Positions 1 through 64,000 of a DNA stretch of 64,000 nt are shown here, piece by piece. Source of the stretch: Desulfuromusa sp. (GTDB lineage Bacteria > Desulfobacterota > Desulfuromonadia > Desulfuromonadales > Geopsychrobacteraceae). Numbering within the stretch: position 1 is the first letter of the stretch; each line of letters opens with the position of its first letter. Location of the stretch: positions 13,404 through 77,403 of the forward strand of contig JADGDX010000007.1 in the NCBI GenBank assembly GCA_016744675.1. The letters run 5' to 3'. The notes under the pieces are model-generated. The model was not told the DNA's origin. It saw only the letters and a program-made list of their open reading frames with translations, and did no database searches. The position numbers and the translations under genes were made by a program.

Positions 1-2
1 GC

Positions 3-2636
3 AATACCCTTATGTCTAAAGTATCAGGTAAAATAGCTCAAGGTCTTGGTAATGGACTATTAATGCTCAGGGTTGGAAATATAATTATTCAAAGTGCACG
101 CCCTTTTGCCTCTAATGGATCACTAGGTTCGTTTGAACGCATAGATCATGAAGGTGACCATATAGAAATTCGCACTTCCCATCCAGACAGCGAAGATACT
201 GTTTCCCATTGGCTACGCTTTCAAAAAGAGGTGGAAATTATCGATGAGGATGGTGAATCCAAATCCTGCCGTATTGCTGTTGCATATTCGTTAGACAAAA
301 ATGATAGCAAGAATAAAAATCTAAAGAAGAACTCTCCCCCTTGGAAGATAACCCCCCTTGATCATGGACAGGTCTCCATTTTTTTTCCGGCAGAAAAAGA
401 AACATCCAACTTGAAGTTTCATCTTCATGCCCCGTTTGCTTCGACCGTAGCACGTGACAGCGTAAGGGACTGTGAGTCTAACCGTCAATTACGGGATTGC
501 CTTGCAGAACTTGTGGCAGAGTCACTTATTGATATCCGTGACAAGGGAATGCTGACGATGGAGTTTCTTGCCGTTTTGCCAATTCAAGCGGACAATCTTT
601 CACCGTTTTATGAGCCAGTTCGTGAGACAATTGTTCGGGCATTCAATGAAGAAAGCCTTACTCTTACAAGGGATGGCAGCTATGCTCCGGCGACAGAGCT
701 TTATCGAGGGCCGAAAAAAATTGATGATGTTTTGAATGCCGAAGGTCTGTCGCTGTTAACAAATGGCGAGCCACGGCTTTGGGCTGCGAACCCACCGCAG
801 CAGAATCAACGTGATGACCGTTTTCTTGATAGCCTTGAACTTGACTCATGGGGGTGGGAGGAACTTTCTTGGGCGTTAAATAACCTTGATGAGGACGAGC
901 AGGAAGTCTTTGAGCTTTGGATTGTTCAGAAAGACGATGCTTGGATGAGAGGCTTCTACGCATTGTTGGGGGAAGTTTCTGACATCCATGAAGAGTATGT
1001 GGAGATGGAAAATTTCCGCATTGTAAGGATCGAGTCCGATCAAGGTGACGAGCATGTTTTGCCAGAGGAGGCATTTTTCCCACCTGAAGATGGAACAGAT
1101 TTGCCTGAGGATATAAGCTTTGTAAAACCTTCTGTTTATATGACTAAGGCGAAAAAGAAATATGCTTATTCATTTTTGGAAGAAATTGGTGTACGTGCCT
1201 TTGATGAAAAAGCAATGATTGAATTGAGGTTGGGTGCCTATGCTAGTCACGAGAGTAGGCCAGATTCAAGGGGGGTAGAACACTATCAGGATGTAAAAAA
1301 CTTCATAGCCTACTGGAAGAAAAATCCTGCTGATGTCGGAATGTTTAAAAGGCATAATTTCTTACTCGCAAGCTTAGCGGACGAACAGCTGTATTGGTGT
1401 ACATCTGAAAGGCTTTGTGTGGACGATCCGTATTTGGAAACCGGCCTTGCAGAATTAAACGACATTCATGGGAAAAATGCGATTTGGGAAGGATACAAAG
1501 AAAAATTGGTCGAATCCGTGTTGATGGATTTTATTGTTTTTCTTAAGGCAATTGAGGTGATGCATGATCTGAAGATAGAAAGTGCCGGCGTTTTCAGCAA
1601 TCCCCATAGTGACAAGCTGTCGATTGATTATTCTCGAAGATGGACTCATACAAAAATTAATCAGGACTATTCAATAGATGATATTGATCAATACCTTTCG
1701 GTGGGGTCTGTCTCAGTTGCTAGATTGATTTGGATTGCATTGACCAGTGCTGATCGTAAGGTTGCAACAGCACGTTTTCGCCCGAATCAAGAGTATCCCA
1801 TTCGGCAAACTGACTCACAATTGGTTTGTCACCTCAAAGAGTATGCTTGGGTACCGGACAAGTTGGGCGGGTTCAGAAAACCGCAGGACATGACCAAAGA
1901 CGATCTTCCTTCTGATTTTCCATACGATGATCGCAATGGTTTGTTAACCGCTATAGGCTTTGGCGAACAAGCCAGAAAACATAGCGAAGAATATAATAGG
2001 AAAAATCATCATGCGCAAAACATGGGGTTCGAGTCAGCAGATGAGGCAGAAATAGGGCTTAAGTTTATTGAAATAATGAAAGAAAGTGGAAAATCTCCAG
2101 AGGAATTTTTAGCTGAGCTTAAACCAACATCGGATTTGCAACCATCTTTTCCATCAAAACCTGTAGCAACCCCGGAACGCCGTCAAGAGCGTCTTGGGGA
2201 ACAGCTTTCTGATGCCCCTGAAAAAGAGGATGAGAAACGTGAAAGAAGCGTTCGGACAACCAGAGGAACGGTTGACCCTGCTTCTAGGCTCAAAAATCAA
2301 TATACAAATGAATCCGGCCAGATGGTTTGTCAGATCTGCGAAAAAGAACATTTTAGAAAGCGTGATGGTGAGCATTATTTTGAGGCGGTAGAGGCGCTGT
2401 CCAGAGACTTCTTTCCAAAAGAGCATGAATCGCAATTTTTGGCCTTATGTCCACTTTGTGCCGCCATGTATAAGGAATTTGTAAAAAAAGATGAAGATGC
2501 AATGGCGGATTTAAAAATGGAACTATCCGATGCGGATGACTGTGTTGTTCCTCTAAAATTGGGTGAGCAGAAAACGAGTATTCGTTTCTTCGAAGACCAT
2601 TTTATGGATTTAAAGGTAATTCTTGAAGACCTATAG
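3..2636 (+). CDS. Large sacsin/HSP90-like (GHKL) ATPase-family protein with C-terminal zinc-finger/degenerate HNH module, 5' truncated by window edge
   Basis: ORF is open upstream of the first ATG (aat-acc-ctt-ATG in frame). Segment LKEYAWVPDKLGGFRKPQ...LLTAIGFG resembles sacsin-type ATPase proteins. C-terminal CQIC...CPLC pair. The ATP-binding N-terminus would lie outside the window. Confidence 0.5.
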   Translation, partial: NTLMSKVSGKIAQGLGNGLLMLRVGNIIIQSARPFASNGSLGSFERIDHEGDHIEIRTSHPDSEDTVSHWLRFQKEVEIIDEDGESKSCRIAVAYSLDKNDSKNKNLKKNSPPWKITPLDHGQVSIFFPAEKETSNLKFHLHAPFASTVARDSVRDCESNRQLRDCLAELVAESLIDIRDKGMLTMEFLAVLPIQADNLSPFYEPVRETIVRAFNEESLTLTRDGSYAPATELYRGPKKIDDVLNAEGLSLLTNGEPRLWAANPPQQNQRDDRFLDSLELDSWGWEELSWALNNLDEDEQEVFELWIVQKDDAWMRGFYALLGEVSDIHEEYVEMENFRIVRIESDQGDEHVLPEEAFFPPEDGTDLPEDISFVKPSVYMTKAKKKYAYSFLEEIGVRAFDEKAMIELRLGAYASHESRPDSRGVEHYQDVKNFIAYWKKNPADVGMFKRHNFLLASLADEQLYWCTSERLCVDDPYLETGLAELNDIHGKNAIWEGYKEKLVESVLMDFIVFLKAIEVMHDLKIESAGVFSNPHSDKLSIDYSRRWTHTKINQDYSIDDIDQYLSVGSVSVARLIWIALTSADRKVATARFRPNQEYPIRQTDSQLVCHLKEYAWVPDKLGGFRKPQDMTKDDLPSDFPYDDRNGLLTAIGFGEQARKHSEEYNRKNHHAQNMGFESADEAEIGLKFIEIMKESGKSPEEFLAELKPTSDLQPSFPSKPVATPERRQERLGEQLSDAPEKEDEKRERSVRTTRGTVDPASRLKNQYTNESGQMVCQICEKEHFRKRDGEHYFEAVEALSRDFFPKEHESQFLALCPLCAAMYKEFVKKDEDAMADLKMELSDADDCVVPLKLGEQKTSIRFFEDHFMDLKVILEDL

Positions 2637-2713
2637 GGGGGGCATTTAGCTCCTTGTTGTAGAAAGTTTCTGATTATCTTTTTGTTCATCAAGATGATTA
2701 TCATTGACAATTA

Positions 2714-2750
2714 AGCGGGTGTGTTGAATACTGCTTTCAACACACCCGCT
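2714..2750. repeat. Perfect 15-bp inverted repeat with 7-nt loop between the ATPase-like gene and the abi gene
   Basis: AGCGGGTGTGTTGAA-TACTGCT-TTCAACACACCCGCT; no T-tract follows. Confidence 0.8.
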
Positions 2751-2787
2751 ACGCCTCTCCACGATGCGCACCCAGGCGGGTATTTTT

Positions 2788-3693
2788 ATGTCCACTTCTA
2801 GCATTTATGTTAAACCACCCCTCAATCTAGAAGAGCAATTGGGACTTCTTATGAATCGAGGTCTTGCGGTTTCTTCTCCTGAACGTGCTCTGCACTACCT
2901 TCGGTTCATCGGGTACTATCGCTTATCAGGTTATTGTCGCTATTATCAGCAGAACCTCTCTCATGAATTTTATCCAGGCACAACTTTTGACTCGGTTTTG
3001 AAATTGTATATTTTTGACCGTGAGCTTCGTCTTCTAGTGATGGATGCAGTGGAGCGGATAGAGGTTGCGGTACGTTCGTGTATATCCAACACCATGAGCG
3101 AATCGTATGGTGCTCACTGGTTTATGGATAAGAGCCTGTTTCATAATCACAGAAAACACGATGAACTGCTTGGTAAAATTAGGGCAGCAACAGGCAACTA
3201 TGACCGTCAAGAGGGATTTTTAAAAAGTTATTATCAAAAATATGATCAGCCGGATATTCCTCCAAGCTGGATGATGGCGGAAGTGATGTCATTTGGAACT
3301 TGGTCCTCTTTATTTGCAAACCTGAAATCGCGACAGGATCAAAGGGCAATCTGTGCTCCATTCGACATCGATCCAAGAATCATGAAATCCTGGCTTCATT
3401 CCCTCAATTATTTGAGAAATTTGTGTGCACATCATTCGCGTCTTTGGAATCGGTCGTTCAGTATTAAGCCGATGGTGGCGAAAAAGTATGAGATGCAAAT
3501 GAAGGACAATGGTTCCTTTTACGCGTATGCTGCCATGTTGCGTGTTCTTATGTCTGTCATTGCAGATGGTTCCAAGTGGCAATATCGCCTCGCTGTATTA
3601 GCTGACAGCCATCCTGAGGTTCCCCTTGTTGCGATGGGTTTTCCGGAAAATTGGAAAAAGGATTCATTTTGGGGACTTGTCCGTTCAGGATGA
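2788..3693 (+). CDS. Abi family (Abi_2, AbiD/AbiF-like) HEPN protein
   Basis: YLRFIGYYRLSGYCRYY near N-terminus, FDRELRLLVMDAVERIEVAVRS, and RNLCAHHSRLWNR (HEPN Rx4-6H). Alternative ATG at 2764. Confidence 0.85.
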   Translation: MSTSSIYVKPPLNLEEQLGLLMNRGLAVSSPERALHYLRFIGYYRLSGYCRYYQQNLSHEFYPGTTFDSVLKLYIFDRELRLLVMDAVERIEVAVRSCISNTMSESYGAHWFMDKSLFHNHRKHDELLGKIRAATGNYDRQEGFLKSYYQKYDQPDIPPSWMMAEVMSFGTWSSLFANLKSRQDQRAICAPFDIDPRIMKSWLHSLNYLRNLCAHHSRLWNRSFSIKPMVAKKYEMQMKDNGSFYAYAAMLRVLMSVIADGSKWQYRLAVLADSHPEVPLVAMGFPENWKKDSFWGLVRSG

Positions 3694-3699
3694 AATAGT

Positions 3700-4470
3700 A
3701 TGTCAAATTGGTTCGATACCCATATCCATCTCGATGCTCCTGAACTGAGTGGTCAGGGATTGAAACTTCTTCCTGGCGCACAGCAATGTGGAATCAACCG
3801 ATTTATTGTGCCAGGGGTGCGGGTCAGTGGCTGGGCAGGGATGCTTGCTCTGGTGGAAAATGCTAAAAATGTGTATCTTGCGCCGGGATTACATCCCGCC
3901 TATGCTGATCAGTGGACTGATGCAGCCGCGAGCCAACTTTGGGAGCTGACACAGCAGTCTAAAGTGGTTGCTATTGGAGAGATTGGCCTGGACGGGACGG
4001 TTGCTATCCCGCTGTCACAACAGGAAATAGTTTTTCGTGCCCAATTGGACATTGCGCTTGATGCCGGGTTGCCGGTTTTGCTTCATGTCCGCGAAGCAAC
4101 CGGAGCCGTTTTGACGATTCTGCGGGAACTAGAAATCGGTCAAAGAATTGGGGGAGTCTGGCATGGATTTTCGGCGAGTTTGTCAGTGGCAGAAGAACTT
4201 GTTGCTTTGGGATTCAAGATTGGAGTTGGTTCGATTTTGCTGCGTGAAAATGCTCGGAAGTTACCTGATGCGGTGAAGGTTCTGCCCGCCTCGGCCTTGG
4301 TTCTGGAAACAGACCTGCCCGATATGGCTGAGAAACCTGACGTGTTATTGAAAGTAGCAGAAAAGGTCGCCGAGCTACGTGACAGGACATTAGAAGAAGT
4401 GGCACAAATTACAACGGAAAATGCCAGGCAGCTGTTTCGATTTCAGGATGAATTTATTTATGGGAAATAA
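3700..4470 (+). CDS. tatD: TatD family hydrolase
   Basis: FDTHIHLD, GLHPAYAD, AIGEIGLDG, LLHVREATG, LETDLPD motifs. Confidence 0.85.
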   Translation: MSNWFDTHIHLDAPELSGQGLKLLPGAQQCGINRFIVPGVRVSGWAGMLALVENAKNVYLAPGLHPAYADQWTDAAASQLWELTQQSKVVAIGEIGLDGTVAIPLSQQEIVFRAQLDIALDAGLPVLLHVREATGAVLTILRELEIGQRIGGVWHGFSASLSVAEELVALGFKIGVGSILLRENARKLPDAVKVLPASALVLETDLPDMAEKPDVLLKVAEKVAELRDRTLEEVAQITTENARQLFRFQDEFIYGK

Positions 4471-5176
4471 CCGTTTTGACCGAATACAGCTGTTGACTGG
4501 CGCTGCTGGCCTAGAGCGCTTGCGGAACTCCTCTGTTGCTGTTTTCGGCATTGGTGGGGTCGGCGGTCATGCAGTTGAAGCTCTGGTGCGGGGCGGGGTT
4601 GGTCAGCTGACTCTGGTCGATTTTGATACTGTTAATATCACGAATATCAATCGGCAGATTCATGCTCTGGAAGAAACAGTAGGCCAAGAAAAAGTTGCGG
4701 TCATGGCAGAACGCTGTCGGGCGATCAATCCGCAGATTGATGTTATTGTGCAGAACCAGGCTTACCGCGCCGAGAGCAGTGATGAGCTGCTCATGCCTGG
4801 ATTCAATTACGTGTTTGACTGTATTGATAACATTACCGACAAGTTGCATTTAATCCAGAGTTGTCATGAACGGGGTTTGCCGATTATCTCTTCTATGGGG
4901 GCGGCGAACAAGCTTGATCCGACTAGAATAGAGGTTGCCGATATCTCCGCAACAAAAAAATGTCGACTGGCTCGATCAATTCGTAAAGAATTGCGCAGGC
5001 GAGGGATTGAGACGGGGGTTGAGGTGGTTTATTCAACCGAAGAATTCCGTCCACTCACTGGAGCTGATGCTACGGAGCGGAACCCGGTTCTTGGGAGCTC
5101 TTCTTATCTCCCTCCGTTGTTTGGTCTAACGATGGCGGGGGTGGTGATCCAAAAGTTAATTGGAGATATTGATTGA
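4460..5176 (+). CDS. tcdA: tRNA threonylcarbamoyladenosine dehydratase (ThiF/E1-like)
   Basis: MGNNRFDRIQLLTGAAGLERL, VFGIGGVGGHAVEAL, LVDFDTVNITNINRQ; start overlaps the tatD stop. Confidence 0.85.
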   Translation: MGNNRFDRIQLLTGAAGLERLRNSSVAVFGIGGVGGHAVEALVRGGVGQLTLVDFDTVNITNINRQIHALEETVGQEKVAVMAERCRAINPQIDVIVQNQAYRAESSDELLMPGFNYVFDCIDNITDKLHLIQSCHERGLPIISSMGAANKLDPTRIEVADISATKKCRLARSIRKELRRRGIETGVEVVYSTEEFRPLTGADATERNPVLGSSSYLPPLFGLTMAGVVIQKLIGDID

Positions 5177-5931
5177 TGGATGCATATATCTGGCAACTTC
5201 CATTACTGTTTGTCGTTGGCGTCATCGCAGGAATTCTCAACATCCTTGCGGGCGGCGGCTCTTTACTGACCTTGCCCGTATTGATTTTTATGGGATTGCC
5301 AAGTGCAGTGGCTAATGGCACCAATCGGATCGCGATTTTTTGTCAGAATATTTTTGCGATTCGTGGTTTCAGTAAGCGTGGTGTGATGCCATTGCAATTG
5401 GCGTTACTGTGCACTCCCCCTGCGCTGTTTGGGAGTTGGGTCGGAGCCAATTTGGCAATCAACCTTGATGATCAAGTATTCAAGCGGGTCTTGGCGATGA
5501 TCATGATTGGGGTGTTAATCTTTACGGCTGTTGACCCGATGAAACGCTTTCGTCAGGAGGATATTCACTTTGGCCTGTGGAGAAAAGCTCTGATCATAAT
5601 CTCTTTTTTTGGAGTGGGGATCTACGGTGGCTTTGTTCAGGCCGGAGTCGGATTTTTAGTGATTACTGCTCTCTTGATTCATGGCCTTGATCTGGTTCGA
5701 ATCAATGCGATCAAGGTCTTTGTTATTTTTGCCTATACGTTTATTGCCCTTGGGGTTTTTGTCTATCATGGGCAGGTCGACTATTCTCTGGGTTTTGCTC
5801 TTGCTGCAGGGAACTCTGTCGGAGGGATGATTGGGCCGAAACTGGCTGTCGATAAAGGACATGACTGGATTAAAAAAGTTGTTAGCTTAACGGTTCTGGT
5901 TTTTGCTTTAAAGTTGTTGTTATTTCCTTAG
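5176..5931 (+). CDS. TauE/SafE family sulfite exporter-like permease
   Basis: Polytopic; GILNILAGGGSLLTLPVLIFMGLPSAVANGTNR and C-terminal GGMIGPKLAV typical of TauE/SafE. Confidence 0.85.
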   Translation: MDAYIWQLPLLFVVGVIAGILNILAGGGSLLTLPVLIFMGLPSAVANGTNRIAIFCQNIFAIRGFSKRGVMPLQLALLCTPPALFGSWVGANLAINLDDQVFKRVLAMIMIGVLIFTAVDPMKRFRQEDIHFGLWRKALIIISFFGVGIYGGFVQAGVGFLVITALLIHGLDLVRINAIKVFVIFAYTFIALGVFVYHGQVDYSLGFALAAGNSVGGMIGPKLAVDKGHDWIKKVVSLTVLVFALKLLLFP

Positions 5932-6048
5932 GGCTGTTTTCCCTATTGTTGACGGTAGAACTGGTAAAGCGATATAATGTAATAATCAAATTTTAGAAAG
6001 AACTCTATTTTTAACTGACTTACAGAGGCTTATCTGCCGGAGAAAAAG

Positions 6049-6576
6049 ATGGCTTTACGTGAAATTTTGCATTACCCGGAATCTTTATTAAAACAAAAAT
6101 CTCTTCCTGTGACGGAGTTCAATGAGGAATTAAAGCAACTCGCGGACGATATGGTGGAGACGATGTATGCTGCTCCGGGTGTTGGTCTTGCGGCACCCCA
6201 GGTTGGTATTTTGCAGCGTTTGATTGTTCTCGACTGCTCGGGAAGCAATGAGCCGAATGATCTGCTTATTGCGGTAAATCCAGAAATAGTTTCTGGAGAT
6301 GGGGACTCTTTGGAAGAAGAAGGTTGCCTCTCTGTGCCAGGATACTGGGCCAGCGTAAAGCGCTCTGCGACAGCAACGATGCGTTATCAGAATATTGATG
6401 GTGTTGTCCACCAACGCGAAGCTGATGGATTGTTGGCGGTTGGGATGCAACATGAGATCGACCACCTAGAGGGGGTTTTGTTTGTCGATCGTCTTTCGCC
6501 TCTGAAGCGTTCCATGTTCAGGAAGAAATATCTGAAAATGCTAAAGGAAAAGGAACTCGAAAATGCCAGCAGTTGA
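6049..6576 (+). CDS. def: Peptide deformylase
   Basis: GVGLAAPQVG, EEGCLSVPG, QHEIDHLEG motifs. Confidence 0.95.
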   Translation: MALREILHYPESLLKQKSLPVTEFNEELKQLADDMVETMYAAPGVGLAAPQVGILQRLIVLDCSGSNEPNDLLIAVNPEIVSGDGDSLEEEGCLSVPGYWASVKRSATATMRYQNIDGVVHQREADGLLAVGMQHEIDHLEGVLFVDRLSPLKRSMFRKKYLKMLKEKELENASS

Positions 6577-7507
6577 TAGTCTTCGTACTGTTTTTATGGG
6601 GACCCCAGAGTTTGCTCTGGCTCCGCTGGAAGGTTTGATTGCTGCTGGGGTAAATCTGGTGGGGGTTTATACACAGCCTGATCGACCGAAAGGGCGTGGG
6701 AAAAAACTTGCAGCTTCTCCCGTTAAGCAGTTGGCCCTTGAGCATCAAATCCCCGTTTTTCAGCCACATAAATTGCGTGATCCAGTTGCTGTCGCCGAAT
6801 TACAACAGCTACAGCCTGATTTGATCATTGTTGTTGCTTATGGGCAAATTTTGCCTAAAGCAGTCCTCGATATACCGCGTTACCATTGCATCAATATCCA
6901 TGCGTCTCTATTGCCGAAGTACCGTGGAGCTGCGCCAATAAATAAGGCCATTGTTGACGGTGAAGAGGAGACGGGTGTCACGACCATGTTGATGGACGTT
7001 GGTCTCGATACGGGTGATATGTTGATTAAGCGTCGCTTGGACATTGGTGCGAACGAGACGGCCGGGCAGTTGCACGATCGTCTGGCTCTATTGGGCCGAG
7101 AAGCTCTCGAGGAAACCCTCCGCCAGCTTTGTTCTGAAAGTTTGGTTGCTGAAAAGCAGGATGATGAGCTGAGTTGTTATGCCTCGATGATGAAAAAAGA
7201 GGATGGCCTGATTGACTGGCAGAAAGCAGCCAGTGAAATTCATAATCAAGTCCGAGGCCTTGATCCATGGCCTGGAGCCTACACTTCTCTTGATGGAGAG
7301 GTGCTTAAAATTGCAGAGACAACCGTTGTAGAAGATCTTTCTGGCAAGCCAGGAACTATTCTCTCTGCAGATAAAGCGGGGGTGCTGGTTGCTTGCGGCG
7401 AGGGAGCTCTCCTTGTTGATGGTTTGCAGTTGCCTGGGAAAAAGCGCCTTTCAGCAATGAACTTTCTCAGCGGCCGACCTCTTTTTGTTGATTCTCAATT
7501 AGGTTAA
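6563..7507 (+). CDS. fmt: Methionyl-tRNA formyltransferase
   Basis: FMGTPEFALAPLEGL, INIHASLLPKYRGAAPI; adjacent to def. Confidence 0.95.
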   Translation: MPAVDSLRTVFMGTPEFALAPLEGLIAAGVNLVGVYTQPDRPKGRGKKLAASPVKQLALEHQIPVFQPHKLRDPVAVAELQQLQPDLIIVVAYGQILPKAVLDIPRYHCINIHASLLPKYRGAAPINKAIVDGEEETGVTTMLMDVGLDTGDMLIKRRLDIGANETAGQLHDRLALLGREALEETLRQLCSESLVAEKQDDELSCYASMMKKEDGLIDWQKAASEIHNQVRGLDPWPGAYTSLDGEVLKIAETTVVEDLSGKPGTILSADKAGVLVACGEGALLVDGLQLPGKKRLSAMNFLSGRPLFVDSQLG

Positions 7508-7552
7508 AAACTATAAATGAATGAGGTGCTAAAGGTACCCGAAGGATAGAAT

Positions 7553-8374
7553 ATGAATACAGCACGTACCGTTATGTTGATGACATTATTAACTCTGGTT
7601 TTGGTTGGTGCCGGTGGGGCTCTGGGTGGGCAAAGTGGAGCTTTCTTTGCTTTGATTATGGCTGCCGTGATGAACTTGGGAAGTTATTGGTTTTCTGATA
7701 AAGTCGTTGTCAAAATGTATCGCGGTCAAGAGACCCAAAGTGGAGAGCTTTACGATGTTGTCAGTGAGCTCTGTCAGAAGAACAATCTGATTATGCCCAA
7801 GGTCTATCTCCTTCCTCAAGAAACTCCCAATGCTTTTGCGACAGGACGTAATCCCAGTCATGCCGTGGTTGCTGCAACTCAGGGGATTACTCAAATTCTC
7901 AACCGTGAAGAGCTAAAAGGGGTTATGGCCCATGAGCTGGCCCATGTGCAGAATCGTGATATTTTAATCGGCTCAATTGCAGCGACGTTTGCTGGAGCCA
8001 TCAGCTTTTTGGCTCATATGGCACAGTGGGCGATGATTTTTGGTGGTCGTGATGATGAGGATAGTAATCCGATTGCTATGATCGCAATGATGATTTTGGC
8101 ACCGATTGCCGCAATGTTGGTACAAATGGCGATCTCTCGTTCGCGTGAGTATGGGGCCGATCAAAAAGGTGCTCAGCTGTGCGGAAACCCTCATTCTCTG
8201 GCCAGCGCGTTGCGTAAGCTGGAGACATCCAATCAACGTATGCCGATGCAGAAAGTCAATGAGGCGACGGCACATATGTTTATTGTTAACCCATTGAGTG
8301 GTAAGAAGTTGGCAAAGTTGTTTTCTACTCATCCCCCAATGGAAGAACGTATTCGTCGCCTTGAAGGGATGTAG
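7553..8374 (+). CDS. htpX: Zinc metalloprotease HtpX (M48)
   Basis: [10 protein letters not shown] zinc motif, [20 protein letters not shown]. Confidence 0.9.
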
Positions 8375-8380
8375 ACTCAA

Positions 8381-9739
8381 TTGACTTCTCGACCAACTGA
8401 TAGCCCTCGGCGTGCAGCATATGAAATATTGCGCCGAGTTGAAGATGGCGCTTTTGCTGATGTGGTTCTGGATACTGTTCTGGACCGCTCTCGTTTAGAA
8501 CTCCGTGATAAGCGTCTTGTGACCGAGCTGGTTTATGGCATTTTACGCCTGATGGGACGGTTGGATTTTGCCCTCGTTCAGTTTTGTGATCGCCCCTTAC
8601 AACGTTTGCAGGCGGAAGTATTGTGGCTCTTGCGACTTGGAGCCTACCAGCTGCTAGAACTGGACCGAATTCCCTCTCATGCTGCCGTTAACTCAACGGT
8701 CGAGTTGGCTCGGGAATTAGAGCAAGGCGCATCGGTTGGTTTTATCAACGGGGTGTTGCGTTCCCTTGATCGGGGACATAAAGAAATCCCTTGGCCTCCG
8801 CCTGAAAAGATCAAGGCATATTTGCAGCATGTTTGCAGCCAACCGGTTTGGCTGACCAAAGAAATTATGCGTCAGTTGCCCAACGTAGAGTCGCGCGCTC
8901 TTGGTGAAAGCCTCGCAGGCCCCCCTCCCCTGACTCTGCGAGTCAACAGTTTGAAAACTCAGCGTGAGGAGTTTTTGGCAGCTTTGTCAGCCGCTGGACA
9001 TCAGGCTTTGCCCTGCACTTATGCCCCCGAAGGGGTGACTATAGAGAAGCGTGGCGAAGAACCATTGCCGGGTAATGCTGAAGGGTGGTATCAGGTTCAA
9101 GATGAAGCTAGTATTTTAATGGGTCACCTACTGGATGGACATCCTGGACATAGAATTCTCGATGCATGTGCTGCTCCCGGGGGGAAAACGACTCATCTGG
9201 CGGCATTGACAGGCAATCAGGCAGATATTGTTGCTCTGGATAAATACTCTCGCCGGGTCGAATTGATCGAAGAGGGTGCGCGTCGGTTGGGCTGCACAGC
9301 CATCACCGCTCGGGAGTGGGACTTAACAACGAGCCCCGGGTTTCTTGAAGCGCAAAGTTTCGATCGGATCTTGCTCGATGCGCCATGTAGTGGTCTTGGT
9401 GTTCTGCGCCGGAATCCCGAAGGTCGGTGGAATAAGTCTCCGGTGAACCTCAGGGAATTAGCTGTTTTGCAGAAGCAGATTCTAGATAGCGTAGCCCCAC
9501 TACTCAAACCCGATGGTAAGCTGCTCTATTCTGTTTGTACTTTTAGCCATATCGAAACCGACGCAATTATCGAGACATTTCTAGAAGAGTATCCTGAGTT
9601 TGAATTAGAGAATTTGGAAAAGCAGGTTTTGCCTGCTTGGTCTGATTTAATTACCGATAAAGGGACGTTGCGTAGTTATCCGCACTGCCATGGTGGAATG
9701 GATGCCTTTTTTGCTGCTCGATTGCGGCGGCGGAATTAA
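8381..9739 (+). CDS. rsmB: 16S rRNA (cytosine967-C5)-methyltransferase
   Basis: N-terminal NusB-like domain; ACAAPGGKTTHLA, LLDAPCSGLGVLRRNPE. Confidence 0.92.
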   Translation: MTSRPTDSPRRAAYEILRRVEDGAFADVVLDTVLDRSRLELRDKRLVTELVYGILRLMGRLDFALVQFCDRPLQRLQAEVLWLLRLGAYQLLELDRIPSHAAVNSTVELARELEQGASVGFINGVLRSLDRGHKEIPWPPPEKIKAYLQHVCSQPVWLTKEIMRQLPNVESRALGESLAGPPPLTLRVNSLKTQREEFLAALSAAGHQALPCTYAPEGVTIEKRGEEPLPGNAEGWYQVQDEASILMGHLLDGHPGHRILDACAAPGGKTTHLAALTGNQADIVALDKYSRRVELIEEGARRLGCTAITAREWDLTTSPGFLEAQSFDRILLDAPCSGLGVLRRNPEGRWNKSPVNLRELAVLQKQILDSVAPLLKPDGKLLYSVCTFSHIETDAIIETFLEEYPEFELENLEKQVLPAWSDLITDKGTLRSYPHCHGGMDAFFAARLRRRN

Positions 9740-9826
9740 TTTATTGAGGGAGCGACTAGACTCTCCATAAACATCTGATTCTGATATTTATTCATTAACC
9801 CGGTTTTTCAAAAATGGATTTGAACC

Positions 9827-10495
9827 ATGATTAAAATTGCTCCTTCTATTCTATCAGCCGATTTTTCCCGTTTGGGAGAAGAAATCAAAGCGATTGATCA
9901 GGCTGATGCTGATTATGTCCATGTTGATGTCATGGATGGGCACTTTGTCCCTAACATAACTATCGGTCCTTTGGTTGTTGATGCTATCCGTCCGGTGACT
10001 AAGCTGCCTATGGATATTCATTTAATGATCGAAAACCCTGATCAATATATTCCTGATTTTGCCAAGGCAGGGGCCGACATCATTGTGGTTCATGCTGAAG
10101 CAGTCAGGCATTTACACCGTACCGTGCAATTGATCAAGTCGTTAGGAAAGAGGGCTGGTGTTTCATTGAACCCAGCAACATCCTTGTCTGCTTTGGATAT
10201 TATTCTGCCAGAATTAGATCTAGTTTTATTGATGACGGTTAATCCTGGATTTGGGGGGCAGTCCTTTATCGAGAGCAGTTTGCCAAAGATCACTGAGTTG
10301 CGCCGCCGGATAGATGCTCTTGGCTTGCCGATTGAGCTTGAGGTTGATGGTGGAGTAAAGACCGATAATATCGAGAAGATTGCTGCAGCAGGGGCTGATG
10401 TTTTTGTTGCCGGGAGCGCGGTGTTTGGTGCCGACAATTACACTGAAACAATCGCCGAGTTAAAGAGAAACGGGACTGCTGGGCAAATGGCTTGA
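9827..10495 (+). CDS. rpe: Ribulose-phosphate 3-epimerase
   Basis: [43 protein letters not shown]. Confidence 0.95.
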
Positions 10496-10528
10496 GCAAG
10501 TAAATGTGTCTAGAGCGAGAGGGTTGAG

Positions 10529-10945
10529 ATGCGGAATTTATGGACCTTGTTATTGTTGAGCCCACTGCTGACAGCTTGTCTTGGTACTGTTGATGTTGGT
10601 CCCGGACTCGATACGATCAGTCGAGGGTTTAGCGAGTCGATGCGTTGGAGTGATTACTCTGGTGCTTTACGCTATGTCCACCCTGATGTTCATGCAGCGT
10701 TCTCAGAGCAATTTACCGAAGATGAGGATCTGCGTATTGTTGATAGTAAGATGTTGGGCATAGATATGGGTCAGGAAAAAGGTCAGGCAGATGCTGTTTA
10801 TGTTCTCGAATATTATCGCCTCCCTTCTAGTCGGGTGAAGAAGTGGCGTTGGGAGCAACAGTGGCGATTAGTCCAGAAAAAAGTGACGAAGCCGGGTGTC
10901 TGGCTCATTGAAAATGAGCCGCCAAGCCTTCCATGGAAAGAATAA
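10529..10945 (+). CDS. Hypothetical lipoprotein
   Basis: Signal peptide with lipobox-like LLTAC; otherwise unrecognised. Confidence 0.6.
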   Translation: MRNLWTLLLLSPLLTACLGTVDVGPGLDTISRGFSESMRWSDYSGALRYVHPDVHAAFSEQFTEDEDLRIVDSKMLGIDMGQEKGQADAVYVLEYYRLPSSRVKKWRWEQQWRLVQKKVTKPGVWLIENEPPSLPWKE

Positions 10946-11063
10946 TCGGGTAGAAAATCGCTTCATCTCAAATAATTGCTTTTCCTTGTCTTTGCCTTGT
11001 TTTATCCTCTGTTTAGGAGAAAAAATAGCCTTGATTTAGGATCATTGTTTGTGGTATCTACCT

Positions 11064-11076
11064 GCATACTGTATAC
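11064..11076. promoter_or_regulatory. GCATACTGTATAC candidate operator upstream of sfrB
   Basis: (G[TC]ATAC)N(GTATAC) palindrome shared with 28973-28985 and 38480-38492. Confidence 0.55.
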
Positions 11077-11095
11077 GATTCCAAGTACTGAAAAC

Positions 11096-11159
11096 CGCCA
11101 GAACATCTGGTGATTCTACCCGTTAACGGGTTTATCGACCTTCCTTTTTGGAGGGTCGA
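11096..11159 (+). promoter_or_regulatory. Structured sfrB leader with three consecutive hairpins
   Basis: CCAGA-aca-TCTGG; ACCCGTTAACGGGT; TCGACCTTCC-ttttt-GGAGGGTCGA. Confidence 0.5.
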
Positions 11160-11180
11160 AGCAGGTCATAGGAGGCCGGT

Positions 11181-13205
11181 TTGTCACAGGTTGCTTTTTC
11201 CAGTTGGGGAAGACAGGTTATCGATAATCGCCAAGGTGGCGATGCCGAGGTCGAGGTTGCTAAGAAGAAACTGCCAGTTACCTTTGATGGTGAAAAGCAG
11301 ATTTCTGCCTTTATGGGGTGGGATGGTTTAATCCTTAATGACCCCAACGTTGATGTCGTGGCGATGGCCGCTGAATATGCTGAGCGTGTCCAAGAAGACT
11401 ATTGCTGTGCGAAATGCTCGCCGGGAAGAAAGGGTACCCGGGTAATGCAAGACACCTTGGCCCGGATTGTCTCTGGAAAAGGTGAAGAGAGCGATCTGGA
11501 TACGATTGAGAACATTGCAGAGCTGTTGCAAAACTGCAAGTGTACTTTGTGTCAGACTTCAGCAACTCCGATTGTCGATACCGTCAAACATTTCCGCGAT
11601 GATTATCTGGCTTATATTAATGGAACGGCAAAAGAGAAAAAGGCCGTTGATTATAAAGTCAAGATGACGGCTCCTTGCCAAGATAAGTGTCCGTCACATA
11701 TCGATATTCCTGCCTATATCGAAGCGATAAAAAATCGTCGCTTTGATGAGTCCCTAAGTATAATCCGCGAGAGTATGCCACTTCCAGCAGTTTGTGGACG
11801 AGTTTGTCCGCATCCCTGTGAAACGGCATGTCGTCGTGCCAATGTTGATGATCCAATCAACATCATGGTGCTCAAGCGAACCGCGTCCGATTACGAGTGG
11901 CAACATAATCACCAGCCACCAATGATCTCAAAACCGAAGAGAGATAAGACCGTTGCCATTGTCGGTGCTGGCCCTGCTGGTTTGGCCGCCGCTTACTATC
12001 TGGCTTTAGAGGGCTATCCCTGTACAATTTATGAAGCATTACCCGAAGGGTTTGGCGGTGGAATGATTGCCGTTGGAATTCCTGCTTACCGGATGCCACG
12101 TCATATTTTGCAGCGTGATGTAGATATTATCAGCGCCATGGGAGTAGAGATTATCTACGATACAAGGGTTGGTACTGATATCAGCCTGATGGAACTGAAA
12201 GAAAAGTTTGATGCTGTACTGATGGCACCCGGGGCTCATAAATCAAAGCCGATGGGTGTTGAAGGCGAAGATGAGGGTTACAAAGGATTCCTTGAGGGTG
12301 GTATCGAGTTTTTACGTGAAGCCTACATGGGTAAGCCAACAGGTATGGGCAAAAAAGTCTGTGTTGTCGGTGGTGGTAACACTGCGATCGACTGTGTTCG
12401 CGTTGCTTTGCGTGAAGGTGCTGATGACTCCATTCTCCTTTATCGTCGTACTCGTAACGAAATGCCTGCTGATTCATGGGAGATCGATGGAGCTGATGAA
12501 GAAGGTGTTCAGTTTGAGTTCCTCGTCTTGCCGAAGAAAATTATTGTCGACGATAACCGTCAGGTAACCGGTGTCGAATGTGTTCGTATGGAACTTGGTG
12601 AGCCAGATGACTCTGGACGCCGTCGGCCACAACCGGTTGAGGGAAGCGAGTTTGTTGTTGAGTGCGATACTTTGATTCCGGCGATTGGTCAGGATCCAGA
12701 GCTTTCTTTTATTACTGAAGACACCGGAATTGAAATTACCCGTTGGAATACCGTCGTGACCAAGTTTGTTGCGCAGAAAAATGCTGCAGGTCGGGACCTG
12801 AATGATGAAATGGGTAATCCCCTTTCTCGAGTTCTCGTAACCGATATGGACGGAGTTTTTGCATCAGGTGATGCTGAGATTGGTCCGTTGACGGTTGTCG
12901 CCTGTGTCGGTAATGCTCACCGTGCTGCAAAAGTCATTCAGCGTTGGTTTGAAGAGGGTGAAGCATATTTGACTGATGAAGATTTCCATGAAGATATCCT
13001 GACTCACCTTGGGGTCTACGATAAGGACGAAGAGGTTCCTTGGCTTGATGCTGTAAAGCGCTTTGACCAGAAAGAGGTCCATGGTAAGGAGCGAGCCAGT
13101 GAGGGGAATTACAACGAAGTTGAGCTTGGTTTCAGCGATACTGACGCAGTTATTGAAGCGGAGCGCTGTTTACGTTGTTATCGGGTTTCGATGATCGCAG
13201 TTTAG
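11181..13205 (+). CDS. sfrB: SfrB-like NADPH oxidoreductase subunit (NuoF-type FeS domain + GltD/NfnB-like FAD/NAD domain)
   Basis: TTG start after AGGAGG. CCAKCSPGRKGTR and CKCTLCQTS (NuoF-like FeS), APCQDKCPSHIDIPAYI, AIVGAGPAGLAAAYYLA, VVGGGNTAIDCVR. Directly upstream of a NuoG-like partner, as in Geobacter sfrBA. Confidence 0.8.
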   Translation: MSQVAFSSWGRQVIDNRQGGDAEVEVAKKKLPVTFDGEKQISAFMGWDGLILNDPNVDVVAMAAEYAERVQEDYCCAKCSPGRKGTRVMQDTLARIVSGKGEESDLDTIENIAELLQNCKCTLCQTSATPIVDTVKHFRDDYLAYINGTAKEKKAVDYKVKMTAPCQDKCPSHIDIPAYIEAIKNRRFDESLSIIRESMPLPAVCGRVCPHPCETACRRANVDDPINIMVLKRTASDYEWQHNHQPPMISKPKRDKTVAIVGAGPAGLAAAYYLALEGYPCTIYEALPEGFGGGMIAVGIPAYRMPRHILQRDVDIISAMGVEIIYDTRVGTDISLMELKEKFDAVLMAPGAHKSKPMGVEGEDEGYKGFLEGGIEFLREAYMGKPTGMGKKVCVVGGGNTAIDCVRVALREGADDSILLYRRTRNEMPADSWEIDGADEEGVQFEFLVLPKKIIVDDNRQVTGVECVRMELGEPDDSGRRRPQPVEGSEFVVECDTLIPAIGQDPELSFITEDTGIEITRWNTVVTKFVAQKNAAGRDLNDEMGNPLSRVLVTDMDGVFASGDAEIGPLTVVACVGNAHRAAKVIQRWFEEGEAYLTDEDFHEDILTHLGVYDKDEEVPWLDAVKRFDQKEVHGKERASEGNYNEVELGFSDTDAVIEAERCLRCYRVSMIAV

Positions 13206-13288
13206 CGTATTTAAAATCATAGCTCTGTATCTGTAGCAATGTTTCAGTCCGGTTATAAAATCAGCCGGCATTTGAGGTGAATATAATT

Positions 13289-15835
13289 ATGGTTAACCTG
13301 ACGATAGATGGTAGGTCGGTAAGCGTTCCCAAGGGCACGACAATTCTTGAGGCCGCTCGGCAAGTGGATGTTCATATTCCAACCCTCTGTTGGTTAGAGA
13401 AAGTTTCTACGACAGGTGCGTGTCGGATTTGTGCCGTTGAAATTGAAGGTGTCGATCGTGCGATGACAGCATGTGATACCCCCGTCAAAGATGGAATCGT
13501 GGTCACGACCCAGTCGGATAAATTGACGAAGAGTCGGAAGCAAATCATGGAATTGATTCTAGTGAATCATCCTCTTGATTGCCCTGTGTGCGATGCCGGC
13601 GGGGAGTGTGATTTGCAAGACGTCTGCTATGAACTTGACGTCACGCGGCAGGAATTTAAAGCTGAAGATGTTAATCCTGCTGTCATAGATCACTGGCCGC
13701 TTATTCAGCAGGTTCCTAATCGTTGTATCCTCTGTGAAAAATGTGTCAAAGTCTGTTACGAACTCATTGGTGCTGATGCCTTATTTGTAAACGACAAAGG
13801 TGATCGGGCTTTTATTGATAAAAAAGTTGAAAATTGTACCTATTGTGGCAACTGCGTCTCTGTGTGCCCAACGGGAACAATGATTTCCAAGCCATTTAAG
13901 TTTAAAGCACGCCCTTGGGCGCTTAAAAAAGTTCCTTCTGTGTGTACCTATTGTCCTAGCCAATGTCAGATTGATCTCAATGTTAAGGATAATGAAGTAT
14001 ATCGGGTGACTTCCAATGACAAGGGGACAACGAATATTGGTAACCTTTGCGTCGGAGGCTTTTTCGGCTATGGCTACATCAATAATAAAAAACGTTTGAC
14101 CGAACCGACCATCGAGCAAAATTCCGTTTCTTGGGATAGAGCTTTTGAGCGGGTTGTTACTGATATTGAGCGGATCAAAGCTGAGAACGGTGCAGCTGCG
14201 ATAGCCGGATTTGGTTCTCCGCGTCTGTCAAATGAAGAAAACTATCTATTCCAGAAACTTTTCCGCGCTGCTATTGGTAGCAATAACATTGATACTGAAG
14301 CACGATTTGGGGCACAGCGCGCTTTGCGTGGTCTCGAAAAGGGTCTCGGCTTACATGGTGCAAGTCATACCTTAGAGTCTATTGCTGATGCTGATGCAAT
14401 TCTGGTTTTTGGTGCCGATCCCTCTGCCGAAGCTCCAGGGGTTGATTGGAAAATTCAAGACGCAGTTCGCCGTAATGGTGGAAAATTGGTCATTGCGAAT
14501 ATGCGTGAAATCCATCTGACTCAATTCGCTAATAGCCAATTGACTTATAAGCCAGGTAGTTCTGCCTCGCTTGCAAAGGGCCTTGGACGCCTGTTAATGG
14601 ATCGTGGTCATTTGAATGAGGATGACTTAAAGCGAACCGTGAGTAACCTGGACGAATTAAAGACTGATCTTAGCAGTGTAGATCTAGACAAAGTTATCGA
14701 AGCGACGGGCCTAAATCGCGAGGCATTAGAGTTGGCCGCGGATATCATTGGAAATGCAGATAATGTTGCGATTATTTTTGGCAGTGATATCAGTAAATCA
14801 TCTTTCGGGACTTCAAAGACTGCACTCATCGCCAATCTAGCAATCCTTAGCGGTGCTCTTAATTCAGGTGGCGGTTTGTTTCCACTTGATGAAAAAGGGA
14901 ATACTCAGGGTGCTCTTGATATGGGTGTTTATCCAGAAGATCTTCCTGGATTCCAGTCTTATTCAGAGAATAAAGACAAATTTTCTAAGGCCTGGAGTTG
15001 TGTCCTCCCTGATGGTGGGCTTGATGCTGACGGGATTTTGCAGGAGATTGAAGCAGGGAAGGTACGCTTCCTCTATCTTGCAGCTACAAACCCTCAGAGC
15101 TTCTCCAATAGTAGTCGCTGGATGAAGGCTCTCGAAAAAGTTGAAGTCCTTGTTGTTCAGGATATCTTCCCCTCTGAAGTGACAGCGCTAGCGACAGTTG
15201 TTCTTCCTGGTTGCTCTTACGCAGAGAAAACAGGGAGCTTCACGGCACTTGATCAAACCGTCAGAAGTGCAAATCAAGCAATCCGGCCGGTTGGTAAAAG
15301 CCGTGAGGATGGTGCGATTTTTGCCGAACTGTCTGGCCGTTTAAGTAAAACTTCGGTTGCTTTCAGCTTGGCTGGAACTAAAGCAGAGATTCTTGAGTTA
15401 ACAGCACTGTATGAAGGGGCTAGCACTCTTGATGATGACCGCCGAACCTGTACGCGAAAAGCCTATCAGGCGGCAGACCAGAGTCTTAATTATCAACTGA
15501 TTACCGAGGATCAGGGTGTCGAAGGATTGCAGCTTTTAGTCGCGACGTCGTCAGGTCATTTTGGAACGACATCAACTTGGGCTGCAGCACCGCTTGAGGT
15601 AGAACCTGAAGGGATGATCCAAGTCAATATTGAAGACGCTAAGGGCGCGGGAGTTGCCGATGGTGAGCTTCTCAAGTTGACCAGTGCGACGGGTACGATA
15701 ACAGGTAAAGTGCTTGTCAGTGGTAAAATTCCTCAGGGTTTAGTTTTTTCTCCAAATAATTTTATCGCACTTGGAGTTCAGCAATTGATGCCAGATGGTG
15801 AGAACATGACATCTGTGCAGATTGCAAAAGGATAA
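13289..15835 (+). CDS. sfrA: SfrA-like NuoG/molybdopterin-oxidoreductase-family subunit
   Basis: N-terminal 2Fe-2S domain (GACRICAVEIEG), HPLDCPVCDAGGECDLQD, CILCEKCVKVC, CTYCGNCVSVCPTG, CTYCPSQC, then NuoG/molybdopterin-type region. ORF track start at upstream GTG 13277. Confidence 0.8.
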   Translation: MVNLTIDGRSVSVPKGTTILEAARQVDVHIPTLCWLEKVSTTGACRICAVEIEGVDRAMTACDTPVKDGIVVTTQSDKLTKSRKQIMELILVNHPLDCPVCDAGGECDLQDVCYELDVTRQEFKAEDVNPAVIDHWPLIQQVPNRCILCEKCVKVCYELIGADALFVNDKGDRAFIDKKVENCTYCGNCVSVCPTGTMISKPFKFKARPWALKKVPSVCTYCPSQCQIDLNVKDNEVYRVTSNDKGTTNIGNLCVGGFFGYGYINNKKRLTEPTIEQNSVSWDRAFERVVTDIERIKAENGAAAIAGFGSPRLSNEENYLFQKLFRAAIGSNNIDTEARFGAQRALRGLEKGLGLHGASHTLESIADADAILVFGADPSAEAPGVDWKIQDAVRRNGGKLVIANMREIHLTQFANSQLTYKPGSSASLAKGLGRLLMDRGHLNEDDLKRTVSNLDELKTDLSSVDLDKVIEATGLNREALELAADIIGNADNVAIIFGSDISKSSFGTSKTALIANLAILSGALNSGGGLFPLDEKGNTQGALDMGVYPEDLPGFQSYSENKDKFSKAWSCVLPDGGLDADGILQEIEAGKVRFLYLAATNPQSFSNSSRWMKALEKVEVLVVQDIFPSEVTALATVVLPGCSYAEKTGSFTALDQTVRSANQAIRPVGKSREDGAIFAELSGRLSKTSVAFSLAGTKAEILELTALYEGASTLDDDRRTCTRKAYQAADQSLNYQLITEDQGVEGLQLLVATSSGHFGTTSTWAAAPLEVEPEGMIQVNIEDAKGAGVADGELLKLTSATGTITGKVLVSGKIPQGLVFSPNNFIALGVQQLMPDGENMTSVQIAKG

Positions 15836-15868
15836 ATGGAACGGATTTAACGATTCACTTATGTTATG

Positions 15869-15898
15869 CGCCTCGGGAGTTCCTGGGGCGTTTTTTTT
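15869..15898 (+). terminator. Rho-independent terminator after sfrA
   Basis: CGCCTCGG-gagttc-CTGGGGCG followed by TTTTTTTT. Confidence 0.75.
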
Positions 15899-16034
15899 AC
15901 TAAAGCAAATTATTACACGTAAGTTAAGTGAGTCATGCCTCGGTTGAAGTGAAAATCGACCTTGACTCTTGGGCCGCCTATATGGTACTTAAAGGCCGCT
16001 TTTACGGCAGTTTCCTCATTGGTGACACCTCTAA

Positions 16035-16301
16035 ATGGCTGAAGATAAACGTCAATTATATAAGAGTCTCGGGTTTTTATCGAGTGTCGGGATATCGCTA
16101 GTTGCTTCGATCCTTATTGGATTGGCAATGGGTGTTTATCTAGATCAATGGTTGGATACACGTCCATTATTCACCCTGATTATGTTGCTGATCGGCGTTA
16201 TCTCGGGATTTCGTAATGTCTATATTTTGACGACACGAGAGCTGAAAAGGCAAGAAATAGAGGAAAATCAGTCGGGGAATAATGATGAATCCTCAGGATG
16301 A
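16035..16301 (+). CDS. AtpZ/AtpI family protein
   Basis: Two-TM protein with GLAMGVYLDQWLDTRPLFTLI; directly before atpI/atpB. Confidence 0.75.
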   Translation: MAEDKRQLYKSLGFLSSVGISLVASILIGLAMGVYLDQWLDTRPLFTLIMLLIGVISGFRNVYILTTRELKRQEIEENQSGNNDESSG

Positions 16302-16650
16302 TCAACTGCTGGCGGTGATGGCACGTCGGAATTGGATGATTCTGATTCTTTTGGTTTTAGGCAGTTTGTTTTGGCAATCACTTGCGGTGACAATGGGAGT
16401 GCTTGCTGGCGGCGTTTTGGTCATTATTAATTATCGCTGGATGGGCCGTTCATTACTTAAGGTTCTGGGCGCTCAACATGCATCAGCTGAAAAAGGTTTC
16501 AAACGCAATTACCTGTTTCGGTTGGTGTTTATAGCGAGTTCAATATATTTATTACTAGTGCGTGGTGAGGTGAATCCTCTAGCGCTGGTTGTTGGGTTGT
16601 CAGTGGTTGTTATTAACCTGATCGTGACAACTGCCAAACGGCTTTATTAA
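16282..16650 (+). CDS. atpI: ATP synthase subunit I
   Basis: Small polytopic protein between AtpZ-like and AtpB. Confidence 0.7.
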   Translation: MMNPQDDQLLAVMARRNWMILILLVLGSLFWQSLAVTMGVLAGGVLVIINYRWMGRSLLKVLGAQHASAEKGFKRNYLFRLVFIASSIYLLLVRGEVNPLALVVGLSVVVINLIVTTAKRLY

Positions 16651-16679
16651 GCTTTGATTATAATAGGAGAGTTTAACTC

Positions 16680-17354
16680 ATGACCCATCCATTTTTATTT
16701 CTGCAGTGGATTGAACAGCAGTTACACATCCATATTGGTGAGCATGTTACCTATACCTGGTTCGTGATGGCGCTATTGATCGCAGTTGCTTTTTTAGCAT
16801 CTAGATCTATTTCCATGGTTCCTTCTGGGGCTCAAAACCTGATGGAAGTTGTCGTAACCGGTGTTGATGGTTTAATTGAGGAGACAATGGGGAAAGAAGG
16901 CAAAGCCTATTTTCCACTTATTGCAACCTTCGCATTGTTTATTCTTGTCTGTAACTTGATAGGATTAGTCCCCGGGTTTTATCCTCCAACGGCAAACTTG
17001 AACACGAATGCTGCATTGGCTTTGACCGTATTCGTATTGACTCATGTTGTTGGCTTTAGAAAACATGGGATTGCTTATTTTAAACATTTTATGGGACCAA
17101 TTATCTGGTTGGCACCCTTGATGTTTGTCATCGAGATTATTGGTCACATTGCACGCCCATTGTCGTTGACCTTGCGTCTTTTCGGTAACATGTATGGTCA
17201 CGAAATCGTACTGATGATCTTCCTTGCATTGGTTCCATTATTTTTACCGATCCCAATGATGTTGATGGGCGTGTTGATTGCTTTCATCCAGACTTTTGTC
17301 TTTACGTTACTAGCAATGATTTATGTTGCTGGAGCTTTGGAAGAAGCTCACTAA
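16680..17354 (+). CDS. atpB: F0F1 ATP synthase subunit A
   Basis: [17 protein letters not shown] and [22 protein letters not shown]. Confidence 0.95.
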
Positions 17355-17392
17355 ATAATTATTTATATCTTTCACAGGGGTGAAGGATCAGT

Positions 17393-17409
17393 CCTATAAT
17401 ATATAGGAA
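17393..17409. repeat. Inverted repeat upstream of atpE
   Basis: TCCTATA-ATA-TATAGGA. Confidence 0.5.
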
Positions 17410-17438
17410 CAATCAAACTGGAAAAAGGAGAACAACAG

Positions 17439-17705
17439 ATGGAATTTTTTGCATGGTGTATGCTCGCAGCTGGTCTTGGTATGGGTCTTGGTTCTGTCGG
17501 TACTGGTATCGGTCAGGGTATTGCTATCAAAGCCGCTTGTGAGGGTGTTGCACGTAATCCAGGAGCTTCAGGTAAAATTTTGACCACAATGATGATTGGT
17601 CTGGCAATGATCGAGTCCTTAGCAATTTACGTTTTTGTTGTTGCTATGATTATTCTCTTTGCTAACCCATTCACTGAGCATGTTCTTGGGCTTCTCGCTC
17701 ACTAA
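17439..17705 (+). CDS. atpE: F0F1 ATP synthase subunit C
   Basis: GLGSVGTGIGQGIAIKAACEGVARNPGASGKI and AMIESLAIYVFVVAMIILFANPF. Confidence 0.95.
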   Translation: MEFFAWCMLAAGLGMGLGSVGTGIGQGIAIKAACEGVARNPGASGKILTTMMIGLAMIESLAIYVFVVAMIILFANPFTEHVLGLLAH

Positions 17706-17730
17706 TAGCTTTTTAAATGGTTAGAAAAAA

Positions 17731-17760
17731 AGCAACTCCGCCTGGGGTTGCTTTTTTTTT
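17731..17760 (+). terminator. Rho-independent terminator after atpE
   Basis: AGCAACTCC-gcct-GGGGTTGCT followed by T-tract. Confidence 0.85.
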
Positions 17761-18054
17761 GTCTGATATCTTAAGTATAACGCCATTTTGAACGTCGCTG
17801 AAGAATGGATCATGTTGCCATGAAATCTCATCTGAGATGACGGGTTTTTGTTGCAATAAAATAGTGATAGGGGTAGTGTCTCCTCTGTATGTTAAAAATA
17901 TACACTAGTAGGTTGCTAAAGGTCTCTTTTCTGAGAAAGGGACTGTCGCTAGTTGATGCCACTCAGGTAGCTAAGCAAATATGATCTATGTAACCTTTCT
18001 AGGGGAAAACCAGTTATTTATTGATGAAGAATATCTATGCTAAGGAGAGTTTCA

Positions 18055-19920
18055 ATGCGTAAGTTCCTGTTCTATTCAGTCCTTTTATTAACATTGTTAT
18101 GGAGTACTCAGGCGGTTGCTGGGGAGACAATTGCGTCACCAGAGGCTTGTCTTGAATGTCACGATGATGTCACTACTGCTGAGGATTTTTCTGCTTCAGT
18201 CCATGGTGCCAATGGGTGTGTTGCCTGTCACATTGAGTTGACTGATCTTGATGCTCATATGGACGAAGAGCTGATGCCAGGACCAGTTGACTGCGCCCGT
18301 TGCCATAAACAGGAATTCAAAGAATATTTTGACAGTGTTCATCATTTTGATCACGCCAATATTGATTTAAGTTGTACTTCTTGTCACGAAGAGATTCATG
18401 ACATGACAGCTTGGCAAGGTGATAAGCAACGAGCAAATGAAACTTGCCGTGCTTGTCATGATAGTGCATTTGATGAATACCATACTTCGACTCACGCTAA
18501 GGGTGTCGACGCAGGCAACATGGATTCAGCTGCTTGTATTGATTGTCACGGATTGCATGCTATAGCCTCTATTGAAGAGATGGATGTTCGTGAAAGGGCT
18601 AGTTTTCAGACAGAACCATGCATGGGGTGTCATGCTGATGAAGAGATGATGCATCGGAATGATGTCTTCCCTGTCGCAGTCGATACTTATCTTGAAAGTT
18701 ATCACGGTAAAAATTTCCACCTTGGTTACCCTGAAAAGGTTGCTGGTTGCGCCGACTGTCATACTGCGCATGAGGTTTTGCCCAATGAAGATCCTGCTTC
18801 GAGCCTTAGCTCTGAAAAATTAATTGTTGCCTGTGCTAAGTGCCACGAAAACGCTTCCGCACAATTTGTAAAGTTTTATTCCCACGGTGACATGACAGAT
18901 CGCGAAAATTATCCAATTCTATTCTACACTTACGTTGCGATGAGTACATTGTTGGTATGTACTTTTGGCGTTTTCTGGTTCCACTCTCTGCTGTGGATGT
19001 TCCGTGGTTTTATTGAGAATAACGAAAAGAAAAAGGCTTTAGCTGCTGGCGGGCATCTCCATCACATTGAGAATCCTCACAAGATTTATCGTCGCTTTAC
19101 CAAGGTCCATATTTTTATGCACCTGTTGGTCATTACCAGCTTCCTTTTGCTGTCTCTCACCGGATTGCCATTGAAGTTTTCTGATCAGGCGTGGGCAAGG
19201 GTATTAATGGAGTTCCTTGGTGGATCAGCGAATGCAGGAGCTCTCCATCGCCTTGGTGCTGGTATCACATTTATCTATTTTGGTATGGCATTATTTATGA
19301 GTGCCAAGTTCCTGTTTTATAAACTTCAATACCCAGCTGAATTCTTTCAGAGACTTTTTGGACCTGAGTCCCTATGCCCCAATTTACGTGATATCTCTGA
19401 CGTCACGGCAATGGTTCGCTGGTTCCTGTTCCTCGGCCCTAAACCGACTTTTGACCGTTGGACATACTGGGAAAAATTTGATTTTATTGCAGTGTTCTGG
19501 GGTATGTTTGCTATCGGTGGCTCTGGTTTAATGCTTTGGTTCCCAGAGTTCTTTGGGGCAGCACTCCCAGGCTGGGTCTTTAATGTCGCAACCATTATCC
19601 ACTCTGATGAGGCATTGTTGGCTACAGGGTTTATCTTTACTGTTCACTTTTTTAACACGCACGGCAGACCTGAGAAATTCCCTATGGATTTCGTTGTTTT
19701 CAATGGTGAATTGCCGAAAGAAGAGTTTGTTGAGGAGCGTGGCGATCAGTGGAAACGCTACGAAGAAGAAGGAATTCTTGATCAGTATGAGATTGATAAG
19801 CCAAGTGGTGCTCTCTATGATTTCATCTTCAAGGGCTTTGGCTTTACAGCAGTACTGATTGGGGTAGCATTAACTGTGCTGATGATTTATGCTTTCGTCT
19901 TCGGCGGACACCACTTTTAA
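18055..19920 (+). CDS. cbcL: CbcL-like fusion: nine-heme c-type cytochrome domain + diheme b-type (HydC/FdnI-like) membrane domain
   Basis: Signal peptide; nine CXXCH (CLECH, CVACH, CARCH, CTSCH, CRACH, CIDCH, CMGCH, CADCH, CAKCH) then His-rich multi-TM domain. ORF-track start 18037; ATG 18055 also possible. Confidence 0.7.
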   Translation: MRKFLFYSVLLLTLLWSTQAVAGETIASPEACLECHDDVTTAEDFSASVHGANGCVACHIELTDLDAHMDEELMPGPVDCARCHKQEFKEYFDSVHHFDHANIDLSCTSCHEEIHDMTAWQGDKQRANETCRACHDSAFDEYHTSTHAKGVDAGNMDSAACIDCHGLHAIASIEEMDVRERASFQTEPCMGCHADEEMMHRNDVFPVAVDTYLESYHGKNFHLGYPEKVAGCADCHTAHEVLPNEDPASSLSSEKLIVACAKCHENASAQFVKFYSHGDMTDRENYPILFYTYVAMSTLLVCTFGVFWFHSLLWMFRGFIENNEKKKALAAGGHLHHIENPHKIYRRFTKVHIFMHLLVITSFLLLSLTGLPLKFSDQAWARVLMEFLGGSANAGALHRLGAGITFIYFGMALFMSAKFLFYKLQYPAEFFQRLFGPESLCPNLRDISDVTAMVRWFLFLGPKPTFDRWTYWEKFDFIAVFWGMFAIGGSGLMLWFPEFFGAALPGWVFNVATIIHSDEALLATGFIFTVHFFNTHGRPEKFPMDFVVFNGELPKEEFVEERGDQWKRYEEEGILDQYEIDKPSGALYDFIFKGFGFTAVLIGVALTVLMIYAFVFGGHHF

Positions 19921-19994
19921 TTTGTCACCTTATTCCAAGTAGTAATAAAGGGGCTGCCATTTGGCGGCCCCTTTTGATTTTGCGGAGAGTTTCG

Positions 19995-20216
19995 ATGTCT
20001 TTTAAGGATCTTATCTGGCCACTAATAGCCTTCTCTTCTTATATCATTGGGGGGCTTTTGACCTTTGGTGGCGTCGCTTTGATTGTCCTCATGAAAGGTA
20101 AGGATTTGTGGGGCTTGGGCGAAGGGCATACTATGGGCTATTTGTGTGTTTGTCTTGGCTTGCTGCTATCGATTTTAGGTGTTTTAATTATGCGAATTTT
20201 GCGCAATAGAATTTAA
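19995..20216 (+). CDS. Hypothetical small membrane protein
   Basis: MSFKDLIWPLIAFSSYIIGG... two predicted TM segments; RBS GGAGAG. Confidence 0.5.
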   Translation: MSFKDLIWPLIAFSSYIIGGLLTFGGVALIVLMKGKDLWGLGEGHTMGYLCVCLGLLLSILGVLIMRILRNRI

Positions 20217-20239
20217 AAGTCTTTTAAGAGGAGAAAACC

Positions 20240-20818
20240 ATGGCTGAAATAAAAGAAAAGTTCTGGCTTGATGCAGAAAAAGCCGTTCTGGTGATCATTG
20301 ATGTTCAGGAAAAATTGGCCCCAGCAATGAATCAAGAATTGTATGGACAGTTGGTTTTGCATATAAATCTATTGATTGAGGGGTTTAACGCTTTTAACCT
20401 ACCAATTATTGCGACAGAACAGTATTCAAAGGGCCTCGGTCATACAGTATCCGAGTTAAATGGGGCAACAGATCAGCATCAGATTGAAAAAATGACTTTT
20501 AGCTGTTGCGGCGAAGATAATTTTGTTGCCACACTGGAAAAAAGTGGAGCCAAGCAGGTTGTGATTGCTGGAATGGAAAGTCATGTTTGCGTTTTCCAAA
20601 CTGTTATTGATCTGATGGATCGTGGTTATATTGTCCACTTGGTGAGCGATGCAATTTGTTCCCGATTTAAGAGTGATTATGATAATGCAATCAAAACAGC
20701 AGCGCGAGCTGGTGCCGTGATTACGACAACAGAAATGGCCCTTTTTCAACTGGTCAAAGGGGCTGGAACAGATGTTTTTAAGGTGGTATCAAAACTAGTG
20801 CGCCAGCGAACTCCTTGA
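20240..20818 (+). CDS. Isochorismatase/cysteine hydrolase family protein
   Basis: AVLVIIDVQEKLAPAM, VVIAGMESHVCVFQTVIDL. Confidence 0.85.
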   Translation: MAEIKEKFWLDAEKAVLVIIDVQEKLAPAMNQELYGQLVLHINLLIEGFNAFNLPIIATEQYSKGLGHTVSELNGATDQHQIEKMTFSCCGEDNFVATLEKSGAKQVVIAGMESHVCVFQTVIDLMDRGYIVHLVSDAICSRFKSDYDNAIKTAARAGAVITTTEMALFQLVKGAGTDVFKVVSKLVRQRTP

Positions 20819-21171
20819 TGGAGGAGTTAACCTCTTCACAAAGAGATGAGTTGTTTCATCGATTACTGGATTTAAAGGACGAGCTAGAGCAGCTTCTCGA
20901 TGGTTCGTCTGCCAGTAGTGAGGTTGTTGATTTAGACCAACCTATCGGGCGCTTGTCTAGAATTGATGCGCTTCAACAACAAGAGATGGCAAAGGCGACC
21001 CGAGCGGGTCATCATCAGCGTCTGCTGCAGATTGAAGCCGCACTGCGCGTATTTAAACTGGATCGCTATGGTGAATGTCGCCGGTGTGAAGAGCCCATTG
21101 GGTATTTACGGTTGAATGTCCGGCCAGAATCCCCTTTTTGTCTCGATTGCCAAAAACAAAGTGAAAAATAG
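20815..21171 (+). CDS. TraR/DksA-type zinc-finger protein
   Basis: CRRCEEPIGYLRLNVRPESPFCLDCQ. Confidence 0.85.
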   Translation: MMEELTSSQRDELFHRLLDLKDELEQLLDGSSASSEVVDLDQPIGRLSRIDALQQQEMAKATRAGHHQRLLQIEAALRVFKLDRYGECRRCEEPIGYLRLNVRPESPFCLDCQKQSEK

Positions 21172-21174
21172 ATA

Positions 21175-21612
21175 ATGTCGCAACTGGTTCTTATAATTCT
21201 TATGGTCATCGGCGGTGTTGCCGTAGCGGTGCAACCGTCTATAAATGCACGTTTAGCGGAGAAGACGGGATTTTTACAAGCGGCAACGGTTTCTTTTGCC
21301 GTTGGAACACTCATTTTAATACTGATTTCACTGATGAATGGGCAAGGAAGCTTCCGGAGAATTACTGAGGCCGATTGGTGGCAGCTCACGGGCGGCCTCT
21401 TTGGAGCATTTTTTGTGACAATGACGATAGTTGGCGTGCCGAGAATTGGTGTTACAGCTGTCCTCGCTCTGACGATCGTCTCACAATTAATTGCCGGGTT
21501 AGCTATGGACCACTATGGCGTGTTTGGGATGCGTGGTATCCCGGTTGATTTCAAGCGTATGATGGGTGTGGTTTTATTGCTTATAGGTGTTTTTCTTATC
21601 TGTCGCCGTTAG
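21175..21612 (+). CDS. DMT/YdcZ-like (DUF606) membrane transporter
   Basis: GGVAVAVQPSINARLAEKTG...GGLFGAFFVTMTI. Confidence 0.75.
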   Translation: MSQLVLIILMVIGGVAVAVQPSINARLAEKTGFLQAATVSFAVGTLILILISLMNGQGSFRRITEADWWQLTGGLFGAFFVTMTIVGVPRIGVTAVLALTIVSQLIAGLAMDHYGVFGMRGIPVDFKRMMGVVLLLIGVFLICRR

Positions 21613-21630
21613 GGATATATGTTTTCCCCC

Positions 21631-22569
21631 TTACGGTGGGCAGTTAGCGCACTGAGAACGAAATAGATTTGTACTTAGATAACGATCTCCTCGATCAGGT
21701 AGCAGTATAACAATTGTTCCTGAACTGATCGACTCTGCAATCCGTAATGCACCAGCAACTGCTGCACCGCTGGACATTCCGACAAAAAGACCCATCTGCA
21801 AAGCGAGCTTTCGACTCATTTCATAAGCGTCATCATCTTCGATTTTTATTTTTTCAGCGAGTTGTTGAGGGTCATAAACTTCCGGAACAATCGCTTCATG
21901 CATATTTTTGAGTCCTTGAATCTTGTGACCTAGCCCTGGCTCAATGCCAATTACTTTTACTTTTGGCGCGTGCTGTGAAAAAAAACGACTGACCCCCATC
22001 AGTGTGCCCGATGTCCCCATTCCTGCGACAAAGTAATCAATCTCCCCTTGTGTCTGCGCCATAATTTCTGGTGCTGTGGTTTCGTAGTGGGCCAAAGGGT
22101 TGTTGGGATTGCTGTACTGGTTCGGCATGAAATAGCGGTCAGGGTCTTCGGCAAGAATTTTATGTGCCAGACGAATTGCTCCATCGGTCATTTGACACCC
22201 GGGAGAGAGGACTGTCTCGGCCCCATAAGCTTCAAGAATTCCTCGCCGTTCCATACTGACACAAGCAGGCATAACCAGTTTAACCTTGTACCCTTTTGCG
22301 GCTCCGATCATGGCAATAGCAATTCCGGTGTTGCCCGAGGTTGGTTCGAGAATCGTTTTGTCGGCGCTAAGCTCTCCACTCTCTTCAGCTTTATTTATCA
22401 TATAAAGTGCCGGACGATCTTTAACTGACCCACCCGGGTTGCTCCCTTCGAGTTTAGCAAGAAGCTTAACTTCTGGGTTAGCGGTCAGCTCTGAGATGTC
22501 GACTAGAGGCGTGTTGCCAATGGCATCAATCAGAAAAGGGATTTTCATTGTTTGGGGGCAAACTGACAT
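21631..22569 (-). CDS. Cysteine synthase family (PLP) protein
   Basis: IGNTPLVDI, KLEGSNPGGSVKDRPAL, EPTSGNTGIAIA, GTSGTLMG. Confidence 0.9.
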   Translation of the reverse strand: MSVCPQTMKIPFLIDAIGNTPLVDISELTANPEVKLLAKLEGSNPGGSVKDRPALYMINKAEESGELSADKTILEPTSGNTGIAIAMIGAAKGYKVKLVMPACVSMERRGILEAYGAETVLSPGCQMTDGAIRLAHKILAEDPDRYFMPNQYSNPNNPLAHYETTAPEIMAQTQGEIDYFVAGMGTSGTLMGVSRFFSQHAPKVKVIGIEPGLGHKIQGLKNMHEAIVPEVYDPQQLAEKIKIEDDDAYEMSRKLALQMGLFVGMSSGAAVAGALRIAESISSGTIVILLPDRGDRYLSTNLFRSQCANCPP

Positions 22570-24411
22570 TTATATAATTCCTTGTAATGGGCCACCATTA
22601 ACAGCGAGTTGGTCGACCTGTTTTTCTATCTCAGGGTCATCAATTAAAGCGGGAGCATAGTGTGGTTTGCTGCGTGCATCAATAATAAGTGATCCTGAAC
22701 AACCCCAATGTTTTGCTTTTGAAATACTGTCGATTCCATAAATATCGGCTGCTGGATTAGAACGTGTGAAACATACCCAGAGCCAATTATTGAGCGATGC
22801 CGCACAAAAATCACTATCATCAACAATGACAATGAGAGGGAATGAGTTGATTGGATCATCAGAGGTTATTTTTTTGCTGAATCGCAGCAGGTTGAGATCT
22901 TCTCCTGGGCGATAGTCGTCACACACAGGGCCCTCGACAAGTAAGATGCCCGGAATAGAGACCTTTGGTTTTTTGAAACTACGAGGGAGGGTTAAGTTCT
23001 CAGGTATTTCAGTGGGAAGATTGCGTTTTTTATCACCAACCGCAGCAATTACAACTTTTGAGCCTTGATTGAGGCCATGACCGCTGTAATCAAGTGTGTC
23101 GATTGTTGTCGCTGTCTGGAAGTGAAGATCTCTTTGCCAGTCGACTCTTTCCAGCATATGGCTGAAAAAAGCAGGGATATTGTTGATGTCCAGCTGAACG
23201 TTATCATCTTTGTTGGCAATGAAAAGATATTTGGCAAGTGATAGTTGTCCTTGCCCAAGGATTGCATTTGCTTGGGTGAGAAGTTCCTGTGGTTGATCGG
23301 GTTTGCTGTAGGGTGTGTAGCGCTCACTTCCGATTGCAAGCAACAGTGGATGGACACCTGCGGCATCAACAGCATGAACCGCTTTGATGCCAGGGAGAAC
23401 TTCGGGGATCAAAGCACCCGTAAGCTCATGGATGAATTCACCGAAGCTGGTATCTTCTTGCGGAGGGCGACCTACGGTCGTAAATGGCCAGATGGCATCG
23501 GGACGATGATAGACCTGGTCAACTTTAATCAGTGGAAAATCGTGAGCCAGACTGTAATACCCTAGGTGGTCACCAAAAGGTCCTTCAGCTTTTTGCTGCT
23601 TGGGGTCAATGGTTCCACAGATCACAAAATCGGCTTCTGCCGGCATAGGTAAGTATTGTGATGGCTGTACCAGTGGAATTCTGTGGCCACCGAGAAGTCC
23701 AGCAAAGGCAAGTTCCGGCATTCCTTCTGGAAGAGGCATAACCGCAGCGATGGAGAGGCTCGGGGGGCCTCCGACAAAAATATTAACTTTAAAGGGGCGA
23801 TTAAGTTTTAACGCCTCTTGATGGTGGACGCCGATGCCCCGGTGAAGTTGATAGTGAAGGCCAATTTCTTGATTCTGAAGATAATCATTCCCTGATATCT
23901 GTACCCGATACATGCCTAAATTGGATGAACGAATGCCCGGCTTTAAGCTGCTTTCGCTATAAACCTGAGGCAATGTAATGAATGCTCCACCATCGTCGGG
24001 CCAACTTTTTATCTGCGGTAAATCACTGATCGTTGTTTGTCCCTGCAAGATAGCTCCCGTTTTAACTTTTTTGGGCAGGAGATGGAGTGCTGCGGGGGGA
24101 GCAGAAAGGAACATCGCCGGGTTCTTTAGAAGTGTTTTTGGGTCGAGCTTGAGTTTGACCAGAGTTTCGACCTGTTGCAGCGTATCGCGAAACAGGTATC
24201 GTGTTCGTTCAAGTGTGCCGAAAAGATTAGCGACCGCTGGAAAGCGACTATGAGCTAGATGGGTGAAGAGAAGAGCTGGTCCTTGGTGTTGGTAAACTCG
24301 CCTTTGAATTGCCCCAGCGAGGAGGTTTCCCTCTATAGGGTGATCAATCCTTATGAGTTGTTTGCTACTCTCAAGAGCGTTTACTGCCTGTCGAAGAGTT
24401 TTGTAGCCCAT
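22570..24411 (-). CDS. UbiD family decarboxylase
   Basis: NLGMYRVQI, AEGPFGDHLGYYS, TTVGRPPQED; start set at MGYKTLRQA rather than the longer ORF. Confidence 0.85.
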   Translation of the reverse strand: MGYKTLRQAVNALESSKQLIRIDHPIEGNLLAGAIQRRVYQHQGPALLFTHLAHSRFPAVANLFGTLERTRYLFRDTLQQVETLVKLKLDPKTLLKNPAMFLSAPPAALHLLPKKVKTGAILQGQTTISDLPQIKSWPDDGGAFITLPQVYSESSLKPGIRSSNLGMYRVQISGNDYLQNQEIGLHYQLHRGIGVHHQEALKLNRPFKVNIFVGGPPSLSIAAVMPLPEGMPELAFAGLLGGHRIPLVQPSQYLPMPAEADFVICGTIDPKQQKAEGPFGDHLGYYSLAHDFPLIKVDQVYHRPDAIWPFTTVGRPPQEDTSFGEFIHELTGALIPEVLPGIKAVHAVDAAGVHPLLLAIGSERYTPYSKPDQPQELLTQANAILGQGQLSLAKYLFIANKDDNVQLDINNIPAFFSHMLERVDWQRDLHFQTATTIDTLDYSGHGLNQGSKVVIAAVGDKKRNLPTEIPENLTLPRSFKKPKVSIPGILLVEGPVCDDYRPGEDLNLLRFSKKITSDDPINSFPLIVIVDDSDFCAASLNNWLWVCFTRSNPAADIYGIDSISKAKHWGCSGSLIIDARSKPHYAPALIDDPEIEKQVDQLAVNGGPLQGII

Positions 24412-24607
24412 AGCAGGTGATCCTATCTCAGGGAGGAAAATGTAGATTTTATACTTCAGTGGAGTAAAAAAGGCAATGGCCGGCACCACAAGGTAATGAC
24501 ATACTTGAGAAATGTGCGAATAATGGTTCAAAAAAAAACGTCACTCCAGTATGGTTAGTCACGATTCGAACTCTTAAAGCTTTGGTTTTTGTTGAGGAGC
24601 ATATTAA

Positions 24608-26209
24608 ATGCGCACCCGGCTGGCAATCAGGTTTACGGCAATATCGAGCATCATTCTCCTTATTGTTATGTCCATATCTGCTGTTCTACATATCGATAAA
24701 GTCCAGAAGGTTTTTACTGAGAACGCAATGCAGGAAGCAGACGTTTTGTCAGAAATGATCCTGCGAGACTCTCATCACTTAATGCTTGCTGATAACAATG
24801 AGCAGTTACAGTTGATGATTGAAGAAATTGGTCGGACTCCGCGCGTTGAGAGGGCAAGGATTCTCGGTAAAGAGGGGGTTGTCAGCTTTTCAATGAATAA
24901 ACATGAAATCGGCACTGTTCTCAGCGAGACAGATGAGAGTTGTTCTTTTTGTCACCTTGAAGGGTCTCGTGCTCTGGTTGATGTGCCGGTCGAAAAACGG
25001 ACACGAATCTTTTCGGATGACGAAGGGACTCAATATTTAAGTATTACTCGGGGGATTTTTAATGAGCCAAGTTGCTCGACGGCGGAATGCCATGCTCACT
25101 CTCCTGAAGAAAAAAAAATCGGCGTTCTTGATATGGTTATTTCTCAGGGGGGGATGGCTGACCTGGCCCATGCTCACCATACTGATGTGATCGTGTCTAC
25201 AACTGTGATGATGATTGTTATCTCTCTTTGTTATTATGTACTGACCCGAAAATATATCTGTGATCCTATTCAGGGGTTGTTGGAGCAAACCCACTCTTTG
25301 TCGGCAGGGGATCTCTCGGCAAGAGTCAAAAACCTTGCAAAGGATGAGGTCGGAGAGCTTGGGCGTTCATTTAATACGATGGCTGATAATCTTGCTCAGG
25401 CACAAATTGAACTTCAGGACTGGGGGAACACACTAGAGCAAAAAGTTGAAAAACGAACAGCTGAAATTACCGATATGCAGAGTCAGCTATTACGGTCTGC
25501 AAAGCTTGCATCGATGGGAGAACTGGTGGCCGGAGTCGCCCATGAGATCAATAACCCCCTGACAGGGATTTTGATGTTTGCCTCTTTGTCATCTAAGACC
25601 CCTGATCTTCCGCAGCAGGTTAGGGATAATTTAGATTTGATTGTTTCTGAGACAGGAAGATGCGCAAAAATAGTTCGGGGCCTTTTGGAGTTTGCTCGAG
25701 AATCTTTTCCTGAAAAGAAGCCCGATTCTATTAATCGAATCATTGAGCATACTCTGGATCTTGTATCACATCAGACCATTTTTCAAGATGTTGAAGTCTG
25801 CTATCAAGCCGGTGAAGAATTACCGAGCCTGGAAGTCGATGCCGATCAATTACAGCAAGTTTTTTTCAATATGTTTATTAATGCCGGCCAGGCAATGCCA
25901 AGCGGTGGCATTTTAAAGATCGAAACAGAATTTTCTGAAAAAGAAAAGGCAGTGAAGATTCTTATTGAAGACTCTGGGACCGGCATCAGCCAAGAAAATA
26001 TTGATAAAATCTTTGACCCCTTCTTCTCGACAAAAGCACAGAAAGGTTTTGGTCTGGGCTTATCAGTCTCATATGGCATTATTGAAAACCATGGAGGTCG
26101 AGTTGATGTTCAGAGCCGTGAAGGAGAGGGAACACGCTTTGAGATTTATTTTTCAACTGAGGGAGATGGTTTGCTGCAAAGTTCAGGAGAGAATGGTTCT
26201 CTGGCTTGA
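24608..26209 (+). CDS. Membrane sensor histidine kinase with periplasmic heme-c-like motifs and HAMP
   Basis: CSFCH and CSTAECH in N-terminal sensor region; HAMP; GELVAGVAHEINNPL H-box; ATPase GTGIS...GFGLGLSVS. Confidence 0.85.
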   Translation: MRTRLAIRFTAISSIILLIVMSISAVLHIDKVQKVFTENAMQEADVLSEMILRDSHHLMLADNNEQLQLMIEEIGRTPRVERARILGKEGVVSFSMNKHEIGTVLSETDESCSFCHLEGSRALVDVPVEKRTRIFSDDEGTQYLSITRGIFNEPSCSTAECHAHSPEEKKIGVLDMVISQGGMADLAHAHHTDVIVSTTVMMIVISLCYYVLTRKYICDPIQGLLEQTHSLSAGDLSARVKNLAKDEVGELGRSFNTMADNLAQAQIELQDWGNTLEQKVEKRTAEITDMQSQLLRSAKLASMGELVAGVAHEINNPLTGILMFASLSSKTPDLPQQVRDNLDLIVSETGRCAKIVRGLLEFARESFPEKKPDSINRIIEHTLDLVSHQTIFQDVEVCYQAGEELPSLEVDADQLQQVFFNMFINAGQAMPSGGILKIETEFSEKEKAVKILIEDSGTGISQENIDKIFDPFFSTKAQKGFGLGLSVSYGIIENHGGRVDVQSREGEGTRFEIYFSTEGDGLLQSSGENGSLA

Positions 26210-26222
26210 AGAGTGGGAAAGT

Positions 26223-27641
26223 CTAAACGTGGTCTTTGATCGAAATTCCTAATTTCTTTAGCAGAGCCTGGAAGTTTGGTCTGAGCATTCCTGTTTCTTC
26301 TGCCGCTTTGGTCACGTTCCAGTTGTTTCTTTCTAGGGCTGCATAGACAAAAGCCTTCTCTGCAGGTTCTACGGCCTGTTCCCGAAGTTTTCGTTTGACC
26401 TCCTTAAGCTCTTCGGTATTGATGGGGGCAACCATTTCTCCGTTTCCTGCCGCGATATCTTGTGAGTCTGGTAATTCCAGACTTTCACGCTGAATCAGAT
26501 CCCCTTGCGTTAAGACAACCGCTCTTTCAATGATATTCTCAAGTTCACGCACGTTGCCTGGAAATAAATAGTCCCGTAACGCCAGATGTGCATCGGCAGC
26601 AAGACCTTTGATTTCTCGACCGATATCGGCGGAAAACTTTTTCAAGAAATAGCCAATTAAAAGAGGAATATCGCCGGCCCGTTCTCTTAATGGAGGTAGG
26701 CTGATAGGGATAATATTCAGGCGAAAATAGAGGTCATCACGAAAGTTGCCCTCTTCGACCATTTTGTCGAGCCCGCGATTTGTTGCGGCAATTAAACGAA
26801 TATCGATAGGAGTCGCTTTCGTTCCACCAATTGGGCTGACTTCACGTTGTTGTAAGACGCGGAGCAGTTTTGCCTGGGTTGCCATGCTCAAGTTGGCAAT
26901 CTCGTCGAGGAACAAACTGCCACCACTTGCAACACTGAACAAGCCGGGCTTCGATTGGGTTGCTCCAGTAAATGATCCTTTGACGTGACCGAAGAGTTCA
27001 CTCTCAAGTAAATTTTCGGGCAATGAGTTGCAGTCAATTGCAACAAAAGCTTCGTCTTTTCTTGGGCTGTTGTTGTGAATCGCCCTAGCAACCAATTCTT
27101 TCCCGGTTCCGCTTTCTCCAGTAATAAGAACTGAACTGCTTGTTGGGGCAACCTGAAGGATTCGTTGAAAGACTTTTTGCATTGGCTCACTTTTGCCAAT
27201 GAAAGAATCGTCGACGGTTTCGTCTGGAATGCTATTTGTAATCACCTCTGATTCGAGGTTCATTAATCTTTTACTAACAGCAGCCTGAACCTTCTCTATG
27301 ATTTGGTCGGGGAGAAAGGGTTTAGTTAGATATTCAAAGGCCCCATTTTTCATTGCATCAACAGCGGAATCGACTGTTGCAAATCCGGTAATGATTATGA
27401 CGGGCACATTGGGTTGTAGTACAGAAATTGTTTTCAGGACTTCTATTCCGCCCATGATCGGCATTTTTAGGTCGCTGATAACAACACTGAAGCTGTCGTT
27501 CTGTAGCTTCTCCATGCCGACTTTACCATTCTGGGCAACGACGACCGGATATCCTTCCATGGTCAGCGCTTGACGAAGCCCTTCACGAATGATTGCCTCA
27601 TCGTCGATGACTAGAATCTTATGTGTAGCGTTTTCGTCCAT
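26223..27641 (-). CDS. NtrC-family sigma54-dependent response regulator
   Basis: REC domain (VISDLKMP), GESGTGKE Walker A, GSFTGA loop, LFLDEI Walker B, C-terminal Fis-like HTH. Confidence 0.92.
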   Translation of the reverse strand: MDENATHKILVIDDEAIIREGLRQALTMEGYPVVVAQNGKVGMEKLQNDSFSVVISDLKMPIMGGIEVLKTISVLQPNVPVIIITGFATVDSAVDAMKNGAFEYLTKPFLPDQIIEKVQAAVSKRLMNLESEVITNSIPDETVDDSFIGKSEPMQKVFQRILQVAPTSSSVLITGESGTGKELVARAIHNNSPRKDEAFVAIDCNSLPENLLESELFGHVKGSFTGATQSKPGLFSVASGGSLFLDEIANLSMATQAKLLRVLQQREVSPIGGTKATPIDIRLIAATNRGLDKMVEEGNFRDDLYFRLNIIPISLPPLRERAGDIPLLIGYFLKKFSADIGREIKGLAADAHLALRDYLFPGNVRELENIIERAVVLTQGDLIQRESLELPDSQDIAAGNGEMVAPINTEELKEVKRKLREQAVEPAEKAFVYAALERNNWNVTKAAEETGMLRPNFQALLKKLGISIKDHV

Positions 27642-28050
27642 GATTGATGAGGATTGCTTTCCGGCTTAAAGGGAGAAGTTCAAATAACCAAGTTTAGTGC
27701 TTAAACTTTCAAATCCATTAATATTAATAAGCGAGAAGGAAACAGTCAAGGGATAAGTCGCAAGTGTGAAGTTGAGCTGCCTTCTATTTATAGCGGAATG
27801 ATGGTGTTGAATAAAATTAGATTAGGATCGTATTGGGCATGAATAAATAAAATATGCAGTATAGTTTTGCCATGAAGGATCATGGTGATGTCATAAATGT
27901 ATGTAATATTAGTTAGTTGTCTCTTTTGAGAGGGTTTGGTCGCCATTTTGAATCGACTTTGTCTGTATGAAAAATATATTTTTTATGATTTTTCAGGAGG
28001 TTAAGTTTGGACCTTCCTCTATGATAATATTAACAATAATAGATAGTTGT

Positions 28051-28081
28051 GGGTTTTGGCGTGTCTTTTATGGGTTTTGGC
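28051..28081. repeat. Direct repeat GGGTTTTGGC at 21-bp spacing
   Basis: GGGTTTTGGC at 28051 and again at 28072, upstream of the 28147 gene. Confidence 0.5.
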
Positions 28082-28146
28082 ATGGTTGCTGTATATAGAT
28101 TGGTATAGAAACTTGGGGATGATTTCATAATGCCACGGAGATTGAA

Positions 28147-28392
28147 ATGAAGTATATGGTTCGTAATTGTGTTGTTACTTTGATTTGTTTTGTCACGATG
28201 GTGTCAATTGTTGCAGCAGATACCGCTGCTCCTGCAGAACAAGGTGGGTCGATGTTGTTGACACTGTTTATTGGGTTTTTTGCTCTGATTGTTGTTTTTC
28301 AGCTCGTTCCAGCATGCTTGTTGTTCGTAGGTGTTGTGAAAGGCCTGTTCTCACGGAAGCAAGGGACTGAGCAGGAATCATCAAGCCGCTAA
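28147..28392 (+). CDS. Small membrane protein, paralogue of 29393..29638
   Basis: Signal/TM + GGSMLLTLFIGFFALIVVFQLVPACLLFVGVVKGLF. Confidence 0.6.
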   Translation: MKYMVRNCVVTLICFVTMVSIVAADTAAPAEQGGSMLLTLFIGFFALIVVFQLVPACLLFVGVVKGLFSRKQGTEQESSSR

Positions 28393-28415
28393 ATGAGTTA
28401 TGGGAGATAAGTGAG

Positions 28416-28871
28416 GTGATTATGGACGGTCTTCTTATTGCAAATAAAAATCAGCAAGCACGGGAGCAAATGGCCGCTTTGTTTCAAGCCGATGACTATG
28501 AGGTGACAACTGCCGACTCGGTTGTTAACTCTCTAGAGGGGATCCTTGATAAATCCATTCAAGTGGTTCTTCTGGGCGGTGTGTTTGATGAGCAGCAGAT
28601 TTCTAAATTTGTCCCGTTGCTTAAAAAATGCAATCGGAACTTGTCGATCATTTTGGTCTCTGATGATTTGCCTCTTGAATTAGTGCGTAGAATCCGTAAA
28701 GAGGGGATTTTCTATCACGCATTGAAGCCTGTTGGCGATGAAAGTTGGGATGAGATTCGTCAGGCGGTGAGCTGTGCTTTTGAAAATTATCACGCTCGTC
28801 AGTCTGTCGGTAGGAAGCTTTTTCGCAACAAAGAGTCCATTCGACTGCAAGAAAATACTGGTATTGCTTAA
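28416..28871 (+). CDS. Degenerate (pseudo-)receiver-like protein
   Basis: Receiver-like beta/alpha pattern; phosphoacceptor position appears replaced (VVLLGGVFDE). Confidence 0.5.
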   Translation: MIMDGLLIANKNQQAREQMAALFQADDYEVTTADSVVNSLEGILDKSIQVVLLGGVFDEQQISKFVPLLKKCNRNLSIILVSDDLPLELVRRIRKEGIFYHALKPVGDESWDEIRQAVSCAFENYHARQSVGRKLFRNKESIRLQENTGIA

Positions 28872-28972
28872 CCATTCAATATAATGAGTTCTGGCCCCGT
28901 AGAGGGGCCATCCTTTCTTTTGTTCTTCTCCTCTCATTTTCTTGAGCATATAAAAAAAATATTCAATTAAGG

Positions 28973-28985
28973 GTATACTGTATAC
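28973..28985. promoter_or_regulatory. GTATACTGTATAC candidate operator
   Basis: Repeat of GTATAC with 1-nt spacer; matches sites upstream of sfrB and nuoA. Confidence 0.6.
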
Positions 28986-29175
28986 AATATTTATGCTCTT
29001 GTATTGTTGATATTTCTCAACAGGTTAAGTGCTTTTTTAGCACTATAATCGGCTTTATAAATATTTTTGTTGTATGTTTTAAATATACGGTAAATTTTAA
29101 CAAATATAGTCATAATTAATATGAGAACCCAACAATAACAGACTGTTAGGCTTTTATTGTTGATTGTGCTGTTGC

Positions 29176-29191
29176 TGGCACAACCTCTGCA
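29176..29191 (+). promoter_or_regulatory. Candidate sigma54 promoter upstream of Cbc4-like operon
   Basis: TGGCAC-aacct-CTGCA: GG/GC spacing fits -24/-12 consensus. Confidence 0.45.
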
Positions 29192-29392
29192 TCAAATTGC
29201 CGAAGTTGTAATTCTGTCGTCTTGTTTGATGTGAAGTCCCATAAGTTTGTTATTGGAAAAGAAATAAGTTTCAATAAGAGGGGTTCATCAGTATAGTACG
29301 GCAATCTGAGTGGCTAATATTTTGACTGTCTTTCCTCGTAACTTTGTTGTCTTAAGAAGGCAGTGTTCAACATTTATAACAAGGAGGTTTCA

Positions 29393-29638
29393 ATGCAAGG
29401 TGTAAAAACATTACTCACGAGTTTGTCTCTGCTTTTTCTGGTGGCTTCACCGGCATTAGCAGTTGATACCAGCCAAACCTATAACAGTGGCATTCTGGTT
29501 CTTTTGTTTGTTGGATTCTGTGCTCTGTTGATTGTGGCGCAGTTAGTGCCAGCTATTCTAGCTCTCTTTGGGATGACCAAAGAAGCTGCTAAAAGTGCTT
29601 CGGGTAAAAAACTTGCCACGTCATCCAAAAAGCACTGA
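29393..29638 (+). CDS. Small membrane protein, paralogue of 28147..28392
   Basis: MQGVKTLLTSLSLLFLVASPALA signal, then GILVLLFVGFCALLIVAQLVPAILALFG; RBS AAGGAGG. Confidence 0.6.
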   Translation: MQGVKTLLTSLSLLFLVASPALAVDTSQTYNSGILVLLFVGFCALLIVAQLVPAILALFGMTKEAAKSASGKKLATSSKKH

Positions 29639-29663
29639 ACTATTTTTTTGAGAGGTATTTGTG

Positions 29664-29822
29664 ATGTTTGATTTTTTCATGAATGTTGGTCACGTTGAGC
29701 AGATTTATACAGTTGTAGATTACTATACCTATATCAAGGGCCTCGAGTATCTGCTTTGTCTGCTGTTCTTTACCTTTTTCCCAATGTTTTATCGCTATAT
29801 CCATGGTGGTGAAGAGGATTGA
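29664..29822 (+). CDS. 52-aa small membrane protein (below ORF-track cutoff)
   Basis: Translated by hand: MFDFFMNVGHVEQIYTVVDYYTYIKGLEYLLCLLFFTFFPMFYRYIHGGEED*; AGAGG upstream. Confidence 0.6.
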   Translation: MFDFFMNVGHVEQIYTVVDYYTYIKGLEYLLCLLFFTFFPMFYRYIHGGEED

Positions 29823-29917
29823 TTTGGGTTAATTGGTTGTAGGGCTATTTTTTAATTGATCTGTTTGTTTTTAATCATGATCGGCGAACAGAGTTTATGA
29901 ACTAAGGAGTAGAGGCT

Positions 29918-30439
29918 ATGGTACATGCCGGCAAACAACTTATGACAGGATTGGGAGTAATACTACTTTCTGCTGTCTTGGCTGTAGGTTGTTACGCAAT
30001 GGATTATCCAGAAGAGATTGAGATTGACTCTCTGGTTAACTTGTATGAAGCAGTTGTTTTTGACCATGCAATGCATGTTGATGCGACCGAAAACTGTTCT
30101 GAGTGTCACCACCACACAACGGGAACAGGGGTTGCCAACGAGTATTGTGCAAAATGCCATAATGGCAATGAAGAGATGGATTTGGTTGCATGTGTGGATT
30201 GCCACTCCGCTGATCCCCTTTCTCCAGAAAATCTACATAATCCCACACCAGATTTTGTTTACCATAACGACCAGCCGAACTTAAAAGCTGCTTATCATTT
30301 GAACTGTATCGGTTGTCATAAAGAAGTCGACGGTCCAACCGGTTGTGAAGATTGTCATGCAAAAACTGAAGCCGGTGATAAGTTCTACCATTCTGGAGAG
30401 TTTGCCCCGAAGGAGTCAGCACACTCATCTGGTCACTGA
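29918..30439 (+). CDS. Periplasmic pentaheme c-type cytochrome (cytochrome c3/c7-like; CbcS-like candidate)
   Basis: CSECH, CAKCH, CVDCH, CIGCH, CEDCH; signal peptide/TM. Confidence 0.8.
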   Translation: MVHAGKQLMTGLGVILLSAVLAVGCYAMDYPEEIEIDSLVNLYEAVVFDHAMHVDATENCSECHHHTTGTGVANEYCAKCHNGNEEMDLVACVDCHSADPLSPENLHNPTPDFVYHNDQPNLKAAYHLNCIGCHKEVDGPTGCEDCHAKTEAGDKFYHSGEFAPKESAHSSGH

Positions 30440-30476
30440 TGATGGCTGCACGGGAATATAACAAGGAGATTTCGTT

Positions 30477-31415
30477 ATGAGTAAAATAACACGTAGAAGA
30501 TTTTTAGCGGGAAGTGCTGCGGGTGGGGCTGCCTTAATGCTGACCCCAGCACAGAAAGCACTTGCTGCCGGTTCGTTTGAAGGTTTTCCTGAAGGAATGG
30601 GTGTCTTAGTTGACCTGACCCGTTGTGTTGGTTGTCGTACCTGTGAGGCTGCCTGTAATGAAGAGCAGCATTTGCCTGAGCCATCCAAGCCATTTGATGA
30701 TTTTTCGGTATTTGACGAGATCCATCATGGTCAGAAACGGCGGACAACTGACAAGGCCTATACGATTGTCAACCGCTATGACGTGAAGGACACCGAAGAG
30801 CCTCTATATCGCAAAATTCAGTGTAACCATTGTAACGAGCCAGCATGTTTAACCTCATGCTTCGTTAACGCTTATAAAAAGACCCCGGAAGGTGCCGTTA
30901 TTTACAATTCCAAGGTCTGCGTTGGTTGTCGGAACTGTATGATTGCCTGCCCGTTCCACATCCCAGCATACTCATATCACTCAGTTCTTAATCCGGTGAT
31001 CAAGAAGTGTATCTTTTGTTATGATACCCGCTTAAAAGAAGGTAAGCCTCCCGCATGTGTTGAAAGTTGTCCGCAGCAGGTTATGACTTTCGGTAAGCGT
31101 AAAGATCTGATGAAGATCGCTCATGAGCGGATCAAAAAGAATCCTGATACCTATGTCAACCATGTCTATGGTGAAAAAGAAGTTGGCGGAACGGGCTGGT
31201 TCTACCTTTCAAACGCTCCTTTTGAGGAAGCTGGATTTGATACCGATCTACCGAAAAAGCCAATTATTGACAATGTTAAAGATTTTCTCGCTATTGTTCC
31301 TATGGTTCTTACGATCTGGCCGGCTCTGTTTACAGGTTTCCACCTGCTTGCAACCAAAGGAAAATCTCATGGTCATGGAGATGATCACAGCCACGACGAG
31401 CAGGAGGGCCACTAA
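30477..31415 (+). CDS. 4Fe-4S ferredoxin-type oxidoreductase subunit (DmsB/HybA-like; CbcT-like candidate)
   Basis: Tat-like RRRFLAGSAAGGAA; CVGCRTCEAAC, CNHCNEPACLTSC, CVGCRNCMIACPF, CIFCYDTR...CVESCP. Confidence 0.85.
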   Translation: MSKITRRRFLAGSAAGGAALMLTPAQKALAAGSFEGFPEGMGVLVDLTRCVGCRTCEAACNEEQHLPEPSKPFDDFSVFDEIHHGQKRRTTDKAYTIVNRYDVKDTEEPLYRKIQCNHCNEPACLTSCFVNAYKKTPEGAVIYNSKVCVGCRNCMIACPFHIPAYSYHSVLNPVIKKCIFCYDTRLKEGKPPACVESCPQQVMTFGKRKDLMKIAHERIKKNPDTYVNHVYGEKEVGGTGWFYLSNAPFEEAGFDTDLPKKPIIDNVKDFLAIVPMVLTIWPALFTGFHLLATKGKSHGHGDDHSHDEQEGH

Positions 31416-31417
31416 CA

Positions 31418-32674
31418 ATGAAAAAATTAGCAACTTATGGGGTTAAGCCCCACGATGCAGGTATGAAATCTGACGGACAGCAGTGGAGCTTGATGGAAAA
31501 ATTGCTCCTCGGATTGACTCTGGATCAGTATATCGGTCAGGTTCTTCGTAATAAGTTGAACTGGTTTCTTGCTATTATTTTCGCTATCGGAATCCCGGTT
31601 ATTCTTTATCGGTTTGTTTTCAGTCTCGGGGCTGTTACTCACTCTTCTTACGATTATCCTTGGGGACTTTTCCTTGGTTTTGGTCTGTTTTGCATGGTGC
31701 CTTTGTCTGCTTCTGGCTTTATGCTGGGAACAACAGTTGAAATCTTTGGGCGTCACGATTTTGAGCCTATCGAACGTCTGGCTCTGTTGAATGGACTTCT
31801 TGGATATTTCTTTGCTGTTGTCTATCTGCTGGTAGACCTTGGCCAGCCATGGCGTCTTTCGTACCCTATGGTTTATTCCTTTGGTCCTGCTGCGGTTCTG
31901 TTCTTGGTTGGTTGGCACGTTGCAACTTATCTGTCGGTACAGGTTGCCGAAGTTTCTACTGCTTTCTTTGAGTGGATCGGGTTTCAGCGTGGTTACGACT
32001 TCATCCGCAAGGGAACTGTTGGTTTAACCGTATCAGGTATCATTCTTTCAACACTTCACCAGGGCGCATTGGGGGCATTGTTTTTATACGCTCCGGGGAA
32101 AGTCCACCCGCTTTGGTATTCATCAGCATTTCAGTGGATTCATTTCTTCACTTCATCGATCCCTGCGGGTCTATGTATGGTGATTTGTGTCAGCACTGTT
32201 GTTATCTACACGATGAAATGGCGCTGTGATCAGCGCTTTATCGATAATCTTGACAGAATTACAATTTCTTTAGCAAAGGGTGCTGCTATGGGTTTAAGCA
32301 CCTACCTCATCATTAAGCTGATAGCTGTCGCTCATGATAATGAGTGGGCTTATCTGATGACTGGATGGGGCGCTTGGTGGTTGTTTGAAATTGTCGGATT
32401 CGTTTTTGCGCCATTGGTTATATTGTCTTACGCAATTCGTAATAAGTTGGTCGGTTTGTGTCGGATTGGTGCCTTCATTACGGTTGCCGGTATTTTGCTG
32501 AACCGTCTTAATACTGCACTGATCACCTTTAACTGGAAGCTGTATCAGGAAATTCCACATAAGTGGGAGATCATTATCAGCATTACAATTTTTGCGATTT
32601 ACATAACGACTTATCGTTTTATTCTGAACCGATTGCCGATTCTTTATCAGTACAAATCTAAGGCAGATGAATAG
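31418..32674 (+). CDS. NrfD/HybB-family quinol-interacting membrane subunit (CbcU-like candidate)
   Basis: Polytopic; follows the FeS subunit; DLGQPWRLSYPMVY and WGLFLGFG typical of NrfD family. Confidence 0.85.
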   Translation: MKKLATYGVKPHDAGMKSDGQQWSLMEKLLLGLTLDQYIGQVLRNKLNWFLAIIFAIGIPVILYRFVFSLGAVTHSSYDYPWGLFLGFGLFCMVPLSASGFMLGTTVEIFGRHDFEPIERLALLNGLLGYFFAVVYLLVDLGQPWRLSYPMVYSFGPAAVLFLVGWHVATYLSVQVAEVSTAFFEWIGFQRGYDFIRKGTVGLTVSGIILSTLHQGALGALFLYAPGKVHPLWYSSAFQWIHFFTSSIPAGLCMVICVSTVVIYTMKWRCDQRFIDNLDRITISLAKGAAMGLSTYLIIKLIAVAHDNEWAYLMTGWGAWWLFEIVGFVFAPLVILSYAIRNKLVGLCRIGAFITVAGILLNRLNTALITFNWKLYQEIPHKWEIIISITIFAIYITTYRFILNRLPILYQYKSKADE

Positions 32675-32758
32675 AATATCAGCGTTAAACAACCGATAGA
32701 AGGCGGGTTGTACGTGTCTTTTATTTGATTATTAATCCCTGTCTGGTGGAGATATCCT

Positions 32759-33646
32759 TTGCCAGTCAGGGATTTTTATTTTACTATGCCTAAAAATGAG
32801 AAACTGGAGCGAGGACGTATGTTTGATAATTTGATCGCCAGAGCGATAGTTCCTGTAACCATTGCAGTGACAGGGTTCGTTATTTTTGGTTGTATTCTGC
32901 TATACACTTTTGTCAAACAAGATATGACAAGTGAGGCAATTGGCTACTTGAGCAATTGTGCTGATACGGTGATCAAGTCAACCAGCGTTGCCATGATGGA
33001 AGATGACCGGAACTCCATACAGAATATTGTGAGCAATATTGGGACAAGGTCAAATGTTGAATATATTCGCATTTATGATCAAGAGGGTACGGTACAATTC
33101 TCAGGCGAGAATGAGCCTGAAGGGCAATCAAAAACAGTTGATGATCATATTAATGAGTTTTTGCAGACAGACACATTTACAAAGGACACAGCTCTGCATG
33201 ATATCGATCATGCTCATGGACACATTACGGTTTCTTTACCTATCTTGAATGAACCTACCTGTATGACCTCTGCTTGCCATTTTCATTCTGAGTCTGAAGA
33301 CGCCCTCGGTTTTTTTACTATCGCTATTTCAAGTGACTCACTAGAAGAGTCTCTTGCTATGTTGCGCTATCGGATGATGGTTTTTAGCGTCATGGTTCTA
33401 TTTTTAACCATTGGTGGGGTGACGGCGTTACTTAGAATGAACCTTTTTCTTCCTATTCTCCGTTTGACATACAATGCTGAACAGGCGGCTCAGGGAGTTG
33501 CTGAATCTGGTTTGCCAAAATCCGATCATAAACTTGGGAAGCTCAATAAAGATTTTCGTCAGTTGGTCAAGCAGCGAGATGAGGCTGTCCAACAAATAAA
33601 GGCGATGGAAAGCCCCGATAAAAACGTAGATGATGGTCCTCGATGA
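32759..33646 (+). CDS. Orphan membrane sensor-like protein with CX4CH motif, no kinase domain
   Basis: Two TMs; EPTCMTSACHFHSE resembles EPSCSTAECHAHSP of the 24608 kinase. Confidence 0.65.
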   Translation: MPVRDFYFTMPKNEKLERGRMFDNLIARAIVPVTIAVTGFVIFGCILLYTFVKQDMTSEAIGYLSNCADTVIKSTSVAMMEDDRNSIQNIVSNIGTRSNVEYIRIYDQEGTVQFSGENEPEGQSKTVDDHINEFLQTDTFTKDTALHDIDHAHGHITVSLPILNEPTCMTSACHFHSESEDALGFFTIAISSDSLEESLAMLRYRMMVFSVMVLFLTIGGVTALLRMNLFLPILRLTYNAEQAAQGVAESGLPKSDHKLGKLNKDFRQLVKQRDEAVQQIKAMESPDKNVDDGPR

Positions 33647-34146
33647 CTCAAGAAACCGAAGCTCCTCTACCCGATATTAATCCACTTAGAAAGCAGGTCC
33701 AGGCGAAGATAAAGAGGCTGGAATTACTTTCTAGTACGGGCCTCTGGATTCTTGCTTTGTTTACAGCTTTAAGTATGGGAGCTTTTCGTAATTTTGATTT
33801 CCTTCCCCCTTTAAGCGATGGAATTCGTGCTGCATTAGGTGTAGGGCCTCCTGTGAAATACATCAACTGGGCTTTAGTGGTTTATGGATTCTCAGCGATC
33901 ATTTTGATTTTGACGCAGATGGCGAGTGACAATAAGCCGCGGGGAGCTTTGGCCCACTTTGGTTATTTGGGGGCTTTTTATCTCTTTTATCATTTTTCTG
34001 AAGGGCTAAGGGAAAACTTCTGGGCCATCTTTGCGGTGGGACTTACAATTTTAGGGCTGCAAAGCTATCATGTTTGGAATTACTATCATGAAAAAATCCA
34101 TGAGCAAAATGAAATTTTGCATGAGTTGGACAAGCTCTTAGATTGA
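33643..34146 (+). CDS. Hypothetical polytopic membrane protein
   Basis: Four predicted TM segments; coupled to the upstream gene (4-nt overlap). Confidence 0.55.
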   Translation: MTQETEAPLPDINPLRKQVQAKIKRLELLSSTGLWILALFTALSMGAFRNFDFLPPLSDGIRAALGVGPPVKYINWALVVYGFSAIILILTQMASDNKPRGALAHFGYLGAFYLFYHFSEGLRENFWAIFAVGLTILGLQSYHVWNYYHEKIHEQNEILHELDKLLD

Positions 34147-34188
34147 TTTGCTACTATCCTGGTTGTACTTGAATTAGAGTCAATAAAG

Positions 34189-34219
34189 AGCCCCGTTCAG
34201 TTTTGAACGGGGCTTTTTA
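34189..34219 (+). terminator. Rho-independent terminator
   Basis: AGCCCCGTTCA-gttt-TGAACGGGGCT + TTTTT. It can serve both convergent genes. Confidence 0.85.
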
Positions 34220-34225
34220 TGTTTT

Positions 34226-34507
34226 TTACTCTGTTCTGCTTGTGACCTCAATGAGGTGATAACCAAACTGGGTTTTTACTGGTCCCAAAACTTTACCGAC
34301 ATCACCACTAAAAACCACATCATCAAATTCCTTGACCATTTGGCCTGGGGAAAATTCTCCGAGACCACCGCCCTGTTTACCAGATGGACATTGAGAGTGC
34401 TTTTTGGCGATTTCAGCAAAATCAGCACCGCCTTCAATTTCGGTTTTAAGGTTATTGCAGTTGTCTTCGCTTGGAACGAGGATGTGACGTGCGCTTGCTC
34501 TTGCCAT
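34226..34507 (-). CDS. Parvulin-type peptidylprolyl isomerase
   Basis: ASARHILV, GADFAEIAKKHSQCPSGKQGGGLGEFSPGQMV, FGYHLIEV. Confidence 0.92.
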   Translation of the reverse strand: MARASARHILVPSEDNCNNLKTEIEGGADFAEIAKKHSQCPSGKQGGGLGEFSPGQMVKEFDDVVFSGDVGKVLGPVKTQFGYHLIEVTSRTE

Positions 34508-34614
34508 GGTTGTTGATCTCCTTTGTATTTTGTTAGCCCTAAACTGTCAGTTGTATTTTGAGCGACCAGGGTAGGGGTATATTGAAGTAGTTTTATAAAT
34601 CGTGCAACTGCCTG

Positions 34615-35247
34615 TTATGATTTTCTTGCAATCCCACGAATTGTTCTGCTGACAAATGCTGGTGCCCCAATCATTGGGGCTTCAATCACCTGTTCAATTG
34701 AGAGGCCGCTTGCACTGATGGCTGATGAAGTGTCACGAGTGAGGCGACAATTACCAGCGCAAAAACTCCAGAAAGGTTCTATTCGATTTTGCCAAACCCG
34801 CGTTGGCGGATGGTCGGAGAGAATATGTTCAAGAAAGAGCAGAGCCCCCCCGGGGCGCAACAGGCGATTAATTTCTTTAAGACTACTTTCAAGACAAGGG
34901 ACAGAGCATAGGACTAACGTCGATACAATCGTGTCAAAGGAAGCATCAGGCCTCTCTATTGAATCTGCTCCCCAGTGTGCAATAGAGATGGCTTCTCTTT
35001 GTTGCTTATCTGCTTTGCACCGCAAAGATTTACGCATGTGTGGATCTGGCTCACTAAGGACCACGCTTGTGACATCGTGAGGATAGTGTGGCAGGTTAAC
35101 GCCTGTGCCAGCACCAATTTCTAAGACTTCACCGTAAGCTTTGGATAGTAGAGCGTTCCGCCACTCTTGCAAGCACCTTTGCTCGGTGCTGCGCATGGCA
35201 TAATCATAACTTTTCGCAATTAAGTAGGAGCGTAATCTTTTTATTGG
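34615..35247 (-). CDS. Class I SAM-dependent methyltransferase
   Basis: VLEIGAGTGVNLPHYP, FDTIVSTLVLCSV; start uncertain (35298 or 35247). Confidence 0.8.
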   Translation of the reverse strand, partial: PIKRLRSYLIAKSYDYAMRSTEQRCLQEWRNALLSKAYGEVLEIGAGTGVNLPHYPHDVTSVVLSEPDPHMRKSLRCKADKQQREAISIAHWGADSIERPDASFDTIVSTLVLCSVPCLESSLKEINRLLRPGGALLFLEHILSDHPPTRVWQNRIEPFWSFCAGNCRLTRDTSSAISASGLSIEQVIEAPMIGAPAFVSRTIRGIARKS

Positions 35248-35430
35248 CATTTTAATTAGGTTTCTATTGCTAGATGATGTACAGGGTTGTGTTTCCATTA
35301 TTTATTTATCCTAGCATAACTGGTGAGGTGCTTGCAGTGGGTACAGCTGGCTATGGCGGAGTAGGAAATATCATGGTATTTGCATTAATGAGACTTGCCA
35401 CGTTGATATAGGGAGCTGTATATTCGCGCC

Positions 35431-36351
35431 ATGAGTGCACTTATTATTGAAAATTTGTACAAAAACTTTGATGGTGTTCCGGCTGTTAAAGGGGTCAATT
35501 TTACCATCAAAGAGGGCGAAATCTTTGGTTTGCTTGGTCCAAATGGTGCTGGGAAAAGTACGACGATTAATATGATTGCCGGGGTTGTTCGGCTGGGAGA
35601 AGGGGCAATTACGGCATTCGGGCACGATAATCAGAAAGATTATCGTTATACTCGCCGCCTGTTGGGGGTGGTCCATCAGGAAGTTGTTATCGATAATTTC
35701 TTTACCGTTGATCAAGCTCTTAAGCTTCATGCCGGCTACTATGGTGTCAAAGATGACCCTGTGTGGCGGCAATTGTTGATTGATCGTCTTGGTTTGGAAC
35801 CACACCTCAATAAAGTGATGTTGAAGCTGTCTGGGGGGTTAAAGCGTCGCTTTATGATTGCTAAAGCTCTTATTCATCGGCCTCGATTGTTGATTCTAGA
35901 TGAGCCGACCGCTGGCGTAGATGTTGAGTTGCGGCATGGACTATGGGAATTTGTCAGAGAGATTAATCGTCATGGGACAACAATTTTGCTGACAACACAC
36001 TATCTGGAAGAAGCAGAAGTCATGTGTGATCGTATTGCAATTATGAATCATGGGGAGTTGATTGCTCTGGAAGAGACACAAGAGCTGGTTAGACGTTTGT
36101 CAAACCGACAATTACGCGTGTGGCTGGATCAACCTATACAAAAAATACCTGTCGAATTTGAGCAATATGCCCATCAATTGAAAGAAAATGGAAAGGTTCT
36201 CTTATTGAATTTGCCTGCGGGCGAAGGAGCAGGGAACGTATTATCGCAATTAGCTGATGCGGGCTTAACCGTTCGAGATATTGAAACAGAGCAAAGCGGC
36301 TTGGAAGAGGTCTTTCTTCATCTGACTGGGATTAAAGGGAGGCAGGACTAA
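35431..36351 (+). CDS. ABC transporter ATP-binding protein
   Basis: GLLGPNGAGKST, LSGGLKRRFMIAKAL, LLILDEPTAGVD. Confidence 0.92.
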   Translation: MSALIIENLYKNFDGVPAVKGVNFTIKEGEIFGLLGPNGAGKSTTINMIAGVVRLGEGAITAFGHDNQKDYRYTRRLLGVVHQEVVIDNFFTVDQALKLHAGYYGVKDDPVWRQLLIDRLGLEPHLNKVMLKLSGGLKRRFMIAKALIHRPRLLILDEPTAGVDVELRHGLWEFVREINRHGTTILLTTHYLEEAEVMCDRIAIMNHGELIALEETQELVRRLSNRQLRVWLDQPIQKIPVEFEQYAHQLKENGKVLLLNLPAGEGAGNVLSQLADAGLTVRDIETEQSGLEEVFLHLTGIKGRQD

Positions 36352-37140
36352 GTGGTCGCTGGACAAGATAATAAATATTACCCTTGGCTCCCCTTTTTGA
36401 CGTTGCTGCGTAAGGAGATCTTAAGGTTTTGGCGGGTCTCGACCCAAACGTTGTTGACCCCTATTGTGACAGCGTCACTCTATTTGTTTATTTTTGGTGC
36501 TACTCTGGGGGAGAGACTTAATGTCCTTGAAGGTTTTAGTTATGCTCAATTTGTAATTCCGGGCTTAATTATCATGGGAGTTATCAATAACACCTTTGCC
36601 AATACGTCATCATCCTTGTTTATGTCACGTTATCTTGGAGGTATCGTCGATCTTTTAGTAACACCGGTTAGCCCTCCACAGTTTATCTTGGCGTATACTC
36701 TGGCGGCGATGCTGCGAGGATTATTGGTTGGAACAGTTGTTTGGTTCATTTCCACATTTTTTGCAACGCTTCCTTGGGATTCTCCTTGGTTGGCGATTTT
36801 GATGGCTGTGTTAGCAAGCTTCCTATTCGCCCAATTTGGATTGATCGCAGCGATTTATGCACATAATTTTGACACCCTTTCGATGTACAGTAATTTTCTG
36901 ATCTTGCCTCTGGTTTATCTGGGGGGCGTTTTCTATCCCATTTCAATCCTGCCCGACCCATGGGGCTCTTTTTCGTATTTGAACCCTCTGTTTTATCTCA
37001 TAGATGGCTTCCGGCATGCGATTATTGGTGTCGGTGATACCACCTTTCTCCTCGCTTTTGGGGTCAGTGGTGGCATTGCTGTTGCTTTATTTTTCTGGGC
37101 GGCGTGGTTGATAGGCAAGGGCTATCGGCTGCGAGCATAG
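36352..37140 (+). CDS. ABC-2 type transporter permease
   Basis: Six-TM ABC-2 pattern; coupled to the ATPase gene; GTG start. Confidence 0.88.
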   Translation: MVAGQDNKYYPWLPFLTLLRKEILRFWRVSTQTLLTPIVTASLYLFIFGATLGERLNVLEGFSYAQFVIPGLIIMGVINNTFANTSSSLFMSRYLGGIVDLLVTPVSPPQFILAYTLAAMLRGLLVGTVVWFISTFFATLPWDSPWLAILMAVLASFLFAQFGLIAAIYAHNFDTLSMYSNFLILPLVYLGGVFYPISILPDPWGSFSYLNPLFYLIDGFRHAIIGVGDTTFLLAFGVSGGIAVALFFWAAWLIGKGYRLRA

Positions 37141-37153
37141 AAAGGGAGATGTT

Positions 37154-37435
37154 GTGTTATCTGAGAAAAACCGTAGCGCTTTTAATGCTTTTTACGATGC
37201 TGTCAGGGATGAATCGTCTCTGGACAATAAAACCACTGTTCTGATAGGCCTTGCAGCGGCACTGACCAGTGGTTGCGCTCCCTGAATGGATCACTATCTT
37301 GGCGTGGCCAAGGAGCGGGGCATTACAGAGACTGAAATTGGGGCAGTGCAGGGCATTTGTATGGCGGTTTCGGCGGGGAAAGTTAGCGCACAATTCCGCG
37401 ACGTTGAAACCCTCTATCGAGAACGAAACCGCTGA
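37154..37435 (+). CDS. Selenocysteine-containing carboxymuconolactone decarboxylase/AhpD-like protein (UGA at codon 44 read as Sec)
   Basis: Translated through TGA 37283-37285: MLSEKNRSAFNAFYDAVRDESSLDNKTTVLIGLAAALTSGCAPUMDHYLGVAKERGITETEIGAVQGICMAVSAGKVSAQFRDVETLYRERNR*. CxxU replaces the CxxC of the AhpD/CMD fold. GTG start after GGGAG. Confidence 0.8.
37298..37312 (+). promoter_or_regulatory. Candidate bacterial SECIS hairpin
   Basis: CTTGGC-GTG-GCCAAG, perfect 6-bp stem, loop starts with G, apical loop ~19 nt after the UGA. Confidence 0.65.
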
Positions 37436-37457
37436 TTCGTCAGCTTGGAGTCTATAC

Positions 37458-38336
37458 ATGCATGATCATTTAGTTCGGGTTGTTAGTCCGGATGGATTGT
37501 TTCGAGCAGCCGCTGCCGTGACAACACAGTTAGTAGCGACCATCGTTGAAAAGCAGAAAACAGATTTTACTGCAACTGTAGCGCTGGGTCGGTTATTGAC
37601 GGGGGGAGCCCTGCTGGGCTGTTTACTAAAAGGAAAGCAGCGTCTCGCTTTGTCGGTGGAAGGGAATGGCCCGCTTGGAAAAATGAGTGTCGAGGCGGAT
37701 GCTAAAGGAAGAGTTCGGGGGACAGTTCGTAACCCGATCGCAGGATTGCCACCTGCAGGGGATCATTTTGATGTTGCTGGTGCTGTTGGTAAGGCCGGCT
37801 TTCTCCATGTATGGAAAGATCTTGGTCTGAAAGAGCCCTACCAGAGTATGGTTCAACTTCAAAGCAGTGAAATAGCGGAAGACTTGGCCTGGTACTTAAC
37901 CAGTTCTGAGCAAGTTCCGTCCAGCCTAGGTTTGGGGGTTGAGTTAGGTCGCAAGGGGGATATTGCTATTGCGGGAGGTTTCTTAGTGCAGTCCTTGCCT
38001 CCTGGTGACCCTGAAAAGATAGATGCCCTCACAGAGAGAATCAAAGTTTTGCCACCAACAACCAGTATGTTGGGGGATGGGTTAACGCCTACCGAAATTC
38101 TTGCACAGATTTTTGGTTCTGAGGACTTTCATGTTCAACAAGAGATGCCATTGTCTTTTTCCTGCCCTTGTAGTCGCGAGCAAATCGAGTTGATGTTGAT
38201 AGATCTGGGGAGGAAGGAGCTTCTCTTGCTTATTGAAGAGGAGCCACAGCCGGTTGAAGTTGTTTGTGAATATTGCCGGACCGCCTATGAATTTAATCAT
38301 GAACAAATCAGTGAACTCATGAAACGGGCAAGATAG
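37458..38336 (+). CDS. hslO: Hsp33 family molecular chaperone
   Basis: MHDHLVRVVSPDGLFRAAAAVTTQLV; C-terminal CPCSRE...VVCEYCRTAYEF zinc site. Confidence 0.9.
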   Translation: MHDHLVRVVSPDGLFRAAAAVTTQLVATIVEKQKTDFTATVALGRLLTGGALLGCLLKGKQRLALSVEGNGPLGKMSVEADAKGRVRGTVRNPIAGLPPAGDHFDVAGAVGKAGFLHVWKDLGLKEPYQSMVQLQSSEIAEDLAWYLTSSEQVPSSLGLGVELGRKGDIAIAGGFLVQSLPPGDPEKIDALTERIKVLPPTTSMLGDGLTPTEILAQIFGSEDFHVQQEMPLSFSCPCSREQIELMLIDLGRKELLLLIEEEPQPVEVVCEYCRTAYEFNHEQISELMKRAR

Positions 38337-38479
38337 GGTCGTATATCCTGCATTGTTTTTCTTGTGAATTGTCGATTGTTCCCAAAAAAATGCAGAAAAA
38401 CTTCTGCTTTAAAAATTATGTCGGGCAGAAAAACCCTGTAAAATCAAATGAAAAATTGATTCTCCATGTTCTCTTAATT

Positions 38480-38492
38480 GCATACAGTATAC
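38480..38492. promoter_or_regulatory. GCATACAGTATAC candidate operator upstream of nuoA
   Basis: Third copy of the GTATAC palindrome; TTGACA (38503-38508) and a weak -10 lie just downstream. Confidence 0.55.
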
Positions 38493-38609
38493 GGTATTTC
38501 TCTTGACATATTGAGGGAATTATCCTAGTTTTCACACGCTGTGGAGTATCCTGCCAGCATGCAGGTACAGCTGAACGGTTCAATCTCTTCTATGGAAGGA
38601 GCGGTTTTT

Positions 38610-38966
38610 ATGCTGGATATTTATTTGCCAATTCTCGTTGTTATGGGAATTGCTTGCGCTTTTGCCATTGGGTCGGTCGTTTTGTCTCGACTTATTGGTG
38701 TGAAGAAGCCAAGTGCTGTGAAGTTGGCGCCATATGAGTGTGGTATGCCCCTTCTTAGCTCGGCTCAAGAGCGTTTTTCTATTAAGTTTTATATTGTTGC
38801 GATGTTGTTTATTCTCTTCGATATAGAGGCTGTTTTCCTCTATCCTTGGGCAGTTATGTTCAAGCGTCTGGGGGTTTTTGGCTTTCTTGAGATGGGTGTG
38901 TTTATCATCATTCTTCTTGTCGGTTTTGTTTATGTGTGGAAAAAAGGAGCTCTGGAATGGGAATAG
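38610..38966 (+). CDS. nuoA: NADH-quinone oxidoreductase subunit A
   Basis: [41 protein letters not shown]. Confidence 0.93.
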
Positions 38967-39484
38967 AGCAACCAGCGGCATCCAAAACCCTCGGTAGTGG
39001 TTTTGTTACAACGAGTCTTGATAAGTTGGTTAACTGGTCTCGTGCAAGTTCTATGTGGCCGTTGACGTTTGGTTTGGCTTGCTGTGCCATTGAGATGATG
39101 GCAACCGGAGCTGCTCGGTTTGATTTGGATCGGATGGGAATCTTGTTCCGTGCCTCTCCTCGCCAGGCTGATGTCATTATTATTGCAGGAACCGTCACCA
39201 AAAAAATGGTGCCAGTTATTCAAACTGTCTATGAGCAGATGCCGGAGCCTCGGTATGTTATTGCTATGGGGGCTTGTGCTTCTTCGGGGGGCATCTTTGA
39301 TACTTACAGTACCGTTCAGGGAGTCGATGAGTTTTTGCCAGTTGATGTTTATATTCCTGGCTGTCCTCCACGTCCTGAAGGTTTGCTTTACGGTTTGATG
39401 AAGCTGCAGGATAAAATTCGGGCGGAACGCAACACTTTTGGTGCTGCTATTGGTGTTGGTGACGTCATTCAGAACAAGGCCTGA
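38957..39484 (+). CDS. nuoB: NADH-quinone oxidoreductase subunit B
   Basis: [52 protein letters not shown]. Confidence 0.95.
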
Positions 39485-39513
39485 TGGCCGCCAGTTGATA
39501 ACAGGGAAAATCA

Positions 39514-39996
39514 ATGAGCGATCAAGCGATTGTTGAAAAATTAAAAGCGAAATTCTCTTCTGAAGTTCTGAATGTGGTGGAATTTCGTGGAGAAACAACT
39601 GTCACTGTCAATAAGGAGCAGATCGTTGAGATTTGCACTTTCATGCGTGATAAGTTTGGTTTCAATCTCCTCTGTGATCTTTGCGGAGTTGATTATATGG
39701 GAACGTCACCGCGGTTCATGGTGGTTTATAACCTCTATAATATCGCGACAAAGAAACGTATTCGGATTAAGGCGCCCGTTGAAGAGAAGAATGCCAATAT
39801 TGATACCGTCAGCACTGTTTGGGGGACGGCAAATTGGCATGAGCGGGAGTGTTGGGATCTGATGGGGATTAAATTTAATAACCATCCTGATCTGCGACGC
39901 ATTCTGATGCCGGCTGACTGGGAAGGACATCCATTGCGCAAGGACTATCCTGTGCAGGGACCTGACCGTGAGCCTTATCAGGGTCGACTTTCCTAA
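39514..39996 (+). CDS. nuoC: NADH-quinone oxidoreductase subunit C
   Basis: WHERECWDLMGIKFNNHPDLRRILMPADWEGHPLRKDYP. Confidence 0.95.
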   Translation: MSDQAIVEKLKAKFSSEVLNVVEFRGETTVTVNKEQIVEICTFMRDKFGFNLLCDLCGVDYMGTSPRFMVVYNLYNIATKKRIRIKAPVEEKNANIDTVSTVWGTANWHERECWDLMGIKFNNHPDLRRILMPADWEGHPLRKDYPVQGPDREPYQGRLS

Positions 39997-40037
39997 CTAA
40001 AACGCTTTAGATATTTCCTAATCGGACGAGGCATATA

Positions 40038-41219
40038 ATGGCAGCAAATACCGAAACAATGACCATCAACATGGGACCTCAGCACCCGTCAACTCACGGT
40101 GTGTTGCAGTTGATCCTTGAACTCGATGGCGAAATTGTGGTGAAGGCAACTCCGCATATAGGTTTTCTTCATCGTGGGATCGAAAAACTATCCGAGCACC
40201 GCACCTACCATCAGACTATTCCATTGACCGACCGGCTCGATTATCTGGCACCGATGAGTAATAACCTCGGTTATGTCTTGGCCGTTGAAAAACTTCTTGG
40301 GATTACTGATGAGATTCCTGAGCGGGTTCAGCGGATCAGAGTCATCATGGCTGAGTTGACCCGTCTAAAAAGTCACTTGGTCTGGCTAGCGTGCCATGCT
40401 CTCGACATCGGAGCAATGACTGTTTTTCTTTACTGCTTCCGTGAGCGCGAGTGTATTACTGATATTTACGAAAAAGTTTCAGGTGCACGGATGACGTCTA
40501 ATTACTTCCGTGTTGGTGGTCTTGCTGAAGACCTCCCTGATGGACTCGAAGGCGATATTCGTGATTTCGTTGAATCAATGCCAGCACATATTGAAGAGTA
40601 TGAAGGTTTATTGACCGGGAACAAGATCTGGCAGAAACGGACCATTGGCGTTGGTGAAATCAGTGCTGAAGCTGCTATTGATATTGGTATCACTGGGCCA
40701 GCCCTAAGGGCTTCCGGGGTTGATTGGGATTTGCGTCGCGACAATCCTTACAGTGGTTATGAAGATTACGATTTTGACGTTCCTGTTAGGGAGGGTTGCG
40801 ATACCTTCGATCGTTATAAGGTCCGCCTTGATGAAATGCGTCAGTCGACTCGGATCATTCTTCAGGCATTGGACAAGTTAAAGCCAGGCCCTATTCTTGC
40901 TGATTGTCCTAAAGTTGTTCTTCCTGCGAAACAGGATGTTGTCAACAATATTGAAAGTTTGATCCACCACTTCAAAATTGTTACAGAAGGTTTTAAAACC
41001 GAACCGGGCGAGATTTATCAAGGTGTTGAAGCTCCAAAAGGTGAACTGGGTTTTTACTTGGTTGCTGATGGATCGGCTTATCCTTTTAGAATGAAGATAC
41101 GCCCTCCTTCGTTTGTCAATCTTCAGGGATTGCCACAAATGGTTGAAGGGAAATTGCTGGCTGACGTTATCGCTGTTATTGGTACTCTCGATATCGTTCT
41201 TGGCGAAATTGACCGGTAG
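40038..41219 (+). CDS. nuoD: NADH-quinone oxidoreductase subunit D
   Basis: NMGPQHPSTHGVLQLILELDGE, C-terminal DIVLGEIDR. Confidence 0.95.
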   Translation: MAANTETMTINMGPQHPSTHGVLQLILELDGEIVVKATPHIGFLHRGIEKLSEHRTYHQTIPLTDRLDYLAPMSNNLGYVLAVEKLLGITDEIPERVQRIRVIMAELTRLKSHLVWLACHALDIGAMTVFLYCFRERECITDIYEKVSGARMTSNYFRVGGLAEDLPDGLEGDIRDFVESMPAHIEEYEGLLTGNKIWQKRTIGVGEISAEAAIDIGITGPALRASGVDWDLRRDNPYSGYEDYDFDVPVREGCDTFDRYKVRLDEMRQSTRIILQALDKLKPGPILADCPKVVLPAKQDVVNNIESLIHHFKIVTEGFKTEPGEIYQGVEAPKGELGFYLVADGSAYPFRMKIRPPSFVNLQGLPQMVEGKLLADVIAVIGTLDIVLGEIDR

Positions 41220-41297
41220 TATTTAAGTTTATTGGATTGCTGGTTGATATGACCGGCTGGAAACGGCAGAAATGCCATAGACTGATGAAGGAAGAGG

Positions 41298-42362
41298 ATG
41301 GTCATGACGCCAGAAGTTCTGACACTCTCGGAAACACCTTGGTTGTTTACAGGAGTCATGCTGGTAAAAATTGCAGTGGCTTTTGTAGTGACGTTGCTGA
41401 TCGTTGCTTATGCGACTTATGCAGAGCGTAAGACAATTGGTCGTATGCAAACTCGGATGGGGCCAACAATGACCGGGCCAAAGGGCCTGTTGCAGCCAAT
41501 CGCTGACGGTTTGAAGCTCTTCTTTAAGGAAGATATCATTCCTGCACAATCTCATTGGGCGGCGTTTATTCTTGCCCCAATGATGATTCTTGCTCCCGCG
41601 TTTATTTCGATCGCAGTTATCCCTTTTGGTGGTGATCTTCATTTTAATTATGACGGAGTTCTCTACGCTGTTCCAATGCAGATTACCGATTTGAATATCG
41701 GTCTTCTGTTTATTATTGCGATGGCTGGACTTGGAGTCTACGGAATCGTTCTGGCTGGTCTGGCTTCCAATAGTAAGTATGCTTTGCTTGGTGGAATACG
41801 ATCAACTGCCCAAATGATTTCTTATGAGCTCGCAGTTGGACTGTCAATCGTTGTTATTTTTATGCTCTCAGAAACACTGAGCTTACGTGGGATTGTCGCT
41901 GCACAGCAGCTTCCACTATGGGGTCTTGAATCTGTTAGTTATATTCCAAATTGGTACATTTTCTGTCAGCCTTTAGCTTTTGGACTGTTTGTTATTGGTT
42001 CTATGGCAGAAATCAATCGGACTCCGTTTGACTTGCCTGAAGCTGAGACAGAATTGGTTTCAGGTTTCTGTACAGAATATTCCGCCATGAAATATGCCCT
42101 GTTTTTTATGGCTGAATACGCAAACATGATTACTGTTTCAGCTGTTGCCACGACACTGTTTCTTGGTGGATGGGGTGGACCTTTTTACGGCTGGATCAAC
42201 TTTCTTCTTAAAGTATTCGCATTCATGTTCTTCTTCATCTGGATTCGGGCCACCTTCCCGCGTCTTCGTTACGACCAGTTGATGTTCCTTGGTTGGAAAA
42301 TTATGCTCCCATTAGCGCTTGTGAATATTGTGTTGACGGGTATTGCAATTCTGCTCTGGTAG
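41298..42362 (+). CDS. nuoH: NADH-quinone oxidoreductase subunit H
   Basis: ERKTIGRMQTRMGPTMTGPKGLLQPIADGLKL, AEINRTPFDLPEAETELVSGF. Confidence 0.95.
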   Translation: MVMTPEVLTLSETPWLFTGVMLVKIAVAFVVTLLIVAYATYAERKTIGRMQTRMGPTMTGPKGLLQPIADGLKLFFKEDIIPAQSHWAAFILAPMMILAPAFISIAVIPFGGDLHFNYDGVLYAVPMQITDLNIGLLFIIAMAGLGVYGIVLAGLASNSKYALLGGIRSTAQMISYELAVGLSIVVIFMLSETLSLRGIVAAQQLPLWGLESVSYIPNWYIFCQPLAFGLFVIGSMAEINRTPFDLPEAETELVSGFCTEYSAMKYALFFMAEYANMITVSAVATTLFLGGWGGPFYGWINFLLKVFAFMFFFIWIRATFPRLRYDQLMFLGWKIMLPLALVNIVLTGIAILLW

Positions 42363-42389
42363 TAACCATACGTTGCGTAGAGGATAGAT

Positions 42390-42788
42390 ATGTTTAAAGA
42401 GTTTGCCAAAGGTTTGAGTATAACGTTGAAGCACCTGTTGCCAGGTAACTGCACGACTGTACAGTATCCGAAGCAAAAATTGGAGATGGCCCCTCGTTTC
42501 CGTGGACTTCATCGCCTTATTCCCGCTGCTGATCGTGAAAAATGTGTTGCATGTTACCTTTGTCCAACAGTGTGCCCAGCGAAATGTATCACGGTTGTGG
42601 CTGCTGAAAACGAAGCCGGCGAAAAATATCCGGAAGTTTTTGATATCGATATGCTGCGCTGTATTTTCTGTGGCTTCTGTGTAGAAGCTTGTCCAAAAGA
42701 AGCAATTGAAATGACAGATGCTTATGAGTTGGCAAACTTTAGCCGTGATGATTTTAACTTCGGCAAACAACGCCTTCTCAAGTCGTAA
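42390..42788 (+). CDS. nuoI: NADH-quinone oxidoreductase subunit I
   Basis: CVACYLCPTVCPAKC and CIFCGFCVEACPKEA. Confidence 0.93.
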   Translation: MFKEFAKGLSITLKHLLPGNCTTVQYPKQKLEMAPRFRGLHRLIPAADREKCVACYLCPTVCPAKCITVVAAENEAGEKYPEVFDIDMLRCIFCGFCVEACPKEAIEMTDAYELANFSRDDFNFGKQRLLKS

Positions 42789-42806
42789 GATAGGAGCTGC
42801 GTAATC

Positions 42807-43310
42807 ATGGAAGCAATTCTTTTTTATCTCACTGCAACGGTAGCAATTTTTTCGGCAATTTTTGTGACTCAATGCCGAAATCCCGTCAACAGTGCATTGA
42901 ATCTGATTACAACATTTCTTTGTTTGGCAGTTTTTTATGTCATGTTGGAATCGCCCTTCATGGCTGCCATTCAAATTATGGTTTATGCCGGTGCGATCAT
43001 GGTCTTGATCGTCTTTGTTATCATGCTGCTGAACCTTGGTCTCGCAGTTAAGTCACGTTATACCCATGGCCTTGCTGGTGGTGGCGTCCTTGCCGCGCTG
43101 GTTCTTTTTGTTTCGAACTATTTTATACGAGTTGGAGAAGCAACAGGAACGGGTGGCAGTGTGACAAGTGAACTGATATCAAGTTATGGCCATACTGAGC
43201 TTATTGGTAGGGCTATGTTTGTTGATTTTCTACTCCCTTTTGAGATTGCTTCGATTCTTTTGCTAGTTGCAATTGTCGGCGCTGTTATTCTCTCAAAACG
43301 TGAAGTTTAA
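42807..43310 (+). CDS. nuoJ: NADH-quinone oxidoreductase subunit J
   Basis: NPVNSALNLITTFLCLAVFYVMLESPFMAAIQIMVYAGAIMVLIVFVIMLLNL. Confidence 0.93.
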   Translation: MEAILFYLTATVAIFSAIFVTQCRNPVNSALNLITTFLCLAVFYVMLESPFMAAIQIMVYAGAIMVLIVFVIMLLNLGLAVKSRYTHGLAGGGVLAALVLFVSNYFIRVGEATGTGGSVTSELISSYGHTELIGRAMFVDFLLPFEIASILLLVAIVGAVILSKREV

Positions 43311-43335
43311 TCGAGTACAACTCGGGAGATAATTC

Positions 43336-43638
43336 ATGATTACCGTTAATCACTACTTGTTGTTGAGCGCTATTCTGTTTGCCATCGGAACGTTTGGTGT
43401 GCTCACTCGGAAGAATGCCATTGTAATATTCATGTGCATTGAGGTGATGCTCAATTCGGTGAACCTGACTTTTATTGCTTTGTCTCGACATGTTGGCAAT
43501 ATGGACGGTCAGATTTTTGTTTTTTTTGTTATGACAGTTGCAGCAGCTGAAGCCGCTGTAGGATTAGCGCTGATGATCGCATTCTTTCGTAATAAAGAGT
43601 CGATTGATACAGACGATTTCAATATGCTCAAGTGGTAG
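43336..43638 (+). CDS. nuoK: NADH-quinone oxidoreductase subunit K
   Basis: [46 protein letters not shown]. Confidence 0.94.
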
Positions 43639-43681
43639 ATTATTCCACTTTTACGGGTGTTTCAGCTAATAGGAGAGTTTG

Positions 43682-45643
43682 ATGTACAGTAATCTGTGGC
43701 TCATCCCATTCTTCCCACTGATCGGGTCGATAATTAACGGCTTGTTTGGCAAGAAGATCAAAAATGAAGCGGTGATAGGTGGTCTTGCGACCATTATGAT
43801 GACCTTTTCGTTCTTGGTTGCCGCGCAAAACTTTTTCAAGTTGCTTGGTGATACTGAAAAAGTTCACGAGCTTGTCATTGCTTCATGGATGACAGTTGGG
43901 AAATTTCAACTGAATTGGGAGTTACTGTTAGATCCTTTGTCAGCCGTGATGATTATGGTTGTTACGGGTGTCGGGACTCTGATCCATCTTTACTCGATTG
44001 GTTACATGCACGGTGAAGAGGGCTTCTATCGTTTTTTCTGTTATCTGAACCTGTTTGCTTTTGCCATGCTGATGCTTGTCCTTGGTGGCAATGCACTGGT
44101 TATGTTTATTGGCTGGGAAGGTGTTGGCCTCTGTTCTTACTTACTCATCGGTTATTACTACGAGAAGAAAAGTGCTAGTACGGCTGCAAACAAGGCATTT
44201 ATTGTCAACCGTGTTGGTGACTTTGGTTTTCTCTGTGGTTTGCTGACTCTTTTTTGGGCGCTTGCTAGTAAAGGTGTCTGGACACTAAATTTTGTTAAAA
44301 TTTCCGAGAGTGGTCACCTGCTAGAGTCTGGTGGGTTACTGATTACCGTTGTCACCTTATGTTTCTTCTTGGGGGCAACGGGTAAGTCGGCACAGATTCC
44401 ATTGTTTACATGGCTTCCTGATGCGATGGAGGGACCTACTCCTGTCTCGGCATTGATTCATGCGGCTACAATGGTAACAGCCGGCGTTTATATGATCGGT
44501 CGGATGAATGGCCTCTTTGCCATGGCTCCTGCAACGATGATGACGATTGCAATTGTTGGTGGCCTAACCGCCTTTTTTGCAGCGACAATCGGTTTAGCAC
44601 AAAATGATATAAAGCGTGTTCTGGCATATTCAACAGTTTCTCAGCTAGGATACATGTTCCTTGCTATGGGCGTTGGAGCGTTCTCTGCTGGTATCTTCCA
44701 CTTAATGACACATGCATTTTTTAAAGCATGTCTGTTCCTCGGTTCTGGTTCAGTTATTCATGGATTACATCATGCTTATCATCACGCTCATTTGCACGAT
44801 GATCCTCAGGATATGCGTAACATGGGTGGTCTTCGTAAGAAGATGCCTATCACTTTCATTACGTTCCTTGTTTCGACCATTGCCATTTCAGGAATTCCGT
44901 TCTTCTCAGGTTTCTTCTCAAAGGATGAAATTCTTTGGTGGTCATTTGGATCAACACGCGGCCATTGGTTACTTTGGGTTCTCGGTGCCGCAGCAGCAGG
45001 AATGACAGCTTTCTATATGTTCCGCTTAGTTTTCATGACCTTCTTCGGTGAGCAGAAAACTGACGCACGGGCAAAAGATCATATTCCTGAGTCTCCTTTT
45101 ACAATCACTATCCCGCTGATGGTCCTTGGTCTTTTGGCGGTTTTGGGTGGTTATATCGGTGTCCCCAAAATTCTTGGTGGTGCGAACCATTTTGATGCGT
45201 TTCTTGCCCCAGTATTCGAACACGCTCAGCACGCAAATGGAATTCATGCACATGGATCCCATGCAACGGAATACACCTTAATGGCTGTTTCTGTCGCGAT
45301 TGCTATATTCGGAATTTTTACAGCTTGGGTTATGTATATTAGAAACCCAGAGCTCCCAGGTAAATTTGTTGCTAAGTTTTCTGGTGCTCATAAGGTTATC
45401 TTCAATAAATGGTACATCGACGAGTTGTATGATTTCGTTTTTGTAAATTCATGTAAAAAAATCGGTACTTTCCTCTGGCGATCAGTTGATGTCAGGATTG
45501 TAGATGGTTTTGTGAATGGTTGTGCGTGGGTTGTTAAGGGGCTTGGATCAGGCCTTCGCTACACCCAGTCCGGTTATCTTTATAACTACGCCATGGTTAT
45601 GGTGGTTGGCGTAGTCGTGATCGTCGGCTTTTTTGTCTTTTAG
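43682..45643 (+). CDS. nuoL: NADH-quinone oxidoreductase subunit L
   Basis: FIGWEGVGLCSYLLIGYYYEK, LPDAMEGPTPVSALIHAATMVTAGVYMIGR. Confidence 0.94.
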   Translation: MYSNLWLIPFFPLIGSIINGLFGKKIKNEAVIGGLATIMMTFSFLVAAQNFFKLLGDTEKVHELVIASWMTVGKFQLNWELLLDPLSAVMIMVVTGVGTLIHLYSIGYMHGEEGFYRFFCYLNLFAFAMLMLVLGGNALVMFIGWEGVGLCSYLLIGYYYEKKSASTAANKAFIVNRVGDFGFLCGLLTLFWALASKGVWTLNFVKISESGHLLESGGLLITVVTLCFFLGATGKSAQIPLFTWLPDAMEGPTPVSALIHAATMVTAGVYMIGRMNGLFAMAPATMMTIAIVGGLTAFFAATIGLAQNDIKRVLAYSTVSQLGYMFLAMGVGAFSAGIFHLMTHAFFKACLFLGSGSVIHGLHHAYHHAHLHDDPQDMRNMGGLRKKMPITFITFLVSTIAISGIPFFSGFFSKDEILWWSFGSTRGHWLLWVLGAAAAGMTAFYMFRLVFMTFFGEQKTDARAKDHIPESPFTITIPLMVLGLLAVLGGYIGVPKILGGANHFDAFLAPVFEHAQHANGIHAHGSHATEYTLMAVSVAIAIFGIFTAWVMYIRNPELPGKFVAKFSGAHKVIFNKWYIDELYDFVFVNSCKKIGTFLWRSVDVRIVDGFVNGCAWVVKGLGSGLRYTQSGYLYNYAMVMVVGVVVIVGFFVF

Positions 45644-45701
45644 AGTTTAGAAAATATAGTTCGACAGCGAATTACGATAAAGCTACAAGGAGCGATTCCA
45701 C

Positions 45702-47297
45702 ATGGCTGATTACCTTCTCAGTATAATGACATTTTTCCCGTTGTTGGGAATACTGTTGCTACTCTTCATCCCACGAGACAATGGTGGGCTGCTTAAAGGG
45801 GCGACCCTCGCAGTATCGCTGATTACATTTGTAATCAGTCTTCCACTCGCATTGGATAATGTTTTCGCAACGTCAGGTGGAATGCACTTTCGTGAATTCT
45901 ATCACTGGATCAATATCGGTGATTTTTTCCAGATGAACTATAATATCGGTATTGACGGTATCAGCCTTTGGTTGGTGATGCTGACAACCTTTATTACCCC
46001 AATCGCAATTCTTTCTACTTGGAATGCTGTAGAAAAAAACATCAAGGGTTTCATGGCAATGCTGTTGTTGCTCGAAACCGGAATGCTTGGTGCTTTTATT
46101 TCCCTTGATCTCTTTCTCTTTTATATCTTCTGGGAATTGATGCTTATCCCAATGTATTTCTTGATTGGCATCTGGGGTGGAAAGAACCGGATCTACGCAG
46201 CGGTTAAGTTCTTTATTTATACTGCTGTTGGTTCACTGCTGATGTTGGTGGCGATTATATTTGTCTACTATTTTGCCCAACAAAGCGGTTCCATGACAAA
46301 TGGATTTGGAATTCAGGAGCTTTATAAGCTTGACCTTCCATACAATGCACAATTTTGGTTATTCCTGGCCTTTGGTTTCAGCTTCGCGATTAAAGTTCCA
46401 ATGTTTCCACTTCATACTTGGTTGCCTGACGCCCACACTGAGGCGCCGACAGCAGGTTCTGTTATCCTTGCTGCCGTTCTATTGAAAATGGGAACCTATG
46501 GTTATGTTCGCTTTGCGATGCCAATGTTTCCTGAGGCACTACCAACATTTATCCCATTTTTAGCTTTCCTGAGTGTTGTTGGGATTATTTATGGGTCCTT
46601 GGTCGCGATGATGCAGGATGACATCAAAAAGCTAGTCGCCTACTCATCTGTTGCTCACCTTGGTTTTGTTATGCTCGGTGTTTTCGCCATGAACTTGCAA
46701 GGTTTGGCTGGTGGCATGATCCAGATGATCAACCATGGTATTTCAACAGGTGCTCTCTTCCTTATTGTTGGCTTTCTTTATGAGCGCCGCCACACGCGAC
46801 TTATCACAGAGTTTGGTGGCGTTGCTACAAAGATGCCCATTTTTGCCACAATGTTTCTGATCGTGACATTTTCATCGATTGGTCTTCCAGGAACAAACGG
46901 TTTTGTCGGTGAGTTTTTAGCACTAATGGGTGCTTTCCAGGGTGGCTTGCGTTGGTACGCTGTTTTTGCAACAACAGGTGTCATCCTGGCTGCAGTTTAC
47001 ATGCTTTGGGTTTATCAACGCGTTATGTTTGGTAAAGTGACAAATCCTAAAAATGAAAATCTTAAAGATTTATCTGCACGTGAAATTGTTATTATGTTGC
47101 CACTACTCTTGTTCATCTTCTGGATTGGTGTTGCTCCAAATACGTTCTTTTCAAAAATGAATCCAGCAATGGAATTAATGCTTGAGCAGATGGGTGCTCA
47201 GAAAATTGCAGTCGTTGAAGTTCTCCAACCTGCTGGCACTGGGCATGGCGCTGGGCACGGAAATGACCACGCTGATACACATGCAGAACATCAATAA
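45702..47297 (+). CDS. nuoM: NADH-quinone oxidoreductase subunit M
   Basis: FYIFWELMLIPMYFLIGIWGG, HTWLPDAHTEAPTAGSVILAAVLLKMGTYG. Confidence 0.94.
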   Translation: MADYLLSIMTFFPLLGILLLLFIPRDNGGLLKGATLAVSLITFVISLPLALDNVFATSGGMHFREFYHWINIGDFFQMNYNIGIDGISLWLVMLTTFITPIAILSTWNAVEKNIKGFMAMLLLLETGMLGAFISLDLFLFYIFWELMLIPMYFLIGIWGGKNRIYAAVKFFIYTAVGSLLMLVAIIFVYYFAQQSGSMTNGFGIQELYKLDLPYNAQFWLFLAFGFSFAIKVPMFPLHTWLPDAHTEAPTAGSVILAAVLLKMGTYGYVRFAMPMFPEALPTFIPFLAFLSVVGIIYGSLVAMMQDDIKKLVAYSSVAHLGFVMLGVFAMNLQGLAGGMIQMINHGISTGALFLIVGFLYERRHTRLITEFGGVATKMPIFATMFLIVTFSSIGLPGTNGFVGEFLALMGAFQGGLRWYAVFATTGVILAAVYMLWVYQRVMFGKVTNPKNENLKDLSAREIVIMLPLLLFIFWIGVAPNTFFSKMNPAMELMLEQMGAQKIAVVEVLQPAGTGHGAGHGNDHADTHAEHQ

Positions 47298-47344
47298 TAA
47301 CTGTATTTATAGTTGATATAACACGGGTTCCGAGGAGCTGTTAG

Positions 47345-48805
47345 ATGGAAAATCTGGTACAAGAAGCCATCCAGAATGTAAACTTTCAGGCAATTATGCC
47401 ATCGCTGGTACTGTGTGTATTTGGTATGGGAATCCTAATGGTTTCCGTTTTTTCCAAACGTGGTTCAACCACACACGTTGCTTGGCTAAGTATTGTTGCT
47501 CTGGTTGTTACGGGCTATTTCACCTTGTCCGGTTGGAACAATCCCCAGTCGGGATTTGCTGGAAGTGTCTTGTTTGATAATTTTGCGACCTTCTTCAGTA
47601 TGATCTGCATTCTTGCCGCAGGCTTGACGATTTTGATGTCTGATGACTATCTGAAGCGTGAAGGGTATCCGGTTAGTGAATATTATCCATTGATATTATT
47701 TACAACTGCTGGAGCTATGTGGATGGCATCAGGAACTGATTTGATGACCATTTTCCTTGGCTTGGAAGTGTTGTCGGTCTCGCTTTATGTTTTGGCTGGA
47801 TTCTTTAGAGATCAAGTTCGCTCAAACGAAGCAGGTTTGAAGTATTTCTTTCTTGGGGCTTTTTCCACTGGTTTTCTTCTTTACGGCGTCGCACTTCTTT
47901 ATGGTGTTACAGGAACAACAAAAGTCGAGGGAATTGCCGCTTATGTGAGAGCCAATCCTGATTCAGCTATGAACACCATGTTTATTGCAGGTGGAGCATT
48001 GTTGCTTGTCGGCTTTTTGTTTAAGGTTGCCGCTGCCCCATTCCATATGTGGACTCCTGATGTTTATCAAGGGGCTCCGACTCCGATTACTGCTTTTATG
48101 AGTGCCGGCCCAAAGGCCGCTGCTTTTGCAGCATTGATGAGAGTGTCGATCATTGGTCTGGATGGTATTCAGTCTGAACTGACCTCTTTGTTCTGGATCC
48201 TTGCTGTACTGACCATGACTTTAGGTAACTTCATTGCTTTGACGCAAAGAGATCTGAAGCGCATGCTGGCATACTCTTCAATCTCTCATGCTGGTTATGT
48301 TTTGGTCGGTTTGGTTGCTTGGAATGAGATTGGTCTGTCAGCGATATTGTTCTACATGCTTGTCTATACGTTTATGAACATGGGAGCGTTTGCCATCCTT
48401 GTGCTACTTGGCAAGAAGGGTGAAGATAATCTGACCCTTGATGGTATTGTTGGTCTTGGATATAAGAAGCCTATTCTTGGTGTGGTTCTATCCATTTTCA
48501 TTCTCTCTTTGATGGGGATGCCACCAACCGCAGGATTTACGGCTAAGTTTTATATTTTCGCTGGTGCTATTGATGCAGGATATATTTGGCTTGCAGTTAT
48601 CGGGGTACTCAATTCAGCTGTCTCCCTTTACTATTACCTGCGGGTAATGGTTCAGATGTATTTCAAAGACCCTGAAGAAGATTTCGCATGGGTTTCAATG
48701 AGTATGCCTGTTACTGTTTCAATTGTGATTTCAATCGCTGGCGTTCTCTATCTAGGTGTTTTCCCCGGCTGTGTTATGAATTTAGCGAAATTAGCCGGTT
48801 TCTAG
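47345..48805 (+). CDS. nuoN: NADH-quinone oxidoreductase subunit N
   Basis: FLGLEVLSVSLYVLAG, FHMWTPDVYQGAPTPITAFMSAGPKAAAFA. Confidence 0.94.
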   Translation: MENLVQEAIQNVNFQAIMPSLVLCVFGMGILMVSVFSKRGSTTHVAWLSIVALVVTGYFTLSGWNNPQSGFAGSVLFDNFATFFSMICILAAGLTILMSDDYLKREGYPVSEYYPLILFTTAGAMWMASGTDLMTIFLGLEVLSVSLYVLAGFFRDQVRSNEAGLKYFFLGAFSTGFLLYGVALLYGVTGTTKVEGIAAYVRANPDSAMNTMFIAGGALLLVGFLFKVAAAPFHMWTPDVYQGAPTPITAFMSAGPKAAAFAALMRVSIIGLDGIQSELTSLFWILAVLTMTLGNFIALTQRDLKRMLAYSSISHAGYVLVGLVAWNEIGLSAILFYMLVYTFMNMGAFAILVLLGKKGEDNLTLDGIVGLGYKKPILGVVLSIFILSLMGMPPTAGFTAKFYIFAGAIDAGYIWLAVIGVLNSAVSLYYYLRVMVQMYFKDPEEDFAWVSMSMPVTVSIVISIAGVLYLGVFPGCVMNLAKLAGF

Positions 48806-48830
48806 GTTCATCAAACAATTTCATTATAAA

Positions 48831-48860
48831 AACCCCTCAGTTTTCTGAGGGGTTTTTTTT
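48831..48860 (+). terminator. Rho-independent terminator ending the nuo operon
   Basis: AACCCCTCAG-tttt-CTGAGGGGTT + T-tract. Confidence 0.9.
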
Positions 48861-48895
48861 GACTTAAAATTAGGTAAATCAGATAGAATATACAG

Positions 48896-50236
48896 ATGAA
48901 TATAAGGGAACAAATAGATCAAATCAAAAAAATCAGTGAACTAAAAGTCGTGACGGCAGAGGTCAGCTGCCAACTTGAGGTAGCTGCATTGTGCCGTAAA
49001 GAATTTCGACAACCTCACGGTGGTTCTGCTCTATTTTTCTCACAGGTTGAAAAGTCTCCATTTCGTGTTGCTGCCAACTTACTAGGATCTGAAAAAAGGG
49101 CCGCCCTTTTATACAAGAGCTCATCACTGCAGCACTTTTCAGGGAAGTTAAAGGAAACACTATTACAAAAAGAAGGAAATGCTGAAGAACGTGTCAGACA
49201 ATTACAGTCAGATGGGCGAATTCGCAATACAGAAGAAACAAATTTAAAACATTCACTGGAATTATCACTCAATGACCTTCCAGCGATTAAAAGTTGGCCA
49301 GAAGAAGGTGGTCGATATCTCACCTTAGCAGTTGCTGTCACGGTAGACTTAGAGCTTGGCAACTGCAACCTTGGTTTGTATCGTGCCCAGGTGATTGATT
49401 CGGATCGTCTTGCCATTAACTTTTCACCGGGATCAGGTGCAGCAGATCATCTGAATATAGCAGCAAAAAAAGGAAAATGTTTGCCTATTTGCTTATTCCT
49501 TGGTTCAGATCCTTCATTGCTATGGACTGCCGCTGCCGCCTTGCCCCATGATTGTGATGATTATCTGCTTAATCAATCGTTATTCGGGTCAACTCTGCAG
49601 TTAACACCAGGCTTGAGTCAACCTGTAGGAGTTCCTGCTGATTCAGAAATGGTCATAGAGGGCGAGATAGATCCAAAGGTGACTGCCCTAGAGGGTCCGT
49701 TTGGAAATCACACCGGACAATACGTCACGCGGCCTGATTGTCCGGTGATGAAAGTGACAGCCATTCGTCATCAAGTCGATGCGATCATGCCAATAACAGT
49801 TGTTGGGCCTCCGCCTAGTGAAAATGTTTATCTGGCACAAGGAAATGAGATATTCATAAAAGAAATGCTCAAAATCGACTATCCATGCATCACAGATTTG
49901 CGCATGCCTTTAGACACAATTTTCCATGGGGCAACGTTGATAACGGTTAAACGCCAATCAGCGGCATCAATGAAAGAATTGATTTTCTCCTTGTGGGGTC
50001 AAGGGCCATTACGCAAAGCACGTCTAATTATTCTTCTAGATGACGATATAAACTTACAATCACTGTCACAAAGTTGGTGGAGAACGGTGAACTGTCTCAG
50101 TTATCAGAAAATTTATGAGCATAACAATCAGGTGGCTATTGATGCGACGGGAATAAATCGTTCGAACCTCGTTTTGGAAGATCACCAAACGCAAGAACTA
50201 ATAGAACGACGTCGTCATGAGTACCCGTTATGCTAG
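48896..50236 (+). CDS. Shorter, divergent UbiD family decarboxylase paralogue
   Basis: LNDLPAIKSWPEEGGRYLTLA, CNLGLYRAQ, TALEGPFGNHTGQY, ITVVGPPPSE. Confidence 0.8.
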   Translation: MNIREQIDQIKKISELKVVTAEVSCQLEVAALCRKEFRQPHGGSALFFSQVEKSPFRVAANLLGSEKRAALLYKSSSLQHFSGKLKETLLQKEGNAEERVRQLQSDGRIRNTEETNLKHSLELSLNDLPAIKSWPEEGGRYLTLAVAVTVDLELGNCNLGLYRAQVIDSDRLAINFSPGSGAADHLNIAAKKGKCLPICLFLGSDPSLLWTAAAALPHDCDDYLLNQSLFGSTLQLTPGLSQPVGVPADSEMVIEGEIDPKVTALEGPFGNHTGQYVTRPDCPVMKVTAIRHQVDAIMPITVVGPPPSENVYLAQGNEIFIKEMLKIDYPCITDLRMPLDTIFHGATLITVKRQSAASMKELIFSLWGQGPLRKARLIILLDDDINLQSLSQSWWRTVNCLSYQKIYEHNNQVAIDATGINRSNLVLEDHQTQELIERRRHEYPLC

Positions 50237-52035
50237 ATGATGAAAATTCAGCACTCCAGACGTTAAGTGAAGTGTTTGGCTATGACTCGTTTAGGCCTTA
50301 TCAAGAAGATGTTATTAATGGTCTGATTCAGGGTCAGGATGCATTTGTTCTGATGCCTACTGGTGGTGGTAAATCACTTTGTTATCAGATCCCAGCATTG
50401 CTCCGTGATGGAGTCAGTATTGTTGTATCGCCATTGATCTCGCTGATGAAAGATCAAGTCGATGCGCTGCGAGCAAATGGAGTTCGTGCTGCATGCTACA
50501 ACTCTTCCCTTGCCCCTCTTGAGGCGCGCCAAGTTCTTACACAGTTACATTCAAAACAAATTGATTTGCTTTATGTCTCACCAGAACGACTTTTAAGCCC
50601 TGACTTTCTAGAACGATTAAGATCTTTAGATATTGGTCTCTTTGCCATTGATGAAGCGCACTGTGTCTCTCAGTGGGGACATGATTTCAGGCCCGAATAT
50701 GTGGGATTAGGGAAACTTCGAAAAACCTTTCCTGCCGTCCCAATGGTTGCGTTGACTGCAACCGCTGAGAAACAGACCCGTCTTGATATTCTTCAGCATC
50801 TCAATTTACAAGGGGCTCAGCAAATTATTGCGAGCTTTGACCGACCGAATATCCGCTATACAGTTATTGATAAAGCGAAACCTTATTTGCAATTGAATGC
50901 TTTTCTTGATAGCCGGAAAAATGAATCCGGGATTGTTTATTGCCTCAGCCGGAAACGTGTTGATGAGGTTGCTCAAAAATTACAGCAGGATGGATTCCAA
51001 GCAAGGGCCTATCATGCCGGATTGTCGAGCGCTGAAAGAAAACAAACTCAGGAAAGTTTTATTCGCGATGATCTTCAAATCGTTGTTGCAACAGTTGCCT
51101 TTGGTATGGGCATTGATAAGCCCAATGTGCGCTTTGTTGTCCACTATGACCTGCCAAAAAACCTTGAAAGTTATTATCAGGAAACAGGTCGAGCTGGGCG
51201 TGATGGGTTGCCTGCTGAGGCTTTACTCTTATTTGGCTATGGGGATATTGCAATTAGCCGTGGCTTGATTGAAAAAGGAGGCAACCCAGAGCAGAAACGA
51301 ATCGAAATTCACAAATTGAATGCGATGGTTGCTTTTGCTGAATCGGGGACATGTCGTCGTCGTGCTCTGTTGGGTTATTTTGGAGAAACACTTCTTGCTG
51401 ATTGTGATAACTGCGATATCTGTCTTAATCCACCGGAACGATATGATGCAAGTGAGGATGCTCGCAAGGCACTCTCCTGTGTGTTTCGAGTGGGACAGCG
51501 CTTTGGAATCGGTCACATTATTGAAGTTTTACGAGGAGCGAAAACGCAGAGAATTTTTGACTTAAGGCATGAGCAACTGACGACTTACGGGATAGGGCGA
51601 GATCAAAATCAAGATCATTGGAGTCATTTGTTGCGACAACTGATTCATTATGGATATCTGGAGCAGGATATTGGCAATTATTCGGTTTTGAAATTAACCG
51701 AAGCAGCGAGACCTTTATTGCGAGGTGAAGCCGAACTGACCATCACAAAACCAAGGGTAAAACCCGGACGTAAAAAACGCCAAGAACGAAAAATTGTTGG
51801 CCTTGAATATGATCAGGAGTTGTTTAATCAATTGCGGGTGCTCCGTAAAGAGATCGCAGATCGAGATGGGGTCCCGCCTTATGTTGTTTTCGGAGATGCC
51901 AGCCTTGCTGAAATGGCAGCAACTCTTCCCACGGAGAAAGATGAATTTCTTCAGATCAATGGTGTTGGTCAGGCAAAACTACAACGTTACGGAAACGAGT
52001 TCATGGAAGAAATTATCGGTTTTATGTGCCGATAA
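50230..52035 (+). CDS. recQ: ATP-dependent DNA helicase RecQ
   Basis: FRPYQEDVINGLIQGQDAFVLMPTGGGKSLCYQIP, DEAHCVSQWGHDFRPEY, QETGRAGRDG, HRDC. Confidence 0.95.
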   Translation: MLDDENSALQTLSEVFGYDSFRPYQEDVINGLIQGQDAFVLMPTGGGKSLCYQIPALLRDGVSIVVSPLISLMKDQVDALRANGVRAACYNSSLAPLEARQVLTQLHSKQIDLLYVSPERLLSPDFLERLRSLDIGLFAIDEAHCVSQWGHDFRPEYVGLGKLRKTFPAVPMVALTATAEKQTRLDILQHLNLQGAQQIIASFDRPNIRYTVIDKAKPYLQLNAFLDSRKNESGIVYCLSRKRVDEVAQKLQQDGFQARAYHAGLSSAERKQTQESFIRDDLQIVVATVAFGMGIDKPNVRFVVHYDLPKNLESYYQETGRAGRDGLPAEALLLFGYGDIAISRGLIEKGGNPEQKRIEIHKLNAMVAFAESGTCRRRALLGYFGETLLADCDNCDICLNPPERYDASEDARKALSCVFRVGQRFGIGHIIEVLRGAKTQRIFDLRHEQLTTYGIGRDQNQDHWSHLLRQLIHYGYLEQDIGNYSVLKLTEAARPLLRGEAELTITKPRVKPGRKKRQERKIVGLEYDQELFNQLRVLRKEIADRDGVPPYVVFGDASLAEMAATLPTEKDEFLQINGVGQAKLQRYGNEFMEEIIGFMCR

Positions 52036-52072
52036 TAGAGATAGAGAAAAGGCTTAAAGAAAGGATCCTGTA

Positions 52073-52096
52073 AGTTAATAAGTTAATAAGTTAATA
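52073..52096. repeat. Short tandem repeat (AGTTAATA)x3
   Basis: Three consecutive perfect 8-mers between recQ and the flagellar cluster. Confidence 0.8.
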
Positions 52097-52231
52097 AGTA
52101 AGCTTTACGTTTTCGAGTTAATACCAACCTCTCATCCCCTTACAAATCTATATACCATTTACAAAAAAACCTAAAGAAATACAAAAAACATGTCGATACA
52201 TTCTCCAAAGAGTTCTCATGGGAGGAGACTT

Positions 52232-52777
52232 ATGGCTGGACAGATTGACTCTACTAACAGTGTAAAGCCGATAACAGGGCAACAGCAGGAAGAAATGGTT
52301 CAGCGTCAGCAGCGCGAAAGAAACAGGTCTGCTTGGGAGGATCGCGTTTCTCTCGGTGATCAGGAATCGATTGGCGAAACTTACGGACCGGGGCTGAAGG
52401 TTGCTTCTCCTTATGAATTACTACGCAACCTGGTTGTCAAAACCCTTCAGGAGCAGGGTCTTGAATTGCAATTCAAGACTGGTGACACTGAAGTTAATTT
52501 TAATTCCATGACCCAGGAAGAAGCTCAGGAGCTTGTTTCTGAAGATGGTTACTTTGGTGTGGAAAAAACTTCGCAGCGGATTGTGGATTTTGCAATCAAT
52601 GGCTTCGGTAGCGACCCGGCAAAGTTGCAGGAAATGAAAGATGCAATTGATCAGGGTTTTCTGGAAGCACAAGACGCTTTTGGTGGGGCCCTTCCGGAAA
52701 TATCACAACAAACTTACGAAGCTATTATGGAAAAACTGGACAACTTTGCTGGCCAGTTTGAAAAATCAAGGGAATAG
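52232..52777 (+). CDS. Hypothetical protein at head of flagellar operon
   Basis: MAGQIDSTNSVKPITGQQQ...; GGAGGAG upstream; ORF-track start 52190 lacks this RBS. Confidence 0.55.
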   Translation: MAGQIDSTNSVKPITGQQQEEMVQRQQRERNRSAWEDRVSLGDQESIGETYGPGLKVASPYELLRNLVVKTLQEQGLELQFKTGDTEVNFNSMTQEEAQELVSEDGYFGVEKTSQRIVDFAINGFGSDPAKLQEMKDAIDQGFLEAQDAFGGALPEISQQTYEAIMEKLDNFAGQFEKSRE

Positions 52778-52786
52778 GGAGTTATC

Positions 52787-53077
52787 ATGGTCGATAAAAT
52801 TATTGGTGGTAAAGGGTTTGGACCGCTTGGTGGTATGAATCGTACCGGTAAATCTGGTGCCGCTGCTAAATCTGCTGAGGCCGCTAAAACGGATCGGGTA
52901 AATTTTTCCGACGCATTGCAGAATGCTAGCAAAACACAGGCTGCAAGTACGACTCAGGAAGCTTCTCGTGCTGAAAAAATCCAGGCACTAAAAAGCCAGA
53001 TTGAAAACGGCACCTACAAGCCTGATCTGGATAAGGTTGCCTCAAGTCTCCTGCCATTTATTATGAAAGAAAGCTGA
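52787..53077 (+). CDS. flgM: Anti-sigma28 factor FlgM
   Basis: C-terminal RAEKIQALKSQIENGTYKPDLDKVASSLL. Confidence 0.88.
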   Translation: MVDKIIGGKGFGPLGGMNRTGKSGAAAKSAEAAKTDRVNFSDALQNASKTQAASTTQEASRAEKIQALKSQIENGTYKPDLDKVASSLLPFIMKES

Positions 53078-53078
53078 G

Positions 53079-53432
53079 ATGGCACATTCGGAGATTAAAC
53101 TTCAACTTGAGACCCTTCTTGAATTATTACGACAAGAGCGGAAAATGGCTCAAGATCTTGATATGTCGGGTTTGCAGGAGGTTGTGACTGCCAAGGAAGA
53201 ACTATTGACCAAGTTGCAGCCACAGCCAGAAGATATCATGGGCCTGGAAGATCTGCTTAAGCAGATTGATCAGGAAAACCGCCGCAATGCCTTTCTCCTC
53301 TGGACTGGTCTCAACTGGGTTCGTGATTTGATGGGCTTCTTTGGTAAAGCGACTATGCCGCAAGTTTATGGTGACACAGGGCAATCTCGGACCCTTTCAC
53401 AGGGTGGCCGCTTATTGACGGGGAAGGTGTAG
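53079..53432 (+). CDS. flgN: FlgN family flagellar chaperone
   Basis: Coiled-coil small protein between flgM and flgK. Confidence 0.75.
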   Translation: MAHSEIKLQLETLLELLRQERKMAQDLDMSGLQEVVTAKEELLTKLQPQPEDIMGLEDLLKQIDQENRRNAFLLWTGLNWVRDLMGFFGKATMPQVYGDTGQSRTLSQGGRLLTGKV

Positions 53433-53435
53433 GAT

Positions 53436-54824
53436 ATGGGCGGAGGACTGTACTCAGCATTAAACGCTGGACGGACATCACTGCAGACCAACCAAAAAGC
53501 GATTGAAATAACTGGTCTCAACGTTGCTAATGTTAACACGGAAGGATACTCCCGCCAGACCCCTAATCTGACACCGTACCCTTCTCTGAATTTTGGTGGC
53601 TTTTTTGTCGGAACCGGAGTCACGGTTGGCTCGGTTGGTCGATCCCATGATGTTTTTCTTGATGGTCAGATCAAAGATAAATCTGCCGAAGTGGGTCTGG
53701 AAAGCAGTATGTCCAACCCTTTGGCAGAGCTTGAAAGGGTGACCGGAATTGGTGATGGGAGTTTGTCTGATGAGTTTGATCAATTTTTCGATGCTTGGCG
53801 TCAGCTTTCAACAAATCCCGGAGGAGAAGTTGAACGTCAGATGGTTGTCCAGCGGGGTGAATTGATTAGTAATGCTTTTGTCAATGTTTATAACGAGACT
53901 CAGCAAGTAGTGAAAAATGTCAATAACACCATCGTATCAAAAATTGACGGTGTCAATTTATATCTCGATGAAGTCGCACAACTTAATAATCGAATTTCAT
54001 CGCTGGAGTTGTCTGGACAAGAAGCGAACTCTGATCGTGATCGGCGTGATCTTCTCTTAAGGGAAATATCGGGTCAAATTGGTTCCACAAGTTTTGAAAC
54101 ATCTAACGGGACCGTTTCTGTTCAATTGCCCAACGGCATGCCCCTGGTAGAGGGAACGGAGTCAACGCATATTGTGTCAACTTATAGCGGAACCGACGTT
54201 AACCTTGAACTTGATTTTGGCACAACAAGTATTGCCTTGGACCGTACTGCTCTCGGGGGAGAATTTCGTGGATTGTATGAAGTTCGAGATGTGATCATTC
54301 CTGATGTTGTCAATCGACTCGATCAGTTGGCCTATACCTTTGCGACTGAAGTTAATACGATGCATCAAGCAGGAACTGATCTCAACGGTAATCCCGGACA
54401 AGATTTTTTTGTTCAACCAGCAGCAGTTCTGGATTCGGCTTCGTCTTTGGCCATGAATATTTCGACAACGGCTGAAATTGCGGCTGGAACCAGCTCTGCT
54501 CCAGGTGATAATACCAATTCTCTGGCGATTCTCCAGTTGGAGCAAGCACAGTTTGCCGGTCTTGGCGGCAATGATACTCTGGTTTCCTATTACGGTAAAA
54601 TTTCTGCAACCGTTGGGGTTGAAACTGCCCGCAACCGTCAGGCACAGCAGGGTTATGAAGACAGTTTGATCCAACTACAGAATTTGCGTGACGGAATTGA
54701 TGGGGTTTCTCTCGAAGACGAAATGATCAATCTGATGAAATATCAAAAAGGATTTGAGGCTTCAGCCAAGTTTCTTGCCACGGTGGATGAGATGATGGGG
54801 ACCTTAATGACCTTGAAAAGGTAG
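53436..54824 (+). CDS. flgK: Flagellar hook-associated protein FlgK
   Basis: LYSALNAGRTSLQTNQKAIEITGLNVANVNTEGYSRQ; C-terminal LMKYQKGFEASAKFLATVDEMMGTLM. Confidence 0.93.
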   Translation: MGGGLYSALNAGRTSLQTNQKAIEITGLNVANVNTEGYSRQTPNLTPYPSLNFGGFFVGTGVTVGSVGRSHDVFLDGQIKDKSAEVGLESSMSNPLAELERVTGIGDGSLSDEFDQFFDAWRQLSTNPGGEVERQMVVQRGELISNAFVNVYNETQQVVKNVNNTIVSKIDGVNLYLDEVAQLNNRISSLELSGQEANSDRDRRDLLLREISGQIGSTSFETSNGTVSVQLPNGMPLVEGTESTHIVSTYSGTDVNLELDFGTTSIALDRTALGGEFRGLYEVRDVIIPDVVNRLDQLAYTFATEVNTMHQAGTDLNGNPGQDFFVQPAAVLDSASSLAMNISTTAEIAAGTSSAPGDNTNSLAILQLEQAQFAGLGGNDTLVSYYGKISATVGVETARNRQAQQGYEDSLIQLQNLRDGIDGVSLEDEMINLMKYQKGFEASAKFLATVDEMMGTLMTLKR

Positions 54825-54831
54825 GTGAAGT

Positions 54832-56094
54832 ATGAGAGCCACCCAGACCACAACATATCGTAGCCTTCAGTCTTTTCTGGATCGTACCAGTGATAAACTG
54901 GCAAGTTTGCAATTGCAGGCTGCGACAGGGAAACGGATTAATCGCCCTTCAGATGATCCGACGGCAATTAGCCCGGTTTTAAGTGCTCGGACTCAGATTC
55001 AAACCTCGGATCGCTATATCGAAACAATTGCTACAGGGATGGACCGTATCGATAATGCTGATGGTTATTTTGATAGTTTAGAAAACACCATGGTGCGGTT
55101 AAAAGAGATAAATATTTCAACCATAAATGGATCTCTTTCTGACGCTGATATGGAAACTTTTGCCGATGAGGTACAGCAACTTCGTGCCAGCCTCATTGAT
55201 GGAGCCAATGCACAAATTGATGGCAAATATCTGTTTGCTGGCTTTGCGGAGAAGACAGAACCTTTTACCCTGAATCCAACCTATGATCCCGACCTTTATG
55301 ATGAGTCTGACCCAACGACTTATCCGGTTATTTATAATGGTGATTCAGGGCAGATAGAATATGAAATTGCTCCAAATGAGCTTATCAAGGTCAATGCTAT
55401 TGGTAATGAATTCATGATGGGTGATTTTGATCATGATGGTTCTATCGATACGGGAGCCCAAGATATTTTTGTTTTGGTGACTCAGTTAGAAGAGGCATTG
55501 CATGCAGGTAGCCAGCCTCAATTTGCGGCAACAACAACCCCGTATTCATCGGGGCCACCCGCTGCAGCAGAAGTACAAGAGCTCGATTTTTCGACAACAC
55601 GTATTGCTCCGGGGAGATCTCTGACACTGAATATCGATGGTTCAGAATATACGTATACGAATAGCACAGGAACGACACAATCGGGGGTCGGCCTCGCAAC
55701 AGCGGTCGCAGGTTTGGTGGTCCCAAACTATACTTTAGCCGCGAGTGCGGCACCAGCTACGCTGACATTGACTCAAACAGCGGGAAATGAATCCAATATC
55801 GGTCCAATTTCTTTAACTGACAATACCTTAGAGGAATTGATGACCCCGCTCGAAAAAGCGGCTGATCAGATACGGTCCCAACGTAGTTTCAGTGGTAATG
55901 TTGGTAAACGACTTGGGACAGCATCATCACATATGGAGCAGATAAAAATCGATATGGAAGAATTTCGTTCCCGTTTTGAAGATGCTGACATTCTGGAAAC
56001 GATTACTGAGATGCAACAACAGCAACAGAGTTTTGAGGCTGCGTTGAATGTTACGGGGAAGGTTTCTGAGCTGTCGATACTGAATTATATTTAG
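54832..56094 (+). CDS. flgL: Flagellar hook-associated protein FlgL
   Basis: MRATQTTTYRSLQSFLDRTSDKLASLQLQAATGKRINRPSDDPTAISPVL. Confidence 0.9.
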   Translation: MRATQTTTYRSLQSFLDRTSDKLASLQLQAATGKRINRPSDDPTAISPVLSARTQIQTSDRYIETIATGMDRIDNADGYFDSLENTMVRLKEINISTINGSLSDADMETFADEVQQLRASLIDGANAQIDGKYLFAGFAEKTEPFTLNPTYDPDLYDESDPTTYPVIYNGDSGQIEYEIAPNELIKVNAIGNEFMMGDFDHDGSIDTGAQDIFVLVTQLEEALHAGSQPQFAATTTPYSSGPPAAAEVQELDFSTTRIAPGRSLTLNIDGSEYTYTNSTGTTQSGVGLATAVAGLVVPNYTLAASAAPATLTLTQTAGNESNIGPISLTDNTLEELMTPLEKAADQIRSQRSFSGNVGKRLGTASSHMEQIKIDMEEFRSRFEDADILETITEMQQQQQSFEAALNVTGKVSELSILNYI

Positions 56095-56113
56095 GGCGTA
56101 TGCCATACGCCTA
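56092..56113. repeat. REP-like palindrome overlapping the flgL stop codon
   Basis: TAGGGCGTATGCCATACGCCTA. Confidence 0.65.
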
Positions 56114-56119
56114 CCATAA

Positions 56120-56155
56120 CCGTGTGCGGAGCTACACGGACAACCAGCCAGGAGG
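56120..56155 (+). promoter_or_regulatory. csrA leader hairpin with GGA motifs (candidate CsrA autoregulation)
   Basis: CCGTGT-gcGGAgct-ACACGG, then ACACGGA and the AGGAGG SD. Confidence 0.45.
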
Positions 56156-56161
56156 CACAAT

Positions 56162-56401
56162 ATGTTGGTACTGACACGAAAAGCCGGTGAAGGAATTATC
56201 ATTGGTGATGACATTAAAATTACTGTCGTTGAACTCAAAGGGGGTGGCGTGCGGATTGGTATTGATGCTCCGCGTGAGATGAAAGTTCATCGTCAGGAAG
56301 TTTTTGACCGAATTAAACACGAAAACAAGGAGGCGACACAGTGGGACATTGCCGATCTGAACGAGTTGAGCAATATATTGAATGCGGGGAGGAAAAAGTG
56401 A
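56162..56401 (+). CDS. csrA: Carbon storage regulator CsrA
   Basis: MLVLTRKAGEGIIIGDDIKITVVEL...VRIGIDAPREMKVHRQEVFDRI. Confidence 0.95.
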   Translation: MLVLTRKAGEGIIIGDDIKITVVELKGGGVRIGIDAPREMKVHRQEVFDRIKHENKEATQWDIADLNELSNILNAGRKK

Positions 56402-56835
56402 TGGAAAAAATAAAGACCCGTTTTGGTGAAATTGAGTACGATCCCGATAACACCTTACAGTTTCCAGAAGGGTTGATCGGCTTTGAAGACCTTCGGAACT
56501 TCGTTGTGATGCCAAATGAAAAAGAAGGCCCCTTGTTCTGGATTCAAAGTATTGATGATCCGCAGGTTGCTTTTATTCTGACCGATCCCACCAGTTTTTA
56601 TTTTGATTATAAAGTGGTTCCCGATGGTCGAGAGAGACAGAAACTAGGGATTGATGAAAGTGCGGATTGTCTGATTGTCAGCGTGGTCTCGGTTTCGGCA
56701 GATCGTAATATTACCCTCAATCTGGCAGCGCCAATTCTGTTTGCACCAGAAACCAATCGTGCTTTGCAGGTGATTTTGGAAGGGACGCAATTTAGCCCAC
56801 AGACACCGTTGCCAGTGGTAGAAGAAAAAAAATAA
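56401..56835 (+). CDS. fliW: Flagellar assembly factor FliW
   Basis: KTRFGEIEYDPDNTLQFPEGLIGFEDLRNFV; 1-nt overlap with csrA. Confidence 0.93.
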   Translation: MEKIKTRFGEIEYDPDNTLQFPEGLIGFEDLRNFVVMPNEKEGPLFWIQSIDDPQVAFILTDPTSFYFDYKVVPDGRERQKLGIDESADCLIVSVVSVSADRNITLNLAAPILFAPETNRALQVILEGTQFSPQTPLPVVEEKK

Positions 56836-56860
56836 GAATAGAGAAATTTATATTTTCGTA

Positions 56861-56887
56861 GGGGCGCATTGCATGCGCCCCTTTTTT
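56861..56887 (+). terminator. REP-like hairpin followed by T6, probable terminator after fliW
   Basis: GGGGCGCAT-tgc-ATGCGCCCC-TTTTTT preceded by CGTA. Confidence 0.75.
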
Positions 56888-56949
56888 GTTTATGGTGGAT
56901 AAAGCGGTGTTTGAAGAATCAGTTAATTATGTGCAAGTCAAGGAATTCG

Positions 56950-57106
56950 GTTCCCATATTTGTACATAATTGCTGCTGCGTGCTTAATTGATAAATAGTA
57001 GTGTAGCGAACCCATTTGATAATATTAATTTTTAAACCATGACCAATTGACCCGATGGTTTGGGATATCCCGGATATCGTAGGGGCGAATAATTATTCGG
57101 CCTACG
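56950..57106 (-). pseudogene. Decayed RAYT transposase fragment ending in REP-like hairpin
   Basis: 57009-57088 aligns without gaps to 58146-58225 of the intact RAYT; differences mostly transitions. Confidence 0.65.
57078..57106. repeat. REP-like palindrome
   Basis: CGTAGGGGCGAATAATTATTCGGCCTACG. Confidence 0.75.
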
Positions 57107-57261
57107 TAATAATGCTACAATCAAAATTGCGTGTTAGATATAATGTTAGTGGAAGTAAAAATCTGTTAGAATTTTGCGAAATATCTATCTCAAATGATGT
57201 CTGTATGGATAAAAAACTAACCCACCGTTAAACCAGCGCATTGCAGAATGGAAATCTACGT

Positions 57262-57672
57262 ATGACAAACGGTACTAATCAAGATATTCGTTGGCAGCAG
57301 CGCTTTGTCCATTTTCAAAAAGCATTTGACTTGCTTGATGATACTCTGACAATTGCTGAACCTTCTGAGGCTGAAAGGGCAGGTCTGATCCAATTTTTTG
57401 AAATATCATTTGAATTGGCATGGAAGGTTCTGAAAGATTATCTGGAGGATGAAGGGTTTACCGTTGTAAGTCCCAGAGATGCGATCAAGCAGGCTTTTCA
57501 GTCGGATTTATTGGTCGATGGTCACGTCTGGATTGATGCTCTGAAAGATCGCAATCTTACCGTTCATACCTATGAAGAAAAAATCGCTCTTGCCGTGGAG
57601 CAAAAAATCAGAGTGGTATATTTTCCCGCTTTGCAGGGTTTTGCCCAAACCTTTGCATTGAAGATCAACTGA
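57262..57672 (+). CDS. hepT: HepT-like HEPN protein (nucleotidyltransferase substrate-binding family)
   Basis: FFEISFELAWKVLKDYLEDEG, RNLTVHTY matches RX4HXY. Confidence 0.85.
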   Translation: MTNGTNQDIRWQQRFVHFQKAFDLLDDTLTIAEPSEAERAGLIQFFEISFELAWKVLKDYLEDEGFTVVSPRDAIKQAFQSDLLVDGHVWIDALKDRNLTVHTYEEKIALAVEQKIRVVYFPALQGFAQTFALKIN

Positions 57673-57977
57673 TGGATTTTGGTTTGCGGCAGCAGGATTT
57701 GGCGGAAATTATTGGTGTAATTCGACAGTTTTCAGTCGTCAATGAGGCGGTGATTTTTGGCTCCAGAGCCAAGGGTAACTATAAAAAGGGATCAGATATC
57801 GATATCGCCATTAAGGGTAAGGAGATCCGCGGTAACGATGTTGCCTCGCTTGCCGATCTTCTTAACGAAGAATCAGCTTTGCCATATTATTTTGATATTG
57901 TCCATTATGAAGGAATCACCGAAAAAGAACTTTCACAACACATTGATCGAGTTGGAAAAACCATTTATTTACGGTAA
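57672..57977 (+). CDS. mntA: MntA-like minimal nucleotidyltransferase
   Basis: IFGSRAKGNYKKGSDIDIA = GSX10DXD; start overlaps hepT stop. Confidence 0.85.
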   Translation: MDFGLRQQDLAEIIGVIRQFSVVNEAVIFGSRAKGNYKKGSDIDIAIKGKEIRGNDVASLADLLNEESALPYYFDIVHYEGITEKELSQHIDRVGKTIYLR

Positions 57978-58212
57978 CGGCGGTAGTCCGTGGGATTCAC
58001 ACGTTTAGATACAACGAATCCAATTCCCAGCGTAGCGGGTTGGTTTGAATATATTCGTGGATGCGGTGCAGATCGGTTTCATCACGGATGATGTGGTCGT
58101 AATAATTGCGTTGCCAAATGTCATTAATTGAGGTGTTTTGACGAGCCCATTTGGTAACGCCGATCTTAAAACCACGAACAATTGATCCGATTGTTTTGGA
58201 TGTTCCCGATTG

Positions 58213-58237
58213 CGTAGGGGCGAAATATTTTTCGCCC
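58213..58237. repeat. REP-like hairpin inside the RAYT coding sequence
   Basis: GTAGGGGCGAAA-tatt-TTTCGCCC. Confidence 0.75.
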
Positions 58238-58272
58238 TGCTTCTTGGTATTTGGTGTGGTGGAATTGGAATC

Positions 58273-58296
58273 GGGCGAATGGTTATTCGCCCCTAC
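58273..58296. repeat. REP-like hairpin inside the RAYT coding sequence, inverse orientation
   Basis: GGGCGAAT-ggtt-ATTCGCCCCTAC. Confidence 0.75.
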
Positions 58297-58617
58297 GGGG
58301 GTGGGGTTGGTTATGAAAATGATTCCGTGTATATGGTTGGGCATAACCACGAATTGATCTAATGTGACATGTGGAAAATGGGCTTGAATGGCGAGCCAGC
58401 ATTTTTTTACCGTTCCCCCGATTTCATTCAACCGCATCTCCCCGGCAACAATTTCCCCGAATAAACATTCCCGATTTTTGGCACAAATGGTGATAAAATA
58501 TGCCCCCGGTTGGGAATAATCGTATCCCGACAGACGGGTGGATCGGCGTTGGTGGATATGTTGATCAGATGACATGGTTCCCCTCATGACGTGATGATAA
58601 ATTTGGTATTTCAATCG

Positions 58618-58639
58618 AGGGGCGAAACATTTTTCGCCC
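58618..58639. repeat. REP-like hairpin upstream of RAYT
   Basis: AGGGGCGAAA-catt-TTTCGCCC. Confidence 0.7.
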
Positions 58640-58696
58640 TGGTTGCCGTTTGCCTCGGTTGTCGGTTTGGGTGTGTTGAATGCGCGAACGATGGTT

Positions 58697-58720
58697 GGGC
58701 GTATTGCCATACGCCCCTAC
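58697..58720. repeat. REP-like hairpin
   Basis: GGGCGTAT-tgcc-ATACGCCCCTAC. Confidence 0.75.
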
Positions 58721-58727
58721 GGGGTTA

Positions 58728-59015
58728 TCATTCTTTGACCTGGTAAATTTGATGGGCTTCGGTGTCGTTGCGGTGGGCTTTCAGATCGGTGGCGACGGCA
58801 TTGATCTGTTCCGTCAACTTTTCTTCAACAGCATTGATTTTTTTCGATAAATGTTCGCTTACAGTATCGATTTTGAAATTTAAAAAATCGAATTTTTCAT
58901 TTAAATCTATCCTAGTGTCAGCGATATCTTTGCGAAGGGACTGGTGTCCTTCAATCACGATATTGAATTTACTGTTGATATCTTCAAGAATTATTTCTAA
59001 ATGTTCCTTTTCCAT
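58728..59015 (-). CDS. Hypothetical coiled-coil protein
   Basis: MEKEHLEIILEDINSKFNIVIEGHQSLRKDIADTRIDLNEKFDFLN..., heptad-like. Confidence 0.5.
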   Translation of the reverse strand: MEKEHLEIILEDINSKFNIVIEGHQSLRKDIADTRIDLNEKFDFLNFKIDTVSEHLSKKINAVEEKLTEQINAVATDLKAHRNDTEAHQIYQVKE

Positions 59016-59121
59016 CGTTAATCCCCCGTTGGTCGAATTGGTTGACATTTGACAGATAAATATATCATTTATTCGGTCGCAAATATATTTTAATTTGCCG
59101 GATGATAATGGATCTATGAAC

Positions 59122-59146
59122 CGTAGGGGCGTATGGCAATACGCCC
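59122..59146. repeat. REP-like hairpin
   Basis: CGTAGGGGCGTAT-ggca-ATACGCCC. Confidence 0.75.
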
Positions 59147-59173
59147 TTGAACCCGTATGAACGTTCTGTAGAT

Positions 59174-59193
59174 CGGGCGTATCGCCATGCGCC
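59174..59193. repeat. REP-like hairpin (partner of 59122)
   Basis: CGGGCGTAT-cgcc-ATGCGCC with one G-T wobble. Confidence 0.6.
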
Positions 59194-59289
59194 TCCGCGA
59201 AATAAATTATTTTTTATGAATTGGTTATAAAATTATAAAAAAACCGTCATTTCACATAGATACATTCCACCCATGAGAACATAAATTTC

Positions 59290-59317
59290 TAAAGTATTCA
59301 GCAAGTTGAGCCGAAAA
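59290..59317 (+). promoter_or_regulatory. Sigma28 (FliA) promoter of flagellin gene
   Basis: TAAAG-N15-GCCGAAAA. Confidence 0.8.
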
Positions 59318-59384
59318 GAAGCAAGACGGGGAATTTAACGCCAAAAGGAGGTAACGGCCACAACATTGCGAACCCCAGAAATAA

Positions 59385-59409
59385 CGTAGGGGCGATTCAC
59401 GAATCGCCC
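59385..59409. repeat. REP-like hairpin inside flagellin 5' leader
   Basis: CGTAGGGGCGATTC-ac-GAATCGCCC, perfect 9-bp stem. Confidence 0.75.
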
Positions 59410-59425
59410 GATTCCTAACAAAACA

Positions 59426-59458
59426 GGGCAAGGATGCCCGCACACACTCTCATGGAGG
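59426..59458 (+). promoter_or_regulatory. Candidate CsrA-binding sites in fliC leader (hairpin plus SD)
   Basis: GGGC-AAGGAT-GCCC hairpin with GGA in loop, then GGAGG SD. Confidence 0.6.
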
Positions 59459-59465
59459 AAACATC

Positions 59466-60980
59466 ATGGCTTTAACAATTAATACAAACGTAGCTTCCCT
59501 TAACGCCCAACGTAACCTGGGTACTTCTCAATCAGCTCTTAACAAATCAATGCAGCGCCTTTCTTCAGGTCTGCGGATCAACAGTGCAAAAGACGATGCT
59601 GCTGGTCTGGCTATCTCTAACCGGATGAGTTCGCAGATTCGTGGTCTGAATCAGGCTTCACGGAATGCGAACGATGGTATCTCTTTGGCGCAAACCGCTG
59701 AAGGTGCAATGCAGGAGAGCACAAACATTCTGCAACGGATGCGTGAGCTATCTGTTCAGTCTGCCAATGCATCTAACTCTGTTGCTGACCGCGATGCCCT
59801 TCAATCAGAAGTTAACCAGCTACAATCAGAGATGGATCGTATCTCTAGTAGTACCACCTTTAATGGTCTGAACATTCTGGACGGCTCTTTTACTAATTCG
59901 GCTTTTCAGGTTGGTGCTAACGCCAATGAGACGATTAGTGTTTCTATCGGTTCGATGAACTCTGCCGATCTCGGCCGCTATGCCTATTCAAATACAGATG
60001 TGGCCACATCTGTAGGTGCTGGTTCTGCTACTGCTATAGCTGCAGACGCCCCTGCCAACGCTATTCTTGCCCAGGATCTGACGGTTGCCGGTTATAAAGG
60101 CTCCTCAACAATTGCTGCCGCGACACTTACAGCTGGTATTTCGGCTCAAGGTGTTGCTGCTGCAGTCAATGCTGTTTCGGCAGATACAGGAGTTGAAGCA
60201 ACAGCTAGCTCTGAAGCAACAGCAGTTTTGAGTGTCGCCGGGACGGTTAGTTTTGAAATTGGAACGACATCAGCAAATCAGCAGACCGTCAGTGCCAATA
60301 TTACTGATGCGACCGATCTCAAAGATTTGGTGAAGGCGATTAATGATGTCTCTGGTAAGACCGGAATTACTGCAGAAGTAAACGAGACGGGGATGAAGCT
60401 ATCTCAGGCTGATGGTAAAGACATCATAATTGAGGATGCTATCAACTCCAGTGCTGGTACCTTGACAGTTTCTGGGACGACGGGTGCTGATGCGGTGCTG
60501 GTTGCTACTGCGGATGGTTCGGGCGCTAACTCTACAACAGTTGCTGGCTCTGTTGAGTTCACCTCTAGGAGCTCATTCTCTGCTTCCTCGAGTGTCGCTG
60601 GTGATGCTGGTGCCATTGTGTATGCGACTGGTTTAGCAGCTGATGCTATCAATTCGGCAGCTGCCGAGTCGGTCAATGAAATTGATATCGCTACCGCAGC
60701 TGGTGCTCAATCTGCTATCGATGTCATCGATAAGGCTCTTGGCACTATCGATTCACAACGTGGCGATCTTGGTGCGATTCAGAATCGTTTTGAATCCACT
60801 ATTGCTAACCTGCAGAATATTTCCGAAAATGTTACTGCAGCACGGTCACGGATTCTTGATGCGGATATTGCTCAGGAAACCTCTGCAATGACCAAGAACA
60901 ACATCCTGCAGCAGGCTGGTGTATCGATTCTGGCGCAAGCGAACCAGGCTCCACAACTCGCGTTGTCACTACTCGGTTAA
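59466..60980 (+). CDS. fliC: Flagellin
   Basis: [52 protein letters not shown]-terminal [25 protein letters not shown]. Confidence 0.96.
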
Positions 60981-60993
60981 TAATCTCTAGCAT

Positions 60994-61020
60994 GTAGGGC
61001 GCGGTACACCGTGTCTCTAC
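60994..61020. repeat. Imperfect REP-like palindrome downstream of fliC
   Basis: GTAGGGCGCGGTACACCGTGTCTCTAC. Confidence 0.4.
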
Positions 61021-61029
61021 AGATTTCGG

Positions 61030-61060
61030 GGGGAGCCGGTTTCTCCGGCTCCCCATTTTC
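61030..61060 (+). terminator. Rho-independent terminator after fliC
   Basis: GGGGAGCCGG-tttct-CCGGCTCCCC-ATTTTCC. Confidence 0.7.
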
Positions 61061-61089
61061 CCTGATATAAGCAGGGGGAGGATAAAATA

Positions 61090-61437
61090 ATGAATGTTGA
61101 AGCTGTCAACTTACAAACTACGGCACAAACGCAGTTGAGCAAGGCTTCTGATCAAGTCAATGACTCGAGAAAAAAAGCGGTCGATCTGGTTCAAAGTGAA
61201 CAGGTTGAAAAAAAACAGGTCCAACCAGAAGAACTGCTACAACAGATCAAGTCACTGACTGAGGATGGTCTTTACAGTGTCCGTTTTGAAAACGATGAAC
61301 GGTCAAGCGGTTTGATTGTAAAGATTGTTAATCGGGAGAATGACGAAGTGATCCGTCAGGTTCCTTCTGAAGAACTTCTGGAAATCAGTGCTGCGCTGGA
61401 AGATTTACGTGGCAATTTGGTTAATACTGAAGGTTAG
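61090..61437 (+). CDS. flaG: FlaG family protein
   Basis: LYSVRFENDERSSGLIVKIVNRENDEVIRQVPSEELLEISAALEDLRG. Confidence 0.88.
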   Translation: MNVEAVNLQTTAQTQLSKASDQVNDSRKKAVDLVQSEQVEKKQVQPEELLQQIKSLTEDGLYSVRFENDERSSGLIVKIVNRENDEVIRQVPSEELLEISAALEDLRGNLVNTEG

Positions 61438-61447
61438 ATTCTCGTTC

Positions 61448-61469
61448 CTTCCCCTATAAGGGGGGAAGG
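61448..61469. repeat. Inverted repeat between flaG and fliD
   Basis: CCTTCCCC-tataagg-GGGGAAGG region. Confidence 0.5.
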
Positions 61470-61580
61470 AAAGGATGTGGTGGGTTTGAAGAACAGAATT
61501 CACTCTCATCCCAACTCTCCTTTGCTGGAGAGCGTGCACAGGTAAGCAACGGTAGCTTTGTTGGTTTAAAGGAGATAGGT

Positions 61581-63200
61581 ATGCCCATTACATTCGGAGG
61601 TCTGGCAACAGGTCTGGATACAAATGCCATTGTTGATCAATTGATGGCATTGGAGCGTCAGCCGATTAACCGACTGCAAACAGATAAAACCTATTTTCAG
61701 GCGCGTCAGGCGGCCTATATCTCTTTTGATGGTAACCTGAAAAATTTTCTGTCAAACATCAAAAATCTTGGTTCCAGTGATGATTTGCGGCAGAAGTCGG
61801 TGTCGGCTTCACGCGAAGATTTTTTGTCGGTATCTGCTGGGGTTGATGCCCTGCCGGGAACCAGCTATCAGGTTGAGGTTGTCTCTCTGGCTCAGGTACA
61901 GAAAAATGTCAGCGAAGGATATTCAAGTAAGAGTGAGCAGAACTTTGGTGCCGGTGAGCTGACCCTGACGGTTGGTGAAAATGACCCGGTGACTATTACG
62001 GTCGATGAAACCAATAATTCTCTTGAAGGGATCATGCAAGCTATCAATGATGCTGATGCGGGAATCAATGCTTCGATCATCAATGATGGCACTGACACTC
62101 CCTACCGTTTAGTTTTGACGGGTGAAAACGTTGCGTCCGATTTTTCGATGACGTCAACTTTACCGTCCTTCAATGGTGATGTCAGTGCCCAGCTCCAGTC
62201 TGGAGGGTTTAGTAGCCAGTCAGCTGACTATTTTGGTGGTGGCAGCCTCGAGCTTTCGACTGGTGATACAATCACTTTGGGCGAATCTGCAAACTCATTG
62301 ACCGATATTATGACAGCAATCAATGCTGAAACCGGAACAACCGGAGTGACGGCATCAATTGTCGCTGACGGTGATAATTTTGTCATCTCTTTAGATGGTG
62401 GCGCAACCATGACGGCCACGAACTTTAGTGGTGGCTATGATGCGTTGGGTGTAACCGAAACTCAGGCGGCTGCACAGGCGCATATCCGGGTTGACACAAT
62501 TGACATCTATTCTGATAGCAATGCTCTGTCTGAAGCAATCCCCGGCTTGAGCTTGGATTTGACCAGTGCTGAAGCAGGGACGATGACCAGTATCTCGGTT
62601 TCGTTGGACGAAGCAGCCATCAAATCACAAGTTGAGTCTTTTGTTAAAGGTTATAACGAGGTGATGTCGTTTATCAGCTCACAGTCTAAATCAGAAGATT
62701 CTGATGCGGGAATTCTGGGAAGTGATCCCGGAATGAATTCTGTCAAGCGGCGCTTGCAGGGGCTGTTGACAACAACGATTGCCAATACCGGAAATTATTC
62801 AGCACTGTCGCAGTTGGGGTTGGAAACACAGAAAGATGGCACAATTATCATTGATAGTGAAACCCTGACCGATGCGGTGCAAAACAATTTAGACAGTTTG
62901 GAAAAATTGTTGGTTGGCGAGGGGGAGACCGAAGGGGTCGCTGTCAGATTTCAAAATTATCTGGAAGGGATGACCAGTCCTGTTGATGGTTTTTTAGCAG
63001 CAAATAAAAAAAGTACTGAGGCGACGGTCAATCGGATTGATGATCGTATTGAGCAGATCGAAACGCGTCTTGTAAAAAAAGAAGAAACTATGCGAGCTAA
63101 GTTTAGTGCTTTGGAAACCCTGATTAGTGGTATGAACAATCAGAGCTCCTTTTTGACTCAGCAGATGGATATGTTGACAAATATGATGACAAGGAAATAA
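61581..63200 (+). CDS. fliD: Flagellar filament capping protein FliD
   Basis: FGGLATGLDTNAIVDQLMALERQPINRLQTDK; FVKGYNEVMSFI; C-terminal coiled coil. Confidence 0.93.
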   Translation: MPITFGGLATGLDTNAIVDQLMALERQPINRLQTDKTYFQARQAAYISFDGNLKNFLSNIKNLGSSDDLRQKSVSASREDFLSVSAGVDALPGTSYQVEVVSLAQVQKNVSEGYSSKSEQNFGAGELTLTVGENDPVTITVDETNNSLEGIMQAINDADAGINASIINDGTDTPYRLVLTGENVASDFSMTSTLPSFNGDVSAQLQSGGFSSQSADYFGGGSLELSTGDTITLGESANSLTDIMTAINAETGTTGVTASIVADGDNFVISLDGGATMTATNFSGGYDALGVTETQAAAQAHIRVDTIDIYSDSNALSEAIPGLSLDLTSAEAGTMTSISVSLDEAAIKSQVESFVKGYNEVMSFISSQSKSEDSDAGILGSDPGMNSVKRRLQGLLTTTIANTGNYSALSQLGLETQKDGTIIIDSETLTDAVQNNLDSLEKLLVGEGETEGVAVRFQNYLEGMTSPVDGFLAANKKSTEATVNRIDDRIEQIETRLVKKEETMRAKFSALETLISGMNNQSSFLTQQMDMLTNMMTRK

Positions 63201-63203
63201 CTA

Positions 63204-63629
63204 ATGAATGCCTATATGAATCAATACCAAAATAATCAGATTTTGAATGCGTCGCCAGAACAGATTCTGATCCTCCTCTACGATGGTTCCATTCGTTTTT
63301 GTCGTCAGGCAATGCATGCAATGGATGAGAATAATCGGGTTGTTCAGGCCGAAAAAATTAGTCGAACTATTGCGATTGTCAGTGAATTTGCAAATACACT
63401 CGACCATGAAGTTGGTGGTCACTTTGCATCTGATCTGGACGCTCTTTACGGATATATGATTCGTGAGTTGACAAATGCCAATATTAAGAACAACCGTGAG
63501 TCTCTTGAAACGGTTGAGGACCTTCTGATTGATTTGCGTAGCACTTGGGTTGAGGCAATAGAGATCAACCGTCAAGAGGCTCAACCTGCTGTTGGTCAAT
63601 CTGAAAAGTACGTAGCTGCAACCTTTTGA
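63204..63629 (+). CDS. fliS: Flagellar export chaperone FliS
   Basis: YQNNQILNASPEQILILLYDGSIRFCRQA. Confidence 0.93.
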   Translation: MNAYMNQYQNNQILNASPEQILILLYDGSIRFCRQAMHAMDENNRVVQAEKISRTIAIVSEFANTLDHEVGGHFASDLDALYGYMIRELTNANIKNNRESLETVEDLLIDLRSTWVEAIEINRQEAQPAVGQSEKYVAATF

Positions 63630-63637
63630 TAACGGTG

Positions 63638-64000
63638 ATGGATATGGAAACATGCCTGAAAAAATCGATAGAGCAATATCAACAGATCGTTGATCATGCT
63701 GGCCAGCTTGAGCAACTTTTGAAGACGTCTGACCCTGATGAACTGCAAGGGTATACCGTTCGTTTGCAAGAGTTACAAGATGAAGCTGGATTGAACGATC
63801 GGGTTTTTCTGGAGGTGTTTCCTCAAAATTCGACCTATTGGCAGAACCATCCCCTATTTATTGAGCGAAGTCGGCTGCTTGAACAAATCGTCGAACTGAA
63901 TCATTTGCTATTACCAAGAATCCGTGGCATGATGGCTGTCACCGCTAATGAGTTATCTCAGGTAAAAAGCGGTCGTGTCGCAGTTGCCGGATATCATCAC
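63638..64000 (+). CDS. FliT/FlgN-like flagellar protein, 3' truncated by window edge
   Basis: Open frame MDMETCLKKSIEQYQQIVDHAGQLEQLLK... to window end; position directly after fliS. Confidence 0.55.
   Translation, partial: MDMETCLKKSIEQYQQIVDHAGQLEQLLKTSDPDELQGYTVRLQELQDEAGLNDRVFLEVFPQNSTYWQNHPLFIERSRLLEQIVELNHLLLPRIRGMMAVTANELSQVKSGRVAVAGYHH

Follow-up and report, generated by a model that had tools for sequence, protein, structure and literature searches.

Comparison of homologous genes confirms a predicted selenoprotein gene in the window, the 64,000-nucleotide stretch of Desulfuromusa sp. DNA analysed here, at positions 37154-37435, with an in-frame TGA at 37283-37285 that would be decoded as selenocysteine (Sec). 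We consider it very probable that this is a real selenoprotein gene, that Sec is inserted at UGA 37283 by way of a SelB-dependent hairpin, and that the product is a small CxPU selenol/thiol oxidoreductase. The Sec decoding, the SECIS hairpin, the family and the gene neighbourhoods are established here by comparative sequence analysis. The features of this locus described below lie on the forward strand.

The in-frame TGA and the reading frame around it

The gene comprises 93 codons, with a GTG start at 37154, the Sec codon at residue 44 and a terminal TGA stop at 37433-37435. A Shine-Dalgarno-like GGGAG, read off the sequence at 37144-37148, lies 5 nt upstream of the GTG, and similar GGAG sites precede the ATG in many relatives of the gene. 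A preliminary description of this DNA had joined two half reading frames into one gene by reading through the TGA, with family-like sequence on both flanks and Sec at the second Cys of a CxxC motif, and on each of these points it proved correct, down to the exact coordinates. The read-through protein scores 49 bits against Pfam CMD (PF02627; gathering cut-off 23) in an alignment of residues 9-75, which covers both sides of the TGA, and a six-frame search of the genome returned the same match (1.8e-10) spanning the TGA and flagged as “stops inside: 1 TGA”. The Sec codon falls in the motif C41-A-P-U44, and homologues with TGC carry it at this same codon.

Of 277 genomes searched in the class, 65 gave matches, and 56 distinct stand-alone homologues were read. 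The codon at the Sec position is TGA in 46 of these, the window gene included, TGC in nine and TTA in one, and a sample of the phylum outside the class added nine further homologues with TGA, bringing the total that keep it to 55. TGA and Cys codons are therefore paired at one position between homologous flanks, as is characteristic of selenoprotein genes, and the CxxC and CxxU homologues that the preliminary description had proposed to look for do align across the TGA. True Cys (TGC) homologues would also be compatible with a TGA created by sequencing or assembly error in an ordinary CxxC gene, a reading that can be set aside as vanishingly improbable: all close relatives carry the TGA, it is common to dozens of genomes including that of the isolate Malonomonas rubra DSM 5091, and the Cys homologues lack the conserved hairpin described below.

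In a midpoint-rooted tree of 94 columns with many forks left open, all nine Cys rows group together with support (96/88) beside the Sec rows linked to hgcAB, a grouping that suggests a single Sec-to-Cys change. The TTA (Leu) codon belongs to a gene next to selA (L045:1468-1737) that keeps the SECIS hairpin; either the Sec codon was lost recently there, or the draft genome contains a sequence error. The Sec codon of another locus (L089; genome G124, contig C229, about 1451-1855) carries a short insertion flanked by the direct repeat CAACCGTGA, which looks like a small mobile element that duplicated its target, in a genome with 7% estimated contamination.

Six-frame ORF calling gives a different reading, in which the TGA is an ordinary stop and what remains is a pseudogene, or a 43-aa peptide followed by an upstream extension of hslO. 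As the preliminary description had pointed out, this calling splits the gene and stretches hslO upstream over it; the ORF in question (37269-38336) does exist, but its upstream part is an artefact. Six loci of the same genus without the selenoprotein gene (L116, L118, L120-L123) pass from the ABC permease directly to hslO after 26-39 bp, which places the true start of hslO (Hsp33 redox chaperone, 37458-38336; PF01430 and NF001033 above cut-off) at 37458 and not at 37269. The ordinary-stop reading is extremely unlikely and is refuted by the conservation of the TGA, the frame, the flanking protein and the hairpin across dozens of genomes; in addition, loci without the gene also lack the hslO extension, and dN/dS is low after the TGA. 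Comparison with eight relatives put dN/dS, wherever a value could be obtained, at about 0.05-0.16 both before and after the TGA, although these values are rough because synonymous sites are near saturation.

The genome is equipped to decode the codon. All four sel genes, whose presence the preliminary description had wanted checked, score above their cut-offs: selC (tRNA-Sec) at 69.2 bits (gathering 47), SelA at 589 (cut-off 268), SelB at 355 (cut-off 242) and SelD at 356 (cut-off 125), with selA, selB and selD adjacent on one contig, a different one from that of the window gene. The co-occurrence of selB across the class is uninformative, as 236 of the 277 genomes have it. The selD of this genome (L028, G000:C83:9310-10236) itself contains an in-frame TGA (SSGUAAK) and is probably also a selenoprotein gene.

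The hairpin downstream of the UGA

The core stem CTTGGC-GTG-GCCAAG lies at 37298-37312, beginning 12 nt after the UGA and with G as the first loop base, exactly where the preliminary description had placed a SECIS candidate. An outer U-G pair extends the stem to 7 bp, so that the arms run over 37297-37303 and 37307-37313, the hairpin begins 11 nt after the UGA, and the apical loop GUG (37304-37306) begins 18 nt after it. Published bSECIS rules call for a loop of 3-9 nt with G within its first two positions, a stem of 4-16 bp, a distance of 16-37 nt from the UGA and a minimum free energy of -7.5 kcal/mol or lower (PMC13188914), and the window hairpin, with its GUG loop, 6-7 bp, 18 nt and -7.9 kcal/mol, agrees with all of them. 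The figure of -7.9 kcal/mol is for the stem taken alone, which has a z of -2.1 against shuffles; in a longer fragment of 46 nt, z is only -0.34 and not significant, so the energy by itself is unconvincing and the case is carried by the comparative evidence.

That evidence is extensive. The same 7-bp hairpin stands 11 nt after the TGA in all 46 TGA forms of the class, as CCUUGGC-GUN-GCCAGG with small variations and in a fixed place, and in all eight whose RNA was aligned of the nine TGA homologues from outside it. Across 52 Sec sequences, 98.6% of cells are paired and five of the seven pairs show two-sided compensatory changes, values that no shuffle attains, whereas in slid controls the paired share does not exceed 61%; this covariation backs the SECIS assignment. 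In three loci, pairing is kept even though the encoded peptide LGVA is altered: GGC/GCC becomes AGC/GCT in L084 (LSVA) and GAC/GTC in L138 (LDGV), and a C-G pair becomes U-A in L137 (FGVA). Codon choice follows the same pattern, with Leu49 encoded by CTT or CTC in 46/46 Sec forms, compared with CTG in 7/9 Cys forms and a CTT share of 13% among Leu codons elsewhere in these genes; Gly50 is GGC in 45/46 Sec forms, and the third base of Val51, which lies in the loop, varies freely. The conserved hairpin is missing from the nine Cys homologues, in which the LGVA peptide drifts (LGQV, LPQA, LKQQ). Pairs maintained in an altered protein, the bias at Leu49 and the drift in the Cys forms together argue that this stretch is conserved as RNA, and such conservation inside a coding region is what would be expected of a SECIS element.

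Fold, family and gene neighbourhoods

The preliminary description had called the product AhpD/CMD-like, which stands for the fold and the CxxU motif but not for the canonical Glu/His proton relay, which is missing. An AlphaFold model built on an 8-row alignment (pLDDT 81, pTM 0.60) is all-helical with CxPU at a helix start, and its best Foldseek matches in the PDB are RclX (7y4r), 3bey and other CMD proteins (TM to query 0.66-0.72, probability 1.0, E about 1e-3). The relay of Mycobacterium tuberculosis AhpD consists of Glu118, Cys130, His132, Cys133 and His137 (PMC3141380). In the 56 class homologues, the position of the relay Glu, 12 residues before the first Cys, holds I, A, L, V, T or Y and is aliphatic in most rows, and the position of the relay His, four residues after Sec, is Tyr in every one. 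RclX of Pseudomonas aeruginosa and M. tuberculosis AhpD have the fold and a CxxC at the helix start in common with the window family, which differs from them in having Sec for Cys, and mostly aliphatic residues and Tyr for the relay Glu and His. As these catalytic residues are absent, membership among the AhpD alkylhydroperoxidases was rejected despite the CxPU, and alkylhydroperoxidase activity cannot be assumed.

The subfamily falls below every NCBIfam cut-off. The GSU3128 family (NF041047, “distant AhpD homolog”) is likewise AhpD-related, small and stand-alone with a CxxU, and the window protein reaches 29.1 bits against its cut-off of 110. The nearest models, matched through their C-terminal AhpD domains, are MduS (NF045649; 58.7 bits, cut-off 380) and ArsM_AhpD_UU (NF041537; 51.4 bits, cut-off 510), which are methyltransferase fusions of about 340 aa, whereas the window protein is a stand-alone 93 aa with no methyltransferase part. 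Selenoproteins of this general class were already known, as the preliminary description had stated: CxxU CMD-like or AhpD-like 2 proteins (PF02627) were reported from the Sargasso Sea and GOS surveys onwards (PMC1088965, PMC2398784) and are listed in a review (PMC13188914). Like the window protein, they combine a Pfam CMD domain with Sec in place of the second Cys of CxxC. In the available text of these sources, no selA, hgcAB or hslO context is given for them. The present subfamily may overlap with the catalogued PF02627 CMD-like entry, of which MBW1767730.1 is an example.

In the window, the gene follows an ABC transporter ATPase (35431-36351; PF00005, synteny), which precedes it in what looks like one operon, and an ABC-2 permease (36352-37140; PF01061 and NF011648 above cut-off, synteny) that ends 13 nt before it. 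The preliminary description had seen the novelty in this locus. The ABC-2 exporter and hslO flanks are real, but the arrangement is not unique to the genome: the order ABC ATPase-permease-gene-hslO recurs in 22 loci of the window's family, nearly always with nuoA next. Within the genus, the whole gene is either there or cleanly missing between permease and hslO, which indicates that it comes and goes as a single unit. Most genomes of the genus lack it, so it is not essential. Elsewhere in the window, positions 2745-2781 match the Rfam abiF RNA (RF03085; 42.4 bits, gathering 37).

Relatives in other families keep different company. At 17 loci in two families (L056, L059, L063-L065, L068, L070-L073, L075-L078, L081, L083 and L045), the gene stands 4-46 bp ahead of selA, and selB follows selA wherever the locus extends far enough. 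At nine class loci, in two other families, the order is hgcA-hgcB-gene (L051, L054, L057, L058, L060, L061, L067, L082 and L087), with HgcA (413, cut-off 275) and HgcB (133.7, cut-off 99) both above cut-off in L067; outside the class, L134 follows hgcAB and L131 precedes hgcA. The copies adjacent to hgcAB include both Sec and Cys forms, in two gene orders. A literature search for a link between hgcA and AhpD/CMD proteins turned up no more than a review in which the two appear as separate entries, which is not proof that such a link is unreported. In one f3 locus, the AhpD-like gene and selA are immediately preceded by a Prx-like selenoprotein gene with GVWUPYC (L073:2220-2894), which ORF calling splits at its own TGA. 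A search of the window genome gave no close homologue of this Prx-like protein, the best match being 25% identical and without a TGA.

Proposed chemistry and biological role

In the mechanism we propose, SelB bound to the downstream hairpin would bring Sec-tRNA(Sec) to UGA 37283, yielding a 93-aa all-helical protein of CMD/AhpD type with Cys41-Ala-Pro-Sec44 as a redox pair at a helix start. The protein would most likely be a small, oligomeric selenol/thiol oxidoreductase whose Sec44, as the nucleophile, attacks a substrate of one of three kinds: a peroxide, a thiol or selenothiol in oxidised form, or an adduct of a soft metal(loid). Cys41 would then resolve Sec44 to a selenenylsulfide, which a cellular dithiol would reduce again. 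The low pKa of Sec might stand in for the Glu/His relay needed by Cys-based AhpD, an idea weakened by the Cys forms, which also lack the relay.

Reduction of peroxides or oxidised thiols is taken as the default on account of the fold, the motif, the hslO and Prx neighbours and the precedent of RclX, an AhpD-family protein that shields P. aeruginosa from HOCl (PMC7950407). In the window's family, the gene is probably co-transcribed with the ABC exporter and hslO. The hslO product is an oxidation-activated chaperone, and co-transcription with its gene and the exporter would fit a role in stress response.

The hgcAB and selA neighbours of relatives make a role in metal(loid), mercury or selenium handling the main rival. 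The CxPU motif would then bind or reduce soft metal(loid)s (Hg, As, Se) for HgcAB or for selenium metabolism and not serve peroxide defence, and the window copy would have been captured later into the exporter-hslO operon. We regard this as possible but on balance unlikely. The repeated positions directly after hgcA-hgcB and directly upstream of selA speak for it, as does the fact that the nearest NCBIfam models, MduS and ArsM_AhpD_UU, are selenoproteins in which the matching AhpD domain is joined to a methyltransferase. Neighbourhood is not mechanism, however, selA-selB-selD lie away from the window gene, and hgcA was not found in the window genome, so a role with hgcAB cannot apply there directly. 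The same neighbours suggest, at the level of the family, a metal or selenium role beside or instead of general peroxide defence. A more speculative extension, which we hold only tentatively and think rather doubtful, is that this unmodelled stand-alone CxPU family of Desulfobacterota is an accessory of both HgcAB mercury methylation and SelA/SelB selenium supply, with Sec handling Hg- or Se-thiolate intermediates and the window copy redeployed to export and redox chaperoning.

In total, the analysis removes a recurrent gene-calling error, in which a selenoprotein gene is split and hslO receives a false 5' extension, provides a strongly supported SECIS element with compensatory changes, and delineates a small (seleno)protein family missed by every NCBIfam model at its cut-off. 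Placement immediately ahead of selA-selB points to a possible connection with selenium metabolism, and the repeated adjacency to hgcAB, in Sec and Cys forms and in two orders, offers a testable lead on a methylmercury accessory factor. The conserved neighbours of its relatives may in this way provide a lead on the function of the window protein itself.
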